Shown piece by piece: positions 1 through 64,000 of a stretch of DNA of 64,000 nucleotides; the first letter of the stretch is position 1, and the number at the start of each line of letters is the position of its first letter. Source of the stretch: Halogeometricum rufum (lineage in GTDB: Archaea > Halobacteriota > Halobacteria > Halobacteriales > Haloferacaceae); contig NZ_FOYT01000001.1 in assembly GCF_900112175.1 (NCBI RefSeq), forward strand, positions 558,001-622,000, written 5' to 3'. The notes below the pieces were generated by a model. The model was not told where the DNA came from. It worked only from the letters and a program-made list of their open reading frames with translations, and did no database searches. The position numbers were made by a program, and so were the translations under genes.

Positions 1-786
1 GACGAGGCCGTCGCCGCGGGCGTGGCCTCCATCGGTCCGCTTGACTTGGCGGAGGGCGCCGTCGAGAACCCGGCGAACCTCCCGGACACCATCGACCGCA
101 TCCCGCTCACGGGACCCATCTCGGTCCTCCTCGACACCGACCGCGTCTTTCTCCACAACGACACGAACGCGGGCGTCATCGGCGAACGGTTCCACTCCGA
201 ACGCAACCCCGACGACATGGTGTACGTCACCATCTCCTCGGGCGTCGGCGCCGGCGTCTGCGTCGACGGCAACGTCCTCTCGGGGTGGGACGGCAACGCG
301 GGCGAAGTCGGGCACATGACGCTCGACCCGCAGGGACTGCTCACCTGCGGATGCGGACACGACGGCCACTGGGAGGCGTACTGCTCCGGCAACAACATCC
401 CGCGCTACGCCGAGTTCCTCCACAGCGAGGACGACGTGGAGACGTCGCTGCCCATCGAGGACCCCGACTTCTCCGCCGCCGACGTGTTCGACCACGCCGA
501 AGACGACGAGTTCGCCCGGTACGTCGTCGACCAGGTCGGCCACTGGAACGCGATGGGCATCGCCAACATCGTCCACGCGTACGCACCGCTGACCATCTAC
601 GTCGGCGGGGCCGTGGCCCTCAACAACCCGGACCTCGTTCTCGACCCCATCCGCGAACGGATGGACGACATGGTGATGGTGAACGTCCCGCAGATAGAGT
701 TGACCACGCTCGGCGACGAGGTGGTGGTGCAGGGAGCGGTGGCGAGTGCGATGACCGGCGGGACTGGCGACCGGTCGCGCCTGTAG
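1..786 (+). CDS. ROK-family sugar kinase (glucokinase-like), 5' end outside window
   Basis: This is the C-terminal part of a ROK-type ATP-dependent sugar kinase; frame 1 is open from base 1, so the start lies upstream. Visible ROK features are the sugar-binding D in DTNAG, the phosphate loop [18 protein letters not shown], and the zinc-site region [13 protein letters not shown]. In the classical ROK motif the third ligand of this block is usually Cys; here a His occupies the GxW-adjacent position, which could still bind zinc. Glucokinase is the best guess for haloarchaea, but the sugar cannot be read from the sequence. The stop codon lies inside a short hairpin that is repeated 86 bp downstream. 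Confidence 0.85.
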
Positions 787-880
787 GGCGCGAGGCCTCG
801 ACAGTCGCGTCGCAGGCGGGACCACTCGACGGTCGCGCCGTAGGAGGGACGGGCGACCGGTCGCGCCTGTAGGGCGCGAG
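766..880. repeat. Two 29-bp direct repeats with internal hairpin
   Basis: Positions 766-794 and 852-880 are identical over 29 bp. Each copy contains the inverted repeat TCGCGCC / GGCGCGA around a 5-nt loop. The first copy overlaps the stop codon of the ROK kinase; a shorter, imperfect version (GGTCGCGCCGTAGG) lies between them near 832-845. A role as transcript 3'-end signal is possible but not shown. Confidence 0.8.
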
Positions 881-970
881 GAATCGCCCGTTCCCCTCGT
901 ACCGAGTCTCCGACGAATCGCTCGGGTCGGCAGGCACCCGACTTATCCTTCCGGAACACCGAACGGGAGT

Positions 971-2476
971 ATGCATCGCCGTGAGTTCCTGCGCACGGGT
1001 GCCCTCCTCGGCGCGGCCGGTCTCTCGCTGTCGGCGTCCGGTCGCGTCGACGCTCACCCCGGCCCGTACGAACCCTACGGCTCCGTCGACGTCGACGGGA
1101 CGAAGGAGGCCGTCGTCTCGCCGGACGGGACCGTCGCCTACCTCGCGGCGTCGACGGGGTACGCCACCGTCGACGTCTCCGTCCCCGACCGGCCCCGCGT
1201 CCTCGCGGAGGTGCGCGAACCGGTCGACGAACACGAGAACGGCCCGCTTCGCGGTATCTACGACGTGAAACTCGACGCGACCGACCCCGAGACGCTGGTC
1301 GTCGTCGGCCCGGCCAACCCCCTCCCCGGCGCCGTCGCGGGCGTCCTCGTCGTCGACGTGTCGGACCCCGCCGCGCCCGAACGCGTCTCCTTCTTCGAGA
1401 CGGCGTACCCCATCCACAACTGCTTCGCCCGCGACGGCCACGCCTACCTGACGCGCAACGACGGCGACACGAACGTGCTGGTCGTGATGGACCTGCAGTC
1501 CGGCCGGGCGGTCGGTCGGTGGTCGCTCCCGGACGTCGACGAGGCGTGGACCGACGTGTCGAACGGACGGAAGTCGCTCCACGACGTGTACGTCCACGAG
1601 GACACCGCCTACCTCGCCCACTGGGACGCCGGCACGTGGATTCTCGACGTGTCGGACCCGACGGCGCCGACCCACGTGGGGAGCGTCGACGCGCCCGACC
1701 CGACCGAACTCGCCGGGTCCGGACGCGGCGAGGCCCTCGTCCCGCCGGGTAACCACCACTACGTCGCCACCGACGAGTCGGGCACGCTCCTCGGCGTCGG
1801 CAAGGAGTCGTGGGCGCGCCGCGTCGGCACGAACGACGACGACGAGGAGTCGCGTCTGGTCGGGGGACCGTCCGGCATCGACCTCTGGGACGTGTCGGAC
1901 CCCGCCGCGCCCGAACGCCACTCGACCATCGACCCGCCGCCGTCGCCGAACCCGACGTACGGCGGCGTCTGGACCACCGCGCACAACTTCGAGTTCCGCG
2001 ACGGCCGCCTCTACTCCGCGTGGTACCGCGGCGGCGTGAAGCGACACGACGTGTCCGACCCGTCGACCCCCGAGGAACTGGCGTGGTGGCGGATGCCAGA
2101 CGAGGCGTCGTTCTGGACGGCCCGCCTCGCCAAACCGGGCGCGGAGACGGGCTTCTTCGTCGGCGCGAGTCGCGGCGTCGACGACGTTCCCGGCCGCCTC
2201 TACACGTTCCCCGACCACGCGGGCCAGCAACTGTCGCCGCCGCCCCTCGGCGACGAGTCGAACGCGTCCGGCGGGTCGGGCGACGCGACGGCCACCGAAT
2301 CCCTCGTCGTGACGCCGACGCCCGACGCCGCCGGGTCGAACGGGACGACGGCGGCCACCGACTCCGCCGGCACGGCGACTCGCGCCCCCGGGTTCGGTCC
2401 CGGCGTCGCGGCGGGTGCCCTCGGCGTCGCCGCGTGGCGACTCCTCCGGCGTGCGCGGCGAGAGTCGCGCGAGTGA
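971..2476 (+). CDS. Secreted LVIVD-repeat beta-propeller with PGF-CTERM-like tail
   Basis: 501 aa. The N-terminus [20 protein letters not shown] is a twin-arginine signal, so the protein is predicted to be exported folded. The body carries repeated DVSDPxxPE units (near residues 134, 224, 306 and 360), the hallmark of LVIVD repeats that form a beta-propeller. A Ser/Thr/Ala-rich low-complexity stretch (about 415-470) leads to PGFGPG, a hydrophobic helix and LLRRARR. That layout matches PGF-CTERM sorting signals, which archaeosortase A processes to leave a lipid-anchored surface protein. Start at ATG 971 places the twin Arg at residues 3-4. The ligand or enzymatic role is unknown. It stands alone between the ROK kinase and the NifU gene. 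Confidence 0.8.
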
Positions 2477-2576
2477 TTATCGAATCGGACGATAGACCGT
2501 GAACGAAACCGATTTCGGTGTCGTTCCGTCGTCGACAACCGCAAGGCATCAAAGCGTGGGGTGCGAAGGCACGGCT

Positions 2577-2909
2577 ATGAGCGACGACGGGGACTCACTG
2601 AAGCGGCGCATCGAGGACTGGATGGTCGGCCAGATGCCCATCATCCAGATGCACGGCGGCGACAGCGTCGTGCGGAAGGCCGACGAGGAGACGGGTGAAG
2701 TCGTCGTCGAACTCGGCGGGGCCTGCGCGGGGTGCGGCATCTCGAACATCACCGCGAACAACATCAAGTCGGACCTCATCATGGACTTCGACGACGTGAC
2801 CGACGTGCAGGTGAAAGTCCCCAGTTCCGGCGACCACGGGGCCAGCACGGTTGAGGGCGGCCGCGGCGGCGAACTCCAGTACGGCGACGAGGACCCCGGG
2901 CACTTCTAA
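2577..2909 (+). CDS. NifU C-terminal-domain iron-sulfur scaffold protein
   Basis: 110 aa consisting essentially of one NifU/Nfu domain. The conserved CAGC (Cys50 and Cys53) in [10 protein letters not shown] is the site where such proteins hold a transferable 4Fe-4S cluster, so an iron-sulfur carrier or scaffold role in the cytoplasm is likely. An upstream in-frame GTG would add 26 residues with no family resemblance, so the ATG at 2577 was chosen. The gene converges on the HalOD1 gene, with three short hairpins in the gap. No suf or isc genes are in the window. Confidence 0.85.
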
Positions 2910-2928
2910 CGAGCGTTCCGCACGTTCG

Positions 2929-3050
2929 GGTCGCGCGAAGCGCGACCGCTCACCGCGAAACGCTCGACCACCGTCGGAAATCGAAGCTCTCTGGCTGTTC
3001 AGTCGGAACGCTCCGCGTTCTGGCGACGAGAACACTCCGCGAGGCTCGCG
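2929..3050. terminator. Three perfect triloop hairpins between convergent genes
   Basis: The gap between the NifU-domain gene and the HalOD1 gene holds three perfect inverted repeats, each with a 3-nt loop: 2929-2947 (GGTCGCGC-GAA-GCGCGACC), 3006-3020 (GAACGC-TCC-GCGTTC) and 3038-3050 (CGCGA-GGC-TCGCG). They lie where both transcripts should end. Archaeal termination normally depends on U-tracts, which I do not see here, so the terminator label is only a positional inference. Confidence 0.4.
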
Positions 3051-3062
3051 TTCGCTCGCCGC

Positions 3063-3332
3063 CTACAGTTTGACGAACTCCGCCCGTCCGTTCTGTTCGA
3101 CGGTGATTCGGTAGCCCTCGTAGGTGAACGAAATCTCGATTTCGGCCTCCGGCCGCGGGGGGGTCGAGAACACGTGGTCGAGGACGTGGTCCAACTGGTC
3201 GTAGGTCGGTTGCAGTCTCGCCGCGTCGGTCCCTTCGAGTTCGGCCACGATTTCGGCGACTGCGAGCGCCGGGTCGTCCGCGTCAGTGTCCAACTGTCGC
3301 ACCACCACGTCGTCCTCGGGTGAACCACTCAC
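3063..3332 (-). CDS. HalOD1 output-domain protein
   Basis: 89 aa. The sequence fits the halobacterial output domain HalOD1: an N-terminal half including ALAVAEIVAELEGTDAARL, the central DQLDHVLDHVF and a C-terminal beta part with SFTYEGYRITVEQNG. HalOD1 proteins are small haloarchaeal domains found alone or at the end of signalling proteins. Their biochemical output is not established. It stands alone here, with FAU-1 transcribed in the same direction just upstream on the minus strand. Confidence 0.75.
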   Translation of the reverse strand: MSGSPEDDVVVRQLDTDADDPALAVAEIVAELEGTDAARLQPTYDQLDHVLDHVFSTPPRPEAEIEISFTYEGYRITVEQNGRAEFVKL

Positions 3333-3417
3333 GTCCGCGCAGTCTCGGACGCCGCGGATAAATCTTTGCCGTCGGCGACAGCGCCGGTGGCCACGGATGG
3401 ACCCGCCGCGCGCCGCC

Positions 3418-4881
3418 TCACGACCCGAGCGCGTTCTCCAGACTCGACGCCACGGACCGGGCTTTCTCCGCGAGTTCCTCGCTCACCGTGCCGGCCGCGA
3501 CGGCCTCGTCGAGTTCGTCGTCGTCCACTCGTTCGACGGCGCCGTCGGGGTGTTTTATCACGTCGACGTGCAGGTCCACGTAGCGCACCTCGTCCGGGAA
3601 GCACTCGACGGGCGTGCAGACGTTCACGTACGTCCCCTTCAGGTCGCCGTCTGCGCTCCGGTAGACGGTCGGATACCACCACCGTCCCTCGCGGAACTTG
3701 GTGAGCGCCGTGTCACCCGCCTCTCGGGCCGTCCCGAGTGCGTCGTACGTCCCGCTCCCGGAGAGCGTCCGCTCCACCGACAGCGTCCCGTCGGTGTCCC
3801 ACTCGACCACCTCGCCGCGGCCCAGCGAGAACGCCCGGCCGTCGGGCTTGCCGTGGCCGATGGCGACGGTGTCGCCCTCGACCGGTCCGAACTGCCGCGT
3901 CACCACGTCGAACCGGAACTCGCCCGCGGGCGCGCACATCGCCTCGACGAAGTCCACGCCCGCGCTGGCCGCCTCGCAGGCGGCTTTCGTCCGGTGGTGT
4001 CCGGGCATCGTCGTCTCCACCTGCCGCCTGTACTCGTCGAGTTCGAAGCGGGACTCCCGGCCGAACCACACCCACTCGCCCGCGCCGGGCGCGGCGAGTT
4101 CGCGGAGGGGTTCGACCCCGCCGACGGCCGCGAGGGCGTCGTCCATCGCCGCGGCGCGTTCGGCGGCGCGTTCGAGCGCCGTCTCGAGGGCGTCCATGTC
4201 GGCCTTCGTCGCCGCGTGAGACCACTCGATGCCCCACCCGTCGGGCACCGCCACGGAGAGGAAGTCGGTCATGCCGACGAGTTCGCGGCCGGCGGCGTCG
4301 TCGCGGGTGTCCACCGTCACGCCGTCGCGGCCGCGGACCAGCGTCGCCAGGCCGCCGTCGGCGCGCACGTCGGTGCTCAGCGAGGCCCGGCGGTCGCTCC
4401 ACGGCGGTTCCGGGTCGCGGACCTGCACGCGGACGGCGTCGCCCGCCTCGATTCGGTCGTCGGTCTCGCGGAACGGGAGGAACCCCTCCGCCTCGCCGGA
4501 GGAACTCCGACTGCTCGATGGACCGCGTCCATCGGTGCCGCCGAGCGAACAGACCGCGCCCGAGCCTTTCGTCTCCGTCACGCGCGCGTCGAACACCGCA
4601 CCCGGCGGCGCGGGGTCCGCCCACGCGAACGCGTCGACGCCGACGTCTCGCAGGCGGTCGGCGACGGCCGCGACGTCGCCGGCGTCGCCGTGGACGCCGA
4701 CGCCCTGTCGGTCGTCCGTCGTCGCCACCGTCACCTCGTGGTGGCCGTCGCCGAAGTCGGCGTCGAAGCGCGCGCGAATCGGTTCGGAGGCCTGCACCAC
4801 CTCGTGTCCGGCGTCGAGGAGGAGGCGCGTCACGGCCGTCGTGTAGATGCCGCGGACGCGGACGCGGGCCGCCTCGCTCAT
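3418..4881 (-). CDS. FAU-1-type ribonuclease / AU-rich RNA-binding protein (DUF402)
   Basis: 487 aa. The order of domains fits archaeal FAU-1: an N-terminal RNase E/G-like region (VRVRGIYTTAVTRLLLDAGH) with an S1-type segment, and a C-terminal DUF402 domain (roughly residues 330-480) with GTYVNVCTPVE and VDLHVDVIKHPDG. FAU-1 homologues bind AU-rich RNA and act in 5S rRNA processing or as RNases in other archaea. The start at 4881 was chosen because a longer reading only adds Arg/Pro-rich sequence without family similarity. The start overlaps the stop of the upstream 125-aa gene by 4 bp (ATGA), so the two are probably translationally coupled. Confidence 0.8.
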   Translation of the reverse strand: MSEAARVRVRGIYTTAVTRLLLDAGHEVVQASEPIRARFDADFGDGHHEVTVATTDDRQGVGVHGDAGDVAAVADRLRDVGVDAFAWADPAPPGAVFDARVTETKGSGAVCSLGGTDGRGPSSSRSSSGEAEGFLPFRETDDRIEAGDAVRVQVRDPEPPWSDRRASLSTDVRADGGLATLVRGRDGVTVDTRDDAAGRELVGMTDFLSVAVPDGWGIEWSHAATKADMDALETALERAAERAAAMDDALAAVGGVEPLRELAAPGAGEWVWFGRESRFELDEYRRQVETTMPGHHRTKAACEAASAGVDFVEAMCAPAGEFRFDVVTRQFGPVEGDTVAIGHGKPDGRAFSLGRGEVVEWDTDGTLSVERTLSGSGTYDALGTAREAGDTALTKFREGRWWYPTVYRSADGDLKGTYVNVCTPVECFPDEVRYVDLHVDVIKHPDGAVERVDDDELDEAVAAGTVSEELAEKARSVASSLENALGS

Positions 4882-5255
4882 CGCAACAGGTCCGGGTCGC
4901 GTGCGAACCGGACGCGGGCGTCCACCGTCGGTCCCAGCGACAGTTCCACCCGCTCGTCCGACAGGACGCGGCCGCCCTCGACGGGTACGCCCCACGAGTC
5001 GAAGCGGAGGTACCCGCGGAGGTCGCTCCCGTGCGTGAACAGGTCGAGGAACTCGACCTCGTGTTCCTGTATCTCGGAGGCGCTGTGCGCCATCTCCATG
5101 TCGGAGTACACCGTCTCCCCGTCGGCGAAGAACGCCCGAAGCGTCTCGGCGTCGCGTTCGACCGCCGCCGCGACGGCGTCGGACGCCTCCCGAATCTCCT
5201 CGGTCGTGAGTCCGGCGTCGCGGAGGGCGGCCTGCGTTCGTTGGTCGAAGTGCAT
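4878..5255 (-). CDS. Conserved haloarchaeal hypothetical protein, 125 aa
   Basis: I do not recognise a characterised family. The protein is acidic and soluble, starting MHFDQRTQAALRDAGL. It has a helical N-terminal half (TTEEIREASDAVAAAVERDA) and a beta-rich C-terminal half (LRGYLRFDSWGVPVEGGRV). No signal peptide or membrane segment is visible. It overlaps the FAU-1 start by four bases on the same strand, so the pair is likely one transcript. A role linked to RNA handling would be a guess by association only. Confidence 0.7.
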   Translation of the reverse strand: MHFDQRTQAALRDAGLTTEEIREASDAVAAAVERDAETLRAFFADGETVYSDMEMAHSASEIQEHEVEFLDLFTHGSDLRGYLRFDSWGVPVEGGRVLSDERVELSLGPTVDARVRFARDPDLLR

Positions 5256-5364
5256 GTCGTCGGCGAACGTAGGGCCGCGCCCCCTTTCAAGCGCCCGTTT
5301 CGGCCCTGGGGCGCCGCGGTTCGGCCGAAGCTATTACGCGGCGACCCATTGTATTGTCAGGGCG

Positions 5365-6375
5365 ATGGCTGAGAGACGAGACCCGGTCGAACGCGCGTCG
5401 GACGGTTCCAAGGACCTCTACGACATCTCGACGTGGGAGGAGCGAACCTCCGTCGACGGTCTCTCGGTGGCGTTGTACCGGCTGTTCGCGGCCTCGGCGC
5501 GGTTCGTCATCGTCGCCGTCGCGTTCCTCCTCCTCGTCGGTATCGGCGGGTTGGCCGCAGTGACGAACCTCGAAATCGGTCTCCTCACGGTTCTCTCGGC
5601 GATTCCGGCGCTGGGACTGGCCGCCTACGTGTACTACTCCGACGTGACGACGAACGAACCCCTGTCGCTTCTGGTCGGAACGTTCCTGCTCGGCGTCCTG
5701 ACGGCCAACTTCGCGGCCGTCCTCAACGGTGCCCTCCAGCCCTACTTCCAGGGGCTCGGCTTCCTCGGGACGGTGCTGTTCTTCTACATCGTCGTCGGCC
5801 CCATCGAGGAGATAGTGAAGCTTCTCGCGGTTCGCCTGTACGCCTACACCGACGACCGGTTCGACTCGGTGGTCGACGGCGCGGTGTACGGGGCGATGGC
5901 CGGCCTCGGTTTCGCGTTCATCGAGAACGCCCTCTACATCACGCGGGAACTCCCGACGGCGGAACTGGACCTCGGACTGGGACTCATCGGGATGGGCGGG
6001 GGCATCACGGCCGTCCGCGCCCTCGCCGGGCCGGGGCACGTCATCTACTCCGCCATCGCGGGCTACTACCTCGGACTGGCGAAGTACAACCCCGACAACC
6101 GCGGCCCCATCGTCGTCAAGGGACTGCTCATCGCGGCGTTCGTCCACGCGACGTACAACGCCACGGTCGGCATCGGGTCGGGCCTCATCCAGACGTTCAC
6201 CCCGCTCTCCGGACTGTGGGCGTTCCTCGCGTACGTCCTCGTCTACGACAGCGTGTTCGGACTGTACCTCATCCGGAAGATTCGGCGCTACCGGCAGGCC
6301 TACCGAAAGGCGCACACGCCCGCGTACGACGACGGCGCGGTCCAGTCGGAGACGGAGACGACCGAGGCCGAGTAG
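5365..6375 (+). CDS. PrsW-family intramembrane metalloprotease
   Basis: 336 aa polytopic membrane protein with about eight hydrophobic segments after a 40-residue acidic cytoplasmic N-terminus. The PrsW/CAAX-protease motifs are all present: EEIVKLLAV (Glu pair near residue 147), ENALY (near 188), GHVIYSAIAGYYLG (His near 225) and FVHATYN (His near 259). These residues normally bind zinc within the membrane. Bacterial PrsW cleaves an anti-sigma factor; archaea lack that system, so the substrate is unknown. A longer reading upstream is antisense to FAU-1 and was discarded in favour of ATG 5365. Confidence 0.85.
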   Translation: MAERRDPVERASDGSKDLYDISTWEERTSVDGLSVALYRLFAASARFVIVAVAFLLLVGIGGLAAVTNLEIGLLTVLSAIPALGLAAYVYYSDVTTNEPLSLLVGTFLLGVLTANFAAVLNGALQPYFQGLGFLGTVLFFYIVVGPIEEIVKLLAVRLYAYTDDRFDSVVDGAVYGAMAGLGFAFIENALYITRELPTAELDLGLGLIGMGGGITAVRALAGPGHVIYSAIAGYYLGLAKYNPDNRGPIVVKGLLIAAFVHATYNATVGIGSGLIQTFTPLSGLWAFLAYVLVYDSVFGLYLIRKIRRYRQAYRKAHTPAYDDGAVQSETETTEAE

Positions 6376-6411
6376 ACGGCGCGGGCGGCGGCAGACGACC
6401 CCGAGAGGTCG

Positions 6412-7023
6412 CTACTGCAGGGCGTCGGCGTAGCCCGACACCATGTTCTCGACGTACTTCGCGACCACGTCCACCTCGACGTGGACGGGGTCGCCCACCG
6501 CTTTCTCCGAGAGCGTCGTCAGGTCGTACGTCGTCGGGATGATGGCGACGGCGAAGTCCGAGTCGCGCCGGTCGGCGACGGTCAGGCTGATGCCGTCCAG
6601 ACAGATAGAGCCCTTCGCGACGACGTACTTCGCTATCGACGCGGGGAGTTCGAACTCGAAGAACCAGTCGTCGCCGACGCGTTCGATGCCCGTGATTGTC
6701 GTCGTCGTGTCGACGTGGCCCTGCACCATGTGGCCGTCGAGACGCCCGTCCGCGGGGAGTGCCCGTTCGAGGTTCACCCGGTCGCCCTCGGTCACGTCGC
6801 CGAGATACGTCTTCTCGACGGTCTCCGCGGCGAGGAACACCTCGAACCACTCCCCGTCGGCCGCGAACTCCTCGACGGTGAGGCAGACACCGCTGACGGC
6901 GATTGACTGCCCGTGGTGGAGGTCTTCGAACGTCGCGTCGGGGCTGAGACGGAGGCGACGGCCGCCGTCGTCGTCCGTCGCGGCGACGACGACGCCCGTC
7001 CCTTCGACTATCCCTGTGAACAT
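6412..7023 (-). CDS. ribE: Riboflavin synthase, alpha-type
   Basis: 203 aa, the usual size for the trimeric alpha-chain enzyme that dismutates two 6,7-dimethyl-8-ribityllumazine molecules to riboflavin. Two lumazine-binding repeats are visible: the first starts MFTGIVEGTG and contains SIAVSGVCLTV; the second contains LDGHMVQGHVD and GSICLDGISLTV. This is the bacterial/eukaryotic-type enzyme rather than the RibC type of methanogens, consistent with haloarchaea. ATG 7023 gives the canonical MFTGIVE start. No other rib gene is in the window. It converges with prsW. Confidence 0.92.
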   Translation of the reverse strand: MFTGIVEGTGVVVAATDDDGGRRLRLSPDATFEDLHHGQSIAVSGVCLTVEEFAADGEWFEVFLAAETVEKTYLGDVTEGDRVNLERALPADGRLDGHMVQGHVDTTTTITGIERVGDDWFFEFELPASIAKYVVAKGSICLDGISLTVADRRDSDFAVAIIPTTYDLTTLSEKAVGDPVHVEVDVVAKYVENMVSGYADALQ

Positions 7024-7140
7024 ACCTCCCGTCTCGTCCCACACGTGAAAAGCATCACGAAACTGGGCGACCGCTCGCCGACGGTCGGGTGGACTCGGCG
7101 GCGGGATACACTTTTGTCGTCGCTCTCCCACCCCCGCACG

Positions 7141-7788
7141 ATGTCGCTTCTCACCCGACTCCGGACCAGTTTCGTCACGGGACTGTTCCTCGTCGCGCCG
7201 TTGGCGGTGACGGTGTTCGTCCTCGACTTCGTGTTCGACCGCCTCACCGGCATCGTCCTCGACCCCATCGTCGCGACGACGCGCCTGCGGACGTTCACCG
7301 GGGACGAACTGTTGCTCGCGCAACTGCTGGCGGCGACGCTTCTGGCCGTCACGCTCACCGCCGCCGGCTACGTCGCCTCGCAGGAACTCGGCCGTCGCCT
7401 GTTCGGCGGCTTCGAACGCGGCGTGCGCCTCGTCCCCCTCGTCCGAACCATCTACTTCGGCGTCAGGCAGGTGTCCGAGTCCATCGCGCGGCAGAGCGAG
7501 GGGTTCGACCACGTCGTCCTCGTCGAGTACCCCCGCGAGGGCGTCTACTCCATCGGCTTCGTGACGAACGACGGCCCGCAGAGCGCCGAACGGGCGACGG
7601 ACTCGCCGGAGTTGCTGACGGTGTTCCTCCCGCACAGTCCCAACCCGACGGCGGGGTCGCTCATCATGGTGCCGCCCGAGGACGTGTTCGAGGTGGACAT
7701 GTCCGTCCGCCGGGGCCTGCGCCTCATCGTCACGACCGGACTGGGCGCCGAGGACGTCGAGGAACTTCCGGAGGGCGTCGTCAAGTAG
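7141..7788 (+). CDS. DUF502 family membrane protein
   Basis: 215 aa. Two transmembrane segments near the N-terminus (about 12-32 and 60-82) are followed by a soluble C-terminal domain with GFVTND, LTVFLPHSPNPTAGSLIMVPPEDV and MSVRRGLRLIVTTGL. This pattern is characteristic of DUF502 proteins, found in bacteria, plants and haloarchaea, with no firmly established biochemical role. The gene converges on the SLC13 transporter, with the palindrome GGAGCGCTCC at 7791-7800 between them. Confidence 0.85.
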   Translation: MSLLTRLRTSFVTGLFLVAPLAVTVFVLDFVFDRLTGIVLDPIVATTRLRTFTGDELLLAQLLAATLLAVTLTAAGYVASQELGRRLFGGFERGVRLVPLVRTIYFGVRQVSESIARQSEGFDHVVLVEYPREGVYSIGFVTNDGPQSAERATDSPELLTVFLPHSPNPTAGSLIMVPPEDVFEVDMSVRRGLRLIVTTGLGAEDVEELPEGVVK

Positions 7789-7808
7789 CGGGAGCGCTCC
7801 GCCGCCGG

Positions 7809-9677
7809 TCACACGCCCCAGTAGAGCGCTATCGCCGCCGACGTGACGACGGCGAGGAGGAGTTGCAGGGGCGCGCCAACGCGGACGTAGTCGGTGAACC
7901 GGTAGCCGCCGGGGCCGTACACCATGAGGTTCGTCTGGTAGCCGACGGGCGTCATGAACGCCGTCGTCGCCGCGAACGTCACCGCGAGGGCGAACGAGAA
8001 CGGGTCGGCCCCGATGCTGGTCGCCGTCGAGACGGCGATGGGCAGGAAGAGGACGACGCTGGCGACGGGCGTGATGACGTTGGCGAACCCGCCCGTCAGC
8101 AGGTAGAACAGGCCGAGGACGACGACGGCGGGGAGTCCGGCCGTCGCGCCGACGACGCCGTCGGCGACGAGTGCGGCCGCGCCCGTCTCCCGGAGGGCGA
8201 TGCCGAGGGGGACGATGCCCGCCAACAGGAAGACGACGTTCCAGTTCACCGCGTCGTACGCCTCGTTCGGCGAGAGGACGCCCGTCACTATCATGGCGAC
8301 GACGCCCGCGAGGGCGGCGACGGCGATGGGGAGGACGCCGAGGGCGGCCAGTGCGACGACGCCGAACAGGGTGCCGAAGGCGGCGACGGCCGTCGAACTC
8401 ACGCCGCCCTCGCGCACGCGAGCCATCACCTCGTCGAACACCTCGCCGGTGACGACGAAGTCGTCGTTGTCCGCGAGGAACTCCGCCGCCTCCTCCGTCG
8501 TCTGCATCAGGAGGGCGTCGCCGCCTCCCAGTTTCGTCGCGCCGATGCCGTCGCGGACGAGTTCGCCGCCGGCGCTCCGGATGGCGAGGACGGTGGCGTC
8601 GTAGCGTTCGCGGAGGCGAGCGGTCTCGACCGTCTCGCCGACCAGCGACGACGAGGGGGGCACGACGAGTTCGACCAGCGTCGAGCGCTCGGGGTTGTCC
8701 AGTTCCGCGTCCGTCACCGCCGCCCGCGGGAGGCGGCGGAGCGACCCGAACTCGACGAACCGCTGGATGGTCGGCGGATCGCCGCGGACGGTCAACACGT
8801 CGCGGGACCGCAACTCCCGGTCGGACTCCGCGGCGGGGAAGTGGTCCGCCCCCCGCACCACGTCCAACACGTCGAGGCCGAGGTCCCGGCGCGCGTCCTC
8901 GGCGACGGACTGCGCGGTGGTGCCGACGAACGGCGACCGGGAGGTGACGAGGACGCGCGCGAGGTACGGTTGCACCTCGTACCGTTCCGTCCGCGACCCC
9001 GGCGGGACGCGGGCGGGCAACAGCCACTTCCCGACGGTGAGGAGGTACGCCGCGCCGACGAGGAAGACGACGACGGCCACCGGCGTCAGCAGGAACACGC
9101 CGAACGGCCGGCCCAGCAGTTCCGCGGACAACTCGGAGGCGACGAGGTTCGTCGCCGTCCCGAACAGCGTCAGGGTCCCGGCGAGCATCGACGCGTAGGA
9201 GAGGGGGATGAGCAGTTTCGACGGCGAGACGCCCGCCTCGTTGGCGAGGTCCGTCACCATCGGGATGAAGACGGCGACGACGGGCGTGTTGTTCACGAGG
9301 CCCGCGATGGGTCCCGTGAGGCCGATGATGGCGGCCAGCAGGCGGTTCTCCGACCCGCGGGTGAGGTGGGCGACTTCGACGCCCAGACGGCGGACGACGC
9401 CCGTCCGCTCGATGCCGCTACTCAGGATGTACATCGCCAGAATCGTCACCGTCGCCGGGTTCGAGAAGCCCGATAGGCCCTCGACGGCGGACACGCCCGT
9501 GAACGGTTCGAGGGCGACGAGGGTGACGACGACGGCGATGGCCGTCACGTCGGGCGACACCGCCTCGGTGACGAACAGGACGACTGCGGCGACGACGATG
9601 GCGAAGACGACGAGGACGGAGAGGGAGACGCTCAGGCCGGCCAGTTGCACGGCAGTCGCGGGGACCGTCGAGACCAT
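7809..9677 (-). CDS. SLC13-family (citrate/anion:Na+) permease with two TrkA-C domains
   Basis: 622 aa. Two blocks of hydrophobic helices flank a soluble insert (about 205-390) containing two TrkA-C/RCK-like domains, for example VVPPSSSLVGETVETARLR and GDALLMQTTEEAAEFL. Transport motifs of the DASS family are visible: NNTPVVAVFIPMV, FGTATNLVASEL and GYQTNLMVYGPGGY. Family members move dicarboxylates, sulfate or similar anions with sodium; substrate here is unknown. The RCK-like insert suggests ligand gating. ATG 9677 was chosen because it starts a short leader directly before the first helix. Confidence 0.82.
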   Translation of the reverse strand: MVSTVPATAVQLAGLSVSLSVLVVFAIVVAAVVLFVTEAVSPDVTAIAVVVTLVALEPFTGVSAVEGLSGFSNPATVTILAMYILSSGIERTGVVRRLGVEVAHLTRGSENRLLAAIIGLTGPIAGLVNNTPVVAVFIPMVTDLANEAGVSPSKLLIPLSYASMLAGTLTLFGTATNLVASELSAELLGRPFGVFLLTPVAVVVFLVGAAYLLTVGKWLLPARVPPGSRTERYEVQPYLARVLVTSRSPFVGTTAQSVAEDARRDLGLDVLDVVRGADHFPAAESDRELRSRDVLTVRGDPPTIQRFVEFGSLRRLPRAAVTDAELDNPERSTLVELVVPPSSSLVGETVETARLRERYDATVLAIRSAGGELVRDGIGATKLGGGDALLMQTTEEAAEFLADNDDFVVTGEVFDEVMARVREGGVSSTAVAAFGTLFGVVALAALGVLPIAVAALAGVVAMIVTGVLSPNEAYDAVNWNVVFLLAGIVPLGIALRETGAAALVADGVVGATAGLPAVVVLGLFYLLTGGFANVITPVASVVLFLPIAVSTATSIGADPFSFALAVTFAATTAFMTPVGYQTNLMVYGPGGYRFTDYVRVGAPLQLLLAVVTSAAIALYWGV

Positions 9678-9795
9678 ACGGACCGTCTCACCCCCCGACG
9701 GGTTAGCCGTGTCGCCGTGCCGCGGCCACGCCGACGCGTCCGGCGGTGCGTCCACACCGAGGTGCTTTTTCCTCCGCACCGCTATCTGTCGGTCG

Positions 9796-10038
9796 ATGCG
9801 CCTCGGAATCCTCGGGACGATTCAACTCGCGGCGACGCTGATATTCGCCGTTCCCGTCGGCGTCTACGGGTTGAACACGCTCCTCGACGGCCAGCAGATA
9901 CTCGGCGGCGGCCTCCTCGCCGTCGCCGTCCTGATGGTCGTCCTCCCGCACTACCTGACGACGCCGACGGACATCCCCGCGAAAGTCGGCGAATCGGTCG
10001 TCGGAAAAGTCGTGAAGACGCCGGACGACGAGGAGTAG
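9796..10038 (+). CDS. Small two-helix membrane protein, 80 aa
   Basis: Starts MRLGILGTIQLAATLIFAVPVGVY and has two hydrophobic helices (about 5-28 and 36-53), followed by a polar acidic tail ending TPDDEE. It resembles short conserved haloarchaeal membrane proteins without known function. The ATG at 9796 is the first start after the divergent SLC13 promoter region. It converges with the M24 peptidase gene 27 bp downstream. Confidence 0.65.
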   Translation: MRLGILGTIQLAATLIFAVPVGVYGLNTLLDGQQILGGGLLAVAVLMVVLPHYLTTPTDIPAKVGESVVGKVVKTPDDEE

Positions 10039-10065
10039 CGCCTCCGGCCGCCGGTCGGCGCGCGA

Positions 10066-11229
10066 CTACTCCGTCCGCGGCGTGAACGACCGCGGGTACT
10101 CGTGGAGTATCTCGTACCCGTCGTCGGTGACGGCGACCAGTTCCTCCAGTCGGACGCCGCCGCGTTCGGGGTCGTAGACGCCGGGTTCGACGGTGAACAC
10201 CATCCCCGCGTCGAGTTCCACCGCCTCCCGGAGCGACGGCCCCTCGTGCAGGGAGAGGCCGACGCCGTGGCCCGTGCCGTGGGTGAAGCCCGCCTCGCCC
10301 TCGTCGGCGTTCGGGTCGAAGCCGTGGGCGGCGAGTTCGGCGGCGGCCTCCCGGTGGACGGCGTTCGCGTCCGCGCCGGGTGCTATCTCGTCCAGTCCGG
10401 CCTTCAGCGCCGCCTCGACGGCGACGTAGGCGCGTCGCTCCCACCCGCCGTCGCTCTCGACGACGTACGTGCGGGACAGGTCGCCGTAGTAGCCGTGGGG
10501 GCCGCGCGGCGAGAGGTCCAACAGCACCGTCTCGCCGGGTCGGAGCACGTCCGTGCCGGCGTAGTGCAGGTCCGCGCAGGTCGGTCCCGCGCCGACGACG
10601 GTGTTGTCCGCGTCGCGGACGCCGTAGACGGCGAGTTCGGCGTTCACCTGCCGCCGGAGGCGTTCCGTCGAGAGGGGGGCGTCCCGCCAGACGAGTTCGT
10701 CGCCCTCGGCGGCGCTCTCGGCGAGAATCTCCTCGGCGCGGGCCATCCCCCGGACGGCGGCGCGTTGGACGCGCCGGAGGCAGTCGAGTTCGGCGTCGGT
10801 CTTCGTCAGGCGGGCGTCCGCGACGGCCGTCGTGGACCCGAGTTCGTAGCCCGCGCGTTCGAGGTGGACGGCGGCGTCGTGCGGTATCGACCGCGGGACG
10901 AGCAGTGCCCCAGACGCGCCGCACTCGTCGAGGACGTTCGCGGCGCGGACGCCGGCGGGGGCGCCCGCGTCGTCGGTTCGGACCGTCCCGGCGAACTCGC
11001 GTTCGGCCTGTTCGCCGAACAGCGATGGCGCGCAGAGCGTCGCCTCCCCGTCGACGTAGACGAACGCGTAGTCGCGGTCCGGCCCCGAAAAGCGGGTGAG
11101 GTAGCGCACGTCGTCGTCGAACCGGTCGCCGACGGCGACGAACCCGGCGGCGTCGGCGTCGGCGATTGCGGCGTCGAGGAACGCCGGGTCCGTCTCGGGC
11201 GGGGGCAGCGACTCGGGTGCGTCCGGCAT
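10066..11229 (-). CDS. M24-family metallopeptidase (Xaa-Pro aminopeptidase-like)
   Basis: 387 aa. An N-terminal creatinase-like domain (1-145) precedes a pita-bread catalytic domain. All five dimetal ligands can be located: Asp238 (LLDLSP), Asp250 (YGDLSRT), His321 (GTGHGVG), Glu348 (TVEPGVY) and Glu362 (VRLEELV). Such enzymes release N-terminal residues before proline in the cytoplasm. The start lies 4 bp after the stop of the upstream helicase gene on the same strand, so the two are probably co-transcribed. Confidence 0.88.
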   Translation of the reverse strand: MPDAPESLPPPETDPAFLDAAIADADAAGFVAVGDRFDDDVRYLTRFSGPDRDYAFVYVDGEATLCAPSLFGEQAEREFAGTVRTDDAGAPAGVRAANVLDECGASGALLVPRSIPHDAAVHLERAGYELGSTTAVADARLTKTDAELDCLRRVQRAAVRGMARAEEILAESAAEGDELVWRDAPLSTERLRRQVNAELAVYGVRDADNTVVGAGPTCADLHYAGTDVLRPGETVLLDLSPRGPHGYYGDLSRTYVVESDGGWERRAYVAVEAALKAGLDEIAPGADANAVHREAAAELAAHGFDPNADEGEAGFTHGTGHGVGLSLHEGPSLREAVELDAGMVFTVEPGVYDPERGGVRLEELVAVTDDGYEILHEYPRSFTPRTE

Positions 11230-11233
11230 CGCC

Positions 11234-13084
11234 CTACGCTTCGGGCGCCGGCGCGTCGCCCGTCTGCGCCTCCTCCAGCAGTTCCTCGACCGGCGTGTCG
11301 CGGACTTCGTTGTGGAGCAGGACGCTCACGGGGAGCGTCGGCGCGCCCTTGATGAGGTTCTCCAGGATGACGAGGCGTTCGCGGGCGCGGGACATCCCGA
11401 CGTAGAAGACGCGGCGTTCGTTGTCGGTCAGGATGGGGACGGGGTTCGTCGTCGAGGTGAACTCGTCGACGCCGTCGACGTCCTCGTCGTCCACGGAGGC
11501 GGCCATCTGTTCGACCACCTTCTCGGTCAGGTCGGTGGAGACGAACACGTGGTCGGCCTCGCGACCCTTCGCGGAGTGGATGGTGCCGACGCGGACGCGG
11601 TTGGGGTCCATCCCCTTGTACTCGCCCTCGAAGTAGGCTTCGACGGACTTGCGCTGGAACGACGTCACCTTCCGGACCATGTCGCCCGCGGCGGCCCCGT
11701 CGGGGACGAACGGCGCGTGGTCGGTGATGACGTCGGGTTCGACCTCCAGTTCGGTCAGGTCCTCGACGCCCGTCGTCTCCTGCAGGTCGTCGATGTAGTC
11801 GAACAGGTCGTCGCGTTCGTTCGACCCGAACGCGGAGTCCTGCAGCATGTCCGCGAGGCGGCGCGCCTCCAGTCCGGTGACGTTCTCCTCGCGTTCGAGT
11901 TTCTCGATGGCCTCGACGTACTGCGTGAGGCGGTCGGTCCACATCCGCTGGTCGGTGAGGACGGAGAAGGGGATGCCCAGCGGGAGGAACTCGTCGATGA
12001 ACTGGAACATCTGGTAGCGCGCGCGGAACAGCAGCATGATGCTCTCGTCGTCCTCGTCCTCTTCGAGGGTGTAGCGGACGTTGCGCGCGAGGTCCAGCAT
12101 CGACGGCGAGGAGACGCCCTCGACGACGCCGCCCTCCTTGCGCGGGTGCAGGTCCTTCTCCTGCCGCTTGTCGATGTGGCGAATCTCCCTGTTCACCACG
12201 TTCAGAATCTTCGAGGGGAGGCGGTAGGAGTTCGGCAGCACCACGTCCTCGTCGCGTTCGGTGTCGAGCAGGAGGTTCGGGTCCGCGCCCTGCCACGCGT
12301 AGACGACCTGGTCGTCGTCGCCGGCGATGAGGACGCCCTTCAGGTGGGGGAGCCACTCCTGGTAGACGTCGTACTGCAGGGTCGTGATGTCCTGGAACTC
12401 GTCGATGACGAGGTAGTCCACGTTCGGCACGAGCGAGCGCTGTTTCACCCGTTCGAGCATGTCGGCGAAGCCGACCAGCCCGTTGTCGCCCTTGTAGGTG
12501 CGCCACCCGCGGATGACGCTCGGCACGTCGATTCGGTCGTCGTCGGAGGGCCACGTCGGCGTGTACTTGTTGCCCTCCTGCGCGTTGGGGTCCACCTCCG
12601 GCGGGAGGCGAACCTCCTCGACGTTCCAGTTGAACGGCACGTCGTACCAGTCGGCCACGTCGCGTCGCGTCCGCTGGAGCCACTGGCTCGTGGCGATTAT
12701 CTTGTTGCCGATGGTGGTCGAACGGGCGGTCCGGCGGCCGGCGCCGCCGTACTCGTCCTCGAACTCGACGCCGTACTCCTCGCAGAACTCCTGTTTGTCG
12801 CTCTCGCCCACCACGTCGTTGCGCGAGAGGTCGAGGAGTTCGTACGCCTTCGCGTGCATCGTGGCGACGTTGCCCTGCAACGCCCGCGGCGACACGTCCA
12901 GCCGTTCGGCGAGACGCTCTCGAATCTCGGCCGCGGCGGCGCGGGTGTACGAGACGACGAGGATGTCTCGGATCGTCACGTCGTCGTCTTCGAGAATCTC
13001 CTCGACCCGGTCGAGGAGTGCCGTGGTCTTCCCGCTCCCCGGCCCACCGAAGAGTCGGGTGACTGTCGCGTCGGAGTCACTCAT
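11234..13084 (-). CDS. UvrD/PcrA-type superfamily 1 DNA helicase
   Basis: 616 aa. The Walker A motif GGPGSGKT sits at residues 13-20. Further SF1A motifs are VIDEFQD (II), GDDDQVVYAWQGAD (III), VGTIHSAKGREADHVF (V) and FYVGMSRARERLVIL (VI). These define a 3'-5' translocase of the UvrD/Rep/PcrA group, acting in DNA repair or at stalled forks. At 616 residues it is compact compared with bacterial UvrD (about 720). The order zinc-ribbon protein, helicase, M24 peptidase on one strand suggests a short operon. Confidence 0.9.
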   Translation of the reverse strand: MSDSDATVTRLFGGPGSGKTTALLDRVEEILEDDDVTIRDILVVSYTRAAAAEIRERLAERLDVSPRALQGNVATMHAKAYELLDLSRNDVVGESDKQEFCEEYGVEFEDEYGGAGRRTARSTTIGNKIIATSQWLQRTRRDVADWYDVPFNWNVEEVRLPPEVDPNAQEGNKYTPTWPSDDDRIDVPSVIRGWRTYKGDNGLVGFADMLERVKQRSLVPNVDYLVIDEFQDITTLQYDVYQEWLPHLKGVLIAGDDDQVVYAWQGADPNLLLDTERDEDVVLPNSYRLPSKILNVVNREIRHIDKRQEKDLHPRKEGGVVEGVSSPSMLDLARNVRYTLEEDEDDESIMLLFRARYQMFQFIDEFLPLGIPFSVLTDQRMWTDRLTQYVEAIEKLEREENVTGLEARRLADMLQDSAFGSNERDDLFDYIDDLQETTGVEDLTELEVEPDVITDHAPFVPDGAAAGDMVRKVTSFQRKSVEAYFEGEYKGMDPNRVRVGTIHSAKGREADHVFVSTDLTEKVVEQMAASVDDEDVDGVDEFTSTTNPVPILTDNERRVFYVGMSRARERLVILENLIKGAPTLPVSVLLHNEVRDTPVEELLEEAQTGDAPAPEA

Positions 13085-13194
13085 TGTACCCGTTCACGCC
13101 CTTATCCCTGATAAACTGCCTGCTTTCGAGGACTTCTCTACCGGTCGAGTCGCGAGCGAAAGAAGGTGTTCGTCGACGGCGAATCGGCGTCGCG

Positions 13195-13377
13195 CTAGAC
13201 TCGCGGGTCCCAGCCGCAGACCGAACAATCGACGGCAGATTCGTCGTGAAGCGCACCGCAGTCCGGACACTGCTTCTTGTTATAGGATGTCTCCCAGTCT
13301 TCGTCGGATACTCCGTGTCCGCGGTCGTCCAAGAACTGGTCGAACAGCGCCTCATCGGCGTCTGGTGCTGAGGCCAT
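13195..13377 (-). CDS. Small zinc-ribbon protein (HVO_0416-like), 60 aa
   Basis: An acidic N-terminal half (ADEALFDQFLDDRGHGVSDE) is followed by YNKKQCPDCGALHDESAVDCSVCGW, a CPxC-x10-CxxC zinc ribbon. Its length and layout recall the haloarchaeal HVO_0416 zinc-finger group, which I recognise by memory only. ATG 13377 is preferred; upstream readings add eight residues that look unrelated. It lies 110 bp upstream of the helicase on the same strand. Confidence 0.7.
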   Translation of the reverse strand: MASAPDADEALFDQFLDDRGHGVSDEDWETSYNKKQCPDCGALHDESAVDCSVCGWDPRV

Positions 13378-13509
13378 ACGTGGTGTGCTATGCCGTACCA
13401 CTACTTAGTCTTTGTTGCCCGTCCTCACCGCTCGATAACCGTCCGAAGGAGTAATGAGTCCGGCGCGCGTTCTGGGGGGCCGCTCCCGTCCGTCGGCCGG
13501 CCCCCGTCC

Positions 13510-13528
13510 GACGGCGGAGTCCGCCGTC
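13510..13528. terminator. Triloop hairpin downstream of M32 gene
   Basis: Perfect inverted repeat GACGGCGG / CCGCCGTC with a 3-nt AGT loop, about 20 bp beyond the stop codon of the proximal M32 carboxypeptidase gene (minus strand). Same geometry as the hairpins near 2.9 kb and 54.2 kb. Function as a 3'-end signal is inferred from position. Confidence 0.4.
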
Positions 13529-13547
13529 AGCCGTCGAACGCGCCCGT

Positions 13548-15032
13548 TCAGAGCCCGTACAGCGACTCGAACTTCGCCGTCGCGTAGTCGCAGAAGGCGT
13601 CCGCCGACAGCGACTCGCCCGTCGCCTCCGCGACGAGTTCGTCCGTCGGGTACCGCCGGCCGCGCCGGTGGACGTTCTCGGCCAACCACTCGTGCATCGG
13701 TCCGAACTCCCCGTCGCGAATCAGGGCGTCCACGTCGGCCAGTTCCTCGCGCATCGCGGCGTCCAACTGCGCCGCGAGGACGCTCCCGACGGTGTAGTTC
13801 TGGAACGCGGCGAGGTAGCCGGCCGTCCAGTGGATGTCCTGCATGCACCCCGCCGCGTCCGTCTCGGGACGGACGCCGAGGTACTCCTCCATCTTGTCGT
13901 TCCACACCGCGGGCACCTCCGCCACCTCGATGTCGCCGCCGAGGAGGGCCTTCTCCGTCTCGAACCGGACGAGGATGTGCAGGTGGTACGTCAACTCGTC
14001 CGCCTCGACGCGAATCACGTTGTCCGGCTTCACCCGGTTGACCGCGGCGTAGGCCGCCTCTGCGCTCGCCTCCGAGCCGAGTCGGTCGTTCACGACGCCG
14101 ACGAACCCCTCCCAGAACGGGCGCGTCCGGCCGACGTGGTTCTCGAAGAACCGCGACTGGGACTCGTGGACGCCGTGACTCCCCGACTCGCCCAACGGCG
14201 TCGCGTAGCGGTCCTGCGGCAGGCCGAGGTTGTACGTCGCGTGGCCGAACTCGTGCATCGTCGAGGTGAGGCCCGCGAGGGGGTCGGACTCGTCGAACCG
14301 CGTCGTCACGCGGCAGTCGAACTGCGTCCCGAACGTGAACGGGTGCGCCGACGTGTCGAGTCGCCCTCGCGCCCAGTCGTAGCCGAGGCGGTCCAGCACG
14401 TCCTCCGAGAGGGCGTACTGCGCGTCCTCGTCGTACGCGCCGTCGAACGGCGTCGGCAGTTCGTCCGCCGCGCGAATCTCGTCGACGAGGGGGACGATGG
14501 TCTCCTTCAGGTCCGCGAATATCTCCTCGACCGTCGAGAGGGGCAGGTGCGGTTCGGAGTCCCCGTAGATGGCTTCGAACGGGTGGACGTCCGGGTCGAG
14601 GTGCGCCGCGCGTTCGCGGTAGAGGTCGACGATGCGTTCGAGGGTGGGCGCGAGGGCGTCGAAGTCGTCGTCGGCCTTCGCGTCCACCCACGTCTCGTGC
14701 GCCCCGGACTCGACGCGCGATATCTCGGCGACGAGTTCGTCCGGCACGCGGACGGCGCGTTCGTGCTGTCGGCGAATCTCTCGCACCGCGGCCCGTTCGT
14801 CGGCCGCCAGCGACTCCTCGTCCACCTCGGCCAGCAGTCGGCCGAGTTCGTCGGCGGTCAACAGGTCGTGTTCGACCGAGGAGAGCGTCGACCGCTGTTC
14901 GGCGCGGGCGGGCGTCCCGCCTTCGGGCATCACGGTCTGCTGGTCCCACATCAGCACGCCGTCGGCGTGGCGGACGTTGGAGACGCGTCGGTAGCGGTCG
15001 AGGAGGGCGTCGTACGTGTCGCTCGTGGACAT
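13548..15032 (-). CDS. M32-family metallocarboxypeptidase, copy 1
   Basis: 494 aa zinc carboxypeptidase of the Taq/Pfu type, removing C-terminal residues in the cytoplasm. The catalytic HEFGH (about residues 258-262, in TMHEFGHATYNLGL) and the second family motif HESQSRFFENHVGR are intact. The N-terminal MWDQQTVMPEGG is the conserved M32 entry motif. ATG 15032 was preferred because the ten extra residues of a longer reading are Arg-rich and unlike the family. It follows a paralogue by 90 bp on the same strand; the two were probably made by tandem duplication. Confidence 0.92.
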   Translation of the reverse strand: MSTSDTYDALLDRYRRVSNVRHADGVLMWDQQTVMPEGGTPARAEQRSTLSSVEHDLLTADELGRLLAEVDEESLAADERAAVREIRRQHERAVRVPDELVAEISRVESGAHETWVDAKADDDFDALAPTLERIVDLYRERAAHLDPDVHPFEAIYGDSEPHLPLSTVEEIFADLKETIVPLVDEIRAADELPTPFDGAYDEDAQYALSEDVLDRLGYDWARGRLDTSAHPFTFGTQFDCRVTTRFDESDPLAGLTSTMHEFGHATYNLGLPQDRYATPLGESGSHGVHESQSRFFENHVGRTRPFWEGFVGVVNDRLGSEASAEAAYAAVNRVKPDNVIRVEADELTYHLHILVRFETEKALLGGDIEVAEVPAVWNDKMEEYLGVRPETDAAGCMQDIHWTAGYLAAFQNYTVGSVLAAQLDAAMREELADVDALIRDGEFGPMHEWLAENVHRRGRRYPTDELVAEATGESLSADAFCDYATAKFESLYGL

Positions 15033-15122
15033 GCCTCGTCGGTCTCGCCGCGAGCGTATCAATCTCCGTCAGCCGGCAGTCCGCGAGAGAAAGGGGTCGA
15101 CGGAGGGAGTGCCGAGGAGGGG

Positions 15123-16661
15123 TTACGCGTCGATGTCGTACAGGTCGCCGTACTTCTCGGTCACGTAGTCGGTGAACGCGTCGGCGGTGAAGTCCTCACC
15201 GGTCGCCTGCACGACGAGTTCGTTCGTCTCGTAGCGGCGTCCGTGCCGGTGGACGTTCTCGGTCAGCCACTCGTGGAGGGGTTCGAAGTCGCCCTCGGCG
15301 ATGTGGTCCTCCAAGTCGTCGATGTCGTCCTCGGCGGCCGCGTACAACTGCGCGGCCATCACGGACCCGAGCGAGTACGTCGGGAAGTAGCCGAAGTTGC
15401 CGTGACTCCAGTGGATGTCCTGCAGACAGCCCTCGGAGTCGGACTCGGGGCGGACGCCGAGGTACTCCTCGTACTTGTCGTTCCACACCTCGGGCACCTC
15501 CTCGACGTCGATGTCGCCGGCGATGAGTGCGCGCTCTATCTCGAAGCGGACGATGATGTGCAGGTGGTAGGTCAACTCGTCCGCCTCGACGCGGACGAGG
15601 TTGTCGTCGTACACCTGGTTGGCCGCCTCGTACGCCTCCTGCAGCGTCACGTCCTCGGCCTTCGGGAAGTGCTCCTTGAAACTGGGGAGCAGGACGTTCC
15701 AGAACGCCTCCGACCGGCCGACGTGGTTCTCCCAGAGGCGAGACTGCGACTCGTGGACCGAGAGGTTGCGGTCCTCGCCCAGCGGCGTCGCGTAGTGCTC
15801 GTCCGGCAGGCCGAGGTTGTACGTCGCGTGGCCGAACTCGTGGACCGTCGAGAACAGCGAGCCGAGGGGGTCCGTCTCGTCGAAGCGCGTCGTCACGCGG
15901 GCGTCGAACATCGTCCCCGAGGAGAACGGGTGCGACGACGTGTCCATGCGGCCGCGCTCCCACGGGTAGCCCAGCGTCGAGAGCACGTCGCGGCAGAGTT
16001 CCTCCTGGTCGCCCTCGGGGTAGTCGCCCTCGCGGGTGAACGCGTCGGTGGCGATGTCGTCGCCCTCCTCGCGAATCTGCTCGATCATCGGCACGAGGGT
16101 GTCGCGGAGTTCGTCGAGAATCTCCTCGGCCTGTTCGAGGGGGAGACACGGCTCGAAGTCCTCGAACAGCACCTCGTAGGGGTCCTTGTCGGGGTCGATG
16201 TGCTCGGCGTACTCGCGCTTGAGTTCGACGTGCTTCTCGAGGTACGGCGCGAACGTCGAGAAGTCGTCCTCGGCCTTCGCCTCCTCCCACGCCGGGAGCG
16301 CCTCCGAGGAGGTGGTCGAAATCTCCTCGACCAGTTCGGAGGGGACGCTCACCGCGCGGTCGTACTCGCGGCGAATCTCGCGGACGACGGCCGCCTGCTC
16401 GTCGGTCAGGTCGGCGTCTTCGAGTTCGTCCAACTGCTCGCCCACCTCGTCGTCGGTGAGCAGTTCGTGCGACAGCGACGACAGCGTCGACAGTTGCTGG
16501 GACCGGGCCGGGTTGCCGCCCTCGGGCATCATCACCTGCTGGTCCCACGACAGCAGTCCGCCCGCGTTGCGGACGTTCGCCACGCGTTTGTACGTCTGGA
16601 GGAGGTCCGTGTACGCGTCCGGTGCCGACTCCGAGTCGGAGCCTGCGGCTTCAGTTGCCAT
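15123..16661 (-). CDS. M32-family metallocarboxypeptidase, copy 2
   Basis: 512 aa. Same architecture as the neighbouring copy: SWDQQVMMPEGG near the N-terminus, HEFGH about residues 273-277, and HESQSRLWENHVGR as the second signature. Active-site motifs are intact, so both copies are probably functional. It is the promoter-proximal copy. Compared with copy 1 it has a longer acidic N-terminus (MATEAAGSDSESAPDA) and an acidic insertion (GDYPEGDQEE). The pair may differ in substrate, but that is not visible here. ATG 16661 gives the best start. Confidence 0.92.
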   Translation of the reverse strand: MATEAAGSDSESAPDAYTDLLQTYKRVANVRNAGGLLSWDQQVMMPEGGNPARSQQLSTLSSLSHELLTDDEVGEQLDELEDADLTDEQAAVVREIRREYDRAVSVPSELVEEISTTSSEALPAWEEAKAEDDFSTFAPYLEKHVELKREYAEHIDPDKDPYEVLFEDFEPCLPLEQAEEILDELRDTLVPMIEQIREEGDDIATDAFTREGDYPEGDQEELCRDVLSTLGYPWERGRMDTSSHPFSSGTMFDARVTTRFDETDPLGSLFSTVHEFGHATYNLGLPDEHYATPLGEDRNLSVHESQSRLWENHVGRSEAFWNVLLPSFKEHFPKAEDVTLQEAYEAANQVYDDNLVRVEADELTYHLHIIVRFEIERALIAGDIDVEEVPEVWNDKYEEYLGVRPESDSEGCLQDIHWSHGNFGYFPTYSLGSVMAAQLYAAAEDDIDDLEDHIAEGDFEPLHEWLTENVHRHGRRYETNELVVQATGEDFTADAFTDYVTEKYGDLYDIDA

Positions 16662-16840
16662 ATCGAATCGAAACACGTCCTGCGTAATCAACCATGTGTA
16701 TCCGGACGGGCGGACCGGTTCGTCGCGCGACCGGCCGCCGCCTCAGTCGCGTTCGACGGCCGTCTCGGGGGACGCGTCGGAGACGCGGGCGGTAGCGCCG
16801 GGTCCGCCGCCGCGTTCTACGGGAACCTCTGCGCTCTCGG

Positions 16841-17917
16841 TCAGGCGTCCGGCCACGACTCCGCCGCGCCGCGGTATATCTCGTAGCATCGCTCCAACAC
16901 CGACAGCGAGACGCTCTCGTCCTTCGTGTGCGCCTCGCCGGGTTCGGAGGCGCCGCAGATGACGCACGTCGTCCCCGCGCCCGCCAGCCACCCGGCGTCC
17001 GTCGCGTGCGGTTTCGTCACCAGTTCCGGGGAGTTCTCCTGCGCCGCCGTCGCCGCGTCCAGCACCGTCTCGGCGAACGCCTCGTCGTCGCACGCCATCG
17101 GCGGCAGGTCCTGTTCGAGCACCCACTCGACGCCCTCGACCGACTCGACCCGCGACAGGTCGGCGTACTCGCCGGGGACGGTCCGTTCGTCCACCGTCAC
17201 CTCGCAGCGCTCGGGGACGACGTTCCACGCCGACCCGCCGTCTATCTCGGTGACGACGACGCTCCCGGACAGTCGCTCGCCGAACACGTCGGCCGTCGGC
17301 ACGTCGAGGTCGCGAATCACGTCGACGGCGTCGCAGGCGCGGTACACCGCGTTCACGCCGGCCTCGGGTTCGCTCGCGTGCGACGCCGACCCGCGGGCGA
17401 CGACGGTGGAGGCGCGGCGGCCCTTGTGGGCCACCACCACGTCGGTCACGTCGTCGCCGGAGTAGTTCGTCGACCCCTCGCCGACGATGGCGTAGTCGGG
17501 GACGAACCCGTCCTCGATCGCGCCGCGGGCGCCCTCCCCGCCCGTCTCCTCGCCGACGAACGAGACGAAGACGAGTTCGCCCGCCGGGTCGGCGTCGCGG
17601 AAGGCGAGCATCGACGCCGCGACGGCGCCTTTCATGTCCGCCGTCCCGCGGCCGTACAGGCGGCCGTCGCGTTCCTCGACGACGTACTCCCCCGCGTCCT
17701 CCTGCGACTCGTCCGGCGGCACCACGTCGTGGTGGCCGACGAGTGCCAGCGACGTTCCCTCGCCCTTCCGGGCGACGACGTTGCCGTGGTCGTCGCGCGT
17801 CACGTCCGCGTCCGTCTCCTCGCGAAGCCACCGTTCGATGGCGTCCCCGCAGGCCGTCTCGTCCTCGTGGCTCGGGACGGAGACGAGTTCGCGGGTGAGG
17901 TCGGTCAACTCCTGCAT
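16841..17917 (-). CDS. M20-family peptidase/deacylase (DapE/ArgE-like)
   Basis: 358 aa. Di-zinc M20 motifs are intact: GHHDVVP (His62, Asp64), RGTADMKG (Asp94), GEETGGEG (Glu123-Glu124) and a late His in EAHTKDES. A dimerisation lid domain lies between (about 165-275, starting near AHKGRRASTVV). The family includes succinyl-diaminopimelate desuccinylase, acetylornithine deacetylase and dipeptidases. Haloarchaea lack peptidoglycan, so a peptide or N-acyl amino-acid hydrolase is more likely than DapE proper. Neighbouring peptidase genes of families M32 and M24 are on the same strand, but gaps above 130 bp suggest separate transcripts. Confidence 0.85.
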   Translation of the reverse strand: MQELTDLTRELVSVPSHEDETACGDAIERWLREETDADVTRDDHGNVVARKGEGTSLALVGHHDVVPPDESQEDAGEYVVEERDGRLYGRGTADMKGAVAASMLAFRDADPAGELVFVSFVGEETGGEGARGAIEDGFVPDYAIVGEGSTNYSGDDVTDVVVAHKGRRASTVVARGSASHASEPEAGVNAVYRACDAVDVIRDLDVPTADVFGERLSGSVVVTEIDGGSAWNVVPERCEVTVDERTVPGEYADLSRVESVEGVEWVLEQDLPPMACDDEAFAETVLDAATAAQENSPELVTKPHATDAGWLAGAGTTCVICGASEPGEAHTKDESVSLSVLERCYEIYRGAAESWPDA

Positions 17918-18050
17918 ACTCGCACGACAGTCGCGGACGGCATAAGTCTCTCCCGCGCGGAACAAGGGGACGCCGCGGCGACGCGACGACGGCGCGACGA
18001 CGCGACGGCGTGCGGTCGGGGGACTCCCCCGGCGCGTACGGACGGCGGTC

Positions 18051-18863
18051 TCAGTTCACGTCGTTGTACATCTCGTCGATGACGTCCTCGACGTCGGGCG
18101 CGCCGCCGTCGGGTTGCTCGGCGGTGTAGGAGTACTCCGACTTCCCGTCCGCCGAGGGACCGGTCGTCCACGGCTGTTCGGGGTCCGCACGCTCCTCGCG
18201 CGTCGTGGACATGAACGTGTAGTTGTAGTCCTGGTTCTCCTTCTCCTGCGGGAAACTCGCGGGCACCGGGAGGTGGTCGTCGAAGGAGTCCAGCACCGAG
18301 TGCCACTGGTTCTGGTGCATCGTGTCGCGGGCGATGAGGTACTCCAGCATGTCCTTCATGCCGGGGTCGTCGGTGAACTCGTAGAGGCGCGTCGCCAGCG
18401 TCCGCCCGGTGGACTCGGCCATGACGTTGGCGTACATGTCCGCGGCGAGGTTCCCGCTGGCCACCACGTAGTTCCCGGTGAACGGCACGCCGTTCGAGTC
18501 GACGGGCATGGCGTGCAGGCCCGCCGAGAGCGCCTGACGGGGCTGTCCGCTTCGCATCATCTCGTCGATGATGTCGTCGTCGCGCGCGGCCTCGCGCCGG
18601 GAGTGGGAGGCGCCTTCGAGGTTCTTGGCCACCGCCGTCGCCAGCATCTCGATGTGGCCCATCTCCTCCATCGCCGTCTCCATCAGGAGCGTCTTGTACT
18701 CCGACATCTCGCTCGGCACGGCGAACGACTGGAACATGTACTGGAGGGCGACGCGCATCTCCCCTTCGGCCCCGCCGATGGCCTGTTGGAGCATCTTCGC
18801 GAACTGCGGGTCGGGGTCCTCGACTTCGACGTCGTACTGCAGTCCCTGTTCGTGGAAGAACAT
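18051..18863 (-). CDS. Manganese (non-haem) catalase
   Basis: 270 aa ferritin-like four-helix protein that disproportionates hydrogen peroxide at a dimanganese centre. The expected ligands align well with the Lactobacillus enzyme: Glu35 (GEMRVALQY), Glu67 and His70 (METAMEEMGHIEM), Glu150 (MAESTGRTL) and His183 (DTMHQNQWH). A disordered acidic tail (about 225-270) is typical of haloarchaeal versions. A good TATA-like element sits about 30 bp upstream of ATG 18863 in an AT-rich patch. The gene is divergent from a transducer gene. Confidence 0.92.
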   Translation of the reverse strand: MFFHEQGLQYDVEVEDPDPQFAKMLQQAIGGAEGEMRVALQYMFQSFAVPSEMSEYKTLLMETAMEEMGHIEMLATAVAKNLEGASHSRREAARDDDIIDEMMRSGQPRQALSAGLHAMPVDSNGVPFTGNYVVASGNLAADMYANVMAESTGRTLATRLYEFTDDPGMKDMLEYLIARDTMHQNQWHSVLDSFDDHLPVPASFPQEKENQDYNYTFMSTTREERADPEQPWTTGPSADGKSEYSYTAEQPDGGAPDVEDVIDEMYNDVN

Positions 18864-18888
18864 GACTTCTAATTCTCCCCGGCAAGTT

Positions 18889-18902
18889 CACAAAAATAAA
18901 TT
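18889..18902 (-). promoter_or_regulatory. TATA-like element of Mn catalase
   Basis: On the minus strand the sequence reads AATTTATTTTTG within an unusually AT-rich patch, centred about 32 bp upstream of the catalase ATG. That distance suits an archaeal TATA box with a very short leader. Confidence 0.5.
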
Positions 18903-19071
18903 GGCCAAAATGAACAATTTTCTCTACGAACGGACGACTCCCCGTCTCGGTCCGCCTCTACTCCCTCGTTCGCGTGGGCCGATATCGAAACTCAGAACTG
19001 GACAATCCGCTGTCACCGGCGCAGAACGGCCGGAACCGGACAGTTATCATCAACTGAGAATCTGAGCCACG

Positions 19072-19081
19072 TTATGAATAT
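19072..19081 (+). promoter_or_regulatory. TATA-like element of the transducer gene
   Basis: TTATGAATAT centred about 26 bp before ATG 19102, a spacing that predicts a leaderless or nearly leaderless transcript. The surrounding DNA is otherwise GC-rich. Confidence 0.45.
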
Positions 19082-19101
19082 CTCCGGGAAGACACCCGGG
19101 T

Positions 19102-20748
19102 ATGAGTCCACTCGACGCGTACGAACGGCTCCTGTGGGGGACGATGGACGTGCTGGGCGTCTCCCGGTCCGTCTCCCGAAAGGTCCTGACCGCCGTCGCC
19201 ATCCAGTTCGGCATCTCGGTTGCGCAGGTAGCGCTCCCGGCGTTCGTCTCCGGTTCGACGCAGACGGCGCTGTCGGCGGCCCTGTTCGCCGCCGCCCTCG
19301 TCGCGTTCGGAAACACCGTCCTCGTCGTCCGCCGCGACGTGGTCCAGCCCATCACCCGCCTCTCGGCGTCGGCCGCCGCCGTCGCCGACGGTGACCTCTC
19401 GACGCCGCCGCCGTCGGTCGCCGGAGACGACGAAATCGCCCGCCTCGCCGCCGACTTCGACGACATGCACGCGCACCTCGAAACCGTCTCGGCGCAGGCG
19501 ACGGCGCTCGCGGACCGGGAGTTCGACGACCCCGTCCTCGAGGAGTCGCTCCCCGGCGCGTTCGGCGACGCACTCGACCGCATGGCGGCGGACCTCGCCT
19601 CGCACACGCGCAACCTCCAGCGACTCGTCGACGCCTTCGGCGAGGCGACGGAGCGTGCGGCGGCGGGCGACCTCACGGCCCTCGTGCCCGTCGACGACGT
19701 CGGCGAGGAGAACGACCGGTACGTCGAGGTGGCCCGGTCGTACAACGAGTTCGTCCGCGAACTGTCCGACACCATCGCGGAGGTCCAGTCGTTCGCGGCC
19801 GACGTCGCCGCGATGAGCGACGAGGCCCAGACCAGCATCGAACGCGCGAACGAGGCCAGCGGTGCGGTGGCGTCGGCCGTCACGGAGATATCCGACGGCG
19901 CGGACCGGCAGACCGAACACCTCCAGACCGTCGCCGACGAACTCTCGACGCTCTCGGCGACCGTCGAGGAGATAGCCGCCTCGGCCGAGAACGTGGCCGA
20001 GACGGTCGACACGGCGGCGGAACGCGGTCGCGACGGCCGCGACATCGCCACCGAGGCGATGAGCGAACTCGACGCCGTCGAGTCGCGCATCGACGAGACG
20101 GCGTCGGCCGTCGTCGCCCTCGGCGAGCGAATCGAGGAGATAGACGAGATAGCCGAGTTCATCGACGACGTCGGCTCGCAGACGGACCTGCTCGCCATCA
20201 ACGCGGCCATCGAGGCCGCGCACGCCGGCGAGGCGGGCGACGGCTTCGGCGTCGTCGCCGAGGAGGTGAAAGCGCTCGCCGAGGAGACACGCGAGTCCGC
20301 CGACGAGGTGTCTGCGCTCATCGCGGACGTGACCGAGCGGTCGGAGGAGACGCTCGAAACCGTCCGCGAGACGAACCGGCAGGTGGCCGCCAGCGTCGAG
20401 ACGGTGGAGACGGCCATCGAGGAGTTCGAGGCCATCGTCGCGGCCGTCGAGGACGTGAACGCGAGCGTCCGCGAGGTGAGCGACGCGACGGACCAGCAGG
20501 CGACGTCCTCGCAGGACGTGGCCGCCCGCGTGGACGAGGTGGCGAACATCTCCGAGGAGACGGCCGCGCGCACCGACTCCGCCGAGGAGGCGGCGACCCA
20601 GCAGGCGGAGTCCGTGGACGACATCGCCGACCGCACCCGGTCGCTCTCCCAGCGAGCCACGGAGTTAGAGCGACTCGTCGGGTCGTTCGAACTCGTCGAG
20701 GACGCCGACGGCCGACCGGCCGGCGTCGCCGCGACGGCGGACGACTGA
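19102..20748 (+). CDS. Methyl-accepting transducer (Htr) without extracellular domain
   Basis: 548 aa. Two membrane helices (about 26-48 and 53-75) are joined by only a few residues, so no extracellular ligand domain exists. A HAMP-like unit follows ([23 protein letters not shown]), then a second HAMP-like block near 175-205 ([19 protein letters not shown]), and a long coiled-coil signalling domain. The hairpin tip [20 protein letters not shown] that contacts CheA/CheW is at about 362-381. Glu/Gln/Ala-rich heptads suit methylation. It probably senses a membrane or cytoplasmic cue, or couples to a partner receptor. No che genes are in the window; the divergent neighbour is Mn catalase. Confidence 0.9.
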
Positions 20749-20826
20749 CCGCGTGACGGCGCGCCCGCGAACCGTCGCCGTTCGACCATCTATACCCTTA
20801 TCCGTGTTCCGCTCGAACCGCCGCGT

Positions 20827-22674
20827 ATGAAGATAGTGCCGGACACGAGCGCGGTCATCGACGGTCGCGTGTCCGAGCGAGTCGAGTCGGACGACGAGGT
20901 GACGACTATCTGCGTCCCCGAAGCCGTCGTCGGCGAACTCGAATCGCAGGCGAATCAGGGGTACGACACCGGCTGGGAGGGCCTCTCGGAACTCCAACGC
21001 CTCGCCGAACTCGCCGACGACGGCGTCGTGACCGTCAAGTACGTCGGTCGTCGCACGAAACCGAGCGAGGCCACGGGCGCACACGAGGGCGACATCGACG
21101 CCGTCATCCGCGACGTGGCCGAGGAACAGGAGGCGACGCTCCTGACGAGCGACCAGGTGCAGGCCGAAGTCGCGCGGGCGAAGGGCATCGACGTGGAGTT
21201 CGTCGAGGCGCGAACCCGCGGGTCCGGCGACCTCGTCATCGAGGAGTTCTTCGACGACCAGACGATGTCGGTCCACCTCAAGACCGGGACGAAGCCGAAG
21301 GCGAAACGCGGTGCCATCGGCGAGATGCACTACCAGACCATCGACGAGGAGGTGTCCGACGAGGAGACGATGAAGGCGTGGGCCGACGACATCGAGAACT
21401 CCGCGCGCGCCTCCCCCGACGGCTTCGTCGAACTGTCCGAACCGGGCATGAACATCGTCCAGTTCCGCGACTACCGCATCGCCATCGCCCGCCCGCCGTT
21501 CGCCGACGGCATCGAGATAACCGCCGTCAGGCCCATCGTCAAGACCGACCTCGACGAGTACGAGTTCGCGGACGAACTCCGCGACCGACTCGCCGAACGC
21601 CAGCGCGGCGTCCTCATCTCGGGGTCGCCCGGCGCGGGGAAGTCCACGTTCGCGCAGGCCGTCGCCGAGTTCCTGAACGACAGCGACTACGCCGTGAAGA
21701 CGATGGAGAAACCGCGCGACCTGCAGGTCGGTCCCGAAATCACGCAGTACACCGCCCTCGGCGGGCAGATGTCGAAGACGGCCGACTCGCTGCTCCTCGT
21801 TCGCCCCGACTACACCATCTACGACGAGGTGCGGAAGACGGACGACTTCGAGGTGTTCGCGGACATGCGCCTCGCCGGCGTCGGTATGGTCGGCGTCGTC
21901 CACGCGACGCGCGCCATCGACGCCCTCCAGCGACTGGTCGGCCGCGTCGAACTCGGCATGATTCCGCAGGTGGTCGACACCGTCGTCTACATCGAAGACG
22001 GCCGCGTCGACACCGTCTACGACGTGCAGACGCAGGTGAAGGTGCCCGAGGGACTCACGGCGGAGGACCTCGCCCGCCCGGTCATCCAGGTGACGGACTT
22101 CGAGACGAACACGCCCGCCTACGAGATTTACACGTTCAACCGACAGGTCGTCACCGTCCCCCTCGGCGAGGAGGCGGAGGGCCGCGACGAGACGGGCGTG
22201 AGTCGCCTCGCGCGACAGGAGATAGAGCGCGAGATTCGCTCCATCGCCCGCGGCCACGTCGAGGTCGAACTGCAGGGACAGGACAAGGCGACGGTGTACG
22301 TCGACGAGGACGACATCTCCTACGTCATCGGGAAGGGCGGCGGCCGCATCTCGGACGTCGAGGACCGTCTCGGCATCGACATCGACGTGCGGACCCACGA
22401 CGAGAACCCGGCCCAGTCGGGGTCGGGGTCGGCGTCCCAGTCGTCGGCCGACGAGGGCGAAGTCGTCACGCCCGAGGTCACCTCCCGGCACGTCGTCGTC
22501 CGGATGGACGAACACGTCGGCGAGACGGTGGAGGTGCGCGCCGACGGCGACTACCTGTTCACCGCCACCGTCGGCCGCGGCGGCGACATCCAGGTGTCGC
22601 GCGGCAGCGCCATCGCCGACGAACTCGAACAGGCCATCGACCGCAAGCAGCGCATCACCGTCCACCCGGCGTAG
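20827..22674 (+). CDS. PIN-PilT ATPase-KH domain protein
   Basis: 615 aa with three recognisable parts. The N-terminal PIN domain starts PDTSAVIDGRV and has further acidic residues in EGDIDAVI and LLTSDQV, as expected of a metal-dependent RNase. The central PilT/VirB11-type ATPase has Walker A SGSPGAGKST near residue 262, followed by IYDEVRKTDDFEVFADMRLAG. A C-terminal KH-like RNA-binding segment follows (DISYVIGKGGGRISDVEDRL, near 497), then a TRAM-like beta tail. The family is archaeal and widely conserved; its exact RNA substrate is not known. A 59-aa membrane protein gene follows 100 bp downstream. Confidence 0.88.
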   Translation: MKIVPDTSAVIDGRVSERVESDDEVTTICVPEAVVGELESQANQGYDTGWEGLSELQRLAELADDGVVTVKYVGRRTKPSEATGAHEGDIDAVIRDVAEEQEATLLTSDQVQAEVARAKGIDVEFVEARTRGSGDLVIEEFFDDQTMSVHLKTGTKPKAKRGAIGEMHYQTIDEEVSDEETMKAWADDIENSARASPDGFVELSEPGMNIVQFRDYRIAIARPPFADGIEITAVRPIVKTDLDEYEFADELRDRLAERQRGVLISGSPGAGKSTFAQAVAEFLNDSDYAVKTMEKPRDLQVGPEITQYTALGGQMSKTADSLLLVRPDYTIYDEVRKTDDFEVFADMRLAGVGMVGVVHATRAIDALQRLVGRVELGMIPQVVDTVVYIEDGRVDTVYDVQTQVKVPEGLTAEDLARPVIQVTDFETNTPAYEIYTFNRQVVTVPLGEEAEGRDETGVSRLARQEIEREIRSIARGHVEVELQGQDKATVYVDEDDISYVIGKGGGRISDVEDRLGIDIDVRTHDENPAQSGSGSASQSSADEGEVVTPEVTSRHVVVRMDEHVGETVEVRADGDYLFTATVGRGGDIQVSRGSAIADELEQAIDRKQRITVHPA

Positions 22675-22774
22675 GCGTCTCAGCCGGCAGTCTCGCTCGG
22701 GTGCTCGGAGTTCATCGACGCGGACCACCGGCCGAGCGTGTGACGTATCTGTCTCCCGGTAGTACCGCAAGAGG

Positions 22775-22954
22775 ATGTCGGAGGAGTCTCCGCGCCGACT
22801 GCTACTCGTCGCCGTCTCGGTCGGTCTCGCGGCGTCTGCACAGACCTATCGCGTACTCGCCGGCGAGGGCGGTATCTGGGCGGTCACGGCTCTCGTCGGC
22901 CTCTCGCTCGTCGCTCTCGCCTCGGGGTGGCAGCTCTGGTCCCGGCGACGGTGA
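22775..22954 (+). CDS. Small membrane protein, 59 aa
   Basis: A short reading frame starting MSEESPRRLLLVAVSVGLAA and ending WQLWSRRR. Two hydrophobic stretches (about 9-21 and 34-50) frame a short loop (YRVLAGEGG), and positive residues at both ends fit an N-in/C-in hairpin. I do not recognise a family. It ends 1 bp before the 78-bp repeat array, on the same strand as the PIN-PilT gene. Confidence 0.55.
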   Translation: MSEESPRRLLLVAVSVGLAASAQTYRVLAGEGGIWAVTALVGLSLVALASGWQLWSRRR

Positions 22955-22955
22955 C

Positions 22956-23222
22956 GGCAGTTTCCCGCTCGCTTCGCTCGCGTTTTCCGATTTCAGCAAC
23001 CCACCGCTCACGGGCTTTGCCCGTTCGCCACGAGGCAGTTTCCCGCTCGCTTCGCTCGCGTTTTCCGGTTTCAGCAACCCACCGCTCACGGGCTTTGCCC
23101 GTTCGCCACGAGGCAGTTTCCCGCTCGCTTCGCTCGCGTTTTCCGATTTCAGCAACCCACCGCTCACGGGCTTTGCCCGTTCGCCACGAGGCAGTTTCCC
23201 GCTCGCTTCGCTCGCGTTTTCC
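22956..23222. repeat. 78-bp tandem repeat array (3.4 copies)
   Basis: Three full 78-bp units begin at 22956, 23034 and 23112, and a fourth partial unit of 33 bp begins at 23190. Copies differ at one or two bases (GATTTC versus GGTTTC). Each unit contains the triloop hairpin ACGGGC-TTT-GCCCGT and the motif GCTCGCTTCGCTCGCG. The repeats are contiguous with no unique spacers, so this is not CRISPR. Because 78 is divisible by three, both strands show spurious repetitive ORFs. This fills most of the 344-bp gene-free gap 22955-23298. Confidence 0.95.
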
Positions 23223-23229
23223 TGCCTCG
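23187..23229. repeat. 43-bp structured element, copy A
   Basis: The end of the 78-bp array closes as a hairpin-like element: CGAGGCAG at 23187-23194 pairs with CTGCCTCG at 23222-23229, around an apical GCTCGC-TTC-GCTCGCG core. A 43-bp relative lies at 54166-54208 with compensatory changes, which supports selection on the folded form. Confidence 0.65.
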
Positions 23230-23298
23230 CCGAAAGAGAGAAGTTGTCGCCGTCAGCGTGGTCGTGAGCCGATGCCGTCGCACCCGTGCCAGTCGGGA

Positions 23299-23589
23299 TT
23301 ATTCGGCGCAGCAGGCCTCTGCCTCGTCCGCGTCGCTCTCCGAAGGACGTTCCGGAGCCGCGTCGGTGAGTTGGTAGAGGTTCTGTCGCGCGTCTGCGAA
23401 GTAGACGTCTTCGTCGACGACGCCGATTCCCTCGAGTCGTTCGAGTGCGTACCGGACCGTCCGAGCCGACAGCATCGACTCCTGGACGATTCCCTTCTGC
23501 GTCAGGGGTCCGTTGTATTCGAGCACTTTGAAAACTAACTTCGCACTCGGAGGGAGGTCGTCGAGACTCTCCTGTTCTGCCTCAGCCAT
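23299..23589 (-). CDS. Winged-helix transcriptional regulator (MarR/TrmB-like), 96 aa
   Basis: The core LPPSAKLVFKVLEYNGPLTQKGIVQESMLSARTVRYALERL is a classical winged helix-turn-helix: LTQKGIVQES is helix 2 and LSARTVRYALERL the recognition helix. The wing is formed by GIGVVDEDVYFADARQNLY. The C-terminus is acidic and ends with CC. This DNA-binding fold is common in small haloarchaeal regulators; the regulon is unknown. ATG 23589 starts the conserved part. It is divergent from the EMC6-like/ABCE1 pair and is a candidate regulator of that promoter or of its own. Confidence 0.78.
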   Translation of the reverse strand: MAEAEQESLDDLPPSAKLVFKVLEYNGPLTQKGIVQESMLSARTVRYALERLEGIGVVDEDVYFADARQNLYQLTDAAPERPSESDADEAEACCAE

Positions 23590-23741
23590 CGTTACGAATC
23601 GAAACGTCGAAACGCCATAAACCTTCGTGGATGACGGCGCGAACGTGTCCTCTGAGAGACAGTAGTCGTCACCGAAAGCGCCCCCCGTTCGGCGCGTGCG
23701 GGAACGAACGCCTTTTGATGCCGGGTATCGGAGTCGTACCC

Positions 23742-24068
23742 ATGGCAACGGAAACGCAGACGGGCCTCTCCGGTCACATGCGGGGGGTCACGGTCACCAC
23801 ACTCGCCTGTCTCGCCGGCATCGGTGCCGCGTTCGGGTCGGGCGCGTTGGTCGGCTTAGGGGCGACACCCGTGGCCGAGGCGGCGACGAATCAGCAGACG
23901 CTGGCCGTCCTCGGCGCGTTCGTCCTCGCGCAGTTCCCCCTCCTGCGCGTCGTCGGCGTGGACGTGGGCGACTTCGGCGCGAAGGACTACCTCTACGTCG
24001 TCTTCATGACGTTCACGCTGTGGTACATCTCGTACGGCATCATGCTCACGTCGGGCGTCTCCCTGTAA
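23742..24068 (+). CDS. EMC6-like membrane protein
   Basis: 108 aa with three predicted membrane helices (about 17-40, 52-70 and 82-103). The segment SGHMRGVTVTTLACLAGIGA and the following LAVLGAFVLAQFPLLRVVGV agree with archaeal EMC6-like proteins as I remember them. Eukaryotic EMC6 is a subunit of the ER membrane insertase complex, so a role in membrane-protein insertion is plausible but inferred. The stop lies 3 bp before the ABCE1 start, so the two are probably one transcript. ATG 23742 was chosen over ATG 23718 because conservation begins there. Confidence 0.7.
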   Translation: MATETQTGLSGHMRGVTVTTLACLAGIGAAFGSGALVGLGATPVAEAATNQQTLAVLGAFVLAQFPLLRVVGVDVGDFGAKDYLYVVFMTFTLWYISYGIMLTSGVSL

Positions 24069-24071
24069 TTC

Positions 24072-25907
24072 ATGGCGGACGACAGCATCGCGGTCGTCGA
24101 CCTCGACCGGTGTCAACCGGACCGCTGCAGTTACGAGTGCGCCAACTACTGCCCCCCGAACCGGACGGGCAAGGAGTGCATCGTCACGCGCGGCGACTAC
24201 TACGAGGAGGACGAACCGTACGACGGCGGCCCGGACCAGATTCGAATCTCCGAGGAGGTCTGCCTCGGCGAGACGTGCGGCATCTGCGTCGAGAAGTGTC
24301 CGTTCGACGCCATCGAGATAATCAACCTCCCCACGGAACTGCAGGAGGACCCGGTCCACCGCTACGGCGAGAACGCGTTCGCCCTCTACGGCCTGCCGGT
24401 CCCCGAACCGGGTTCTGTGACGGGCATCCTCGGCCCGAACGGCATCGGGAAGACGACGGCCGTCCGCGCCCTCGCGGGCGAGATGGTTCCCAACCTCGGC
24501 GACTACGGCGAGGAGGCGACGTGGGAGGCCGTCCTCGAACGGTACCGCGGGACGGAGTTGCAGAACTACATCGAACGCGTCCGCGAGGAGAAGGTCTCCA
24601 TCGCGCGCAAACCGCAGTACGTCGACCAGATTCCCAAGCAGTTCGACGGCGTCACGAGCGAACTGCTGGAGGCGACGGACGAACGCGGCAAACTCGACGA
24701 GTACGTCGAGCGACTCGGCATCGCGCCCGTCGTCGACCAACCGCTCGACACCCTCTCGGGCGGCGAACTCCAGCGCGTCGCTCTGGCGGCGACGATGGCG
24801 CGCGACCGGGACTTCTACTTCCTCGACGAGATTACGCCGTACCTCGACATCGGCCAACGCGTCACGGCCGCGCGTCTCATCCGCGAACTCGCGGAGGAGG
24901 AGGACAGGGCCGTTCTCGCCGTCGAACACGACCTGGCCATCCTCGACCTTCTCGCCGACACGCTCCATATCGCCTACGGTGAACCCGGCGCGTACGGTGT
25001 CGTCACGGACCCCAAGTCCGTCCGCAACGGCATCAACGAGTATCTCAAGGGCTACCTCTCGAACGAGAACATGCGGATTCGCCCCGACGAGATAACGTTC
25101 CACGAACACGCGCCGCGGGAGACGGCCAAGAGCGACCCCCTCGTGGACTACCCCGCACTGGAGAAGTCCTACGGCGAGGGCGAGTTCTCGCTCGAAGTCG
25201 AACCCGGCACTATCTACCACTCCGAGGTGCTGGGCATCGTCGGCCCGAACGGCATCGGGAAGTCCACGCTGGCGAAGATGTTCGCCGGGTCGCTCGACCC
25301 CGACGTGGGCGAACTCGACTTCCGCCTCGACATCGCGTACAAGCCGCAGTACATCGAGATAGACCAGCCGATGCGGGTGGACGCGTTCCTCTCGTCCATC
25401 ACGGACGACTTCGGCACCTCCTACTGGAAGACCGAAGTCGCCAACCCGCTCCAACTCGGCCGCATCATGGAGCGCAACCTCGACGACCTGTCGGGCGGCG
25501 AACGACAGCGCGTCGCCATCGCGGCGACCCTCTCGGAGGACGCCGACCTGTACGTGCTGGACGAACCCTCCGCCCACCTCGACGTCGAGCAACGCGTGCA
25601 GGCGACGACGGCCATCCGCCGGTACGCCGAGAACCACGACGCGACGGTGATGGTCATCGACCACGACATCTACATGATCGACCTGCTGGCGGACCGCCTG
25701 ATGGTGTTCGACGGCGAGTCCTCCGTCCACGGGCACGCCGGGACGCCGCAGGAGATGCGCGCGGGGATGAACGACTTCCTCTCGGACCTCGACATCACGT
25801 TCCGCCGCGACGAGCGCACGCAGCGACCCCGCATCAACAAGCCCGGGTCGCAACTCGACAGCAAGCAGAAACGCGAGGGCGAGTACTACTACTCGTCTAC
25901 GAACTGA
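24072..25907 (+). CDS. ABCE1/Rli1 ribosome recycling ATPase
   Basis: 611 aa. Two ferredoxin-like 4Fe-4S clusters occupy the N-terminus (Cys pattern in RCQPDRCSYECANYC and CLGETCGICVEKC). Two nucleotide-binding domains follow, with Walker A GPNGIGKTT and GPNGIGKST and signatures LSGGELQRV and LSGGERQRV. This is the universal archaeal/eukaryotic factor that splits ribosomes after termination and has roles in initiation. Length and domain order match the family. The EMC6-like gene immediately precedes it. Confidence 0.96.
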   Translation: MADDSIAVVDLDRCQPDRCSYECANYCPPNRTGKECIVTRGDYYEEDEPYDGGPDQIRISEEVCLGETCGICVEKCPFDAIEIINLPTELQEDPVHRYGENAFALYGLPVPEPGSVTGILGPNGIGKTTAVRALAGEMVPNLGDYGEEATWEAVLERYRGTELQNYIERVREEKVSIARKPQYVDQIPKQFDGVTSELLEATDERGKLDEYVERLGIAPVVDQPLDTLSGGELQRVALAATMARDRDFYFLDEITPYLDIGQRVTAARLIRELAEEEDRAVLAVEHDLAILDLLADTLHIAYGEPGAYGVVTDPKSVRNGINEYLKGYLSNENMRIRPDEITFHEHAPRETAKSDPLVDYPALEKSYGEGEFSLEVEPGTIYHSEVLGIVGPNGIGKSTLAKMFAGSLDPDVGELDFRLDIAYKPQYIEIDQPMRVDAFLSSITDDFGTSYWKTEVANPLQLGRIMERNLDDLSGGERQRVAIAATLSEDADLYVLDEPSAHLDVEQRVQATTAIRRYAENHDATVMVIDHDIYMIDLLADRLMVFDGESSVHGHAGTPQEMRAGMNDFLSDLDITFRRDERTQRPRINKPGSQLDSKQKREGEYYYSSTN

Positions 25908-25984
25908 CCGGTCGACTCTCCGTTCTCTCCGCCTTTCCGAGGGGTGGCCTCAAACGTTAACGGTGCGCCGCGTCGACTACCTGT

Positions 25985-26194
25985 ATGAAGACTGACCGAC
26001 TCAAGAGCGCGCTGAGCGGGAACGAGATGCGAACGCTGAGCGTGGCGATACCGCTCTTGCAGGCCGTGTTCGCGCTCCTCCGGAAGAGGCCGAAGCGGGC
26101 GCTCCTCCTCGTCGGCGTCGCCCTCGTCTCGAGCCGGTCGACCAAACTCGGTACGGTCGCGCAGGTCCTCCTCCGGTTCCTCAGCCGCCGCTGA
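25985..26194 (+). CDS. Small basic hypothetical protein, 69 aa
   Basis: Starts MKTDRLKSALSGNEMRTLSV and contains two hydrophobic patches, IPLLQAVFALL and ALLLVGVALVSS, separated by RKRPKR. No family recognised. The strong positive charge is unusual in this acidic proteome and suits a membrane-peripheral or RNA-contacting peptide. It ends 6 bp before the start of a 327-aa membrane protein, implying co-translation. Confidence 0.5.
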   Translation: MKTDRLKSALSGNEMRTLSVAIPLLQAVFALLRKRPKRALLLVGVALVSSRSTKLGTVAQVLLRFLSRR

Positions 26195-26200
26195 CGCCCG

Positions 26201-27184
26201 ATGAGCGGTTCTCGCGACATTTCGTTCGCCCGAAGCCTCAGAGAGTGGTGGCTCGTCAACGGCGACCGACTGGCCGTCGCGGCGGTCCTCCTCGCCGTCG
26301 TCTTCGCCGGGTCGCTGTGGCTGACGCTCTCGGAGGTGCTCCGCATCGGCGAGGGCAGTTACATCCCGACGCTCCTCGGAAGCGGCGTCCTCTCGGGCCT
26401 CGCCACCATCATCACCGTCACGCTCTCCATCAACCAGCTCATCCTCTCGCGCATCTTCGGCGCGCCGAACGACCTGAACGACCGCCTCGACGCGACGCTG
26501 GACTTCCGGCGTGACGCCGCGGCGGTCCTCGACGTCACCACCGTCTCGAACGACCCGGGCACGTTCCTCGTGGAGATATCCGAGGCGGTGCGGGACCGGG
26601 CCTCCGCGCTCGAAGTCGAGGTGGCCGAAGTCGGCGACCCCTCCGACGGCGCGGTGCGGTCGTACGCCGAGGAGTTGCAGACGTACGCCGAGCAGTTCGG
26701 CGACGCCGACGACGAGAACACGACGATGGACGTCCTCTCTCGGACGCTCTCCTCGGAGTACGCCGAGCAGATGACCGCGACGCGCCACCTCAGAGAGGAG
26801 TTCGGCGACGACCTCTCCGCCGAGGCCGAAGCCGCGCTCGACGACCTGTACGACCTGCTCCGTGCCGTCGCCATCACTCGACAGTTCCTCAAGACGATGG
26901 CGCTCCAGCAGGACCTCGCGCTCCTGTCGAAGCGGCTCATCTACTCGGGTCTGCTCGCCCTCGCCGCGGCCGTCGTGACGGTGCTCCTCTACACCAGTCA
27001 GCCGTCGGTGGCCGTCCCCGCCACGCTCCTGCCGTGGGTCGTCAGCGCCGCGTTCGTCGTCGTCTTCGCGCCGATGGCGATTCTCGTCGCCCACATCTTC
27101 CGCGTCGCCACCGTCACGCGCTACACCGTCTCCGTCGGCCCGTTCGTCCCGCCCGAGGAGCAGACGGACATCGGTCGGTTCTGA
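26201..27184 (+). CDS. Conserved haloarchaeal membrane protein, 327 aa
   Basis: Two N-terminal helices (about 25-46 and 57-80), a long acidic helical cytoplasmic section (about 85-240) and two C-terminal helices (about 246-268 and 277-305). The second helix ends SINQLILSRIFGAPNDLNDRLD, which looks like a membrane-exit amphipathic helix. No catalytic motif is visible, and I do not recognise a characterised family. The layout resembles sensor or scaffold membrane proteins. It follows the 69-aa basic gene directly and converges on rtcA. Confidence 0.65.
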   Translation: MSGSRDISFARSLREWWLVNGDRLAVAAVLLAVVFAGSLWLTLSEVLRIGEGSYIPTLLGSGVLSGLATIITVTLSINQLILSRIFGAPNDLNDRLDATLDFRRDAAAVLDVTTVSNDPGTFLVEISEAVRDRASALEVEVAEVGDPSDGAVRSYAEELQTYAEQFGDADDENTTMDVLSRTLSSEYAEQMTATRHLREEFGDDLSAEAEAALDDLYDLLRAVAITRQFLKTMALQQDLALLSKRLIYSGLLALAAAVVTVLLYTSQPSVAVPATLLPWVVSAAFVVVFAPMAILVAHIFRVATVTRYTVSVGPFVPPEEQTDIGRF

Positions 27185-27200
27185 GGCGGCGGCCGGCGGG

Positions 27201-28274
27201 TCACTCGGGCGACGGCGCGGTCGCCACCACGCCGCCGGTACCGTCCTCCTCGTCGGCTCCCGTCTCTTCGCCGGTTCGACTCTCCTCGCCGTCGCCGACT
27301 CGGAGCCCGTAGCCGAACGCCCGTATCGTCTCGGCGTTCGTCCGCACGTGGTCGGTGACGCGTGGGAGTCGCAGTTCGCCGCCGGCGAGGGCGACCCACA
27401 GGAGCAGTTGGTCGCCGAGGTGTTCGTCCACCGGCGCGCCCGTCGCCCGCCACGACCGGAACGCCTCGACGGCCCGGCCGGCGACGTCCTCGGACGGGAG
27501 GCCGCGCTCTCCGACCGCGTCGAACCCCGCCCGCGACGACCCGCAGTCGGCGACGAGGGTGACGACGGCGCCCGGACAGTCCGATTCGACGTACCGCGCC
27601 GTCGCCTTCACCGGCCGCTCGGCCGTTCCCGCGCCGCCCAGTCGCTCACGGACGGCGTCGGCCATCCGCTCGGCCACCGACGCCGATTCGAGCGACTCCG
27701 AGGCGACGGCGGACGCCGAGAGGCGTTCGACCGGGCCGCGGTTCGACAGGCGGAGTTCCGACGGCGACGACGGCCGGAGCGTCAGCGTGAGACGGCCGCC
27801 GCCCGCGGGGTAGAACCCGCGCCGGTGGACGCTCAGGTCGGCGCGCACGCCGACGGCCCGCAGGAGGGGAAGTTTCACGTGGCGGAGGAAGTCCGCCGGC
27901 GGCGACCACTTCACGTCCGTCCCGCCGCGGACGGTGAGCGTGAGCGGTCGGTCGAGTGCGACGGCCAGCGGTGCGACGGCGTCGCAGACGAGGGTCGCGC
28001 TCCCCGCCGACCCGACGTCCACCGTGAACGTGCCGCCGCGGACCGCCTCCGGGGCGAACGAGAAGGCGTCGCTCTCCCGTTCGACGCCGTCGAGCGTCGC
28101 GTCCGTCGCCGCGCCGACGGCCTCGACGGCGGCGACGTGTTGCGGTCGGAGCCCCCGGTTCGGGCGGCTCCCCCGGACGTTCTCGACGCGAATCGCCTGC
28201 CCCGTGAGGGCGGACAGCGAGAGCGCGGTTCGGACGAGTTGGCCGCCGCCGTCGCCGCCGTCGAGTTCGAGCAT
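27201..28274 (-). CDS. rtcA: RNA 3'-terminal phosphate cyclase
   Basis: 357 aa, the standard size of RtcA, which converts RNA 3'-phosphates to 2',3'-cyclic phosphates using ATP through an adenylated His. The opening GGDGGGQLVRTALSLSALTG is the family N-terminal motif, and the nucleophilic His is predicted in HLGDQLLLW. SRPNRGLRPQH is also conserved. The start abuts the stop of the UspA gene with no gap, so the two are co-transcribed. No rtcB is present in the window. Confidence 0.92.
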   Translation of the reverse strand: MLELDGGDGGGQLVRTALSLSALTGQAIRVENVRGSRPNRGLRPQHVAAVEAVGAATDATLDGVERESDAFSFAPEAVRGGTFTVDVGSAGSATLVCDAVAPLAVALDRPLTLTVRGGTDVKWSPPADFLRHVKLPLLRAVGVRADLSVHRRGFYPAGGGRLTLTLRPSSPSELRLSNRGPVERLSASAVASESLESASVAERMADAVRERLGGAGTAERPVKATARYVESDCPGAVVTLVADCGSSRAGFDAVGERGLPSEDVAGRAVEAFRSWRATGAPVDEHLGDQLLLWVALAGGELRLPRVTDHVRTNAETIRAFGYGLRVGDGEESRTGEETGADEEDGTGGVVATAPSPE

Positions 28275-28691
28275 CTATCGGACGACGGTGACGGGGACGG
28301 TGGCGCGCTGGACGATGCTCTTGGCGACGCTGCCGACCATCCCCTCGACGCGACGGGAGAGGCCGCGGTGGCCGACGACGATGCCGTCCACGCCGTTCTC
28401 CTCGGCGTAGGACGGAATCGTCTGCGCGGGGTCGCCCCACAGCATCACCGTCTCGACGGAGACGCCGGACTCCCGGGCGCGTCCCTCGGCGGCCGCCAGT
28501 ATCTCCTCGCCGCGTTCCTCGGCGGCGTCGGGGTCCTCTCGGTACATCTCGTCGCCATCTTCGGCGACGACTCTGGGTTCGACCGAGTAGACGACCGACA
28601 GCGTCGCGTCGAGACGCGTCGCGAGCATCAGCGCGTGGTCGAGTGCCTTCTCCCCGGGTTCAGAGCCGTCGACGGCCACGACGTAGTGCAT
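28275..28691 (-). CDS. Universal stress protein (UspA), ATP-binding type
   Basis: 138 aa single Usp domain. The nucleotide loop GHRGLSRRVEGMVGS matches G-2x-G-9x-G(S/T), so ATP binding is expected. The N-terminal VVAVDGSEPGEKALDHAL is the usual start. It is the first gene of a two-gene unit with rtcA. The combination suggests a stress-linked RNA repair operon, but that is inference. Confidence 0.88.
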   Translation of the reverse strand: MHYVVAVDGSEPGEKALDHALMLATRLDATLSVVYSVEPRVVAEDGDEMYREDPDAAEERGEEILAAAEGRARESGVSVETVMLWGDPAQTIPSYAEENGVDGIVVGHRGLSRRVEGMVGSVAKSIVQRATVPVTVVR

Positions 28692-28823
28692 CGTTTCACC
28701 GTCTGCAATAGGGCGGCGGGGTGCTTATGTGTGGCTGTGGTACGGGCGCGCCAATCCCGTCGCTGCCCCGCGGTACGGGTGCGGGTACGGATGCGATGGG
28801 TTCGCGGAGAACGACCGGACGCC

Positions 28824-29345
28824 TCAGTGGACCAGTCGGCTACAGGTGCCGCAGAGGTGTTCCTCCTTCACGTCCACCTCGCGGACCGTGGGGGAGAAGG
28901 ACATGACGCACTTCGAGTTGTCGCAGTGTTCGAGTCCGAGCGTGTGGCCGATTTCGTGGACGACTTCCTTCCGGACCCGGTCGGAGAACACCTCGGCCTG
29001 CGGCTTGGTCGAGATGCCGCCGTCGGAGGACGTCTGGAGCCGATACGTCGAGATGACCGACCCGTTTCCGTTGAGATAGGCGAGTCCGAAGACGTAGTTT
29101 CGACGCCGGTAGTAGAGGTCCTGCGCCGTGATACCGATGTTCTTCTCGCCGCTGCCGACCCGACTCGCGAGTTCGATGAACTGCTCCGCTCGATACTGGT
29201 TCCGGCCGCGGTCGAACGCGCCTTCGGGGATGGACTGCTCGCTGTGGACGGTGACGTCGCAGTCGTAGACGCCGCGGAGGGCCGCAGAAGCCTCGCGCTT
29301 CACCTGCGCAGGGAGGTCCCCGATAGGCACGATATCGACAAGCAT
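28824..29345 (-). CDS. amzA: Archaemetzincin (zinc metalloprotease)
   Basis: 173 aa. The extended zinc motif is HEIGHTLGLEHC (His130, Glu131, His134, His140, Cys141). It is followed by Cys146 in KCVM, whose Met forms the Met-turn, and a CGTC pair (165-168) that completes the second structural zinc site typical of archaemetzincins. All expected residues are present. The longer reading upstream is antisense to the UPF0146 gene and was discarded; start at ATG 29345. It is divergent from UPF0146, with only 39 bp between the starts. Confidence 0.92.
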   Translation of the reverse strand: MLVDIVPIGDLPAQVKREASAALRGVYDCDVTVHSEQSIPEGAFDRGRNQYRAEQFIELASRVGSGEKNIGITAQDLYYRRRNYVFGLAYLNGNGSVISTYRLQTSSDGGISTKPQAEVFSDRVRKEVVHEIGHTLGLEHCDNSKCVMSFSPTVREVDVKEEHLCGTCSRLVH

Positions 29346-29384
29346 GAAAGTTGTTAAGCGGGGCGGTGTCATAAATATCCCGCC

Positions 29385-29816
29385 GTGGAATCCCCAGTTC
29401 GAGACGCTCTTACTGCACGTCTCTCGGAGTACGAGCGACTCACGGAGGTCGGGGTCGGCCGCCGTCCGGCGGTGGCCGTCGCCCTCGCCGCCGCCGGGTC
29501 GGCGGTGACCGTCACGGACGTCCACCCGTTCGACGTTCCCCCCGAACTCCGCTTCGTCGAGGACGACGTCGTGGCCGCGAGCGAACGCGCAGACCCCGGC
29601 CCGGCGTACCGCGCCGACGCCGTCTACGCACTGAACCTCCCGCCCGAACTCCACCGGCCGGTCCGCGACGTGGCTGCCGCCGTCGACGCGGACTTCCTGT
29701 TCACCACGCTCGGCTTCGACGCGCCCGCCGTCCCCTGCGACGCCGAGACGCTGGCCGACGGCGCCGAGACGCTGTACGTCGTCGCCTGCGACGACCGTCC
29801 GAAAGGACAACGCTAA
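29385..29816 (+). CDS. UPF0146 family protein
   Basis: 143 aa starting at GTG. The sequence [31 protein letters not shown] recalls a Rossmann-like nucleotide-binding fold and the UPF0146 family of archaeal proteins of unknown function. [16 protein letters not shown] is the second conserved block. A methyltransferase-like SAM pocket has been suggested by fold only; no catalytic residues can be assigned. Divergent from amzA; followed by a HAD gene 25 bp downstream on the same strand. Confidence 0.75.
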
Positions 29817-29841
29817 CGGTTCCGCCCCGCCGCCTCTCGGT

Positions 29842-30714
29842 ATGCACGCAGACGCAGTCGTCCTCGACGTGGACGGCGTCCTCGTCGACGTGGCCGACTC
29901 TTACCGCCGCGCAATCGTCGAGTCGATAGCGCGCCTGTACGACCGGACCATCGACAAGGCCGACGTCCAACGGTTCAAGGACGCCGGCGGCTTCAACAAC
30001 GACTGGGAACTGACGGACGCCGCCGCGCTCTGTCTCCTCGTCGACGACCGAGCGCCGATGTCGGTCGCCGAGTTCACCGACCGCATCCACGACCGCGGCG
30101 GGGGACTCGCCGCCGCCGAAGCCGTCGCCGAGGCCCACCTCGACCCCGACGACTACGCGGCCGTCAGCGAGGCGTGGGACCGCGAGGGCCTCCGCGAGGC
30201 GTTTCAGGCGCTCTACCTCGGAACGGACCGCTACCGCGAACTGGAGGGCGGGGACCCGCCGTTCGAGGCCCCGGGCTACATCCACGACGAACCGGTCATC
30301 GTCGAGGGAGAGACGCTCGACTACCTCACCTCCAACCACCGCGTCGGCGTCCTCACCGGCCGCCCCGCCGCCGAGGCGGACATCGCCCTCTCGCGCGCCC
30401 GTCTGGCCGTCCCCGAGGACCACCGGTTCACGATGGACGACTGGGAGGAGGGCAAGCCTCACCCCCGCGCCCTCACGACGCTGGCGGACCGCCTCGACGC
30501 CGAGAGCGTCGTCTTCGTCGGCGACACCCTCGACGACGTGCGGACCGCCGTCAACGCCGCCGAGGCGGACGCCGGCAGGACGTACCACGGCGTCGGCGTC
30601 CTCACGGGCGGCCTGACCGGCGAGGCGGGCCGCGAGAAGTACGAGGCGGCGGGCGCGGCGGCCGTCGTCGACTCGGTGAACGACCTGCCGGACCTGCTGA
30701 CCGCTCAGGAGTGA
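29842..30714 (+). CDS. HAD-superfamily phosphatase (TIGR01548-like)
   Basis: 290 aa. Motif I is DVDGVLVD (nucleophile Asp9, acid/base Asp11), motif II lies in [13 protein letters not shown], the motif III Lys in GKPHPRAL, and motif IV is [10 protein letters not shown]. The central [15 protein letters not shown] is characteristic of the HAD-IA TIGR01548 subgroup known from archaea and cyanobacteria. The substrate is not established. Short spacing to UPF0146 suggests one transcript. Confidence 0.82.
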
Positions 30715-30768
30715 CCGGTGGGCGTGAACAGGCGTACATTTAGGCCGACGGCGGCCCGACCCGAGAAC

Positions 30769-31152
30769 ATGGACGCGCTTCGTCTCGAACACCTCGTCTG
30801 GGCCGCCCTGTTCGGTCTGGTCGTCGCGGCACCGCTCGGGTTCTTCCTCGCGCCGGACCCGACGGGTTTCGTCCCGTTCGCCCTCGCTGCACTCGCGTTC
30901 GTCGTCGCCGTCCCGTTGGTGTTCCGCGCGTTCGCGTTCGCCGCGTCGCCGACGGCCGAGGCGGGCGACGTGACCGCGCGGTTCGCGTCGTTCTTCGTCG
31001 TCTCGTTCACCCTCCGACTGGGCCTCGACGCCGTCGGCTTCGGCGGACTCGCCGGTAACGTCGTCTCGCTCGCGGCCGGGTGGCTCGCCGCGACGTACGC
31101 GGCGACGCGACTGAACCCGCGCCGCTGGGGTCGGGGAGGTGTCTCGGCGTGA
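30769..31152 (+). CDS. Small polytopic membrane protein, 127 aa
   Basis: Three to four hydrophobic helices (about 8-30, 35-58, 68-88 and 92-110), with an Arg-rich C-terminus NPRRWGRGG. No family recognised. Its stop overlaps the GTG start of the next membrane gene by 3 to 4 bases, so the two are translationally coupled and may form a hetero-oligomer. Confidence 0.6.
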   Translation: MDALRLEHLVWAALFGLVVAAPLGFFLAPDPTGFVPFALAALAFVVAVPLVFRAFAFAASPTAEAGDVTARFASFFVVSFTLRLGLDAVGFGGLAGNVVSLAAGWLAATYAATRLNPRRWGRGGVSA

Positions 31153-31340
31153 GCGACACGCTCTCGCACCTCACGCGGTTTCTGGTCGTGATGTTCGCCG
31201 TGGACGCCCTCGGCCTCGGCGTCTGGGCCATCCTGCCGGCGACGGCGGGGATACGGCAGTACGTCCTGCTCGGGACGCTCGTCGTCGCGCCCCTGATAGC
31301 CTTCCTCGTCACGTACGGTCCCGAGTTCGAGTCGCCGTGA
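31149..31340 (+). CDS. Small two-helix membrane protein, 63 aa
   Basis: GTG start inside the overlap GTGA with the preceding stop. Two hydrophobic helices (about 8-29 and 37-54) and an acidic end (YGPEFESP). I do not recognise it; the coupled arrangement with the 127-aa membrane protein supports it being real. Confidence 0.6.
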   Translation: MSDTLSHLTRFLVVMFAVDALGLGVWAILPATAGIRQYVLLGTLVVAPLIAFLVTYGPEFESP

Positions 31341-31357
31341 GGGCGGGCGGTCCGGGT

Positions 31358-31381
31358 CCGCCGCCTCGCCGGAGGCGGCGG
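31358..31381. terminator. 10-bp perfect hairpin after membrane-gene pair
   Basis: CCGCCGCCTC / GAGGCGGCGG with a 4-nt loop, 18 bp after the stop of the 63-aa membrane gene and before npdG. It could end the upstream transcript or separate it from npdG. No T-tract follows immediately. Confidence 0.4.
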
Positions 31382-31434
31382 CAGACGCGCCCGGTCACGC
31401 AACGCTTTACCTGCCGCCGTCCGCAGTCGATAGC

Positions 31435-32103
31435 ATGCGAATCGCACTTCTCGGTGGGACCGGCGACATCGGCGAGGGACTCGCCCTGCGCTGGGCCTAC
31501 CACACGGACCACGACGTGGTCGTCGGCTCGCGCGACCCGGACAAGGCCCGCGCGAAGGCCGACGAGTACGAGACGGAACTGTCGAGTCGCGGCCGCGACG
31601 TGAAGGTCAACGGCTTCGCCAACGAGATGGCCGCCGACCGGGCGTCTATCGTCGTCCTCGCGGTGCCGCCGTACCACGTCGCCGACACCGTCGAGGCCGT
31701 CTCGGACAGTCTCGCCGAGGGCGACGTGCTGGTGACGCCCGCGGCGGGCATCAAGCGCGACGACGACGGCTTCCACTACCACCCGCCGGGCGCCGGCAGC
31801 GTCACGCAGTTGGTCGCCGACGCCGCCCCCGAGGGCGTCGCCGTCGTCGGCGCGTTCCACAACCTCGCGGCGGGCCGCCTCGCGGACCTGGACGCCGAGT
31901 TGGGCATCGACACCCTCGTGGTCGGCGACGACTTCGACTCGAAGGACATGGTGATGCGACTCGCCGAGGAGATACCGGAACTCCGCGCCCTCGACGTGGG
32001 CGGCATCGCCAACGCCGCGGAAGTCGAGTCGCTCACGCCGCTTCTCATCAACGTCGCCCGGAACAACGACGGCATGCACGACCTGGGCGTGCAGTTCCGG
32101 TAG
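31435..32103 (+). CDS. npdG: NADPH:coenzyme F420 oxidoreductase
   Basis: 222 aa. The dinucleotide motif GGTGDIGEGLALRWA at the N-terminus and VVVGSRDPDKA at the end of beta-2 (Ser/Arg favouring NADPH) match archaeal F420:NADPH reductases, which shuttle hydride between F420H2 and NADP+. The central PAAGIKRDDDGFHYHPPGAGS and the C-terminal SLTPLLINVARNN are typical of this family. It is apparently monocistronic and converges on an MFS gene. Confidence 0.9.
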   Translation: MRIALLGGTGDIGEGLALRWAYHTDHDVVVGSRDPDKARAKADEYETELSSRGRDVKVNGFANEMAADRASIVVLAVPPYHVADTVEAVSDSLAEGDVLVTPAAGIKRDDDGFHYHPPGAGSVTQLVADAAPEGVAVVGAFHNLAAGRLADLDAELGIDTLVVGDDFDSKDMVMRLAEEIPELRALDVGGIANAAEVESLTPLLINVARNNDGMHDLGVQFR

Positions 32104-32203
32104 GCCGCCGGTCGGCGCTCCGCCGGCGACTGTCGGTCGGCGACGTCGGCCTCTGCGGGGGCGTCGGTCTCTACGGAGGCTTCGGTCCCGGCGACGGCCC
32201 CGG

Positions 32204-33457
32204 CTACGACAGTTCCGACCGCGGCACCGTCGCCGCCTCCCCGTACAGCGTCTTCGCGACGAGGGCGCCGACGACGAGGACCAGTCCGACGCAGGCCAGA
32301 TACTCCGCGCGGAACCCGACTATCTCGACCAGCGGTACCGCGACGAGGGGGCCGAGCGTCGACCCGAGGTCGCCGAACACGTTGTAGACGCCGCCGAGTT
32401 TGCCCACGTCGTCCGAGGGGCTGAGGTCGCCGAGGTACGCGAGCAACGGCGGGTTCGACCCGCCGACGCCGACGCCGACGAGGGCGACGGCGACCAGCGT
32501 CGCCGCGAGCGTCGGGACGAGGGCGAGGAGGGCGAACCCGGCGGCGAGCAGTCCGAGTGCCGGCAGCGTCAGCGCCGCGCGGTTCGAGAGCCGGTCCGAG
32601 TAGCGACCGACGACGAGCGTGGTGAGACTCGACGCGACGACGGCGACGGCCATGACGACGCCGCTGACGCCCGTCTCGGACAGCACGCCGATGCTGATGT
32701 CGTGCGCGCCGGCGTAGAGGACGGCCGTCGAGAGGAGGACGCCGGCGAACAGGAACCGGACGGCGAAGTTGACCGCGCCGACGGTGAAGATGCGCACGTC
32801 CGTCCGGACGAGTTTCGGCACCTCGCGCAGCGAACTCGTCGCCGAGACGTCGGTGCGAACGTTCGGGAGGACCAACGCGACGACGGCGGCGGCGAACAGG
32901 CCGGCACAGCCGGCGACGAGGAACGCCTCCGAGTAGCCGAGGGCGTCGGTGACGAGGCCGCCGACCACGAGTCCGGCCGGGAAGCCGAGGCTCTGGCCGC
33001 CGCGCATGTAGCCGACCCACTTGCCGCGGTTCGCCGCCGTCGTGACGTGCGTGATGGTGCTGAACGCGCCGACGAACACGAACGCGGAGCCGACCCCCCA
33101 GACGGCCCGCGAGAGGACGAACACCGTCGCGCTGTCGAGGGGGACGACGGCCGCGTGGAGGCCGAGGACGTAGCCGAACGGCGCGAGTCCCTGCCCGACG
33201 AAGCCGGCTATCATCGGCCGGCGCGTCCCGTACCGGTCCAGCACCTGCCCGGCGGGCGTGTTCATCACCAGTCGAGTGAAACGGTTGGTCGAGAGGATGA
33301 GGCCGACGAGGAACGGCGAGATGCCGAGGATGGGTCCGAACGTCGGGAGCGTCGGGAAGGCGACGCCGGCGCCGACGCCGCCGAAGAACACGCCGGCGAT
33401 GAGGCTCCCGGCGACGAAGCGAACGCTCGGTTCGTCGCCGCCGAACCACCGGCTCAC
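32204..33457 (-). CDS. Major facilitator superfamily transporter
   Basis: 417 aa with about 12 hydrophobic helices in two halves; the loop between helices 2 and 3 is DRYGTRRPM, the MFS signature A variant. PAGLVVGGLV and GGSNPPLLAYLGDLSP lie in later helices. Substrate is unknown; drug or metabolite efflux is typical of this type. No ATG exists near the first helix. GTG 33457 (MSRWFGGDEPSV) gives a ten-residue cytoplasmic leader; starts further upstream would add Arg-rich sequence and cannot be excluded. Confidence 0.75.
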   Translation of the reverse strand: MSRWFGGDEPSVRFVAGSLIAGVFFGGVGAGVAFPTLPTFGPILGISPFLVGLILSTNRFTRLVMNTPAGQVLDRYGTRRPMIAGFVGQGLAPFGYVLGLHAAVVPLDSATVFVLSRAVWGVGSAFVFVGAFSTITHVTTAANRGKWVGYMRGGQSLGFPAGLVVGGLVTDALGYSEAFLVAGCAGLFAAAVVALVLPNVRTDVSATSSLREVPKLVRTDVRIFTVGAVNFAVRFLFAGVLLSTAVLYAGAHDISIGVLSETGVSGVVMAVAVVASSLTTLVVGRYSDRLSNRAALTLPALGLLAAGFALLALVPTLAATLVAVALVGVGVGGSNPPLLAYLGDLSPSDDVGKLGGVYNVFGDLGSTLGPLVAVPLVEIVGFRAEYLACVGLVLVVGALVAKTLYGEAATVPRSELS

Positions 33458-33668
33458 GTCCCGCCCCCTCGGTGTGTCGCTCCCGGGCGAGACCGAGCGC
33501 TCGCGGCGGTCGCCGGCGGGGTTCTCGTGGACGCCATCCTGACTGGCTGTGGAGTCGGCGACCCGCCTCTTGGTGCTTTGGAATCGGGCGTTTCCCTCCG
33601 CGAATCCGCTCGAGAGTCGGGTCGATCGGACACACCGCACGACCCGCGAACCGACGGTTCGAGCGGGG

Positions 33669-34199
33669 TCAGTCGTCCGCGAGAGTCTGCCGAATCTCCG
33701 CGGCGGTCTCGCGGTCCTCGACCATCAGGATGAACTCTCCCTCCCACTCGCCCTCGGCGATGTCCGCCGCGAGACGCGCCGAGACGCCGAACCGGTTGAC
33801 CGTCTCGCCGTCGTACCGCAGGACCACCTCGAACGGGTCGGGGTCTTCGCCGACGCCGGCCGCGCGAAACGCCTCGCTCACCTCGGCCGCCGTGGCGTCG
33901 GCGAGGACGACCGGCAGGCCGTACCCGCCCGACCGCTGTTTCTGCACCTCGCCGACGCGCGACACGCCGGCCCCGGTGAACAGCGTCCGGTCCGTCTCTG
34001 GGCCGACGAGGCGCATCTCGACGCTCGCCGGGTCCGCGGCGTCGGCGGTCGGCGTTCCGCCTTCGTCCGTCTCGGTTCTCGAACCCGATTGCGCCGTCGC
34101 GTCGTCGTCGGTTTCCAGTCCCGCGGCGGAGCATCCCGCGAGGAGGGCTGTCGCTGTCGTTCCGAACAGTCCGAGCGTCGCACGTCTGGAGGGCGGCAT
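33669..34199 (-). CDS. Tat lipoprotein with SecD P1-head-like domain
   Basis: 176 aa. RRATLGLFGTTATALLAGC is a twin-arginine lipoprotein signal with the lipid-accepting Cys23. After an acidic, Thr-rich linker (25-60) the domain VEMRLVGPETDRTLFTGAGVSRVG continues through YGLPVVLADATAAEVSEAF and ends GEWEGEFILMVEDRETAAEI. This resembles the extracytoplasmic P1-head (SecDF P1 head) of archaeal SecD, but without SecD's membrane helices. The protein should therefore sit on the outer face of the membrane. A Sec-translocon gene (secG) lies about 1.2 kb upstream on the same strand. Function is inferred. Confidence 0.65.
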   Translation of the reverse strand: MPPSRRATLGLFGTTATALLAGCSAAGLETDDDATAQSGSRTETDEGGTPTADAADPASVEMRLVGPETDRTLFTGAGVSRVGEVQKQRSGGYGLPVVLADATAAEVSEAFRAAGVGEDPDPFEVVLRYDGETVNRFGVSARLAADIAEGEWEGEFILMVEDRETAAEIRQTLADD

Positions 34200-34266
34200 A
34201 CACTCACCTATCGAACATGTCTACAAAGTTCTTGTGTGCTCGGAGTCGGGCGTTCTCGGGAGTCCG

Positions 34267-34569
34267 TCAGAAGCGGTCCCGCAGTTCGGCGCGCAGGTCG
34301 TCCAGCGAGGCGCCCTTCATCGAGAGGAGGACGAGCAGGTGATACACGAGGTCGGCGCTCTCGGCCAGCAACTCCTCGGTGTCGTCGTCCTTCGCCGCGA
34401 GGATGGCCTCCGTCGTCTCCTCGCCTATCTTCTCCAAGACGTAGTTCTCGCCCTTCTCGTGGGTGAACAAGGTCGTGGTGTACGAGTCGTCCGGCAACTC
34501 GGCCTTCCGCGCCTCGATGGTCGAGAACAGGGCGTCGAGCACCGCGTCGGAGTCGGATTCATCGGTCAT
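34267..34569 (-). CDS. hisE: Phosphoribosyl-ATP pyrophosphatase
   Basis: 100 aa all-alpha MazG-like enzyme catalysing the second step of histidine synthesis, PR-ATP to PR-AMP. Conserved metal-binding acidic clusters are visible in YVLEKIGEETTEAILAAK and LLAESADLVYHLLVLL. The size is normal for a free-standing HisE. It is third in the same-strand run secG-pdxT-hisE; hisH lies about 9 kb away, so histidine genes are dispersed. Confidence 0.92.
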   Translation of the reverse strand: MTDESDSDAVLDALFSTIEARKAELPDDSYTTTLFTHEKGENYVLEKIGEETTEAILAAKDDDTEELLAESADLVYHLLVLLSMKGASLDDLRAELRDRF

Positions 34570-34641
34570 ACCGGTGCGTGGGAACGTCGCGAGAAAACGG
34601 TTCTGACTCCCGAACGACGGCGCGAGCGTGTGAGACGAGCC

Positions 34642-35244
34642 TCAGTCCGCGGCCTCGGCCTCGATTCGGTCGAAGAACGCCAGGTCGTGCAGGCGACTGT
34701 CGTCGGTCAGTTCGGGGTGGAAGGAGGTGCCGACGACGGGACCCTGCCGCACGGCGACGGGCGTCCCCTCCCACTCGGCCAACACGTCGACGCCCTCGCC
34801 CACCTCGTCGATGAGGGGGGCGCGGATGAACACCGCCGGGAAGGGGTCGTCCATCCCCTCGACGTCGAGGGGGGCCTCGAAACTGTCCACCTGTCGGCCG
34901 AACGCGTTCCGGTCGACGGTCACGTCTAGCAGGTCCAGCGTCTCCACCCGGTCGTCCTTCGCGTCCCGGGAGGCGACGATGAGTCCGGCGCACGTCGCCA
35001 GCACGGGTTTGCCGGCGGCGACGTGGTCGCGTATCTCCTCGTCGATGCCCTCGCGCTTCAGGAGGCGCGAGATGGCCGTGGACTCGCCGCCGGGGACGAG
35101 AAGCACGTCGCAGTCGGGGACGTGGCCGGACTGACGAATCTCGACGACTTCGACCGGTTCTCCGTGGGCCTCGGCCGCGCTACGGATGGCCGCGGCGTGT
35201 TCGGACACGTCGCCCTGCACGGCGACGACGCCTGCGCGTAACAT
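34642..35244 (-). CDS. pdxT: PLP synthase glutaminase subunit
   Basis: 200 aa class I glutamine amidotransferase that supplies ammonia to PdxS for pyridoxal 5'-phosphate synthesis. The oxyanion/Gly motif LLVPGGESTAISRLL, nucleophile Cys85 in ATCAGLIV, and catalytic His176 and Glu178 in FHPELT are present. ATG 35244 yields the canonical MLRAGVVAVQGDVSEH. pdxS is not in the window. It probably shares a transcript with secG upstream and hisE downstream. Confidence 0.93.
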   Translation of the reverse strand: MLRAGVVAVQGDVSEHAAAIRSAAEAHGEPVEVVEIRQSGHVPDCDVLLVPGGESTAISRLLKREGIDEEIRDHVAAGKPVLATCAGLIVASRDAKDDRVETLDLLDVTVDRNAFGRQVDSFEAPLDVEGMDDPFPAVFIRAPLIDEVGEGVDVLAEWEGTPVAVRQGPVVGTSFHPELTDDSRLHDLAFFDRIEAEAAD

Positions 35245-35346
35245 ACGTGCCCGTCGGTGTCCGGGGGTGAAAAAGTGAACGTTCGGCCGGCGTCGCACCG
35301 GCTACGAGGACGTGCGTTCGGGAGGTCCGGGGACCGGTTCGGCCGT

Positions 35347-35511
35347 TCAGAACGCGACGGCGTTCAGGACGAGGACGCCGACGCCGAAGAGGAGGCCGAA
35401 CGCGACGACGCTCTTGGGGTCGAGACGGATGGCGTTGCGGTCCTCGGCGTCGAAGTACCGAACGAGACCCGCACTAGACATCAAGCCACCGCTGTTCTGT
35501 CCGCTGCTCAT
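35347..35511 (-). CDS. secG: Preprotein translocase Sec61-beta/SecG subunit
   Basis: 54 aa. The sequence reads [20 protein letters not shown], then [18 protein letters not shown], and finishes with a single membrane helix ([16 protein letters not shown]). That is the typical archaeal Sec61-beta layout: Ser/Gly-rich disordered N-terminus, a short conserved cytosolic motif with SAGLVRYF and one C-terminal tail anchor. It associates with SecYE at the translocon. The gene is easily missed because of its size. It heads the secG-pdxT-hisE run. Confidence 0.92.
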
Positions 35512-35617
35512 GGCAGTCACTCCGCCTCCCCTTCGCCTAAACGTTTCGACTCTGGCCGAACGGGGGTGGGTAAGAAACCCTTATGCGCCGGGCTCGGTAA
35601 CGACCAGAGGGATCACG

Positions 35618-35884
35618 ATGACCGTTCGACTCAAGGACTTCTACGCCGACTGGTGCGGGCCGTGCAAGACGCAGGACCCGATTCTCGACGAACTCGAAGC
35701 CGACTACGCGGACGTCGAGTTCGAGAAGGTCGACGTAGACGAACAACAGGACGTGGCCAACGAGTATCAGGTTCGCTCGCTCCCGACGCTCATCGTCGAG
35801 AACGACGACGGCATCGTCGACCGATTCGTCGGCGTCACTCAGCGAGAGGACCTCGAAGACGCCCTGCAGAAGGCGGGCGCGTAA
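35618..35884 (+). CDS. Thioredoxin-family protein
   Basis: 88 aa, shorter than classical thioredoxin (about 105) because it starts just before beta-2: [19 protein letters not shown]. The redox site is Cys13-Gly-Pro-Cys16; the cis-Pro is in [10 protein letters not shown] cytoplasmic disulfide reductase role is expected. ATG 35618 is the only plausible start and follows a stretch GATCACG. Divergent from secG. Confidence 0.9.
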
Positions 35885-36007
35885 CCGGTCACGACCGTTC
35901 TCTCGACGCTTCGCCCGTGCGATCAGCGACCGCGACGCGTCACGCCCCGGGTCGGGCGTCCGCGGTGGCGCCGTGCGGGCCCCGTCCGCGCCAGACGCTC
36001 TCGCAAG

Positions 36008-36017
36008 CGTTATACGG
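36008..36017 (+). promoter_or_regulatory. TATA-like element of L40e gene
   Basis: GTTATACGGG lies about 27 bp before ATG 36039, the spacing expected for a leaderless archaeal transcript. Confidence 0.4.
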
Positions 36018-36038
36018 GCGGCTGGGGAACTGACGTGT

Positions 36039-36188
36039 ATGCCAACCAACGACGCCGCGACCAAGCGAACGCTGGAGAAGCAGATCTGCATGCGCTGTAA
36101 CGCGCGCAACCCCGCGCGTGCGAAGGCCTGCCGAAAGTGCGGCTACAAGAACCTCCGTCCGAAGTCGAAGGAACGCCGCGCCGCGTAA
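36039..36188 (+). CDS. rpl40e: Ribosomal protein L40e
   Basis: 49 aa. A zinc ribbon of pattern CxxC-x10-CxxC ([20 protein letters not shown]) and the basic C-terminus [12 protein letters not shown] identify this large-subunit protein, specific to archaea and eukaryotes. The high basic charge, unlike most haloarchaeal proteins, fits rRNA binding. It is monocistronic with its own TATA-like element. Confidence 0.96.
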
Positions 36189-36241
36189 TCGGACGCCCTT
36201 TCTCTCCATCTTCCGCCGGCGTAGCGGCGCGTCCGGGCCGC

Positions 36242-36868
36242 TCAGTCGTCGGGGTACTTCGGTTCGCGCCGTTCCGCGCGTGAGAGCGCCCGCTCTATCA
36301 CGTCCCGCACGGAGTCGCCGTCCGGGTCCGAGCGGAACACGTCGCCGTGGCCCGCGTACAGTTCCGCGACGGTGTCCGGCATCCGTCTGAGGAGAGTTCG
36401 GAGGCTCTCGACGAGGCGTTCGCGCGACTGGCCGGGCATGTCCGTCCGGCCGAAACTGCCGTCGTCGAACGCGCCGTCGTCGTGGACGACGACGTCGCCG
36501 CTGAACACGCGCGTCTCGCCGACGAGGGAGACGTGGTCGGAGGCGTGACCGGGTGTGTACACCACCTCGAACGTCTCGTCGCCCATCCGGAGTTCGTCGC
36601 CGTCTTCGAGTTCGCCGGTCCGGCGCGGGTGGTCCGCGTACGCGTACAGGTCGGCGTCGAAGGCGTCGAGGACGGCGTCGAGTTCGCCGACGTGGTCGGT
36701 GTGCTGGTGCGTGAGGACGACGGCGTCCAGCGCGTCGGTGTGCTCGGCGACGACGTCTTCGACGCCGGGCATCGTCCCGGCGTCTACGAGCACGTTCCGT
36801 TCGCCGAGGACGAGATACGCGTTACAGGTGAACTGTTCCGCGCCGTCGGTGACCGTGACGATTTCCAT
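36242..36868 (-). CDS. Metallo-beta-lactamase fold hydrolase
   Basis: 208 aa. Metal ligands of the glyoxalase II/MBL family are in THQHTDHVG (His54, His56, Asp58, His59), with a further His in TPGHASDHVSL and Asp in VFSGDVVV. A last ligand His is in LYAGHGDVF. Small size and the GHASDH motif favour a hydroxyacylglutathione hydrolase-like or general hydrolase; substrate is uncertain as haloarchaea use gamma-glutamylcysteine rather than glutathione. ATG 36868 gives the conserved MEIVTV start. Confidence 0.85.
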   Translation of the reverse strand: MEIVTVTDGAEQFTCNAYLVLGERNVLVDAGTMPGVEDVVAEHTDALDAVVLTHQHTDHVGELDAVLDAFDADLYAYADHPRRTGELEDGDELRMGDETFEVVYTPGHASDHVSLVGETRVFSGDVVVHDDGAFDDGSFGRTDMPGQSRERLVESLRTLLRRMPDTVAELYAGHGDVFRSDPDGDSVRDVIERALSRAERREPKYPDD

Positions 36869-37036
36869 GGGTGCCCGTACGGCCGCGCGAAGAAAAACCC
36901 CCACCGACTCGGCACGGTCGCTCGTCCCTCCGACGCACCCAATCGCCGCTCGACCGTATATTTCCGATGTTCAATCTATGAACAAAATTCTCACCTGCGT
37001 ATCATTTTTCCGTCTGAGCCGTCTACGTCGACTCGT

Positions 37037-37213
37037 ATGGGATTTGGGAGCTACGACGAGTCCGAGCAGGAGAGTCAAGACTACGACCAGGACCTTGACG
37101 AGAACGACGGCGTCGCAACCTCGGAGAACGACCACAAGGGCGAGGTCGAGTTCGAGAACGGCGCGTCGAACGAGGAACTGCTGGACCGTCTGCAAGAGAT
37201 CAAGGACGACTGA
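37037..37213 (+). CDS. DUF5786 small acidic protein, 58 aa
   Basis: MGFGSYDESEQESQDYDQDL begins a very acidic peptide with ENDHKGEVEFENGASNEELLDRLQEIK at the end, the pattern of haloarchaeal DUF5786. No function is known. The C-terminal heptad-like helix could mediate dimerisation. An AT-rich region (about 36958-37015) precedes it. It ends 9 bp before the DUF99 gene, so they are probably co-transcribed. Confidence 0.82.
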   Translation: MGFGSYDESEQESQDYDQDLDENDGVATSENDHKGEVEFENGASNEELLDRLQEIKDD

Positions 37214-37222
37214 CGGGGCGAC

Positions 37223-37807
37223 GTGACGCCGCCGGTCAAGTCGGGCGCGCGCGCACTCGGCGTCGCCGAGTCGTACGAGGACGGGGTCGGGTCCGAGAGC
37301 GTGCTCTGCGGTGCAGTCGTCCGCGCGGACCGCGTCGTCGACGGCGCGGCCTTCGAGACGTGTACGGTCGGCGGCACGGACGCCACGGACGCCATCCGAC
37401 GACTTTTTGCCGAACTCGGCCGCGAAGACGTGCGTCTGCTGTTCGTCGCGGGCGTCGCCCCCGCGTGGTTCAACCTCGTCGACGTCGAACGCCTCGCGGA
37501 CGCCGTCGAACGCCCCGTCGTCGCCGTCTCCTTCGAGGAGAGCGAGGGACTGGAATCCGCACTCGAGGCGCAGTTCTCCGGCGACGAACTCGCCGCCCGC
37601 CGCGCGGTGTACGACGCCCTCCCGGCGCGCCGACCCGTGACCGTCGGCGACGACACCGTGTTCGTCCGCGCCGTCGGCGTCGACGACGCGGAGGCGGCGC
37701 GCCTCGTCCGCGCGTACACCCCCGAGGGTGGCCGACCGGAACCGCTCCGCGTGGCCCGTCTCCTCGCGCGTTCGGGCCGCGAGTGGCGCGGCCGGGACGG
37801 CCGCTGA
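37223..37807 (+). CDS. DUF99 (UPF0215, endonuclease V-like) protein
   Basis: 194 aa from GTG 37223. The conserved features are GARALGVAESY with its acidic residue, CGAVVRADRVVDGA, and the stretch LLFVAGVAPAWFNLVDVERL. DUF99 proteins adopt an endonuclease V/RNase H-like fold in archaea and may act on nucleic acids, but activity is unproven. It directly follows the DUF5786 gene and precedes a DNA-repair gene (family 4 UDG) with a tandem repeat between. Confidence 0.8.
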   Translation: MTPPVKSGARALGVAESYEDGVGSESVLCGAVVRADRVVDGAAFETCTVGGTDATDAIRRLFAELGREDVRLLFVAGVAPAWFNLVDVERLADAVERPVVAVSFEESEGLESALEAQFSGDELAARRAVYDALPARRPVTVGDDTVFVRAVGVDDAEAARLVRAYTPEGGRPEPLRVARLLARSGREWRGRDGR

Positions 37808-37815
37808 GCGTCGGG

Positions 37816-37898
37816 ACCGACCGGCGCGTGGGGGTCGCGACGGCACGATACCGACCGGCGCGTGGGGGTCGCGACGGCACGACACCGACCGCCGCGTA
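37816..37898. repeat. 34-bp tandem repeat (2.4 copies)
   Basis: Two near-identical 34-bp units begin at 37816 and 37850, and a third partial copy begins at 37884. They fill the gap between DUF99 and the uracil-DNA glycosylase gene and end 28 bp before its ATG. No coding sense. Confidence 0.85.
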
Positions 37899-37925
37899 CA
37901 AGTCACACCGGCCCGCCTCTCCGGT

Positions 37926-38528
37926 ATGAGCGACGACGCGATGGACGGCCTCTGCGTCCGCGACTGCGAACGGTGTCCGGACCTCGTGGCGTCCCGGAGT
38001 CGGATAGTCAACGGCGTCGGCCCCGACGACGCCGACTTGGTGTTCCTCGGCGAAGCGCCGGGCGCGAACGAGGACGAACGGGGCGAACCGTTCGTCGGCC
38101 GGTCGGGGAGCGTCCTCGACGACGCCCTCCGCGACGTGGGTCTGGCCCGGGCGGACGTGCGCATCACCAACTGCGTGCGCTGTCGGCCGCCGGAGAACCG
38201 CGACCCGACGAAAGACGAACTGGGCAACTGCCGGGGCTACCTCGAACGCGAACTCGAACTGCTCGCCCCGGACCTCGTCGTCACCCTCGGGAAGGTGCCC
38301 TCCGAACACCTCCTGGAACGCTCCGTCGCCGTGACGAAGGAGGCGGGCGACGTGGTTGACGTGCGCCTCGGCGACCGGTCCCAACGCGTCCTCGTCTGCG
38401 TCCACCCGGCGGCGACGCTGTACGACCGGAGCCAGCGCGACACGTTCTTCGACGCCGTCGCGAAGGCGGCGGACCTCTCGGGACTCGCCGACGGCGCGGA
38501 CGGCCAGTCGAGCCTCGGCGACTTCTGA
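37926..38528 (+). CDS. Family 4 uracil-DNA glycosylase
   Basis: 200 aa. The four 4Fe-4S cysteines of family 4/5 UDGs can be placed at Cys14, Cys17, Cys86 and Cys102 (CERC; CVRCRPPENRDP; NCRGYL). The catalytic loop is GEAPGANEDERGEPFVGRSG and the DNA-minor-groove loop is HPAATLY. It removes uracil from deaminated cytosine in DNA. The acidic, Ala-rich C-terminus is haloarchaeal. It is followed by trpB 45 bp later on the same strand. Confidence 0.92.
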   Translation: MSDDAMDGLCVRDCERCPDLVASRSRIVNGVGPDDADLVFLGEAPGANEDERGEPFVGRSGSVLDDALRDVGLARADVRITNCVRCRPPENRDPTKDELGNCRGYLERELELLAPDLVVTLGKVPSEHLLERSVAVTKEAGDVVDVRLGDRSQRVLVCVHPAATLYDRSQRDTFFDAVAKAADLSGLADGADGQSSLGDF

Positions 38529-38573
38529 CGCGGGGAATCTATTTTGACCGTCGATGGCGATGGTCGAGTGAAC

Positions 38574-39725
38574 ATGTCAGACGGAGACTTCGAGGGCTAC
38601 GGCGGACGACACGTCCCCGACCCGCTGAGAGAACCGCTCGACCGGTTGGCGCAGGCCTACGACGACGTCGCGAACGAGGAGGCGTTCCAGTCCGACCTCC
38701 GCGACCTGCTGGAGACGTTCGCCGGCCGGCCGACGCCGCTGTACCACGCGCGCAACCTCAGCGAGCGCTACGGGGCCGACATCTACCTCAAGCGCGAGGA
38801 CCTCCTCCACGGGGGCGCGCACAAGATAAACAACACGCTGGGGCAGGCCCTCCTCGCCGAAAAGGCGGGCAAGACCCGCCTCATCGCGGAGACGGGTGCC
38901 GGGCAACACGGGACGGCGACGGCGATGGTCGGGGCTCTGCTCGGCCTCGACACGGAGATTTACATGGGGAAGAAGGACGTCGAACGGCAGCGGATGAACG
39001 TCTTCCGCATGCGGCTGATGGGGGCCGACGTGAACGAGGTCACTCGGGGGGACGCCGGCCTCGCCGACGCGGTGGACGCCGCCTTGGAGGACTTCGCCGC
39101 GAACGTCGACGACACCCACTACCTCGTCGGGAGCGTCGTCGGCCCCGACCCGTTCCCGCGGATGGTCCGGGACTTCCAGTCGGTCATCGGCGACGAGGCC
39201 CGCGAGCAGTTCCGCGAGCGGACGGGCGGCCTCCCGGACGCCGCCGTCGCCTGCGTCGGGGGCGGGTCGAACGCCATCGGCCTCTTCCACGCCTTCCGCG
39301 ACGACGACGTCGACTTCTACGGCGCCGAGGGCGGCGGCGAGGGCGACGAGGCCAAGCGCCACGCCGCCCCGCTTGCGTACGGCACCGACGACGTCATCCA
39401 CGGGATGAAGACGCGCGTCATCGACGACGACGTCGAGGTTCACTCCGTCTCCGCCGGCCTCGACTACCCGGGCGTCGGCCCGGAGCACGCCATGTACCGC
39501 GCCGTCGGGCGCGCCGACTACGCCGGCGTCACCGACGACGAGGCGCTCGCGGCCTTCCGGGAACTCAGCGAGACGGAGGGCATCATCCCGGCGCTGGAGT
39601 CGAGCCACGCCGTGGCCCGCGCCGTCCAGTTGGCCGAGGCCGGCGACCACGACACCATCCTCGTGAACCTCAGCGGTCGGGGGGACAAGGACATGGAGAC
39701 GGCCGCCGAGCAGTTCGACCTCTGA
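38574..39725 (+). CDS. trpB: Tryptophan synthase beta subunit
   Basis: 383 aa. PLP Lys84 is in LLHGGAHKINN; the indole-tunnel Glu is in AETGAGQHGTATAM, the phosphate loop is CVGGGSNAIGLF, and the C-terminal NLSGRGDKD is conserved. The enzyme joins indole and serine. It is a TrpB1-type sequence, which normally works with TrpA, yet neither trpA nor trpC is adjacent; the upstream gene is a DNA glycosylase and downstream is a membrane gene on the other strand. ATG 38574 was chosen since it begins with MSDGDFEGYGGRHVP. Confidence 0.93.
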   Translation: MSDGDFEGYGGRHVPDPLREPLDRLAQAYDDVANEEAFQSDLRDLLETFAGRPTPLYHARNLSERYGADIYLKREDLLHGGAHKINNTLGQALLAEKAGKTRLIAETGAGQHGTATAMVGALLGLDTEIYMGKKDVERQRMNVFRMRLMGADVNEVTRGDAGLADAVDAALEDFAANVDDTHYLVGSVVGPDPFPRMVRDFQSVIGDEAREQFRERTGGLPDAAVACVGGGSNAIGLFHAFRDDDVDFYGAEGGGEGDEAKRHAAPLAYGTDDVIHGMKTRVIDDDVEVHSVSAGLDYPGVGPEHAMYRAVGRADYAGVTDDEALAAFRELSETEGIIPALESSHAVARAVQLAEAGDHDTILVNLSGRGDKDMETAAEQFDL

Positions 39726-39767
39726 GGCGGCGGCCGGCCCTAGTCGGCAGTCACTCCGACCCGACGG

Positions 39768-40517
39768 TCAGGTCGCCCCGCCCGTCTCCCCGGCCGTCCG
39801 ACGGCGCGCCCGCCGGTGTTCCCGCACGTGCGCCGCCGCGTCCAGCCCCGTCTTCAGCACGACCAGCAGGACGACCAGCACCGCCGCCCCGCCGAGGGCG
39901 GTGACGAGGAACGCGCCGAGGACGATGGTGAGGTGGAGGACGAACACGCGCCGGTACGGTTCTGCCATCTGTCCGCCCGGCGAGGCGGTCCGGAACTCCT
40001 CGCGGCCGACGTAGTTCCACGCGAACGACCCGCCGTGACTGACGACCATCGCGACGCCCGCGAGGGCGACGCCCGCGACGTCGACGCCGACGGGCACCCC
40101 GGCGAAGGCGGGGAGGCCGAACAGGACGAACGCGCCGTGGACGACCCAGAAGACGCCGTAGTGCAGACAGAAGAACGCCGCGGGGAAGACGTTCGACGGG
40201 TGGACGCGCGGCCCGGCGTCCGGGTCCGCGTCGTCCGGTCCCGACACGTCGATGGGCGACCCGTCGATGCTGAACGTCGCGTCGCCCTCGTACCGCCCGC
40301 TGGCGAGCAGCACCTTCGGCACGTTCAGGACGCCGACGACGCCGCTCTCCACCCAGTAGACGGCTAGCACGTCGAACACGTTCCAGCCGAGGGCGAGGAC
40401 GCCCACGAGGGGGACGAGGTTGGCGGCGAGGAGCGTTCCGAGCGCCGCCGGCGACGTCGCCGGCGCGTCGGACGGCGGTCCAAGTACGCCGCCCGCCCCG
40501 AGTTCGGTTCGACTCAC
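39768..40517 (-). CDS. DUF6498-like polytopic membrane protein
   Basis: 249 aa with about six hydrophobic helices. A short motif-rich first part (GWNVFDVLAVYWVESGVVGVLNVPK) and FFCLHYGVFWVVHGAFVLFGLP match the DUF6498 family as I recall it. The C-terminus is basic (REHRRARRRT). No function is known. It converges with trpB. Confidence 0.65.
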   Translation of the reverse strand: MSRTELGAGGVLGPPSDAPATSPAALGTLLAANLVPLVGVLALGWNVFDVLAVYWVESGVVGVLNVPKVLLASGRYEGDATFSIDGSPIDVSGPDDADPDAGPRVHPSNVFPAAFFCLHYGVFWVVHGAFVLFGLPAFAGVPVGVDVAGVALAGVAMVVSHGGSFAWNYVGREEFRTASPGGQMAEPYRRVFVLHLTIVLGAFLVTALGGAAVLVVLLVVLKTGLDAAAHVREHRRARRRTAGETGGAT

Positions 40518-40589
40518 GGACGCGGCGTACGCCGGGGACGGAGAAGAATCCGTAGGTGCCGCCGCCCCAAACTGCGGCCGTTCGCCGCC

Positions 40590-40796
40590 TCAGGGAACGA
40601 GGCCGACCAGTCGCGTGACGCCGTAGCCGAGCAGGCCGACGCCGGCGACGAGGAAGAACGCCCCCGCCGTGCGGCCGTCTCCCGTTCTGTCCCCCTTCAA
40701 CAGTTCCGTTCGCCCACGATACCGGACGAGGTAGCCGACGACGACGAACAGGGCGCCGACCGGAACGCTCCCCGGCACTCCCAGTAGTTCGCTCAC
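40590..40796 (-). CDS. Small two-helix membrane protein, 68 aa
   Basis: MSELLGVPGSVPVGALFVVV starts the first helix (about 9-24); a polar loop RYRGRTELLKGDRTGDGR leads to a second helix (about 44-64). No family recognised. It lies on the same strand as the DUF6498-like gene, upstream of it with a 72-bp gap. Confidence 0.55.
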   Translation of the reverse strand: MSELLGVPGSVPVGALFVVVGYLVRYRGRTELLKGDRTGDGRTAGAFFLVAGVGLLGYGVTRLVGLVP

Positions 40797-40896
40797 GCCT
40801 CGCCGTGGGGACGCGCGGCGTGGAAACGGTTTCGGCGAGTGGGCCGCCGACGTTCGGCGTGCGAGAAAAAGGCGAGGCGACGCAGACGCGCGCGCC

Positions 40897-41862
40897 TTAC
40901 TGCCAGATGGACCGCGCCATCCGCTGGGGGAACTCCACGAGCAGTTTGAGGAAGCTCGTCCCCTCCTCGTTGCCGCGGATGTACGACCGGACCCGCTGGC
41001 TGACGAACTCCACGGAGACGACCAGCACGAAGATGACGAGGATGGTCGCCATCATGTTCGTGTACTTGAACAGACCGCGCTGTGTCTGCAGCACCTGGCC
41101 GAGTCCGCCGCCGCCGATGAGACCCATCGTGACGGCGATGCGGACGTTGATTTCGAGGATGTACATCGTCCACGCGATGAAGGGCGTGAACACCTGCGAG
41201 AGCATCCCGAACACGACCTTCTGCGGGCCGTTCGCGCCGGTGGACTCGATTGCCTCGATGGGTCCGTCCTCGACTTCCTCCAGCGCGTCGGTGAACAGGC
41301 GACCGAGGTTCCCCATCGTGTCCGTCCCGATGGCCAGTGTCGCCGTGAACGGGGAGACGCCGCCCAGCGGGATGTAGATGAGCGCCCACACCAGCGCCGG
41401 GATGGCGCGGATGATGCTCATCGTCCCGCGGAAGATGAAGTTGAACGGGTACGGCGTCACGCGCTCGGACCCGAGGACGCCCAGGAGGAGGGCGCCGGGG
41501 ATGCCGAGGACGGTGCCGGCGAAGCCCATCGCGAACGTGACGAACATCGCGCCGAGGACGGGGTTGCCGTTCTCGAACTGCAGGAGCAGGTTGCGCTCCT
41601 GGATGAACGCCCAGTACTGGCTCACGTCGACGAACGGTACCACGCCGAACAGCGTCCCCGGCGGGAAGAAGTCGCCGAGGGCGTCGGAGAACTCGGGCCA
41701 GTACTTGATTATCTCCCCGACGGAGAAGCCCACTTCGCTCAGCGCGTTCGTGAAGACGAACGCGAACACGGCGAGGACGACGAGCGAGAACAGCAGTCGG
41801 ACGCGCTTTGCTATCTGGATGTTCCGCAGCGACTCCCGAATCCGGTCTGTGTCAGTACTCAT
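40897..41862 (-). CDS. phnE: Phosphonate/phosphite-type ABC transporter permease
   Basis: 321 aa. Six or more membrane helices with the binding-protein-dependent transport motif region EAIESTGANGPQKVVFGML (EAA loop that docks the ATPase). RAIPALVWALIYIPLGGVSPF precedes it. This fits PhnE, the permease of the phosphonate/phosphite uptake system. Longer upstream readings overlap phnC entirely and were rejected; ATG 41862 overlaps the phnC stop by 11 bp, implying coupling. Confidence 0.88.
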   Translation of the reverse strand: MSTDTDRIRESLRNIQIAKRVRLLFSLVVLAVFAFVFTNALSEVGFSVGEIIKYWPEFSDALGDFFPPGTLFGVVPFVDVSQYWAFIQERNLLLQFENGNPVLGAMFVTFAMGFAGTVLGIPGALLLGVLGSERVTPYPFNFIFRGTMSIIRAIPALVWALIYIPLGGVSPFTATLAIGTDTMGNLGRLFTDALEEVEDGPIEAIESTGANGPQKVVFGMLSQVFTPFIAWTMYILEINVRIAVTMGLIGGGGLGQVLQTQRGLFKYTNMMATILVIFVLVVSVEFVSQRVRSYIRGNEEGTSFLKLLVEFPQRMARSIWQ

Positions 41863-42652
41863 GGGCCTGTGTTCCGCTCTGCGCCGGTCGTTCGTCGGCG
41901 GACGACTCGGTTCGTTCCTCGCGAATCGCTTCCGTCTCGATGTCGCCGTATATCTCGTCGATGACGTCCACGGTGAACTCCTCGCGGTAGCCGTCGAACA
42001 CGATTTCACCGTCTTTCATCCCGATGAACCGCTCGCCGAACTCGCGGGCGATGTTGACCTGGTGGAGGCTGGCGATGGTGGTCAGGTCACGCTCGGCGGC
42101 GGCGTCGCGGATGTAGCGCATCACCGTCTCCGCGCTGGCCGGGTCGAGACTCGCCACCGGTTCGTCGGCCAACAGCAGACTCGGCTCCTGCACCAGCGCG
42201 CGGGCGATGCCGACGCGTTGTTGCTGCCCGCCGCTCATGTTGCCGGCGCGCTGGTTCGCCTCGTCGAGGAGGCCGACGGTGTCGAGGGCGCGGAGCGCCT
42301 CCCGCTTGTCGCCGTCGCCGTAGCGCCCGAGCAGGCTGCGGAGAAACGACGTGCGGCCGAGGGCACCGGTGAGCGCGTTGCTGTACGCGCTTATTTGTTC
42401 GAGGATGTAGTGCTGCTGGAATATCATCGCCACGTCGTTCCGTGGCCCCAGCACCTCCGCACCGTCTATCGAAATCGACCCCTCAGTCGGGCGAGTGATG
42501 CCGTTGAGACAGCGCAGCAGCGTCGACTTCCCCGCGCCGGACTGTCCCAGGAGGACGACGAACTCGCCGTCCGGGATGGTGAAGGAGACGTCGTCGAGGG
42601 CCTGTACGTCCCCGTACGACTTGCTGAGGTCCGTCACTTCTATCGTACTCAT
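41852..42652 (-). CDS. phnC: Phosphonate/phosphite-type ABC transporter ATPase
   Basis: 266 aa. Walker A GQSGAGKST, Q-loop before QQHYILEQISAYSNAL, signature MSGGQQQRVGIARAL and Walker B LLLADEPVASLD are all present. The residues NALTGALGRTSFLRSLLGRY are typical of PhnC. Its tail is acidic (about 250-266). It lies between phnD and phnE on the minus strand. Confidence 0.9.
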   Translation of the reverse strand: MSTIEVTDLSKSYGDVQALDDVSFTIPDGEFVVLLGQSGAGKSTLLRCLNGITRPTEGSISIDGAEVLGPRNDVAMIFQQHYILEQISAYSNALTGALGRTSFLRSLLGRYGDGDKREALRALDTVGLLDEANQRAGNMSGGQQQRVGIARALVQEPSLLLADEPVASLDPASAETVMRYIRDAAAERDLTTIASLHQVNIAREFGERFIGMKDGEIVFDGYREEFTVDVIDEIYGDIETEAIREERTESSADERPAQSGTQAHEY

Positions 42653-42751
42653 ATCTGATGTGTGGTCGGTCCCTGTCTCGCCGTACACGCGGACCTGTCG
42701 TGCGTTCGTGAATCCTGACAACAAAACGCCGTGATACGGACGCCTACGGCC

Positions 42752-43795
42752 TTACTGACCCAGCGTGACGCCGAGTTCGTCCAGCACGTTCTGGACGGGC
42801 TGGTAGTCGTCGACGGTCCCCTGGTCGACGCCGGTGAACCAGAGCTGTTGGTCGTCGCCGAGGTCCTCGTTGATGAGGTCGTCCTCGCCGACGTCCAGCA
42901 GGGCCGTCTCGATGTCCGAGTAGAGCGACTGGTCCATCTCGGCGCGGCCGAGAATCGGCGCGCGCGGGATGGGGTCGGAGACCGAGAGCAGTTCCAGTTC
43001 GGGGCTCTCGGTGCCCAGGTCGCCGTCGTTCTCGGCGGAAGTCTCCAGGAACTGCTCCGGGAACTGGTCTTTCGGGACGTGCGGTGCCGTCGAGAACGCC
43101 CCGGTGCCGGCGGCGACGACTTCGTCGCGGTTGAGGAGCGTCTCTCGGGCCGTCGAGTGGTCCGAGAACTGGGCCTCGAAGTCCGCCGGTTCGCCGTCGG
43201 GCGCGCCGCCGGTGTCGAGGCCGGCCTTGCTCAGCATGTAGAGGGGGAACAGCGCACCGCTGGTCGAGAGGCGGTCGGCGAACGCCACCGTCTCGCCCTC
43301 GAGGTCGGTGAGTTCGCTGACGTCGCTGTCGGGCGTCGTCGTCATGAGCGAGAAGTACCGCGACGCGCCGTACGCGATGCGGATTCCGATGACCTTCGTC
43401 ACGCCCTCGTTACCGCCCTGGATGGCGATGGCGGGCGCGGCGTCGGCCACGTCGGCCTGACCGCTCTTGAGCGCCTGCAGGACCGCCGCGTAGTCGGCCG
43501 CGACCGTGGATTCGACGGTGACGCCGACCTCGCTCTCCAGATAGTTGAACAGCGGCTGGTACTGCGCCTCCACGTCGACGTCCGACTCCGCGGGCGTCAA
43601 CGCGAACATGATGGACTCCTGCGAGGTCGACCCCGTCGTCGTCGCCTCCGTCGTCGCTTCGGTCGCGGTACCGCCGCTTCCCGTCTCCGTCGACTGTTCT
43701 GTCGTGTTCCCGTCACCCGTACATCCGCTGAGGGCTGCGAGACCTGCGACACCTGTGGCACCTGCCGTCTTGAGGAAATTGCGTCGACTCGCCAT
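42752..43795 (-). CDS. phnD: Phosphonate/phosphite-type ABC transporter binding lipoprotein
   Basis: 347 aa. SRRNFLKTAGATGVAGLAALSGC is a Tat lipoprotein signal with Cys25 as the lipid site. After a Thr/Ser/Glu linker the body (from IMFALTPAESDVDVEAQYQPL) is a periplasmic-binding-protein type II fold of the PhnD family. GQADVADAAPAIAIQGGN and VPKDQFPEQFLE are family features. ATG 43795 is preferred over GTG 43804. The order phnD-phnC-phnE on the minus strand gives a complete importer; no C-P lyase or phosphonatase gene is nearby. Confidence 0.88.
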   Translation of the reverse strand: MASRRNFLKTAGATGVAGLAALSGCTGDGNTTEQSTETGSGGTATEATTEATTTGSTSQESIMFALTPAESDVDVEAQYQPLFNYLESEVGVTVESTVAADYAAVLQALKSGQADVADAAPAIAIQGGNEGVTKVIGIRIAYGASRYFSLMTTTPDSDVSELTDLEGETVAFADRLSTSGALFPLYMLSKAGLDTGGAPDGEPADFEAQFSDHSTARETLLNRDEVVAAGTGAFSTAPHVPKDQFPEQFLETSAENDGDLGTESPELELLSVSDPIPRAPILGRAEMDQSLYSDIETALLDVGEDDLINEDLGDDQQLWFTGVDQGTVDDYQPVQNVLDELGVTLGQ

Positions 43796-43970
43796 TGAAC
43801 TCACGTTTCTCGTTCGACAGGTTCCTGTTAAGTATTGCTATTTTCTCTATAGGTCTCAAAATATTAACAGTCAATGTGACCCTAGAGTGTATGTATCTCA
43901 ATCTGCGGTCACGGCCGCCGAACCGTCCCCGAGGGAAAGTCACTTTGCCCCGGTCCGCGGACGTTCTCGC

Positions 43971-44633
43971 ATGAGCACGACGACGTCCGAGACGCGGGAG
44001 ACGGTAGCCTCCGTGGTCATGGTGGACTACGGCCTCGGCAACCTCCGGAGCGCCCAGCGCGGACTCGAACGCGCGGGTGCGGACGTGACTATCTCCGACG
44101 ACCCGGCGACGTTCGCCGACGCCGACGGCATCGTCCTCCCCGGCGTGGGCGCGTTCTCCGAGGGGATGGAGAACGCCGGCCCGTTCCGGGAGGCACTCGC
44201 CGAGGCGGCCGACCGCGGACAGCCCATCTTCGGCATCTGCCTCGGGATGCAGATGCTCCTGACCTCCTCGGAGGAGGCCGACCACGCCGGCGAGGGCGAG
44301 GTGGAGGGACTGGACTTCGTCCCCGGACGCAACGTCCGCTTCGACGAGGGGCAGAAGGTGCCGCACATGGGGTGGAACGAACTCGACGTGCGGCGCGACC
44401 ACCCGCTGGTCGAGGGCGTGGACGGGGAGTACGCCTACTTCGTCCACTCGTACTACGCCGTCCCGGACGACGACGACGCAGTCGTCGCCACCACCGACTA
44501 CGGCGTCGAGTTCCCCGCCATCGTCGCCAACGAGGCGGGCACCGTGTTCGGCACGCAGTTCCACCCCGAGAAGTCCGGCGAGACGGGGCTGAAGATACTC
44601 CGGAACTTCGTCGAACTCTGCGCCGACTGGTAG
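43971..44633 (+). CDS. hisH: Imidazole glycerol phosphate synthase, glutaminase subunit
   Basis: 220 aa. Class I amidotransferase triad: Cys90 (GICLGMQML), His198 and Glu200 (FHPEKS). VDYGLGNLRSAQRGLERAG and VLPGVGAFSEGM are canonical HisH. It feeds ammonia to HisF, which is not in this window. The start at 43971 adds a short haloarchaeal N-terminal extension (14 residues before the VVMVDYG core), which is common. Confidence 0.93.
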   Translation: MSTTTSETRETVASVVMVDYGLGNLRSAQRGLERAGADVTISDDPATFADADGIVLPGVGAFSEGMENAGPFREALAEAADRGQPIFGICLGMQMLLTSSEEADHAGEGEVEGLDFVPGRNVRFDEGQKVPHMGWNELDVRRDHPLVEGVDGEYAYFVHSYYAVPDDDDAVVATTDYGVEFPAIVANEAGTVFGTQFHPEKSGETGLKILRNFVELCADW

Positions 44634-44648
44634 CGTCGCTTCGCCCCG

Positions 44649-45230
44649 CTACGACAGCGATACGTCGTCTATCGTCCTGGCCACCTCCGTCTCCCAGACG
44701 ACGCTGACGCCGACGGCGACGATTCCCTCTCCCTCTCCCGACAGGTCGTACTCGACGCGCTCCCACCCGGCGTGGTCCTCTATCGCGCGTTCGGTGTCGA
44801 AGTCCCCTTCGCGCAACCACCCCCGCTCGGGCCGCGGCCCGGCGTACGCCGCCAGTTTCGTGAGGGTGTTGAACGACTCCTCCGGCGAGTGAACGGACAC
44901 GGAGAGCGTGTCCGTTCCGTCGAGGAGGACGGCCTGTTGGGCCCAGATGGTGCCGTCGTCCTGTCCCCCGTCGATGGCGAACTGGAGGGCGGCGTCGCCG
45001 CCGGCCACCGGGTCGTCCACGATGCGCGCCGACGATTCGACCGGGAGTCCGGTGTTCGGGTCGGTCGGCAGGTCGCGGCCGACGAGCCACCCCCGAAGCC
45101 CGGACTCGAACCCCGGGTTCGTTACCGACGCGCTCGGGTCCGTCGTCCCGTCGTCTACGACCGGCGCCGTGCAACCCGCGAGGGCAGCGACGCCCGTCCC
45201 GCAGGCGGCGAGAAACCGTCTTCGGTGCAT
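44649..45230 (-). CDS. Tat lipoprotein with jelly-roll (carbohydrate-binding-like) domain
   Basis: 193 aa. RRRFLAACGTGVAALAGC is a twin-arginine lipoprotein signal with Cys20. The rest (VTNPGFESGLRGWLVGRDLP, then ALQFAIDGGQDDGTIWAQQ and a final VSVVWETEVARTIDDVSLS) resembles the beta-sandwich of CBM4/9-like or DUF642 domains, which often bind sugars. It has no enzymatic residues. It is a cell-surface protein of unknown ligand. Converges with hisH over 15 bp. Confidence 0.6.
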   Translation of the reverse strand: MHRRRFLAACGTGVAALAGCTAPVVDDGTTDPSASVTNPGFESGLRGWLVGRDLPTDPNTGLPVESSARIVDDPVAGGDAALQFAIDGGQDDGTIWAQQAVLLDGTDTLSVSVHSPEESFNTLTKLAAYAGPRPERGWLREGDFDTERAIEDHAGWERVEYDLSGEGEGIVAVGVSVVWETEVARTIDDVSLS

Positions 45231-45305
45231 GGTCACACCGATGCGGGCGACGACCATAGTCTCTGACCCGACGGTATTTTACAGGCCGCTGTCGAATCTC
45301 GCGCC

Positions 45306-46112
45306 ATGCAGGCAGTCACGCTGGGTCCGGCCGGGACGTACTCGCACCGCGCGGCCCGCGCCGTCGCAGACGACGTCGCCTTCCGCGAGTCGGTGTCCGC
45401 CATCGTGGACGCCGTCGACTCCGGGGAGTTCGACCGCGGCGTCGTCCCCATCGAGAACAGCATCGAAGGGAGCGTCACGGAGACGCTCGACGCCATCGCC
45501 GACGCCGACATCGCCGTCACGCGGGAGATAGTGACGCCGATTCGGCACGCCCTCCTCGCGCAGTCCGAGGAGTTCTCCGTCGTCGCCTCCCACTCGCAGG
45601 CGCTGGCGCAGTGTCGGGGCTACCTGGAGCGAGAGTACCCCGAGGTCAAACTCGAAGCCGTCGCCAGCACGGCGCGCGGCGTCGAACGCGCCCGCGAGGA
45701 CGCTTCCGTCGCCGGTATCGGGCACCCCGACAACGCGGGCGAGGGACTGCAGGTCCTCGCCGAGGACATCCAGGACCGCTCCTCGAACGCGACGCGCTTC
45801 TTCGTCGTCGCGCCCGCCGCCGAACGCTCGGACGCGGGCGGCAAGTCCACCGTCATCGTCTATCCGAACGCGAACTACCCCGGACTGCTCCTCGAACTCC
45901 TCGAGGCGTTCGCCGAACGCGACATCAACCTCTCGCGCATCGAGTCGCGCCCGAGCGGAAACCGCCTCGGCGACTACCTGTTCCACATCGACTTCGAGGC
46001 CGGCCTGTACGAGGACCGCGCGCAGGAGGCCCTCGCGAGCGTCGAGGAGATCGCCTCCCGCGGGTGGGTCAAGCGCCTCGGGTCGTACGACATGCAGCAC
46101 GTCCTCTACTAG
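45306..46112 (+). CDS. pheA: Prephenate dehydratase
   Basis: 268 aa. The catalytic domain begins AVTLGPAGTYSHRAA, contains VVPIENSIEGSV, and ends with the active-site Thr in SNATRFFVV (near 163). A C-terminal ACT domain (about 182-268) contains the phenylalanine-binding ESRPS and GDYLFHIDFE, so feedback inhibition is expected. It makes phenylpyruvate for Phe. It stands alone, separated from trpB and the his genes. Confidence 0.93.
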   Translation: MQAVTLGPAGTYSHRAARAVADDVAFRESVSAIVDAVDSGEFDRGVVPIENSIEGSVTETLDAIADADIAVTREIVTPIRHALLAQSEEFSVVASHSQALAQCRGYLEREYPEVKLEAVASTARGVERAREDASVAGIGHPDNAGEGLQVLAEDIQDRSSNATRFFVVAPAAERSDAGGKSTVIVYPNANYPGLLLELLEAFAERDINLSRIESRPSGNRLGDYLFHIDFEAGLYEDRAQEALASVEEIASRGWVKRLGSYDMQHVLY

Positions 46113-46210
46113 ACCGCGGACGGAGCCGGCGTCTCGAACTGCGAACGCGCCGCCGGTCCCGGGAACCTGCGAAAACCTTGATAGCGTCACCGGGCGAACA
46201 GGTGGACGAC

Positions 46211-46627
46211 ATGGCGCGCCAGAACCCCTTCGACGAGATAGAACAGTTCTTCAAGCGGATGGGCCGCGAGTTCGAGGAGTCGGGACTCGCCTCGCTCCGA
46301 GACATCGCCGTCGACGTCTCGGAGACGGACGACGAACTCGTCGTCGTGGCGGACCTGCCGGGCTACGAGAAGGACGACATCGAAATCTCGGCCTCGGGCC
46401 GCGAACTCACCGTCGAGGCCGAGCGCAGCGCCGACGAGGAGGAGACCGGCGACCGATACGTCCGCCGAGAACGGAGTCGCAGCAGCGTCCGCCGGTCGAT
46501 AACGCTCCCCGTCGAAGTCGTCGAGGAGGAGGCGTCCGCGACGTACAACAACGGCGTCCTCACCGTCACCCTGCCGAAGGAGACGGCCGACGAGGACGAC
46601 GAGTCGACGAATATCGACGTGGTGTAA
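46211..46627 (+). CDS. Hsp20 small heat-shock protein, copy 1
   Basis: 138 aa. An N-terminal RQNPFDEIEQFFKRMGREFE precedes the alpha-crystallin domain (about 35-130) with VVVADLPGYEKDDIEI and the signature NGVLTVTLPK. It should form oligomers that hold unfolding proteins. The ATG at 46211 gives the typical short N-terminal arm. A second Hsp20 lies 0.75 kb downstream, on the other side of a carbonic-anhydrase-like gene. Confidence 0.92.
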   Translation: MARQNPFDEIEQFFKRMGREFEESGLASLRDIAVDVSETDDELVVVADLPGYEKDDIEISASGRELTVEAERSADEEETGDRYVRRERSRSSVRRSITLPVEVVEEEASATYNNGVLTVTLPKETADEDDESTNIDVV

Positions 46628-46721
46628 GGGCCGCGTCCCGTCTCCGGGCGGTCCCTCACCCCTCCCGCCGAGTTCTTCTCATCCGACCAACACTTAACAG
46701 CGAACTCCACGTAGTGTCCGC

Positions 46722-47240
46722 ATGGACAGCCCGCGAAGCTACGAGTTCGAGGGTGTCGCGCCGACGATTGCCGACGAGGCGCGCGTCAGCAACGAGTCCA
46801 CGCTGGTCGGCGACGTGACCGTCGCCGCGAACGCCAGCGTGTGGCCGGGCGTCGTCCTGCGGGGGGACATCGCCCCGGTTCGCGTCGGCGAGGCGTCGCA
46901 CGTCACCGACAACGCCTTGCTGCACGCGTCGGTCGTCGGCGACCGGGTGATGGTCGGCCACGGCGCGGTCCTCAACGAGGCGACGGTGGGAGACGACGCG
47001 CTCGTCGGGTTCAACGCCACGCTAAACACGGACGTGACCGTCGGCGAACGGAGTCTCGTCGCCGCCGGGTGCGTCGTCCCGGAGGGGCGCGACGTCCCGC
47101 CCGAGTCGTTCGTCCGGGGGGTCCCCGCGCAGGTCACGCCGCTCTCGGAAGCGAGTATCGACATCGAGGCGCTTCTGGACAGGTACTCCGCCGCCGAGTA
47201 CTCGGGGTTGGCGGAGCGTCACACCGACCTGTTCGACTGA
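46722..47240 (+). CDS. Gamma-carbonic-anhydrase-like left-handed beta-helix protein
   Basis: 172 aa hexapeptide-repeat protein with GVVLRGDIAPVRVG and SVVGDRVMVGHGAVLNEATVG, matching the YrdA/CaiE family. In that family zinc is held by three His. Two are present here, His68 (DNALLHAS) and His80 (VMVGHG), but the third (LHGC in E. coli YrdA) is Asn85 (AVLNEAT). Carbonic anhydrase activity therefore looks impaired unless another residue substitutes. It could be a structural trimer or transferase-like protein. It sits between two Hsp20 genes on the same strand. Confidence 0.8.
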   Translation: MDSPRSYEFEGVAPTIADEARVSNESTLVGDVTVAANASVWPGVVLRGDIAPVRVGEASHVTDNALLHASVVGDRVMVGHGAVLNEATVGDDALVGFNATLNTDVTVGERSLVAAGCVVPEGRDVPPESFVRGVPAQVTPLSEASIDIEALLDRYSAAEYSGLAERHTDLFD

Positions 47241-47371
47241 CGCTCCCGCTCGTCCGACGTTCCCGAAGTGCTGTATCTGGTGTTCACGAGCGCCGTACCG
47301 TGCGAATTGCCGTCTCACGTCCTGCTATCTTTATCTCCTCGAACGACATACTGTTCTTCGGTGAACTACCA

Positions 47372-47824
47372 ATGATGCGACGTTCCAACCCCTTCGAAGA
47401 GATCGAGTCGATGTTCGAGCGAATGTCCCGCCAGTTCGACGAGATGAGCCACCAGTTCGACGGTTCCCGGATGATGGGCGCCGACTACGGCATGGACATC
47501 GACGTCCGCGACGGGGCCGACGAGTACGTCGTCGTGGCTGACCTCCCCGGCTTCGAGAAGGAGGACATCGACCTCTCCATCGCCAAGCGCTCGCTGACCA
47601 TCTCCGCCTCCCGCGAGATGCACGAGGAACGCGAGTCCGACACCGAGTCGAGCGAGTACATTCGCCGCGAACGCCGCCACGAGTCGATGCGCCGGACCCT
47701 CCGTCTCCCCGAAGACGTGATGGCCGACGACGCCTCCGCGTCCTACAAGAACGGCGTCCTCACGGTGACCATCCCCAAGACGGCGGTGGAGTCCGAGGAC
47801 TCCCACCGCATCGACATCAACTGA
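47372..47824 (+). CDS. Hsp20 small heat-shock protein, copy 2
   Basis: 150 aa. RSNPFEEIESMFERMSRQFD is homologous to the start of copy 1. The alpha-crystallin domain contains VVVADLPGFEKEDIDLSI and ends NGVLTVTIPK. Two possible starts (ATG 47372 and 47375) differ by one Met. A TATA-like TCTTTATCTC near 47328-47337 suggests an independent promoter. The arm is longer and Met-rich (about 13-37). Confidence 0.92.
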   Translation: MMRRSNPFEEIESMFERMSRQFDEMSHQFDGSRMMGADYGMDIDVRDGADEYVVVADLPGFEKEDIDLSIAKRSLTISASREMHEERESDTESSEYIRRERRHESMRRTLRLPEDVMADDASASYKNGVLTVTIPKTAVESEDSHRIDIN

Positions 47825-47931
47825 GCCGATTCGCCGGTCCGACGCCTCGGGCCGCACCGGCAGTCTCGGTCCCCCGTCTCTGACGTGCCGCCCCCGATTT
47901 CGCACGTGCCGCTCCCGGTTTCTCGTCGACT

Positions 47932-49104
47932 TCAGTCGTCTCCGGTATCTGTCTCGCTTTCGTCGTCTCCATCGTCTCCACCGTCGTCCCCGCCTCCGTC
48001 GCCGTCGTCTCCATCGTCGCCGTCGTCTCCATCGTCGCCGTCGTCTCCATCGTCGCCAGCGTCGTCCTCCGTCGCGAACGGGTGCGCGCGGAGAATCGCG
48101 CCGTCGTCGGGGCTGTCGTTGGCGAAGTTGCAGACGAACAGGTCGCTGCGCTGACGCGGCGTGACGCCGAACAGCACGTCCGATGGGAAGACGAGTCCGT
48201 CGTCTGCGGTGGCGACGACTTCGACGTGGCGGTCAGGGGTGACGCGCACCACGCGGTTCTGCGAGTTCGCGGCGACGTACACGTCCGCGCCGTCGGTGGT
48301 GACGCCGTCCGCGCCGAATATCTCGGGCGATTCGAGGTACGTCTCCGCCGCCCCGGCGGTGCCGTCCGTCTCGACGGGCACTCTCACCAGTCGGCCGACG
48401 TCCCGCCCCTCGTCGTCGACGGCGCGGGTGACGGCGACGAACACGGAACCGTCGCGTCCGAACGCGAGTCCGTTCGCGCCGAAACTCTCCGTCTCCAGCG
48501 TGTCGTCCTCGAACCACAACTCCGCCTCCGGGTCGTCCGCCGACAGCGAAACCTCGTAGACGGCGCCGTCGAACGACTCCGTGACGAGGAGGCGGTCGAA
48601 GTCCGGGTCGTACAGCACGTCGTTCGGGAACCCCGAGACGGACGCGAGGGGGAACGGCGCGTGCCCGTCGCGCGGCACCTCCCAGACGCCGGTCCCTTCT
48701 TCGGACGACGAGGCGACGTATATCGACCCGCAGGGGACGACTTCGACGCCGACGACGCTCCCCGGCAGTTCGGCGACGCGGGTGAGGTCCGCGGGCGTGA
48801 GACCCGTCTCCTGCGTCTGCGCGTTCGTCACCCCCCACACCTCGCCCGCGGTGATGCCGAAGTAGAGCGTCCCGTCCCAGTCGAGTGCGAGGTTCTCCGG
48901 CACCGGGTCGCCCGGCACCGCCACCACCGTCTCGACGGGCGTCGAGTCGTCGCTCGGTTCGCCCTCGTCCGCACCGCCGTCGCCCGACCCGTCGTCCGCA
49001 CCGTCGTCTCCGTCCTCCTGTGCCGCCGCCGCGCCCGAGAGCGCGGAGAACGCCAGTCCCGTTCCGAACAGCCGAAGTGTCGACCGCTTGGTGAGTTCAA
49101 CCAT
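47932..49104 (-). CDS. Exported beta-propeller protein with acidic Gly-Asp tail
   Basis: 390 aa. The N-terminus TKRSTLRLFGTGLAFSALSG, ending AAAAQ, resembles a Tat signal, although the motif is KR rather than RR. The body is a six-bladed NHL/SMP-30-like propeller: LALDWDGTLYFG, SVVGVEVVPCGSIYVAS, FPNDVLYDPDFDRLLVTES, NGLAFGRDGSVFVAV and DGVTTDGADVYVAAN. A sharply repetitive C-terminus of DDG/GDD units (about 350-390) follows, ending ETDTGDD. It has no membrane anchor. Calcium or salt binding by the tail is possible. Divergent from leuS. Confidence 0.75.
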   Translation of the reverse strand: MVELTKRSTLRLFGTGLAFSALSGAAAAQEDGDDGADDGSGDGGADEGEPSDDSTPVETVVAVPGDPVPENLALDWDGTLYFGITAGEVWGVTNAQTQETGLTPADLTRVAELPGSVVGVEVVPCGSIYVASSSEEGTGVWEVPRDGHAPFPLASVSGFPNDVLYDPDFDRLLVTESFDGAVYEVSLSADDPEAELWFEDDTLETESFGANGLAFGRDGSVFVAVTRAVDDEGRDVGRLVRVPVETDGTAGAAETYLESPEIFGADGVTTDGADVYVAANSQNRVVRVTPDRHVEVVATADDGLVFPSDVLFGVTPRQRSDLFVCNFANDSPDDGAILRAHPFATEDDAGDDGDDGDDGDDGDDGDDGDGGGDDGGDDGDDESETDTGDD

Positions 49105-49204
49105 ACCACCGGTACGGAAACGCTCGCCATAGCCGTTGTCGGTGGTTCGCGTGAGTGTTCGCGGTCCTGTTCTCTCCGCCCTCCTGTCGTGTCTCTGATT
49201 GGAC

Positions 49205-49256
49205 GGTCCGGGGCGGGTCGCTATCGGAACAGTCCGGGGCGGGTCGCCACCGGAAC
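49205..49256. repeat. 26-bp direct tandem repeat upstream of leuS
   Basis: Two copies of a 26-bp unit (49205-49230 and 49231-49256) share TCCGGGGCGGGTCGC and CGGAAC and differ at four bases. They lie 108 bp before the leuS start in the 259-bp leuS/propeller intergenic region. Confidence 0.75.
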
Positions 49257-49330
49257 GCCCCGTGTGTTTCGTGCTACCGTTCACCGCAATCGACGCCCGA
49301 ATCGAACAGGTGCGAAAGTCGGGTATAGGA

Positions 49331-49342
49331 GTTAATTTATGC
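49331..49342 (+). promoter_or_regulatory. TATA-like element of leuS
   Basis: GTTAATTTATGC is the most AT-rich block in the region and is centred about 28 bp before ATG 49364, fitting a leaderless transcript. Confidence 0.5.
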
Positions 49343-49363
49343 GCGCATCCTGACGACACAGGT

Positions 49364-52240
49364 ATGGAATACGACCCGCAGGAACTCGAAGAGCGCTGGC
49401 GGGAGCGGTGGGCCGAGACCGGCCGCTACGAGGCAGACCCCTCCGACGCCGCCGACGCCGACGAGGAGCCGACGTTCATCACCGTCCCGTACCCGTATCC
49501 CAGCGGTGGGATGCACATCGGTCACGCGCGGACGTACACCGTCCCCGACGTGTACGCCCGCTACCGACGCCAACAGGGCGACAACGTCCTCTTCCCCATC
49601 GCCTGGCACGTCACCGGGACGCCCATCATCGGTGCCGTCGAGCGCCTGAAGAAGGGCGAGGAGAAACAGCTCTCGGTCCTGCGCGACACGTACGACGTGC
49701 CCGAGGAGACGCTGACCGACCTCGAGACGCCGATGGGGTTCGCCCGCTACTTCGTCGAGGAACACTACAAGCGCGGGATGCAGTCGCTGGGGCTCTCTAT
49801 CGACTGGCGACGCGAGTTCACGACGAACGACGAGCGCTACTCGAAGTTCATCACGTGGCAGTACGAGACGCTGCGTGACCGCGGCCTGCTGGAGAAGGGC
49901 CTGCACCCCGTCAAGTACTGCACGAACGAGGAGCAACCGGTCACGACGCACGACTTGCTGGAGGGCGAGGAGGCGGAGTTCCAGGAGTACACGCTGGTCC
50001 GCTTCGGCCACGGCGACACCGTCGTCCCGATGGCGACGCTCCGCCCGGAGACGGTCCGCGGCGTGACGAACGCGTACATCGACCCAGAGGCCGACTACGT
50101 CTACGCCGACGTGGACGGCGAGCAGTGGTTCGTCTCCGCGGCGGCCGTCGAGAAACTGCAGTTGCAGGCGCACGACGTGACCGTCGAACGCCGCGTCCCC
50201 GGCACCGAACTGGTCGGCGAACGCGTCACCAACCCCGTCACGGGCGACGAGGTACTCGTCCTGCCCGCGGACTTCGTGGACGCCGAGAACGCCACCGGCG
50301 TCGTCATGTCCGTCCCGGCGCACTCGCCGGACGACTACGTCGCCCTGCAGGAGGCGAAGGCGGACGACGGCCGGATGCGTGAGTACGACATCGACCCCGC
50401 CGACGTCGAGGCCATCGAACCGGTCCCCATCCTCTCCGTCGAGGGCTACGGCGAGATACCGGCCAAGTCGGCCGTCGAAGAGGCCGGAATCACCTCCTCG
50501 GACGACCCCGCTCTGGAGAAGGTGACGAAGGACCTGTACAACAGGGAGTTCCACGCGGGGCACCTGAACGACGACTACGGCGAGTTCGCCGGCGAGTTGG
50601 TCGAGGACGTGCGGACGCGCTTCCGCGACGCCCACCGCGACGAGGGGGCGTTCGGGACGATGCAGGAGTTCTCCGAGGACGTCGTCTGCCGGTGCGGCGG
50701 CGACGTGGTCGTCGCCGAACAGGACACGTGGTTCCTGCGCTACAACGACGAGGCGTGGAAGGCGAAGGCCCACGACGTCGTCTCGCAGATGGAGGCCATC
50801 CCCGAGAACACCCGCGGCGAGTACGACCACACCATCGACTGGCTGAACGAGTGGCCGTGCATCCGCAACTACGGGCTGGGCACCCGCCTCCCGTGGGACG
50901 ACGACTTCGTCATCGAACCGCTGTCGGACTCCACCGTCTACATGGCCTACTACACCATCGCGCACCGCCTGCAGGACGTGCCGGTGGCGGACCTGGACCG
51001 CGAGTTCTTCGACGCGTTGTTCTACGGCGCGGACGCCGTCGAGGACGCCCCCGAACGCGCCCTCGAACTGCGCGAGGAGTGGGACTACTGGTACCCGGTG
51101 GACTACCGGTTCTCCGCGAACGACCTCATCTCGAACCACCTGACGTTCTACCTGTTCCACCACGCCGAACTGTTCGACCGGGACAACTGGCCGCAGGGCA
51201 TCGTCATCATGGGGATGGGCCTGCTGGAGGGCGAGAAGATGTCCTCCTCGAAGGGACACGTCGTCCTCCCCGGCGCGGCCATCGACGACTACGGCGCCGA
51301 CACCGTGCGCTTCTTCCTGCTCAACTCCGCGGAACCGTGGCAGGACTACGACTGGCGCGCCGAACAGGTCGAGTCCGTCCGGGACCAGTTAGAGCGCTTC
51401 TGGAACCGCGCCGACGAGATACTCGCGGCCGACGCGCCGGACGAACGCCCCGAACTCGAACAGGAGGACCGGTGGCTGCTGTCGAAACTGCAGTACACCG
51501 TCCGCGACGTCACCGAGGCGATGGAGTCCTCGGAGACTCGGACCGCCAGTCAGGCCGCCTTCTACAACTTCGAGGAGGAACTCCGCTGGTACCGCCGGCG
51601 GACGGACCTCGACCGCCCGGCCGCGAAGTGGACGCTCGAACGGGTGCTGGAGACGCGCCTGCGACTCCTCGCCCCGTTCGTCCCGTTCATGACGAACGAA
51701 CTGCACGAACGGCTGACCGGGACGCCCGCCGAGGACGCGCCGTGGCCCGAACCCGACGCGTCCTTCGAGAGCGCTGCCGTCGAGGCCAGTGAGTCGCAGA
51801 TAGAGCGGCTGACCGAGGACATCAAGGGTATCCAGCAGTCGCTGGCGAACGCCGAGGAGGACGTGCCCGAGGCCGACCCCGACCGCATCACCGTCACCGT
51901 CGCCGCCGCCTGGAAGCGCGACGTGCTCCGGACCGTCGTCGAGGAGGACGCGAATCAGGGGGCCGTGATGAGCAGCGTGATGCAGGACCCCGACCTGCGC
52001 GAACGCGGCAACGAGGTGAACGACCTCGTGCAGGAACTGGTCGAGTTCGTCCGCGGACGCGACGAGAGCGAGGTGGCCGCTCTCGCCGAACTCGACGAGT
52101 ACGCGACGTACGAGGCGGCGACCGACTTCCTCTCGCGGGAGTTCGACGCCGACGTCGAACTCGCTCTGGAGGGCGAGGACGCCGACGCGACGAAGCAGGC
52201 GATTCCGCTCCGCCCGGCCATCGAACTCGAAGCCGAGTGA
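49364..52240 (+). CDS. leuS: Leucyl-tRNA synthetase, archaeal type
   Basis: 958 aa. Class I signature HIGH at residues 51-54 and KMSSS near 626; the CP1 editing domain lies between (about 215-420), including the Thr-rich MATLRPETVRGVTN. The C-terminal section after about 800 includes the archaeal/eukaryotic-type anticodon and extension domains. Length is right for archaeal LeuRS. Only the ATG at 49364 gives the MEYDPQELEERW start. It charges tRNA-Leu in the cytoplasm. Confidence 0.97.
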   Translation: MEYDPQELEERWRERWAETGRYEADPSDAADADEEPTFITVPYPYPSGGMHIGHARTYTVPDVYARYRRQQGDNVLFPIAWHVTGTPIIGAVERLKKGEEKQLSVLRDTYDVPEETLTDLETPMGFARYFVEEHYKRGMQSLGLSIDWRREFTTNDERYSKFITWQYETLRDRGLLEKGLHPVKYCTNEEQPVTTHDLLEGEEAEFQEYTLVRFGHGDTVVPMATLRPETVRGVTNAYIDPEADYVYADVDGEQWFVSAAAVEKLQLQAHDVTVERRVPGTELVGERVTNPVTGDEVLVLPADFVDAENATGVVMSVPAHSPDDYVALQEAKADDGRMREYDIDPADVEAIEPVPILSVEGYGEIPAKSAVEEAGITSSDDPALEKVTKDLYNREFHAGHLNDDYGEFAGELVEDVRTRFRDAHRDEGAFGTMQEFSEDVVCRCGGDVVVAEQDTWFLRYNDEAWKAKAHDVVSQMEAIPENTRGEYDHTIDWLNEWPCIRNYGLGTRLPWDDDFVIEPLSDSTVYMAYYTIAHRLQDVPVADLDREFFDALFYGADAVEDAPERALELREEWDYWYPVDYRFSANDLISNHLTFYLFHHAELFDRDNWPQGIVIMGMGLLEGEKMSSSKGHVVLPGAAIDDYGADTVRFFLLNSAEPWQDYDWRAEQVESVRDQLERFWNRADEILAADAPDERPELEQEDRWLLSKLQYTVRDVTEAMESSETRTASQAAFYNFEEELRWYRRRTDLDRPAAKWTLERVLETRLRLLAPFVPFMTNELHERLTGTPAEDAPWPEPDASFESAAVEASESQIERLTEDIKGIQQSLANAEEDVPEADPDRITVTVAAAWKRDVLRTVVEEDANQGAVMSSVMQDPDLRERGNEVNDLVQELVEFVRGRDESEVAALAELDEYATYEAATDFLSREFDADVELALEGEDADATKQAIPLRPAIELEAE

Positions 52241-52438
52241 GCGACTCGCGGATTCGGCCTCTTTCCCCCGTGCCGCGCTGTTTCAGCGTTGATAATCTCG
52301 CGGCGTAGCGGTTCGCTGACGCCGATTGCTACTCTGCCAGACGTGTCTCTGGCGCGTCGTACACACGGTTCTCGTTCGATCGCTATCACTTCCGACTAGT
52401 TACCTAGATTGATACTGACACGCAAACGAACGTCTGGC

Positions 52439-52573
52439 ATGCATTGTTCGGAGTGCGACGTCGAGATGCACCGGGTCGACTCGCGACGCGGGTCCGACTG
52501 CGAAGACCACACCACGTTCGAGTGTCCCGAGTGTGGCGACCGGTCCCAGCGAACGCGGTGGCGCCCGCTCTGA
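52439..52573 (+). CDS. Tiny zinc-binding protein with two CxxC, 44 aa
   Basis: MHCSECDVEMHRVDSRRGSD begins the frame; the second half is CEDHTTFECPECGDRSQRTR and ends WRPL. CSEC and CPEC are separated by 22 residues and should form one zinc ribbon, with Cys21 as an extra. Small CxxC proteins of this type are numerous in haloarchaea and influence swarming, biofilm and stress traits in Haloferax. I do not assign this one to a numbered family. The preceding AT-rich stretch (about 52390-52420) could hold its promoter. Confidence 0.6.
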   Translation: MHCSECDVEMHRVDSRRGSDCEDHTTFECPECGDRSQRTRWRPL

Positions 52574-52631
52574 GCAGCAGACGCTGCGAACGTCACGAAC
52601 TGCTAATGCCGACGCGCACGTACTGGTAGTC

Positions 52632-52853
52632 ATGGCAGAAGAAGACTCTCCGAGTGCGCTCCGACAGGTCTACAGAACGGTCACGCCCGGCTACAAGTCC
52701 CACCCCGACGCGGAGATGAACTCCGTCGGCTGGGTGATCTTTCTCGTCATGGTCGCCGTGATGCTCCCGCTCTTGCCGTTCCTCGTCGCCGTCTGGGTCG
52801 TGACGAAACTCATCGACTACGTCTCCCGCGGCGGCGGCCGGACGGAGACGTGA
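52632..52853 (+). CDS. Small membrane protein (DUF7535-like), 73 aa
   Basis: A 30-residue polar leader (VYRTVTPGYKSHPDAEMNSV) is followed by one long hydrophobic helix (about 33-58: VIFLVMVAVMLPLLPFLVAV) and a short tail with DYVSRGGGR. I recall similar haloarchaeal proteins under DUF7535, without certainty about the number. Function unknown. It converges with the alanine dehydrogenase gene. Confidence 0.6.
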   Translation: MAEEDSPSALRQVYRTVTPGYKSHPDAEMNSVGWVIFLVMVAVMLPLLPFLVAVWVVTKLIDYVSRGGGRTET

Positions 52854-52857
52854 GTTC

Positions 52858-53859
52858 TCAGTTCCCGCGGCCGGCGAGTCCCAGCAGGTCGAACTCGTAG
52901 CCGTTGTCGTTCTCCCGGGCGTGTTCGTAGACGATGTGCGCGGCGGCGACGTCCTGAATCGCCAGTCCCGTGGAGTCGAACACGGTGATGCCGTCCTCGT
53001 CGGTGCGGCCCTCCCTGTCGCCGACGACTATCTCGCCGATTGCGCCGTAGATGTCGTCGTCCGAGAGGACGCCCGCGTTGTAGGGGACGTTTATCTCGCC
53101 CGAGTGGGTCGTCTGCTCGTGGTCGTCGATGACGAGTTTGGCGTCCAGCAGTATCTCGTCGGCGAGTTCGTGCTTCCCCTCGGCGTCCGCACCCATCGCG
53201 TTGACGTGCGTGTGGTCGCCGACGGCGTCGCGGGAGACGACGGGGTCCTCGACGGGCGTCACCGTCGAGAGGACGTCGCAGGAGGCGGCCTCCTCGATCG
53301 ACCCCGCGCGGACGTCGAACTCGTCTTCGAACGCGTCGATGAAGCGCGCGACGCGTTCCTCGTCGAGGTCCGAGACGACGACTTCCTCGATGTCGCGCAC
53401 GGTGGCGATGGCCTCCAACTGCGTGTACGACTGGACGCCCGCGCCGACGATGCCCAGCGAACTGGCGTCCGCGACGGCGAGGTGGTCGGTGGCGACGGCG
53501 GCGGCCGCCCCCGTCCGCTTCATCGTCAGTTCGGTGCCGTCCATGACCGCGAGGGGGAACGCCGTCTCAGGCGAGGAGTACACCATCGTCCCCATCACGG
53601 TGGGGAGGTCGAACTGCTCCTCGTTGTCGGGGTGGACGTTCACCCACTTGATGCCCGCGGCGTCCCAGTCGCCGGCGTCCATGTAGGCGGGCATCGACCG
53701 GAAGTCGCCGTTGTACTGCGGCAGGTCGATGTACGACTTCGGCGGCATCTGGGCGTCGCCGCGTTCGAAGGCCGCGAACGCCTCCTTGACGGCGGGGACG
53801 AGTTCCGCCATGTTCGCGTTCTCGTGAACGTCCTCGCTGTTCAAGAGCAGTGTTTGCAT
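52858..53859 (-). CDS. Ornithine cyclodeaminase/alanine dehydrogenase family enzyme
   Basis: 333 aa. Family features: RSMPAYMDAGDWDAAGIKWVN (Lys in GIKWVN binds the substrate carboxylate), TGAAAAVATDHLA and the NAD(P) fold IVGAGVQSYTQLEAI. The archaeal alanine dehydrogenase of Archaeoglobus belongs here, which makes reversible Ala/pyruvate conversion the most likely role. Ornithine cyclodeaminase or pyrroline reductase activities cannot be excluded. The ATG at 53859 starts MQTLLLNSEDV, a normal start. Confidence 0.82.
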   Translation of the reverse strand: MQTLLLNSEDVHENANMAELVPAVKEAFAAFERGDAQMPPKSYIDLPQYNGDFRSMPAYMDAGDWDAAGIKWVNVHPDNEEQFDLPTVMGTMVYSSPETAFPLAVMDGTELTMKRTGAAAAVATDHLAVADASSLGIVGAGVQSYTQLEAIATVRDIEEVVVSDLDEERVARFIDAFEDEFDVRAGSIEEAASCDVLSTVTPVEDPVVSRDAVGDHTHVNAMGADAEGKHELADEILLDAKLVIDDHEQTTHSGEINVPYNAGVLSDDDIYGAIGEIVVGDREGRTDEDGITVFDSTGLAIQDVAAAHIVYEHARENDNGYEFDLLGLAGRGN

Positions 53860-54268
53860 CTTGCGTCACGTTTCTGCGGACCGTTACTTAGTTCATGCTA
53901 ATCCGACCTAACTGCCATCGAACGGATTATTTTCGAATCGAGTTCGCTTTCGGCACCGCATCTCGAACTCTTCTCGGGCTAGACGCAGTTCGTTGCAGCG
54001 ACGGTGCGTACCGCGAGACGCGTCGCTGGCGGGCGCGGCGTCGAAAGAAAGTCGGGTTCGGCGTGAAGCCGACGGTTTCGCGACGATTCAGGCTGGGGTC
54101 GTTGGGGCGTACGGGTCCGGCGTCCGAAGGGGCTCGCGGGTCACGTTCGTTCCCCGCTCGCCTGTCGAGGCGGGTTTCCGCTCCCTTCGGTCGCGTTTTC
54201 CCGCCTCGCTCACATCGGCTGCGTCAGGCGGTGCCTGACGGCCTCTGGAAATCTGTCTCCGACAGATT
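53860..54268. other. 409-bp intergenic region with structured elements
   Basis: No gene is supported here. The first part (about 53875-53945) is AT-richer and probably contains the alanine dehydrogenase promoter. The second half contains the 43-bp element at 54166-54208 and hairpins at 54222-54240 and 54249-54269. An open reading frame that runs through it is antisense to the thermosome gene and not credible. Confidence 0.6.
54166..54208. repeat. 43-bp structured element, copy B
   Basis: CGAGGCGGG at 54166-54174 is the exact inverted complement of CCCGCCTCG at 54200-54208, around a GCTCCCTTCGGTCGCG core. It is the same length as the element at 23187-23229 and identical at 37 of 43 positions. 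Among the six differences, 7/37 and 19/25 keep pairing (A-T to G-C; G-C to C-G). Confidence 0.65.

Positions 54269-54269
<1 letters not shown>
54222..54269 (-). terminator. Two triloop hairpins just after the thermosome gene
   Basis: CGTCAGGC-GGT-GCCTGACG (54222-54240) and AAATCTGTC-TCC-GACAGATTT (54249-54269) are perfect inverted repeats with 3-nt loops. The second touches the thermosome stop codon. The stem with AAA/TTT ends could give a U-rich transcript end, so a termination or processing role is plausible. Confidence 0.5.
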
Positions 54270-55939
<1,670 letters not shown>

Positions 55940-55964
55940 AGTCACCGCAGGATTGTTTGTGATT

Positions 55965-55975
55965 CTATATAAAAG
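55965..55975 (-). promoter_or_regulatory. TATA box of thermosome gene
   Basis: CTTTTATATAG on the minus strand, the strongest TATA-like sequence in the window, centred about 31 bp upstream of ATG 55939. Predicts a very short leader. Thermosome promoters in haloarchaea are heat inducible. Confidence 0.65.
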
Positions 55976-56265
55976 CTACGTTCGAGAACGTCGTGTGGCG
56001 TGTCACCACGATTCACGACCCCGCCCCCGAAGTCGGCGACGTGTCGCGTTTCTGCCGCCGTTCGTCCGCGCGCACGCCGTCGCCTCCGCGACCGAACTGA
56101 AGCGAGTAGCGCCTCCCTTTATATACTCAGCGTCGCAGCCGGCGGGTGGCACCACGTCACCGAACGCGGCGTCGCCACTCCGGGTCGGGCGAGAGCGAGT
56201 GGACGCGGCGTCGTCACTGGCGGGTGAACCTTCGAAGAATGGAACGGTGACGACCGGCCGGCCGA
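55976..56265. other. 290-bp intergenic region with an unassigned TATA-like motif
   Basis: No gene supported. CTTTATATACTC near 56115-56126 is another good TATA-like sequence whose downstream gene, on either strand, is not obvious. It may be a distal thermosome promoter or the start of a small RNA. Confidence 0.4.
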
Positions 56266-56445
56266 CTACTCGTCGTCCGGCAGTTCGTCCGCGAGGAACT
56301 CTGACCGGCGAGTCCGTTCAGACTCGAACGACGGGAGTTCTTCGTCGGCCTCTAGCGCCTCTATCTCCTCCGAGTAGAGACTCTCCTGGAGTTGGCTCCG
56401 CTTGTTCCGACCTTTCCGCTCCCGGCCGTTCTTAGTGTCTGGCAT
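56266..56445 (-). CDS. Small conserved haloarchaeal protein, 59 aa
   Basis: PDTKNGRERKGRNKRSQLQE gives a basic N-terminal part, and ALEADEELPSFESERTRRSE plus FLADELPDDE an acidic helical tail. No family recognised. The split charge is typical of small RNA- or DNA-associated adaptors, but nothing specific can be said. ATG 56445 was preferred to an upstream start that would add nine unrelated residues. Confidence 0.55.
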   Translation of the reverse strand: MPDTKNGRERKGRNKRSQLQESLYSEEIEALEADEELPSFESERTRRSEFLADELPDDE

Positions 56446-56578
56446 TGTCAACCGTGGGTACACGCGACACACTCATGAATCTTTGGGAGGATGTCACACG
56501 GTGAATAAACCGCTTCGGCGGCGCTGTGGAGGCGAACTACTCCGGTGGTGGCTGGCGGCAGGCGGGTGCGGTCGGAAC

Positions 56579-56968
56579 CTATTCGTCGTACGCGTGCGCT
56601 TCGAGCGTCTCCATCGAGACGGAATCCAGCACCGCCTCGTTCGTCGCTTCGAGGACGACGGGCGGGACGGTGGTCTCCGGCAGGCGTTCGCTCCGCGTGG
56701 CTTCGAGCGCTTCGGTCCACCGCCCCAGGCAGAGACACCAGCGGTCGCCCGGTTCGAGGCCGGGGAACCGCAACGTCGGGCGCGGCGTCACGAGGTCGTT
56801 CCCCCGCCGTTTGCTGAACGCCAGAAACTCCTCGGTCATCACCGCACAGAGTTCGTGTCGCCCCGGGTCGTCGGGGTGGGTTCCGCAACAGCCGTCGCGC
56901 TCGAACCCGGTCGTCGGGTCGGTGCTACAGGGAGCGAGTTCCTCGCCGAGAACGTTCCGTTCGGACAT
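56579..56968 (-). CDS. DUF2237 family protein
   Basis: 129 aa. NVLGEELAPCSTDPTTGFERDGCC, HELCAVMTEEFLAFSKRRGNDL and FPGLEPGDRWCLCLGRW are the conserved DUF2237 blocks, a family found in bacteria, plants and halophiles with no known activity. Several conserved Cys suggest metal binding or redox function. The start at 56968 begins MSERNVLG, matching the family. Confidence 0.85.
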   Translation of the reverse strand: MSERNVLGEELAPCSTDPTTGFERDGCCGTHPDDPGRHELCAVMTEEFLAFSKRRGNDLVTPRPTLRFPGLEPGDRWCLCLGRWTEALEATRSERLPETTVPPVVLEATNEAVLDSVSMETLEAHAYDE

Positions 56969-57040
56969 ATCGGCACGATAGGGCCGTGCGAACAAAAGGC
57001 CCGTCGTGCGGGTATCGCTCCGCCGCCGCGGTTCGTTCGG

Positions 57041-57098
57041 CTGCGAGACACCTCGCTGGAGGTGTGAAATCGGAGACTCCCGGGACAGAGACTCGAAC
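57041..57098. repeat. Degenerate tRNA-Ser 3'-end module, copy A
   Basis: CTGCGAGAC, CCTCGCTGGAG, GTGAA and CCGGGACAG follow in the same order and similar spacing as at 58291-58353 and 58441-58501. The tRNA part (GGGACAGAGACTCGAAC) has drifted from the intact T-arm. It lies in the 294-bp gap upstream of OsmC, where nothing else is seen. A relic of a duplicated tRNA flank is the best reading. Confidence 0.55.
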
Positions 57099-57262
57099 TC
57101 ACTCGGCTCTATCGCACCCCCCGCCGCTGGTAGTCTGCTGCGGCCCCGCGGAGTCCGGAGCGCACACTCACGGCCGAACGGGCGACGCGCGCTCCTCACT
57201 GCCTTCTCACTACCTGAGAACCTCCACCTGTGGTTACGTTCTCGCGAGTCCCCGTGGTAGGT

Positions 57263-57718
57263 ATGGGTTCAGAAACTCCACAACGACTCACCTTCGACGT
57301 CTCCGCGTCGGCGGAGTCCCCGACCCGGACCCGCGTATCGACCCGTGACTTCGAGTTCGTCGTCGACGAACCGGCGACGCTCGGGGGGAGCGACGAGGGA
57401 CCGAATCCCGTCGAGTACCTCCTCGGCGCACTCGCCGGCTGCATGAACGTCGTGGCCCACCAGGTCGCTCGCGAGATGGACCTGGACGTGCGTGACCTCG
57501 AAATCGAAATCGACGGTGACCTCGACCCCGCGAAGTTCATGGGCGAGAGCGACGAGTCGCGGGCCGGGTACCAGGAGGTCCGCGTCGACATCTCGGCCGA
57601 CGTGGACGCGACGGACGAGACGATTCAGACGTGGCTCTCGGCGGTCGAAGAACGATGTCCCGTCAGCGACAATCTGAGTCACGAGACGCCGCTCGCCGTC
57701 TCCTTCGAATCCCGCTGA
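57263..57718 (+). CDS. OsmC/Ohr-family peroxiredoxin-like protein
   Basis: 151 aa. The two reactive Cys of the OsmC/Ohr fold are Cys60 (GALAGCMNVVAHQV) and Cys132 (RCPVSDN). The order and spacing fit OsmC/YhfA-type proteins that reduce organic hydroperoxides in the cytoplasm. ATG 57263 is the obvious start after GGTAGGT. The gene is bracketed, with the UspA gene, by fragments of a tRNA-Ser 3' end. Confidence 0.88.
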   Translation: MGSETPQRLTFDVSASAESPTRTRVSTRDFEFVVDEPATLGGSDEGPNPVEYLLGALAGCMNVVAHQVAREMDLDVRDLEIEIDGDLDPAKFMGESDESRAGYQEVRVDISADVDATDETIQTWLSAVEERCPVSDNLSHETPLAVSFESR

Positions 57719-57811
57719 ACGAGTCGTCGGCATCGACTCGGACCTGTTCTGCCTTCTCTCCTACCGGCGGTGGTCCAGTATCCACCGAGTGCAACGGAGG
57801 CGGTGACCGGC

Positions 57812-58243
57812 TCACGCTCGAGCGACCAGAACAGAGACGGTCGCCGACTGAACCACGTCCTCCGTCGTGCTACCGAAGAGCCGCTCTGAGAGGGTCGAAT
57901 CCTCGCTCTCTCCGATCACGATCAGGTCGATTCCGTTCTCGTCGCTGTACTCCTGTATCGCGTCCTCCGGAAACCCTTCGAGAATGACCCGCTCTGCCGA
58001 AACACCGGCTTCGTCGACCATCTTCTCGGCCTGATTCAGCGCCTCTCTCGCCTCCTCGTCGAGGGTTTTCGTGAGGTCGTCCGCGATGTCACCAACACCG
58101 GATGCGGCCATCTCCGTCTCGACGTCGACGACGTGCAGGAGATGTACCGTGGCACCCGTCCCAGACGCAATCTCCACGCCCTGTTCCAGCGCGGTCGTGC
58201 TCGCAGCGGATCCGTCTGTCGGGATGAGGATATCGTGGTACAC
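57812..58243 (-). CDS. Universal stress protein with degenerate ATP loop
   Basis: 143 aa Usp domain starting YHDILIPTDGSAASTTALEQ. The region equivalent to G-2x-G-9x-GS reads GESEDSTLSERLFGST; the second Gly is missing, so ATP binding is doubtful, in contrast to the UspA at 28275-28691. A helical region with ESGVSAER-like pattern precedes it. It converges with OsmC over 93 bp. Confidence 0.85.
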   Translation of the reverse strand: MYHDILIPTDGSAASTTALEQGVEIASGTGATVHLLHVVDVETEMAASGVGDIADDLTKTLDEEAREALNQAEKMVDEAGVSAERVILEGFPEDAIQEYSDENGIDLIVIGESEDSTLSERLFGSTTEDVVQSATVSVLVARA

Positions 58244-58290
58244 GATTCTTTGCTACTGTTTGGACGATGAAAAAAGTGGCGTGGCTCGCT

Positions 58291-58353
58291 CTGCGACGAG
58301 ACGCCTCGCTGGAGAAGTGAAGTCAGTAGAACGCCGGGACAGGGATTTGAACC
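58291..58353. repeat. tRNA-Ser 3'-end module, copy B
   Basis: CTGCGACGAGACGCCTCGCT is followed by GGAG, GTGAAGTC and then a 22-nt stretch (58332-58353) identical to the last 22 nt of the tRNA-Ser gene at 58480-58560. The rest of the tRNA is absent, so this is a fragment, not a gene. Confidence 0.75.
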
Positions 58354-58401
58354 ACGGTCACTCTGCTCGCTTCGCTCGCGCCGTTCCCTGATTCAAATCC
58401 C
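58342..58401. repeat. Long inverted repeat made of tRNA T-arm sequence
   Basis: GGGATTTGAA (58342-58351) and TTCAAATCCC (58392-58401) pair perfectly; the loop region contains GCTCGCTTCGCTCGCG at 58365-58380, identical to the core of the 43-bp element at 23187-23229. The arms are inverted copies of the tRNA-Ser T-arm. Confidence 0.6.
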
Positions 58402-58479
58402 TTCGTCGTCGGTTACAGCGAACTCCCCGTCGTCCGCTCGGCGACGAGACGCCTCGCTGGAGGGTAGTTCGCAGAGAAA

Positions 58480-58560
58480 CGCCGGGACAGGGATTTGAAC
58501 CCTGGATCCCAAAGGGAACACGCTTTCCAGGCGTGCGCCTTACCACTCGGCCATCCCGGC
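58480..58560 (-). tRNA. tRNA-Ser (GGA)
   Basis: On the minus strand an 81-nt cloverleaf can be folded: acceptor GCCGGGA / TCCCGGC with discriminator G, D-arm, anticodon stem CACGC / GCGTG with loop CTGGAAA (anticodon GGA, reads UCC/UCU), a long variable arm (TTCCC-TTT-GGGA) as in class II tRNAs, and a T-arm CAGGG-TTCAAAT-CCCTG. No intron and no encoded CCA. The gene is preceded by short repeats of its own 3' end further downstream. Confidence 0.95.
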
Positions 58561-58588
58561 TCTAATCCGGACTACCCGGTTGACGTGT

Positions 58589-58795
58589 TTAAGTCCTTCC
58601 TTTCGCGGCGATGCGCTTCTCGGTGGCGTAGGACGCGGCACCGACGACCACACCGACCGCAACCGCGACGCCGAGGGCCGCCCCCACGTCGAGTCCGAGT
58701 GACCCGACGACGAGTCGGTAGCCCTGCACGAGGACGAGGAAGGCGAGTGCGCCGACCACGCCCCACAACGCCGCGGACCTGACGCGCGAGGGCAC
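58589..58795 (-). CDS. Small two-helix membrane protein, 68 aa
   Basis: GTG start 1 bp after the ridA stop, so translational coupling is likely. Two hydrophobic helices (about 8-30 and 35-56) are joined by GSLGLDVG; the C-terminus is basic (TEKRIAAKGRT). I do not recognise the family. Confidence 0.6.
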   Translation of the reverse strand: MPSRVRSAALWGVVGALAFLVLVQGYRLVVGSLGLDVGAALGVAVAVGVVVGAASYATEKRIAAKGRT

Positions 58796-58796
58796 G

Positions 58797-59183
58797 CTAC
58801 TTGTCGGCCACGTCGGCGATGGCCTCTATCTCGACGCCGACGCCCTTCGGCAGGTTGCCCACCTCGACGGCGCTTCGCGCCGGCGGTTCCTCGTCGAAGT
58901 ACGTCGCGTACGTCTCGTTCATCTCCTCGAAGTCGTCGATGTCGGCGAGGTAGACGTTCACCTTCAGGACGTCACCCGCGCCGGCCCCCTCCGATTCGAG
59001 GATGGCCATCACGTTGTCCAGCGACTGCGCCGTCTGCGTCGCGATGTCCTCGTCGTCGAGGAGTTCGCCCTCGGGGGTCAGCGGAATCTGCCCCGCCGTG
59101 AACAGGACGGACCCGTTCGTCGTCGCCTGACTGTACGCGCCGACTGCGGCGGGCGCCTCGTCCGTGCTGATGGTTCGTTTCAT
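58797..59183 (-). CDS. ridA: RidA-family reactive enamine/imine deaminase
   Basis: 128 aa. Active-site residues align: Tyr17 (GAYSQA), Arg103 (PARSAVEV) and Glu120 (VEIEAIA), with the conserved NVYLADIDDF. RidA hydrolyses 2-aminoacrylate and 2-iminobutyrate, unstable products of PLP enzymes such as IlvA. The ilvA gene lies upstream on the same strand behind cydAB. The longer frame upstream is antisense to cydB and rejected; start ATG 59183 is canonical (MKRTIST). Confidence 0.92.
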   Translation of the reverse strand: MKRTISTDEAPAAVGAYSQATTNGSVLFTAGQIPLTPEGELLDDEDIATQTAQSLDNVMAILESEGAGAGDVLKVNVYLADIDDFEEMNETYATYFDEEPPARSAVEVGNLPKGVGVEIEAIADVADK

Positions 59184-59263
59184 ACCCGACGGGTCTTCCG
59201 CCGTGGACTTAAAACCGAAAGAAGCGGCCGCCTCGTCGACGCATCGCACCGTGCTCCGCGGCG

Positions 59264-60298
59264 TCAGTCGCCGGCGTACGACTCGCCCGCCTCGACGGGG
59301 CCGCGGAACGTCGAGTAGAGGACGGCGAAGTAGACGAATATCAGGGGGAGCAGGAGCGCAGAGGCGATGCTCATGAGGTTCAGCGGGAGCGTCGAGACGA
59401 TGCCCGCCGACAGCGTCAGCCCCGTCACCGGGTCCACGAGGGGGTAGAGCAGCGCGGCCACGAGTGTGACCAGCCCGTACGTCAGACCCGCGGCGGCGGC
59501 GAGGGCGAGGACGTATCGCTCGCGCCGCATCGCCGCGACGTAGGCGACGCCGAGGAGGGCGCTCAGGCCGACGAGTCCGAGCGACGCGGGCGCGAGAAGC
59601 GCGGGCCGCATCCCCGGCCGGGTGACGAGCAGGTAGGCGACGGCGACGACGACGAGGCCGAGGTAGGCGGCGAGCGCTGGGGTCCCGTACCGGGCCGTCT
59701 CCCCGCGGAGCGACCCGCGCGTCTTCAGCCCGAGGAACGCCGCCCCGCTGACGACGGTGAGGGCGACGACGGCGACGCCGACGACGACGGAGGCGACGGA
59801 GAGAATCGTCGTCGCGCCGAGCAGCCAGTTCGCCGCGAAGACGCCGAGGAAGAACGGCGCGAGGACGCTGCCGGCGACGAACGCCCGCCCCCACCAGCGC
59901 TGCCACGCCTCGTCGTGCCGTTGCTCGTACATCTCGGGGGCGAGGCCGCGCAGGATGAGTGCGCCGAGGATGGCGAACATCAGCAGGTAGTTCCGGCTGA
60001 ACAGGTCCGCGTACACGGACGGGAACGCGGCGAACAGCGCGCCGCCGAAGACGACCAGCCACACCTCGTTGCCGTCCCAGAACGGGCCGATGGCCGACAG
60101 CAACTGCTCTCGCTCCTCCTCGTCGTCGCGCGTGGCGAAGATGGCGCCGACGCCGAAGTCGAAGCCGTCGAGGAACAGGAACGTCCCGAGCATGAAGAAC
60201 ACCAGCCCGAACCATATCTCGGGCAGGGGGAGGCCGAACAGCGGACCGTCGGCCAGCCCGTACGTCTGGAGCGGCAGGGGCGACGCGAACGCGGGCAT
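59264..60298 (-). CDS. cydB: Cytochrome bd-type oxidase subunit II
   Basis: 344 aa with about eight to nine hydrophobic helices. The conserved FLDGFDFGVGAIF and GPFWDGNEVWLVVFGGALFAAFP are hallmark CydB motifs. It is paired with CydA in the membrane and reduces oxygen to water from quinol. The start overlaps the cydA stop by one base. No cydC/D or cydX gene is present nearby. Confidence 0.93.
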   Translation of the reverse strand: MPAFASPLPLQTYGLADGPLFGLPLPEIWFGLVFFMLGTFLFLDGFDFGVGAIFATRDDEEEREQLLSAIGPFWDGNEVWLVVFGGALFAAFPSVYADLFSRNYLLMFAILGALILRGLAPEMYEQRHDEAWQRWWGRAFVAGSVLAPFFLGVFAANWLLGATTILSVASVVVGVAVVALTVVSGAAFLGLKTRGSLRGETARYGTPALAAYLGLVVVAVAYLLVTRPGMRPALLAPASLGLVGLSALLGVAYVAAMRRERYVLALAAAAGLTYGLVTLVAALLYPLVDPVTGLTLSAGIVSTLPLNLMSIASALLLPLIFVYFAVLYSTFRGPVEAGESYAGD

Positions 60299-61716
60299 CA
60301 GTCGTCCCCCGCGGCGGCGGCCGTCTCGTCGAGCGTCGCCTGCGTGTGCCCCGTCACCGTCGGCGGCCCGCCCCGGATGATGCGGGCGACGACGTACGTG
60401 TAGAGCGTCAGCAGTCCGAGGTAGACGAGGGCGAACCCGGCGAGCGTCAGCGTCGCCTCGAAGCCGGCCAGGCCGGGCGAGACTCCGTCGGACGTCCTCA
60501 TCACCCCCTGCACCACCCACGGCTGTCGACCGACCTCGGTGACGATCCACCCCACCTCGACGGCGAGGATGCCGAGCAGCGACGACGCCATCAGCGACTT
60601 GTGCAACAGGTCGTCTTCGCGGAGTTGCCCCCGCCACCACCGGTAGGCGGCCCAGAACGCCAGCAGGACGAACCAGAAGCCGAGTCCGACCATGATGCGG
60701 AAGGACCAGAAGACGATGGCCACCGGCGGCGCCTCCGTCTCGAACTCGTTCAACCCGGTGATGGTGGCCGTGGGGTCGCCCCCGCTTGCCAGCCACGACG
60801 CGCCGCCGGGGATGCCGAGTCCGAACAGTTCCTTGGCGCGGGGGTTCGTCAGGTCTTCGAGGTTCGTCGGCACCGCGACGATGTACTCGGGGACGTAGCT
60901 CTCGGTCTCCCAGACGGCCTCCATCGCGGCGAACTTCTGCGGTTGCGTCTCCGCGACGTGCCGCCCGTAGGCGTCGCCGTGGACGACCTGCAACGGCGCC
61001 GTGACGACGAGGACGACGATGGCTATCTTCAGCGTCGTCTCCCAGAAGGCGACGTTCTTCACCGGGTAGCCCCAGTGGTGGTGTCGGAAGACGTAGTAGG
61101 CGGCGACGCCGGCCATGAACAGGGCGACGGAGAGGACGGCGGCGTTCTGCATGTGGACGAACATCCAGGGGAATCGCGGGTTGGCGTAGGCGGCGATGGG
61201 GTCCACCAGCGAGATGATGGGCTGACCGTTCTTCGTCACCACCTCGAACCCGCGCGGCGTCTGCATCCAGGAGTTGGCGACGAGAATCCACACCGCCGAC
61301 AGCCACGTCCCGAGGCCGACGGCGACGGCGGACACCATGTAGAGCGCGTCGGACACCTTCTCGCGGCCGAAGACGAACACGCCGAGGAACGTCGCCTCCA
61401 GCATGAACGCCATCATCCCCTCTGTCGCCAGCGGTCCGCCGAACAGTTCGCCGGTGAACGCCGAGAACGCGGCGAAGTTCGTCCCGAACTCGAACTCCAG
61501 GACGATGCCCGTCACGGTGCCGACGACGAACGAGACGGCGAATATCTTCGTCCAGAACCGCCGCAACTGCTCGTACACCGGGTCCTCGGAGCGGATGTCT
61601 TTCCACGTGAAGTAGACGAGGAACGGTGCGAGGCCCATGCTCATCACCGGGAAGATGATGTGTACGATGGTCGTCAGCGCGAACTGCAGTCGACTTGCGA
61701 GAACTGGGTCTATCAT
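60298..61716 (-). CDS. cydA: Cytochrome bd-type oxidase subunit I
   Basis: 472 aa. Haem ligand His19 (LTTIVHIIFPV), a His in FVHMQNAAVLSVALF and the family motif GRQPWVVQGVMRT are present. The quinol-binding Q-loop (about 240-320) is of the short type. High-affinity oxygen respiration under low oxygen or oxidative/nitrosative stress is its usual role. A weak TATA-like ATATATGA (minus strand, 61783-61790) lies 67-74 bp upstream of the start. Confidence 0.95.
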   Translation of the reverse strand: MIDPVLASRLQFALTTIVHIIFPVMSMGLAPFLVYFTWKDIRSEDPVYEQLRRFWTKIFAVSFVVGTVTGIVLEFEFGTNFAAFSAFTGELFGGPLATEGMMAFMLEATFLGVFVFGREKVSDALYMVSAVAVGLGTWLSAVWILVANSWMQTPRGFEVVTKNGQPIISLVDPIAAYANPRFPWMFVHMQNAAVLSVALFMAGVAAYYVFRHHHWGYPVKNVAFWETTLKIAIVVLVVTAPLQVVHGDAYGRHVAETQPQKFAAMEAVWETESYVPEYIVAVPTNLEDLTNPRAKELFGLGIPGGASWLASGGDPTATITGLNEFETEAPPVAIVFWSFRIMVGLGFWFVLLAFWAAYRWWRGQLREDDLLHKSLMASSLLGILAVEVGWIVTEVGRQPWVVQGVMRTSDGVSPGLAGFEATLTLAGFALVYLGLLTLYTYVVARIIRGGPPTVTGHTQATLDETAAAAGDD

Positions 61717-61782
61717 GGGGCGAAGGCCGCGTGCGAGCGGAGAGACTCCCGCTCAGCTACTATCTATGCCTTAGAGAGAGAC

Positions 61783-61790
61783 TCATATAT
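61783..61790 (-). promoter_or_regulatory. Possible TATA element of cydA
   Basis: ATATATGA on the minus strand is the only AT-rich block between ilvA and cydA, 67 bp from the ATG, which would imply a leader of about 45 nt. Weak support. Confidence 0.3.
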
Positions 61791-61853
61791 CGGGCCGATT
61801 GCTTCTCAGCCGCTGGGAACGATTCGGCCGCCGACAGGTCACGGACGGCGACT

Positions 61854-61912
61854 CGGGAGCGTCGCGGTTCGAGAGCGTCGCGGTTCGGGAGCGTCGCGGT
61901 TCGAGAGCGTCG
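61854..61912. repeat. 16-bp tandem repeat (3.7 copies)
   Basis: CGGGAGCGTCGCGGTT and CGAGAGCGTCGCGGTT alternate: units start at 61854, 61870, 61886 and 61902 (the last partial). It lies between ilvA and cydA, close to the ilvA stop. No coding meaning. Confidence 0.85.
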
Positions 61913-61937
61913 TGCGGCCGGGGACGTCGGCGACCGC

Positions 61938-63149
61938 TCAGACGAGGACTTCCACGCGGTAGCCCTTCTCGCGGAGGGCGCCGAGGAGGTCCTCGACGTG
62001 GTCGTGGCCGCGCGTCTCCAGGTCGAGTTCGACGTCCGTCTCGTTCATGCCTATCTCGCGGGAGGTGCGGTCGTGGCGGATGGCGTAGATGTTCGCCTGC
62101 GCGTCGGCGATTATCGCCAGCAGGTCGTGCAGGGCGCCGGGGCGGTCCCGCAGGACCGTCCGCACCTTCAGGTAGCGCCCCGTCTCCACGAGGCCCCGCA
62201 TCACGACGGTGGTGAGCTGGTTCATGTCGATGTTGCCGCCGCAGAGGGCGGGGACGACGACTTCGTCCGGCGCGAAGTCGAACTTCTCGAACAGGAGGGC
62301 GGCGATGGGGACGGCGCCCGCCCCCTCGACCAGCGTCTTCGAGCGTTCCAGCAGGTACGTGAGGGAGACGGCTATCTCCTCGTCGGAGACGGTCACCACC
62401 TCGTCGACGTACCGCTGGATGACCTCGAAGGGCTTGTCGCCGACGCGACGGGTGGCGATGCCGTCGGCGACGGTGTTCACGCTGTCGAGTTCCTGCACCG
62501 ACCCCTTCTCCAGTGACTGGGCGACGCTCGACGCCCCCTCCGCCTGCACGCCGACGACGCGCACGTCGCCGAGTCGCTCCTTGACGGCCGTGGCGACGCC
62601 GGAGATGAGGCCGCCGCCCCCGATGGGGACGACGACCGTCTCCACGTCGGGGCAGTCCTCGGCTATCTCCAGCCCGATGGTCCCCTGACCGGCCATCACG
62701 TAGTCGTCGTCGAACGCGTGGACGTAGGTGCGGTTCTCCCGTTCCTCTATCTCGTGCGCCTTCGCCTGCGCCTCGTCGTAGTCCGCGCCGTGGAGGACCG
62801 TCTCCGCGCCGTACCGCCGCGTCGCCTTCACCTTCGAGATGGGCGCGTGTTCGGGCATCACGACCTTCGAATCGACGCCCGCACGCGTCGCCGCGAGGGC
62901 GACGCCCTGCGCGTGGTTGCCGGCACTCGCGGTGACGACGCCCGCGTCCTTCTCCGCCTCCGACAGCGTCGTGATGCGGTTCAGCGCGCCGCGAATCTTG
63001 AACGACCCGGTGCGCTGGTTGTTCTCCAGTTTCAGATAGACCGCGGCGCCGGTCATGTCGGAGAACGTGTGTGAGTAGTCCAGCGGTGTGTGCTTCGCGA
63101 CCCCCTCGATTCGGTCCCGGGCCGCCTCGATGTCGGCGAGCGAAATCAT
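61938..63149 (-). CDS. ilvA: Threonine dehydratase (threonine ammonia-lyase)
   Basis: 403 aa fold-type II PLP enzyme converting threonine to 2-oxobutyrate through the 2-aminocrotonate intermediate. The PLP Lys51 is in GSFKIRGALNRI; the phosphate loop is IGGGGLISGVA and the Ser/Asn ring motif is in VVTASAGNHAQGVALAA. A C-terminal ACT domain (about 320-403: VRTVLRDRPGALHDLLAII) indicates allosteric control. The form is shorter than E. coli IlvA and matches the catabolic or archaeal biosynthetic type. ATG 63149 gives MISLADIEAARDRI. Confidence 0.93.
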   Translation of the reverse strand: MISLADIEAARDRIEGVAKHTPLDYSHTFSDMTGAAVYLKLENNQRTGSFKIRGALNRITTLSEAEKDAGVVTASAGNHAQGVALAATRAGVDSKVVMPEHAPISKVKATRRYGAETVLHGADYDEAQAKAHEIEERENRTYVHAFDDDYVMAGQGTIGLEIAEDCPDVETVVVPIGGGGLISGVATAVKERLGDVRVVGVQAEGASSVAQSLEKGSVQELDSVNTVADGIATRRVGDKPFEVIQRYVDEVVTVSDEEIAVSLTYLLERSKTLVEGAGAVPIAALLFEKFDFAPDEVVVPALCGGNIDMNQLTTVVMRGLVETGRYLKVRTVLRDRPGALHDLLAIIADAQANIYAIRHDRTSREIGMNETDVELDLETRGHDHVEDLLGALREKGYRVEVLV

Positions 63150-63453
63150 ACGCCGCGGTTCCGTGGCGCGACGTGTAAGCGTTCGGATTACAGTTTCGTT
63201 CGTTACAATTTATGCGAGCGCGGCGGTCGGCCCGCGCGGTCGCCGTGGCGGCGTCGGGGAGCGTTCGAGACGAGGCGACGATACCGACGGCTGGTCGTTC
63301 GTTCCTGCGTCTCAGAACGTGTAAAGGGGGGAATGCACGCGTGTGACGTGCAGTTACTCTACTGTTCGGATGGTATATAAACGTCCTGCAGGCGGAGTGG
63401 AAGTGAAATCGCAAGACAGCGGCGACCCGAACGCGCCGTCAGACGCCCGTCTG
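63150..63453. other. 304-bp intergenic region without a supported gene
   Basis: Only the ilvA promoter side is expected. GCATAAATTG on the minus strand (about 63207-63216) could be its TATA element. A separate GGTATATAAACG at 63372-63383 has no obvious gene. Otherwise nothing seen. Confidence 0.4.
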
Positions 63454-63882
63454 TCACTCGTCGTGCCCGGCGTCCGTCGGTTCGACGACGACCGAGTTCG
63501 CGGAGCGATAGCGTTCGACCCGGGTTCGAAGGTCACCGTCGCCCGGCCACCCGGCGTCGGCGCTCTCGTCTTTGCCGGCGGAGCGAACGCCGAGACGGGC
63601 CGCGTCGCCGACGTAGACGAACGCCCGGCCGCCGTCGGTCCGGGGGAGTTCGACTCGGACGTACAGGCCGGAGGCGACGCCCTCGTACCGGTCCAGCGTC
63701 GTCACCTCGTCGGTGCGGAGGAGGCGACCCGACACCGACCCGCCGGGTACGAGCGTCGGATACCGCCCCTCGACGCGGTGGAGTCCGTCGACGCGGGCGT
63801 CCGGCCCGAACGACCAGTCGTCGAGCAGTTCGTCCGCTCGGTCGGCGTCCGTCAGCGTCCCGTAGACGAAGAACGAGGGCAT
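63454..63882 (-). CDS. Gamma-glutamylcyclotransferase (AIG2-like)
   Basis: 142 aa. The GGCT fold start MPSFFVYGTLTDADRADEL gives the YGTL substrate-binding loop; the general base Glu lies in LDRYEGVASGLYVR. GYPTLVPG-like GRYPTLVPGGSVSGRLL is also present. Haloarchaea use gamma-glutamylcysteine, so it may act on that or on other gamma-glutamyl amines. The start at 63882 begins the conserved YGTL block; an upstream reading adds 39 Arg-rich residues. Confidence 0.85.
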   Translation of the reverse strand: MPSFFVYGTLTDADRADELLDDWSFGPDARVDGLHRVEGRYPTLVPGGSVSGRLLRTDEVTTLDRYEGVASGLYVRVELPRTDGGRAFVYVGDAARLGVRSAGKDESADAGWPGDGDLRTRVERYRSANSVVVEPTDAGHDE

Positions 63883-63953
63883 GGATGTCGATTCACGCCG
63901 GAGCGACGTTCCGTTTCCGGTATCGTCAAGCGTCACACGTCGCTGGTGACTGT

Positions 63954-64000
63954 ATGAACGGCGGGCGACTCCGCGACGTCTGGACGCGAGTGTTCGCACT
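63954..64000 (+). CDS. Possible start of a gene running off the window
   Basis: ATG 63954 opens a frame MNGGRLRDVWTRVFA that stays open to the end. It is plausible as a cytoplasmic N-terminus of a membrane permease (basic, before a helix), but only 15 codons are visible. Confidence 0.25.
   Translation, partial: MNGGRLRDVWTRVFA

Follow-up and report, generated by a model that had tools for sequence, protein, structure and literature searches.

A gene on the reverse strand of the window, the 64,000-nucleotide stretch of DNA analyzed here (contig 1 of the haloarchaeal genome G000, positions 558001–622000), encodes a free-standing homolog of the SecD P1 head, with neither the P1 base nor the twelve-helix SecD-SecF motor attached. 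Within the proton-driven SecDF motor, it is the P1 head that does the gripping. The protein belongs to a previously overlooked family of predicted lipoproteins which no Pfam or NCBIfam model names, and across the haloarchaea the SecD head has been detached from the motor and re-anchored in several ways.

Gene and domain layout

The gene (33669..34199, −; 176 codons) starts with an ATG, has the Shine-Dalgarno-like GGTGAG a short way upstream, and contains all three peptides that the original prediction quoted. A Tat-type signal peptide (residues 1–22, MPPSRRATLGLFGTTATALLAG; 34134..34199, −) is followed by the codon for Cys23 of the lipobox LLAGC, the predicted lipid attachment site (34131..34133, −), and by an acidic linker rich in Ser, Thr, Asp and Glu (residues 24–56; 34032..34130, −), neither the sequence nor the length of which is conserved. 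The remainder is a single domain of ~120 residues, the P1 head (residues 57–176; 33672..34031, −), which stops at the point from which SecD runs on through the RAGALP junction to its base and second membrane helix. Both the base and the junction are absent from the lipoprotein, as the alignment to SecD covers the head only and the motif is missing, and no SecD_SecF_C membrane helices with ion-relay residues follow the head. The real SecD and SecF of this genome are encoded on contig 2.

Homology to SecD and predicted fold

The exported part of the protein had been said to resemble the extracytoplasmic P1 head of archaeal SecD, and this resemblance was borne out by profile searches and controls. 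NCBIfam haloarchaeal SecD models match the P1-head portion of the protein (E 1.6e-4) and match 10 of 18 family members (best E 3.6e-7), all far under the curated cut-offs, so annotation pipelines would leave the protein unnamed. The SecD of its own genome is its second-best match (34% identity, E 2e-4). Profile-profile alignment (hhalign) of the 18 members with 24 haloarchaeal SecD sequences gave a probability of 98.8%, an E of 5e-17 and a score of 121 over 127 columns, spanning SecD residues about 192–341, i.e., the whole head, at about 26% identity; by comparison, 25 column-shuffled profiles scored 23 or less and a reversed profile scored 17. Conserved positions in common with SecD include G83, G115, D130-G131-E132, L143-A144, G150, W152, F156, A166 and L173, of which G150 and W152 are typical of haloarchaeal SecD and not of methanogen SecD.

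Acidic, low-complexity haloarchaeal sequence might mimic SecD through its composition with no homology at all, a reading to which the weak single-sequence matches (E 1e-4) and the Pfam P1-head model (PF22599, SecDF_P1_head), which the protein does not match at the cut-off, could lend themselves. However, PF22599 is also weak on true haloarchaeal SecD, most of which fail it. Together with the independent evidence from structure, the profile-profile test with its shuffled and reversed controls refutes a composition-only likeness, and we find this reading scarcely credible.

An AlphaFold model computed from an input of two sequences only, residues 52–176 of the window's protein and the relative from Halogranum rubrum (L068), had a mean pLDDT of 91.2 and a pTM of 0.81. 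When this model was compared with the PDB using Foldseek, the top nine matches were all SecDF or the SecDF P1 domain (best E 8.7e-4). VIA-align returned Z scores of 10.1 (5xap), 9.9, 9.8 (3aqo) and 9.7 (5yhf) over 108–109 of 125 residues, while the best unrelated fold reached 4.4. The structure prediction suggested as a check on the resemblance to SecD has now been run, and it found the P1-head fold with SecDF P1 domains ranked first. A search of PDB sequences with the family profile returned chance matches only; the solved bacterial SecDF proteins are too distant in sequence and so were reached by fold alone. No credible match was seen among the viral structures of BFVD.

On these grounds we hold it to be virtually certain that the protein is a P1-head homolog with a P1-head fold. 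It is alike to the SecD P1 head (NCBIfam PRK08343 series NF006215/NF006217; PF22599; 3AQO, 5XAP, 5YHF) in homology over the whole head, in fold and in the side of the membrane. Unlike SecD, it lacks the P1 base, the RAGALP junction, the membrane helices and a SecF in cis, has a predicted lipid anchor and predicted Tat export, and falls in a separate clade.

Tat signal and lipid anchor

Most haloarchaeal lipoproteins are predicted Tat substrates, with LAGC as the commonest lipobox and with 12–21 residues separating the second Arg of the signal from the Cys (PMC2945643). The window's protein has this pattern, i.e., a twin-arginine n-region (SRRATLG), a hydrophobic stretch and [L/V]-A-G-C, with Cys23 after LLAG and separated from the second Arg by 16 residues. 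All 18 relatives in the alignment share the Gly-Cys of the lipobox. Among 56 family members from fetched loci, the twin arginine is found in nearly all and a lipobox in most, the lipobox positions being first matches of a regular expression, a few of which were wrong and were read by eye. Judged from these signals, the protein is very probably a haloarchaeal Tat lipoprotein with a predicted lipid on Cys23, and the originally proposed tether, a lipid in place of membrane helices, is supported as a prediction by the twin arginine, the lipobox and the invariance of its Gly-Cys. A Halorubrum-like sub-clade (g21; L029, L030, L032–L037) has kept the twin-arginine signal and lost the lipobox Cys, so the anchor of these members must differ, either through an uncleaved signal or through release.

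Distribution and phylogeny of the family

Of 391 Halobacteriales genomes, 70 (about 18%) gave a match to the family profile with an E of 1e-16 or lower. Carriers number 42 in the window's own family (f1), 10 in f4, nine in f14, eight in f7 and one in f10, whereas none was found at E 1e-10 outside Halobacteriales in a phylum-wide sample of 120 genomes. Among the genomes searched the family is thus confined to salt-loving archaea, where its presence is patchy. A single-sequence pattern scan of genome contigs detected no relatives, and a search with an alignment of eight rows recovered one named relative, from Halogranum rubrum. No relatives were found in viral contigs or in plasmids. One locus (L135, genome G427) carries two adjacent, strongly diverged copies. 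A literature search returned no paper on stand-alone P1 heads and none on SecD together with PGF-CTERM. In bacteria, stand-alone P1 heads would be represented by the actinobacterial proteins that carry the annotation 'SecDF P1 head subdomain-containing protein'.

In a maximum-likelihood tree of the heads, all lipoproteins form one clade apart from the SecD of haloarchaea and other archaea (support 100/99, and 100/100 in a second tree), the deep order being uncertain in trees of 140–152 columns. The tree gave no support to the idea of a recent origin of the lipoproteins from within haloarchaeal SecD. Within the lipoprotein clade, f4 sequences fall among those of f1, e.g., that of genome G382 beside the window's genus (96/87), which suggests either that the gene was passed between haloarchaea or that old paralogs were widely lost.

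Other detached SecD heads

Three other haloarchaeal families (f4, f7 and f12) show a second way of re-anchoring, found in 16 genomes. These proteins (L189/L203, L191/L199, L192/L201, L193/L202, L194, L200, L204–L210, L212 and L214) combine a Sec-type signal, a P1 head with or without the base, a linker rich in Thr, Ser and Asp and a C-terminal PGF-CTERM anchor. Five of them were scanned, and these matched NCBIfam SecD at E 1e-18 to 1e-48 and scored above the cut-off of the PGF_CTERM model in two cases and just below it in three. Like the lipoproteins, they are stand-alone P1 proteins without a motor that are held at the cell surface, and they lie between SecD and the lipoproteins in the tree; they differ in their N-terminal signal, in the archaeosortase-type anchor at the C-terminus, in the P1 base kept by some and in a sequence closer to SecD. 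The order in the tree, with base-keeping PGF-CTERM forms nearest SecD, head-only PGF-CTERM forms next and lipoproteins furthest, fits a stepwise series, a pattern which linker residues and long branches could mimic. Re-anchoring of P1 in these other lineages suggests that a motor-less head is useful alone.

Further variants were seen. Among the PGF-CTERM forms, L208 has two tandem copies. L196, L197 and L198 are longer Tat lipoproteins of about 320–350 aa with a P1 head and a base-like part. In two genomes of the phylum outside Halobacteriales, L190 and L195 are SecD P1-like proteins rich in lysine, in which a single hydrophobic helix stands at the N-terminus and both the C-terminal membrane bundle and the motor are lacking.

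Gene neighborhood

The original prediction also pointed to a secG gene in the same strand run, and the location is right: the secG/Sec61-beta-like gene (35350..35511, −) lies on the strand of the lipoprotein, upstream of pdxT, of the SNO glutamine amidotransferase family (34642..35244, −), and of hisE, encoding phosphoribosyl-ATP pyrophosphohydrolase (34267..34569, −), which lies 67 nt upstream of the lipoprotein. An MFS transporter gene (32204..33457, −) follows 211 nt downstream. The order secG, pdxT, hisE, lipoprotein, MFS transporter is found in three species of the window's genus. As evidence for a role in Sec transport the location fails, since secG and pdxT stay together in relatives without the lipoprotein. 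The run secG-pdxT-hisE occurs without the lipoprotein in three other genera (G062, G098 and G007), and across the five genomes examined hisE is present in four. In the congener G040 hisE directly adjoins the MFS gene and the lipoprotein is absent, and in the congener G038 neither hisE nor the lipoprotein is present between pdxT and the MFS gene (L168). We treat hisE, pdxT and the MFS gene as neighbors only, not as parts of a system.

Elsewhere the neighbors are varied and metabolic. Other clades have phytoene synthase-like, histidinol dehydrogenase-like, cytochrome oxidase, menaquinone, carboxypeptidase M32-like and further genes beside the lipoprotein, most of these names outside the genus being read from sequence. 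Across 41 loci no conserved neighbor was found beyond single clades, and no sec gene recurs. In one f4 genome (G438) the lipoprotein lies one gene away from hisE-pdxT, with secG not near, and an old link of the lipoprotein to this place is possible. Co-occurrence with Sec genes is uninformative because SecD was found in 24 of the 25 genomes searched and the lipoprotein family is present in about 18%. Carriers surround G040 in the SecD tree, so that loss is the simplest reading and the gene was probably lost in this congener.

Two other features of the window were observed. Two adjacent carboxypeptidase Taq (M32)-like genes at 13548–16661 look, as read from the sequence, like a tandem duplication. 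At 28824–29400 (−) an archaemetzincin-like metalloprotease motif, HEIGHTLGLEHC...CVMSF, lies within a longer ORF, the N-terminal part of which looks spurious.

Evolutionary rate

The lipoprotein head of the window's species is 52–54% identical to those of two congeners, and the SecD head 79–82%. In the same comparison, dN/dS estimated by NG86 was about 1.1 for the lipoprotein head vs. 0.3 for the SecD head at similar dS; NG86 is biased in GC-rich genomes, and the comparison with the SecD of the same genomes is what counts. For pdxT and the MFS gene dN/dS was about 0.1–0.3. Over ten genome pairs, not all of them independent, dN/dS of the lipoprotein head ranged from 0.19 to 1.14, with eight pairs at 0.19–0.65, and its dN exceeded that of the SecD head in 8 of 10. 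The family is under constraint yet fast-evolving, most of all in the window's genus.

The ratio of about 1.1 for the window's copy against its two congeners is what would be expected if the gene were a functionless duplicated fragment of SecD in the course of being lost, and the absence from two congeners, one of which branches within the carriers, and the in-frame stops in the match from G006, a genome outside the genus, could be taken the same way. Against such decay, most of the pairs compared within the family have a dN/dS under 1, and the clade is old and order-wide with an intact signal peptide, lipobox and domain, which relics would not keep over such divergence. We consider a decaying relic unlikely.

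The rates also bear on a possible role in regulating SecDF. Domain-sized mimics are a common mode of regulation, and a free head of the same domain on the same side of the membrane as the SecD head might occupy the partner surface that the latter visits, on the translocon or the base, and so tune or inhibit SecDF by competition. The RAGALP junction and the contacts with the base are missing from the lipoprotein, however, and within the genus its surface has a divergence rate of about three to five times that of the SecD head, which hardly points to an interface conserved to fit the slowly changing SecDF. A regulator or competitor of this kind appears improbable.

Proposed function

In bacterial SecDF, the ion-driven membrane part moves the P1 head, which binds the translocon-engaged chain, and membrane-anchored PpiD contacts the SecD P1 head and is proposed to hand chains over to it (PMC7793623, PMC11470409). 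Euryarchaea have SecDF, which has no known role there, and lack SecA (PMC2910488). We tentatively favor, at somewhat less than even confidence, the reading that the lipoprotein is a passive polypeptide-binding head acting on exported proteins. The protein would be exported by Tat, already folded, and tethered to the outside of the membrane by the predicted lipid on Cys23 through the flexible acidic linker of about 33 residues. There it would keep the job of the SecD head, the passive binding of stretches of unfolded exported polypeptide, at a place that we infer to be near the translocon. Having no ion-driven motor, it could not pull; it could hold the emerging chain to prevent backsliding or aggregation, or hand it over to SecDF or to folding, much as is proposed for PpiD and the SecD P1 head of enterobacteria, and it would be an accessory that cells can gain or lose.

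As a possible working analog, PpiD/YfgM, periplasmic proteins of enterobacteria that partner SecYEG and SecDF from a membrane anchor, are likewise anchored, ATP-independent and on the outer side. Their fold is unrelated, and the Sec contacts of PpiD are experimental, whereas the lipoprotein is known here from sequence and predicted structure.

The polypeptide-binding reading draws on the homology, the fold, the signals and the core residues DGE, LA, G-W, F, A and L shared with haloarchaeal SecD, as well as on the constraint seen in dN/dS, the function of the head in SecD and the parallel of the PGF-CTERM forms. What speaks against it is that no conserved neighbor ties the lipoprotein to Sec and that patchy presence and fast divergence are unlike a dedicated part of the translocon. 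The patchy presence, the apparent loss and the fast divergence argue against a core component and not against an accessory; the originally suggested new translocon component is a possibility.

Export in a folded state by Tat and the new anchor also leave room for a changed job. The head fold may have been kept and its use changed, giving a surface lipoprotein that binds ligands or peptides (nutrient peptides, or interaction with the cell wall or S-layer) and is unrelated to translocation. The strong divergence from SecD heads (about 26% identity), the lack of Sec neighbors, the fast evolution and the patchy distribution, with clades not following the family tree, are all in keeping with such a change. 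However, no metabolic or transporter neighbor is conserved either, the lipoprotein retains the head core together with residues of haloarchaeal SecD, e.g., those of the G-E-W turn, and the fact that this SecD domain has been anchored separately more than once hints that its original binding property was selected for. We regard a changed use as quite conceivable, if on balance doubtful.

A broader scenario, speculative and rather unlikely in its full form, would extend the polypeptide-binding reading to all of the detached heads. Haloarchaea may have turned the SecD head into a class of motor-less, surface-anchored holding factors, freed from the proton motor, given a PGF-CTERM anchor in some lineages, first with and then without the base, and finally a Tat-lipoprotein anchor. 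These would coat the outside of the membrane with a layer of passive chaperones for Sec-exported, salt-sensitive unfolded chains in organisms without SecA and without a periplasm.

Even if its function is unrelated to Sec, the lipoprotein family represents an unannotated recruitment of a domain that was repeated with several different anchors. A widespread head-only family with a predicted lipid anchor on the outside separates gripping from pulling, and thereby raises the question of what the head does without force. With a natural motor-less head and its PGF-CTERM cousins, haloarchaea offer ready-made tools for that question.
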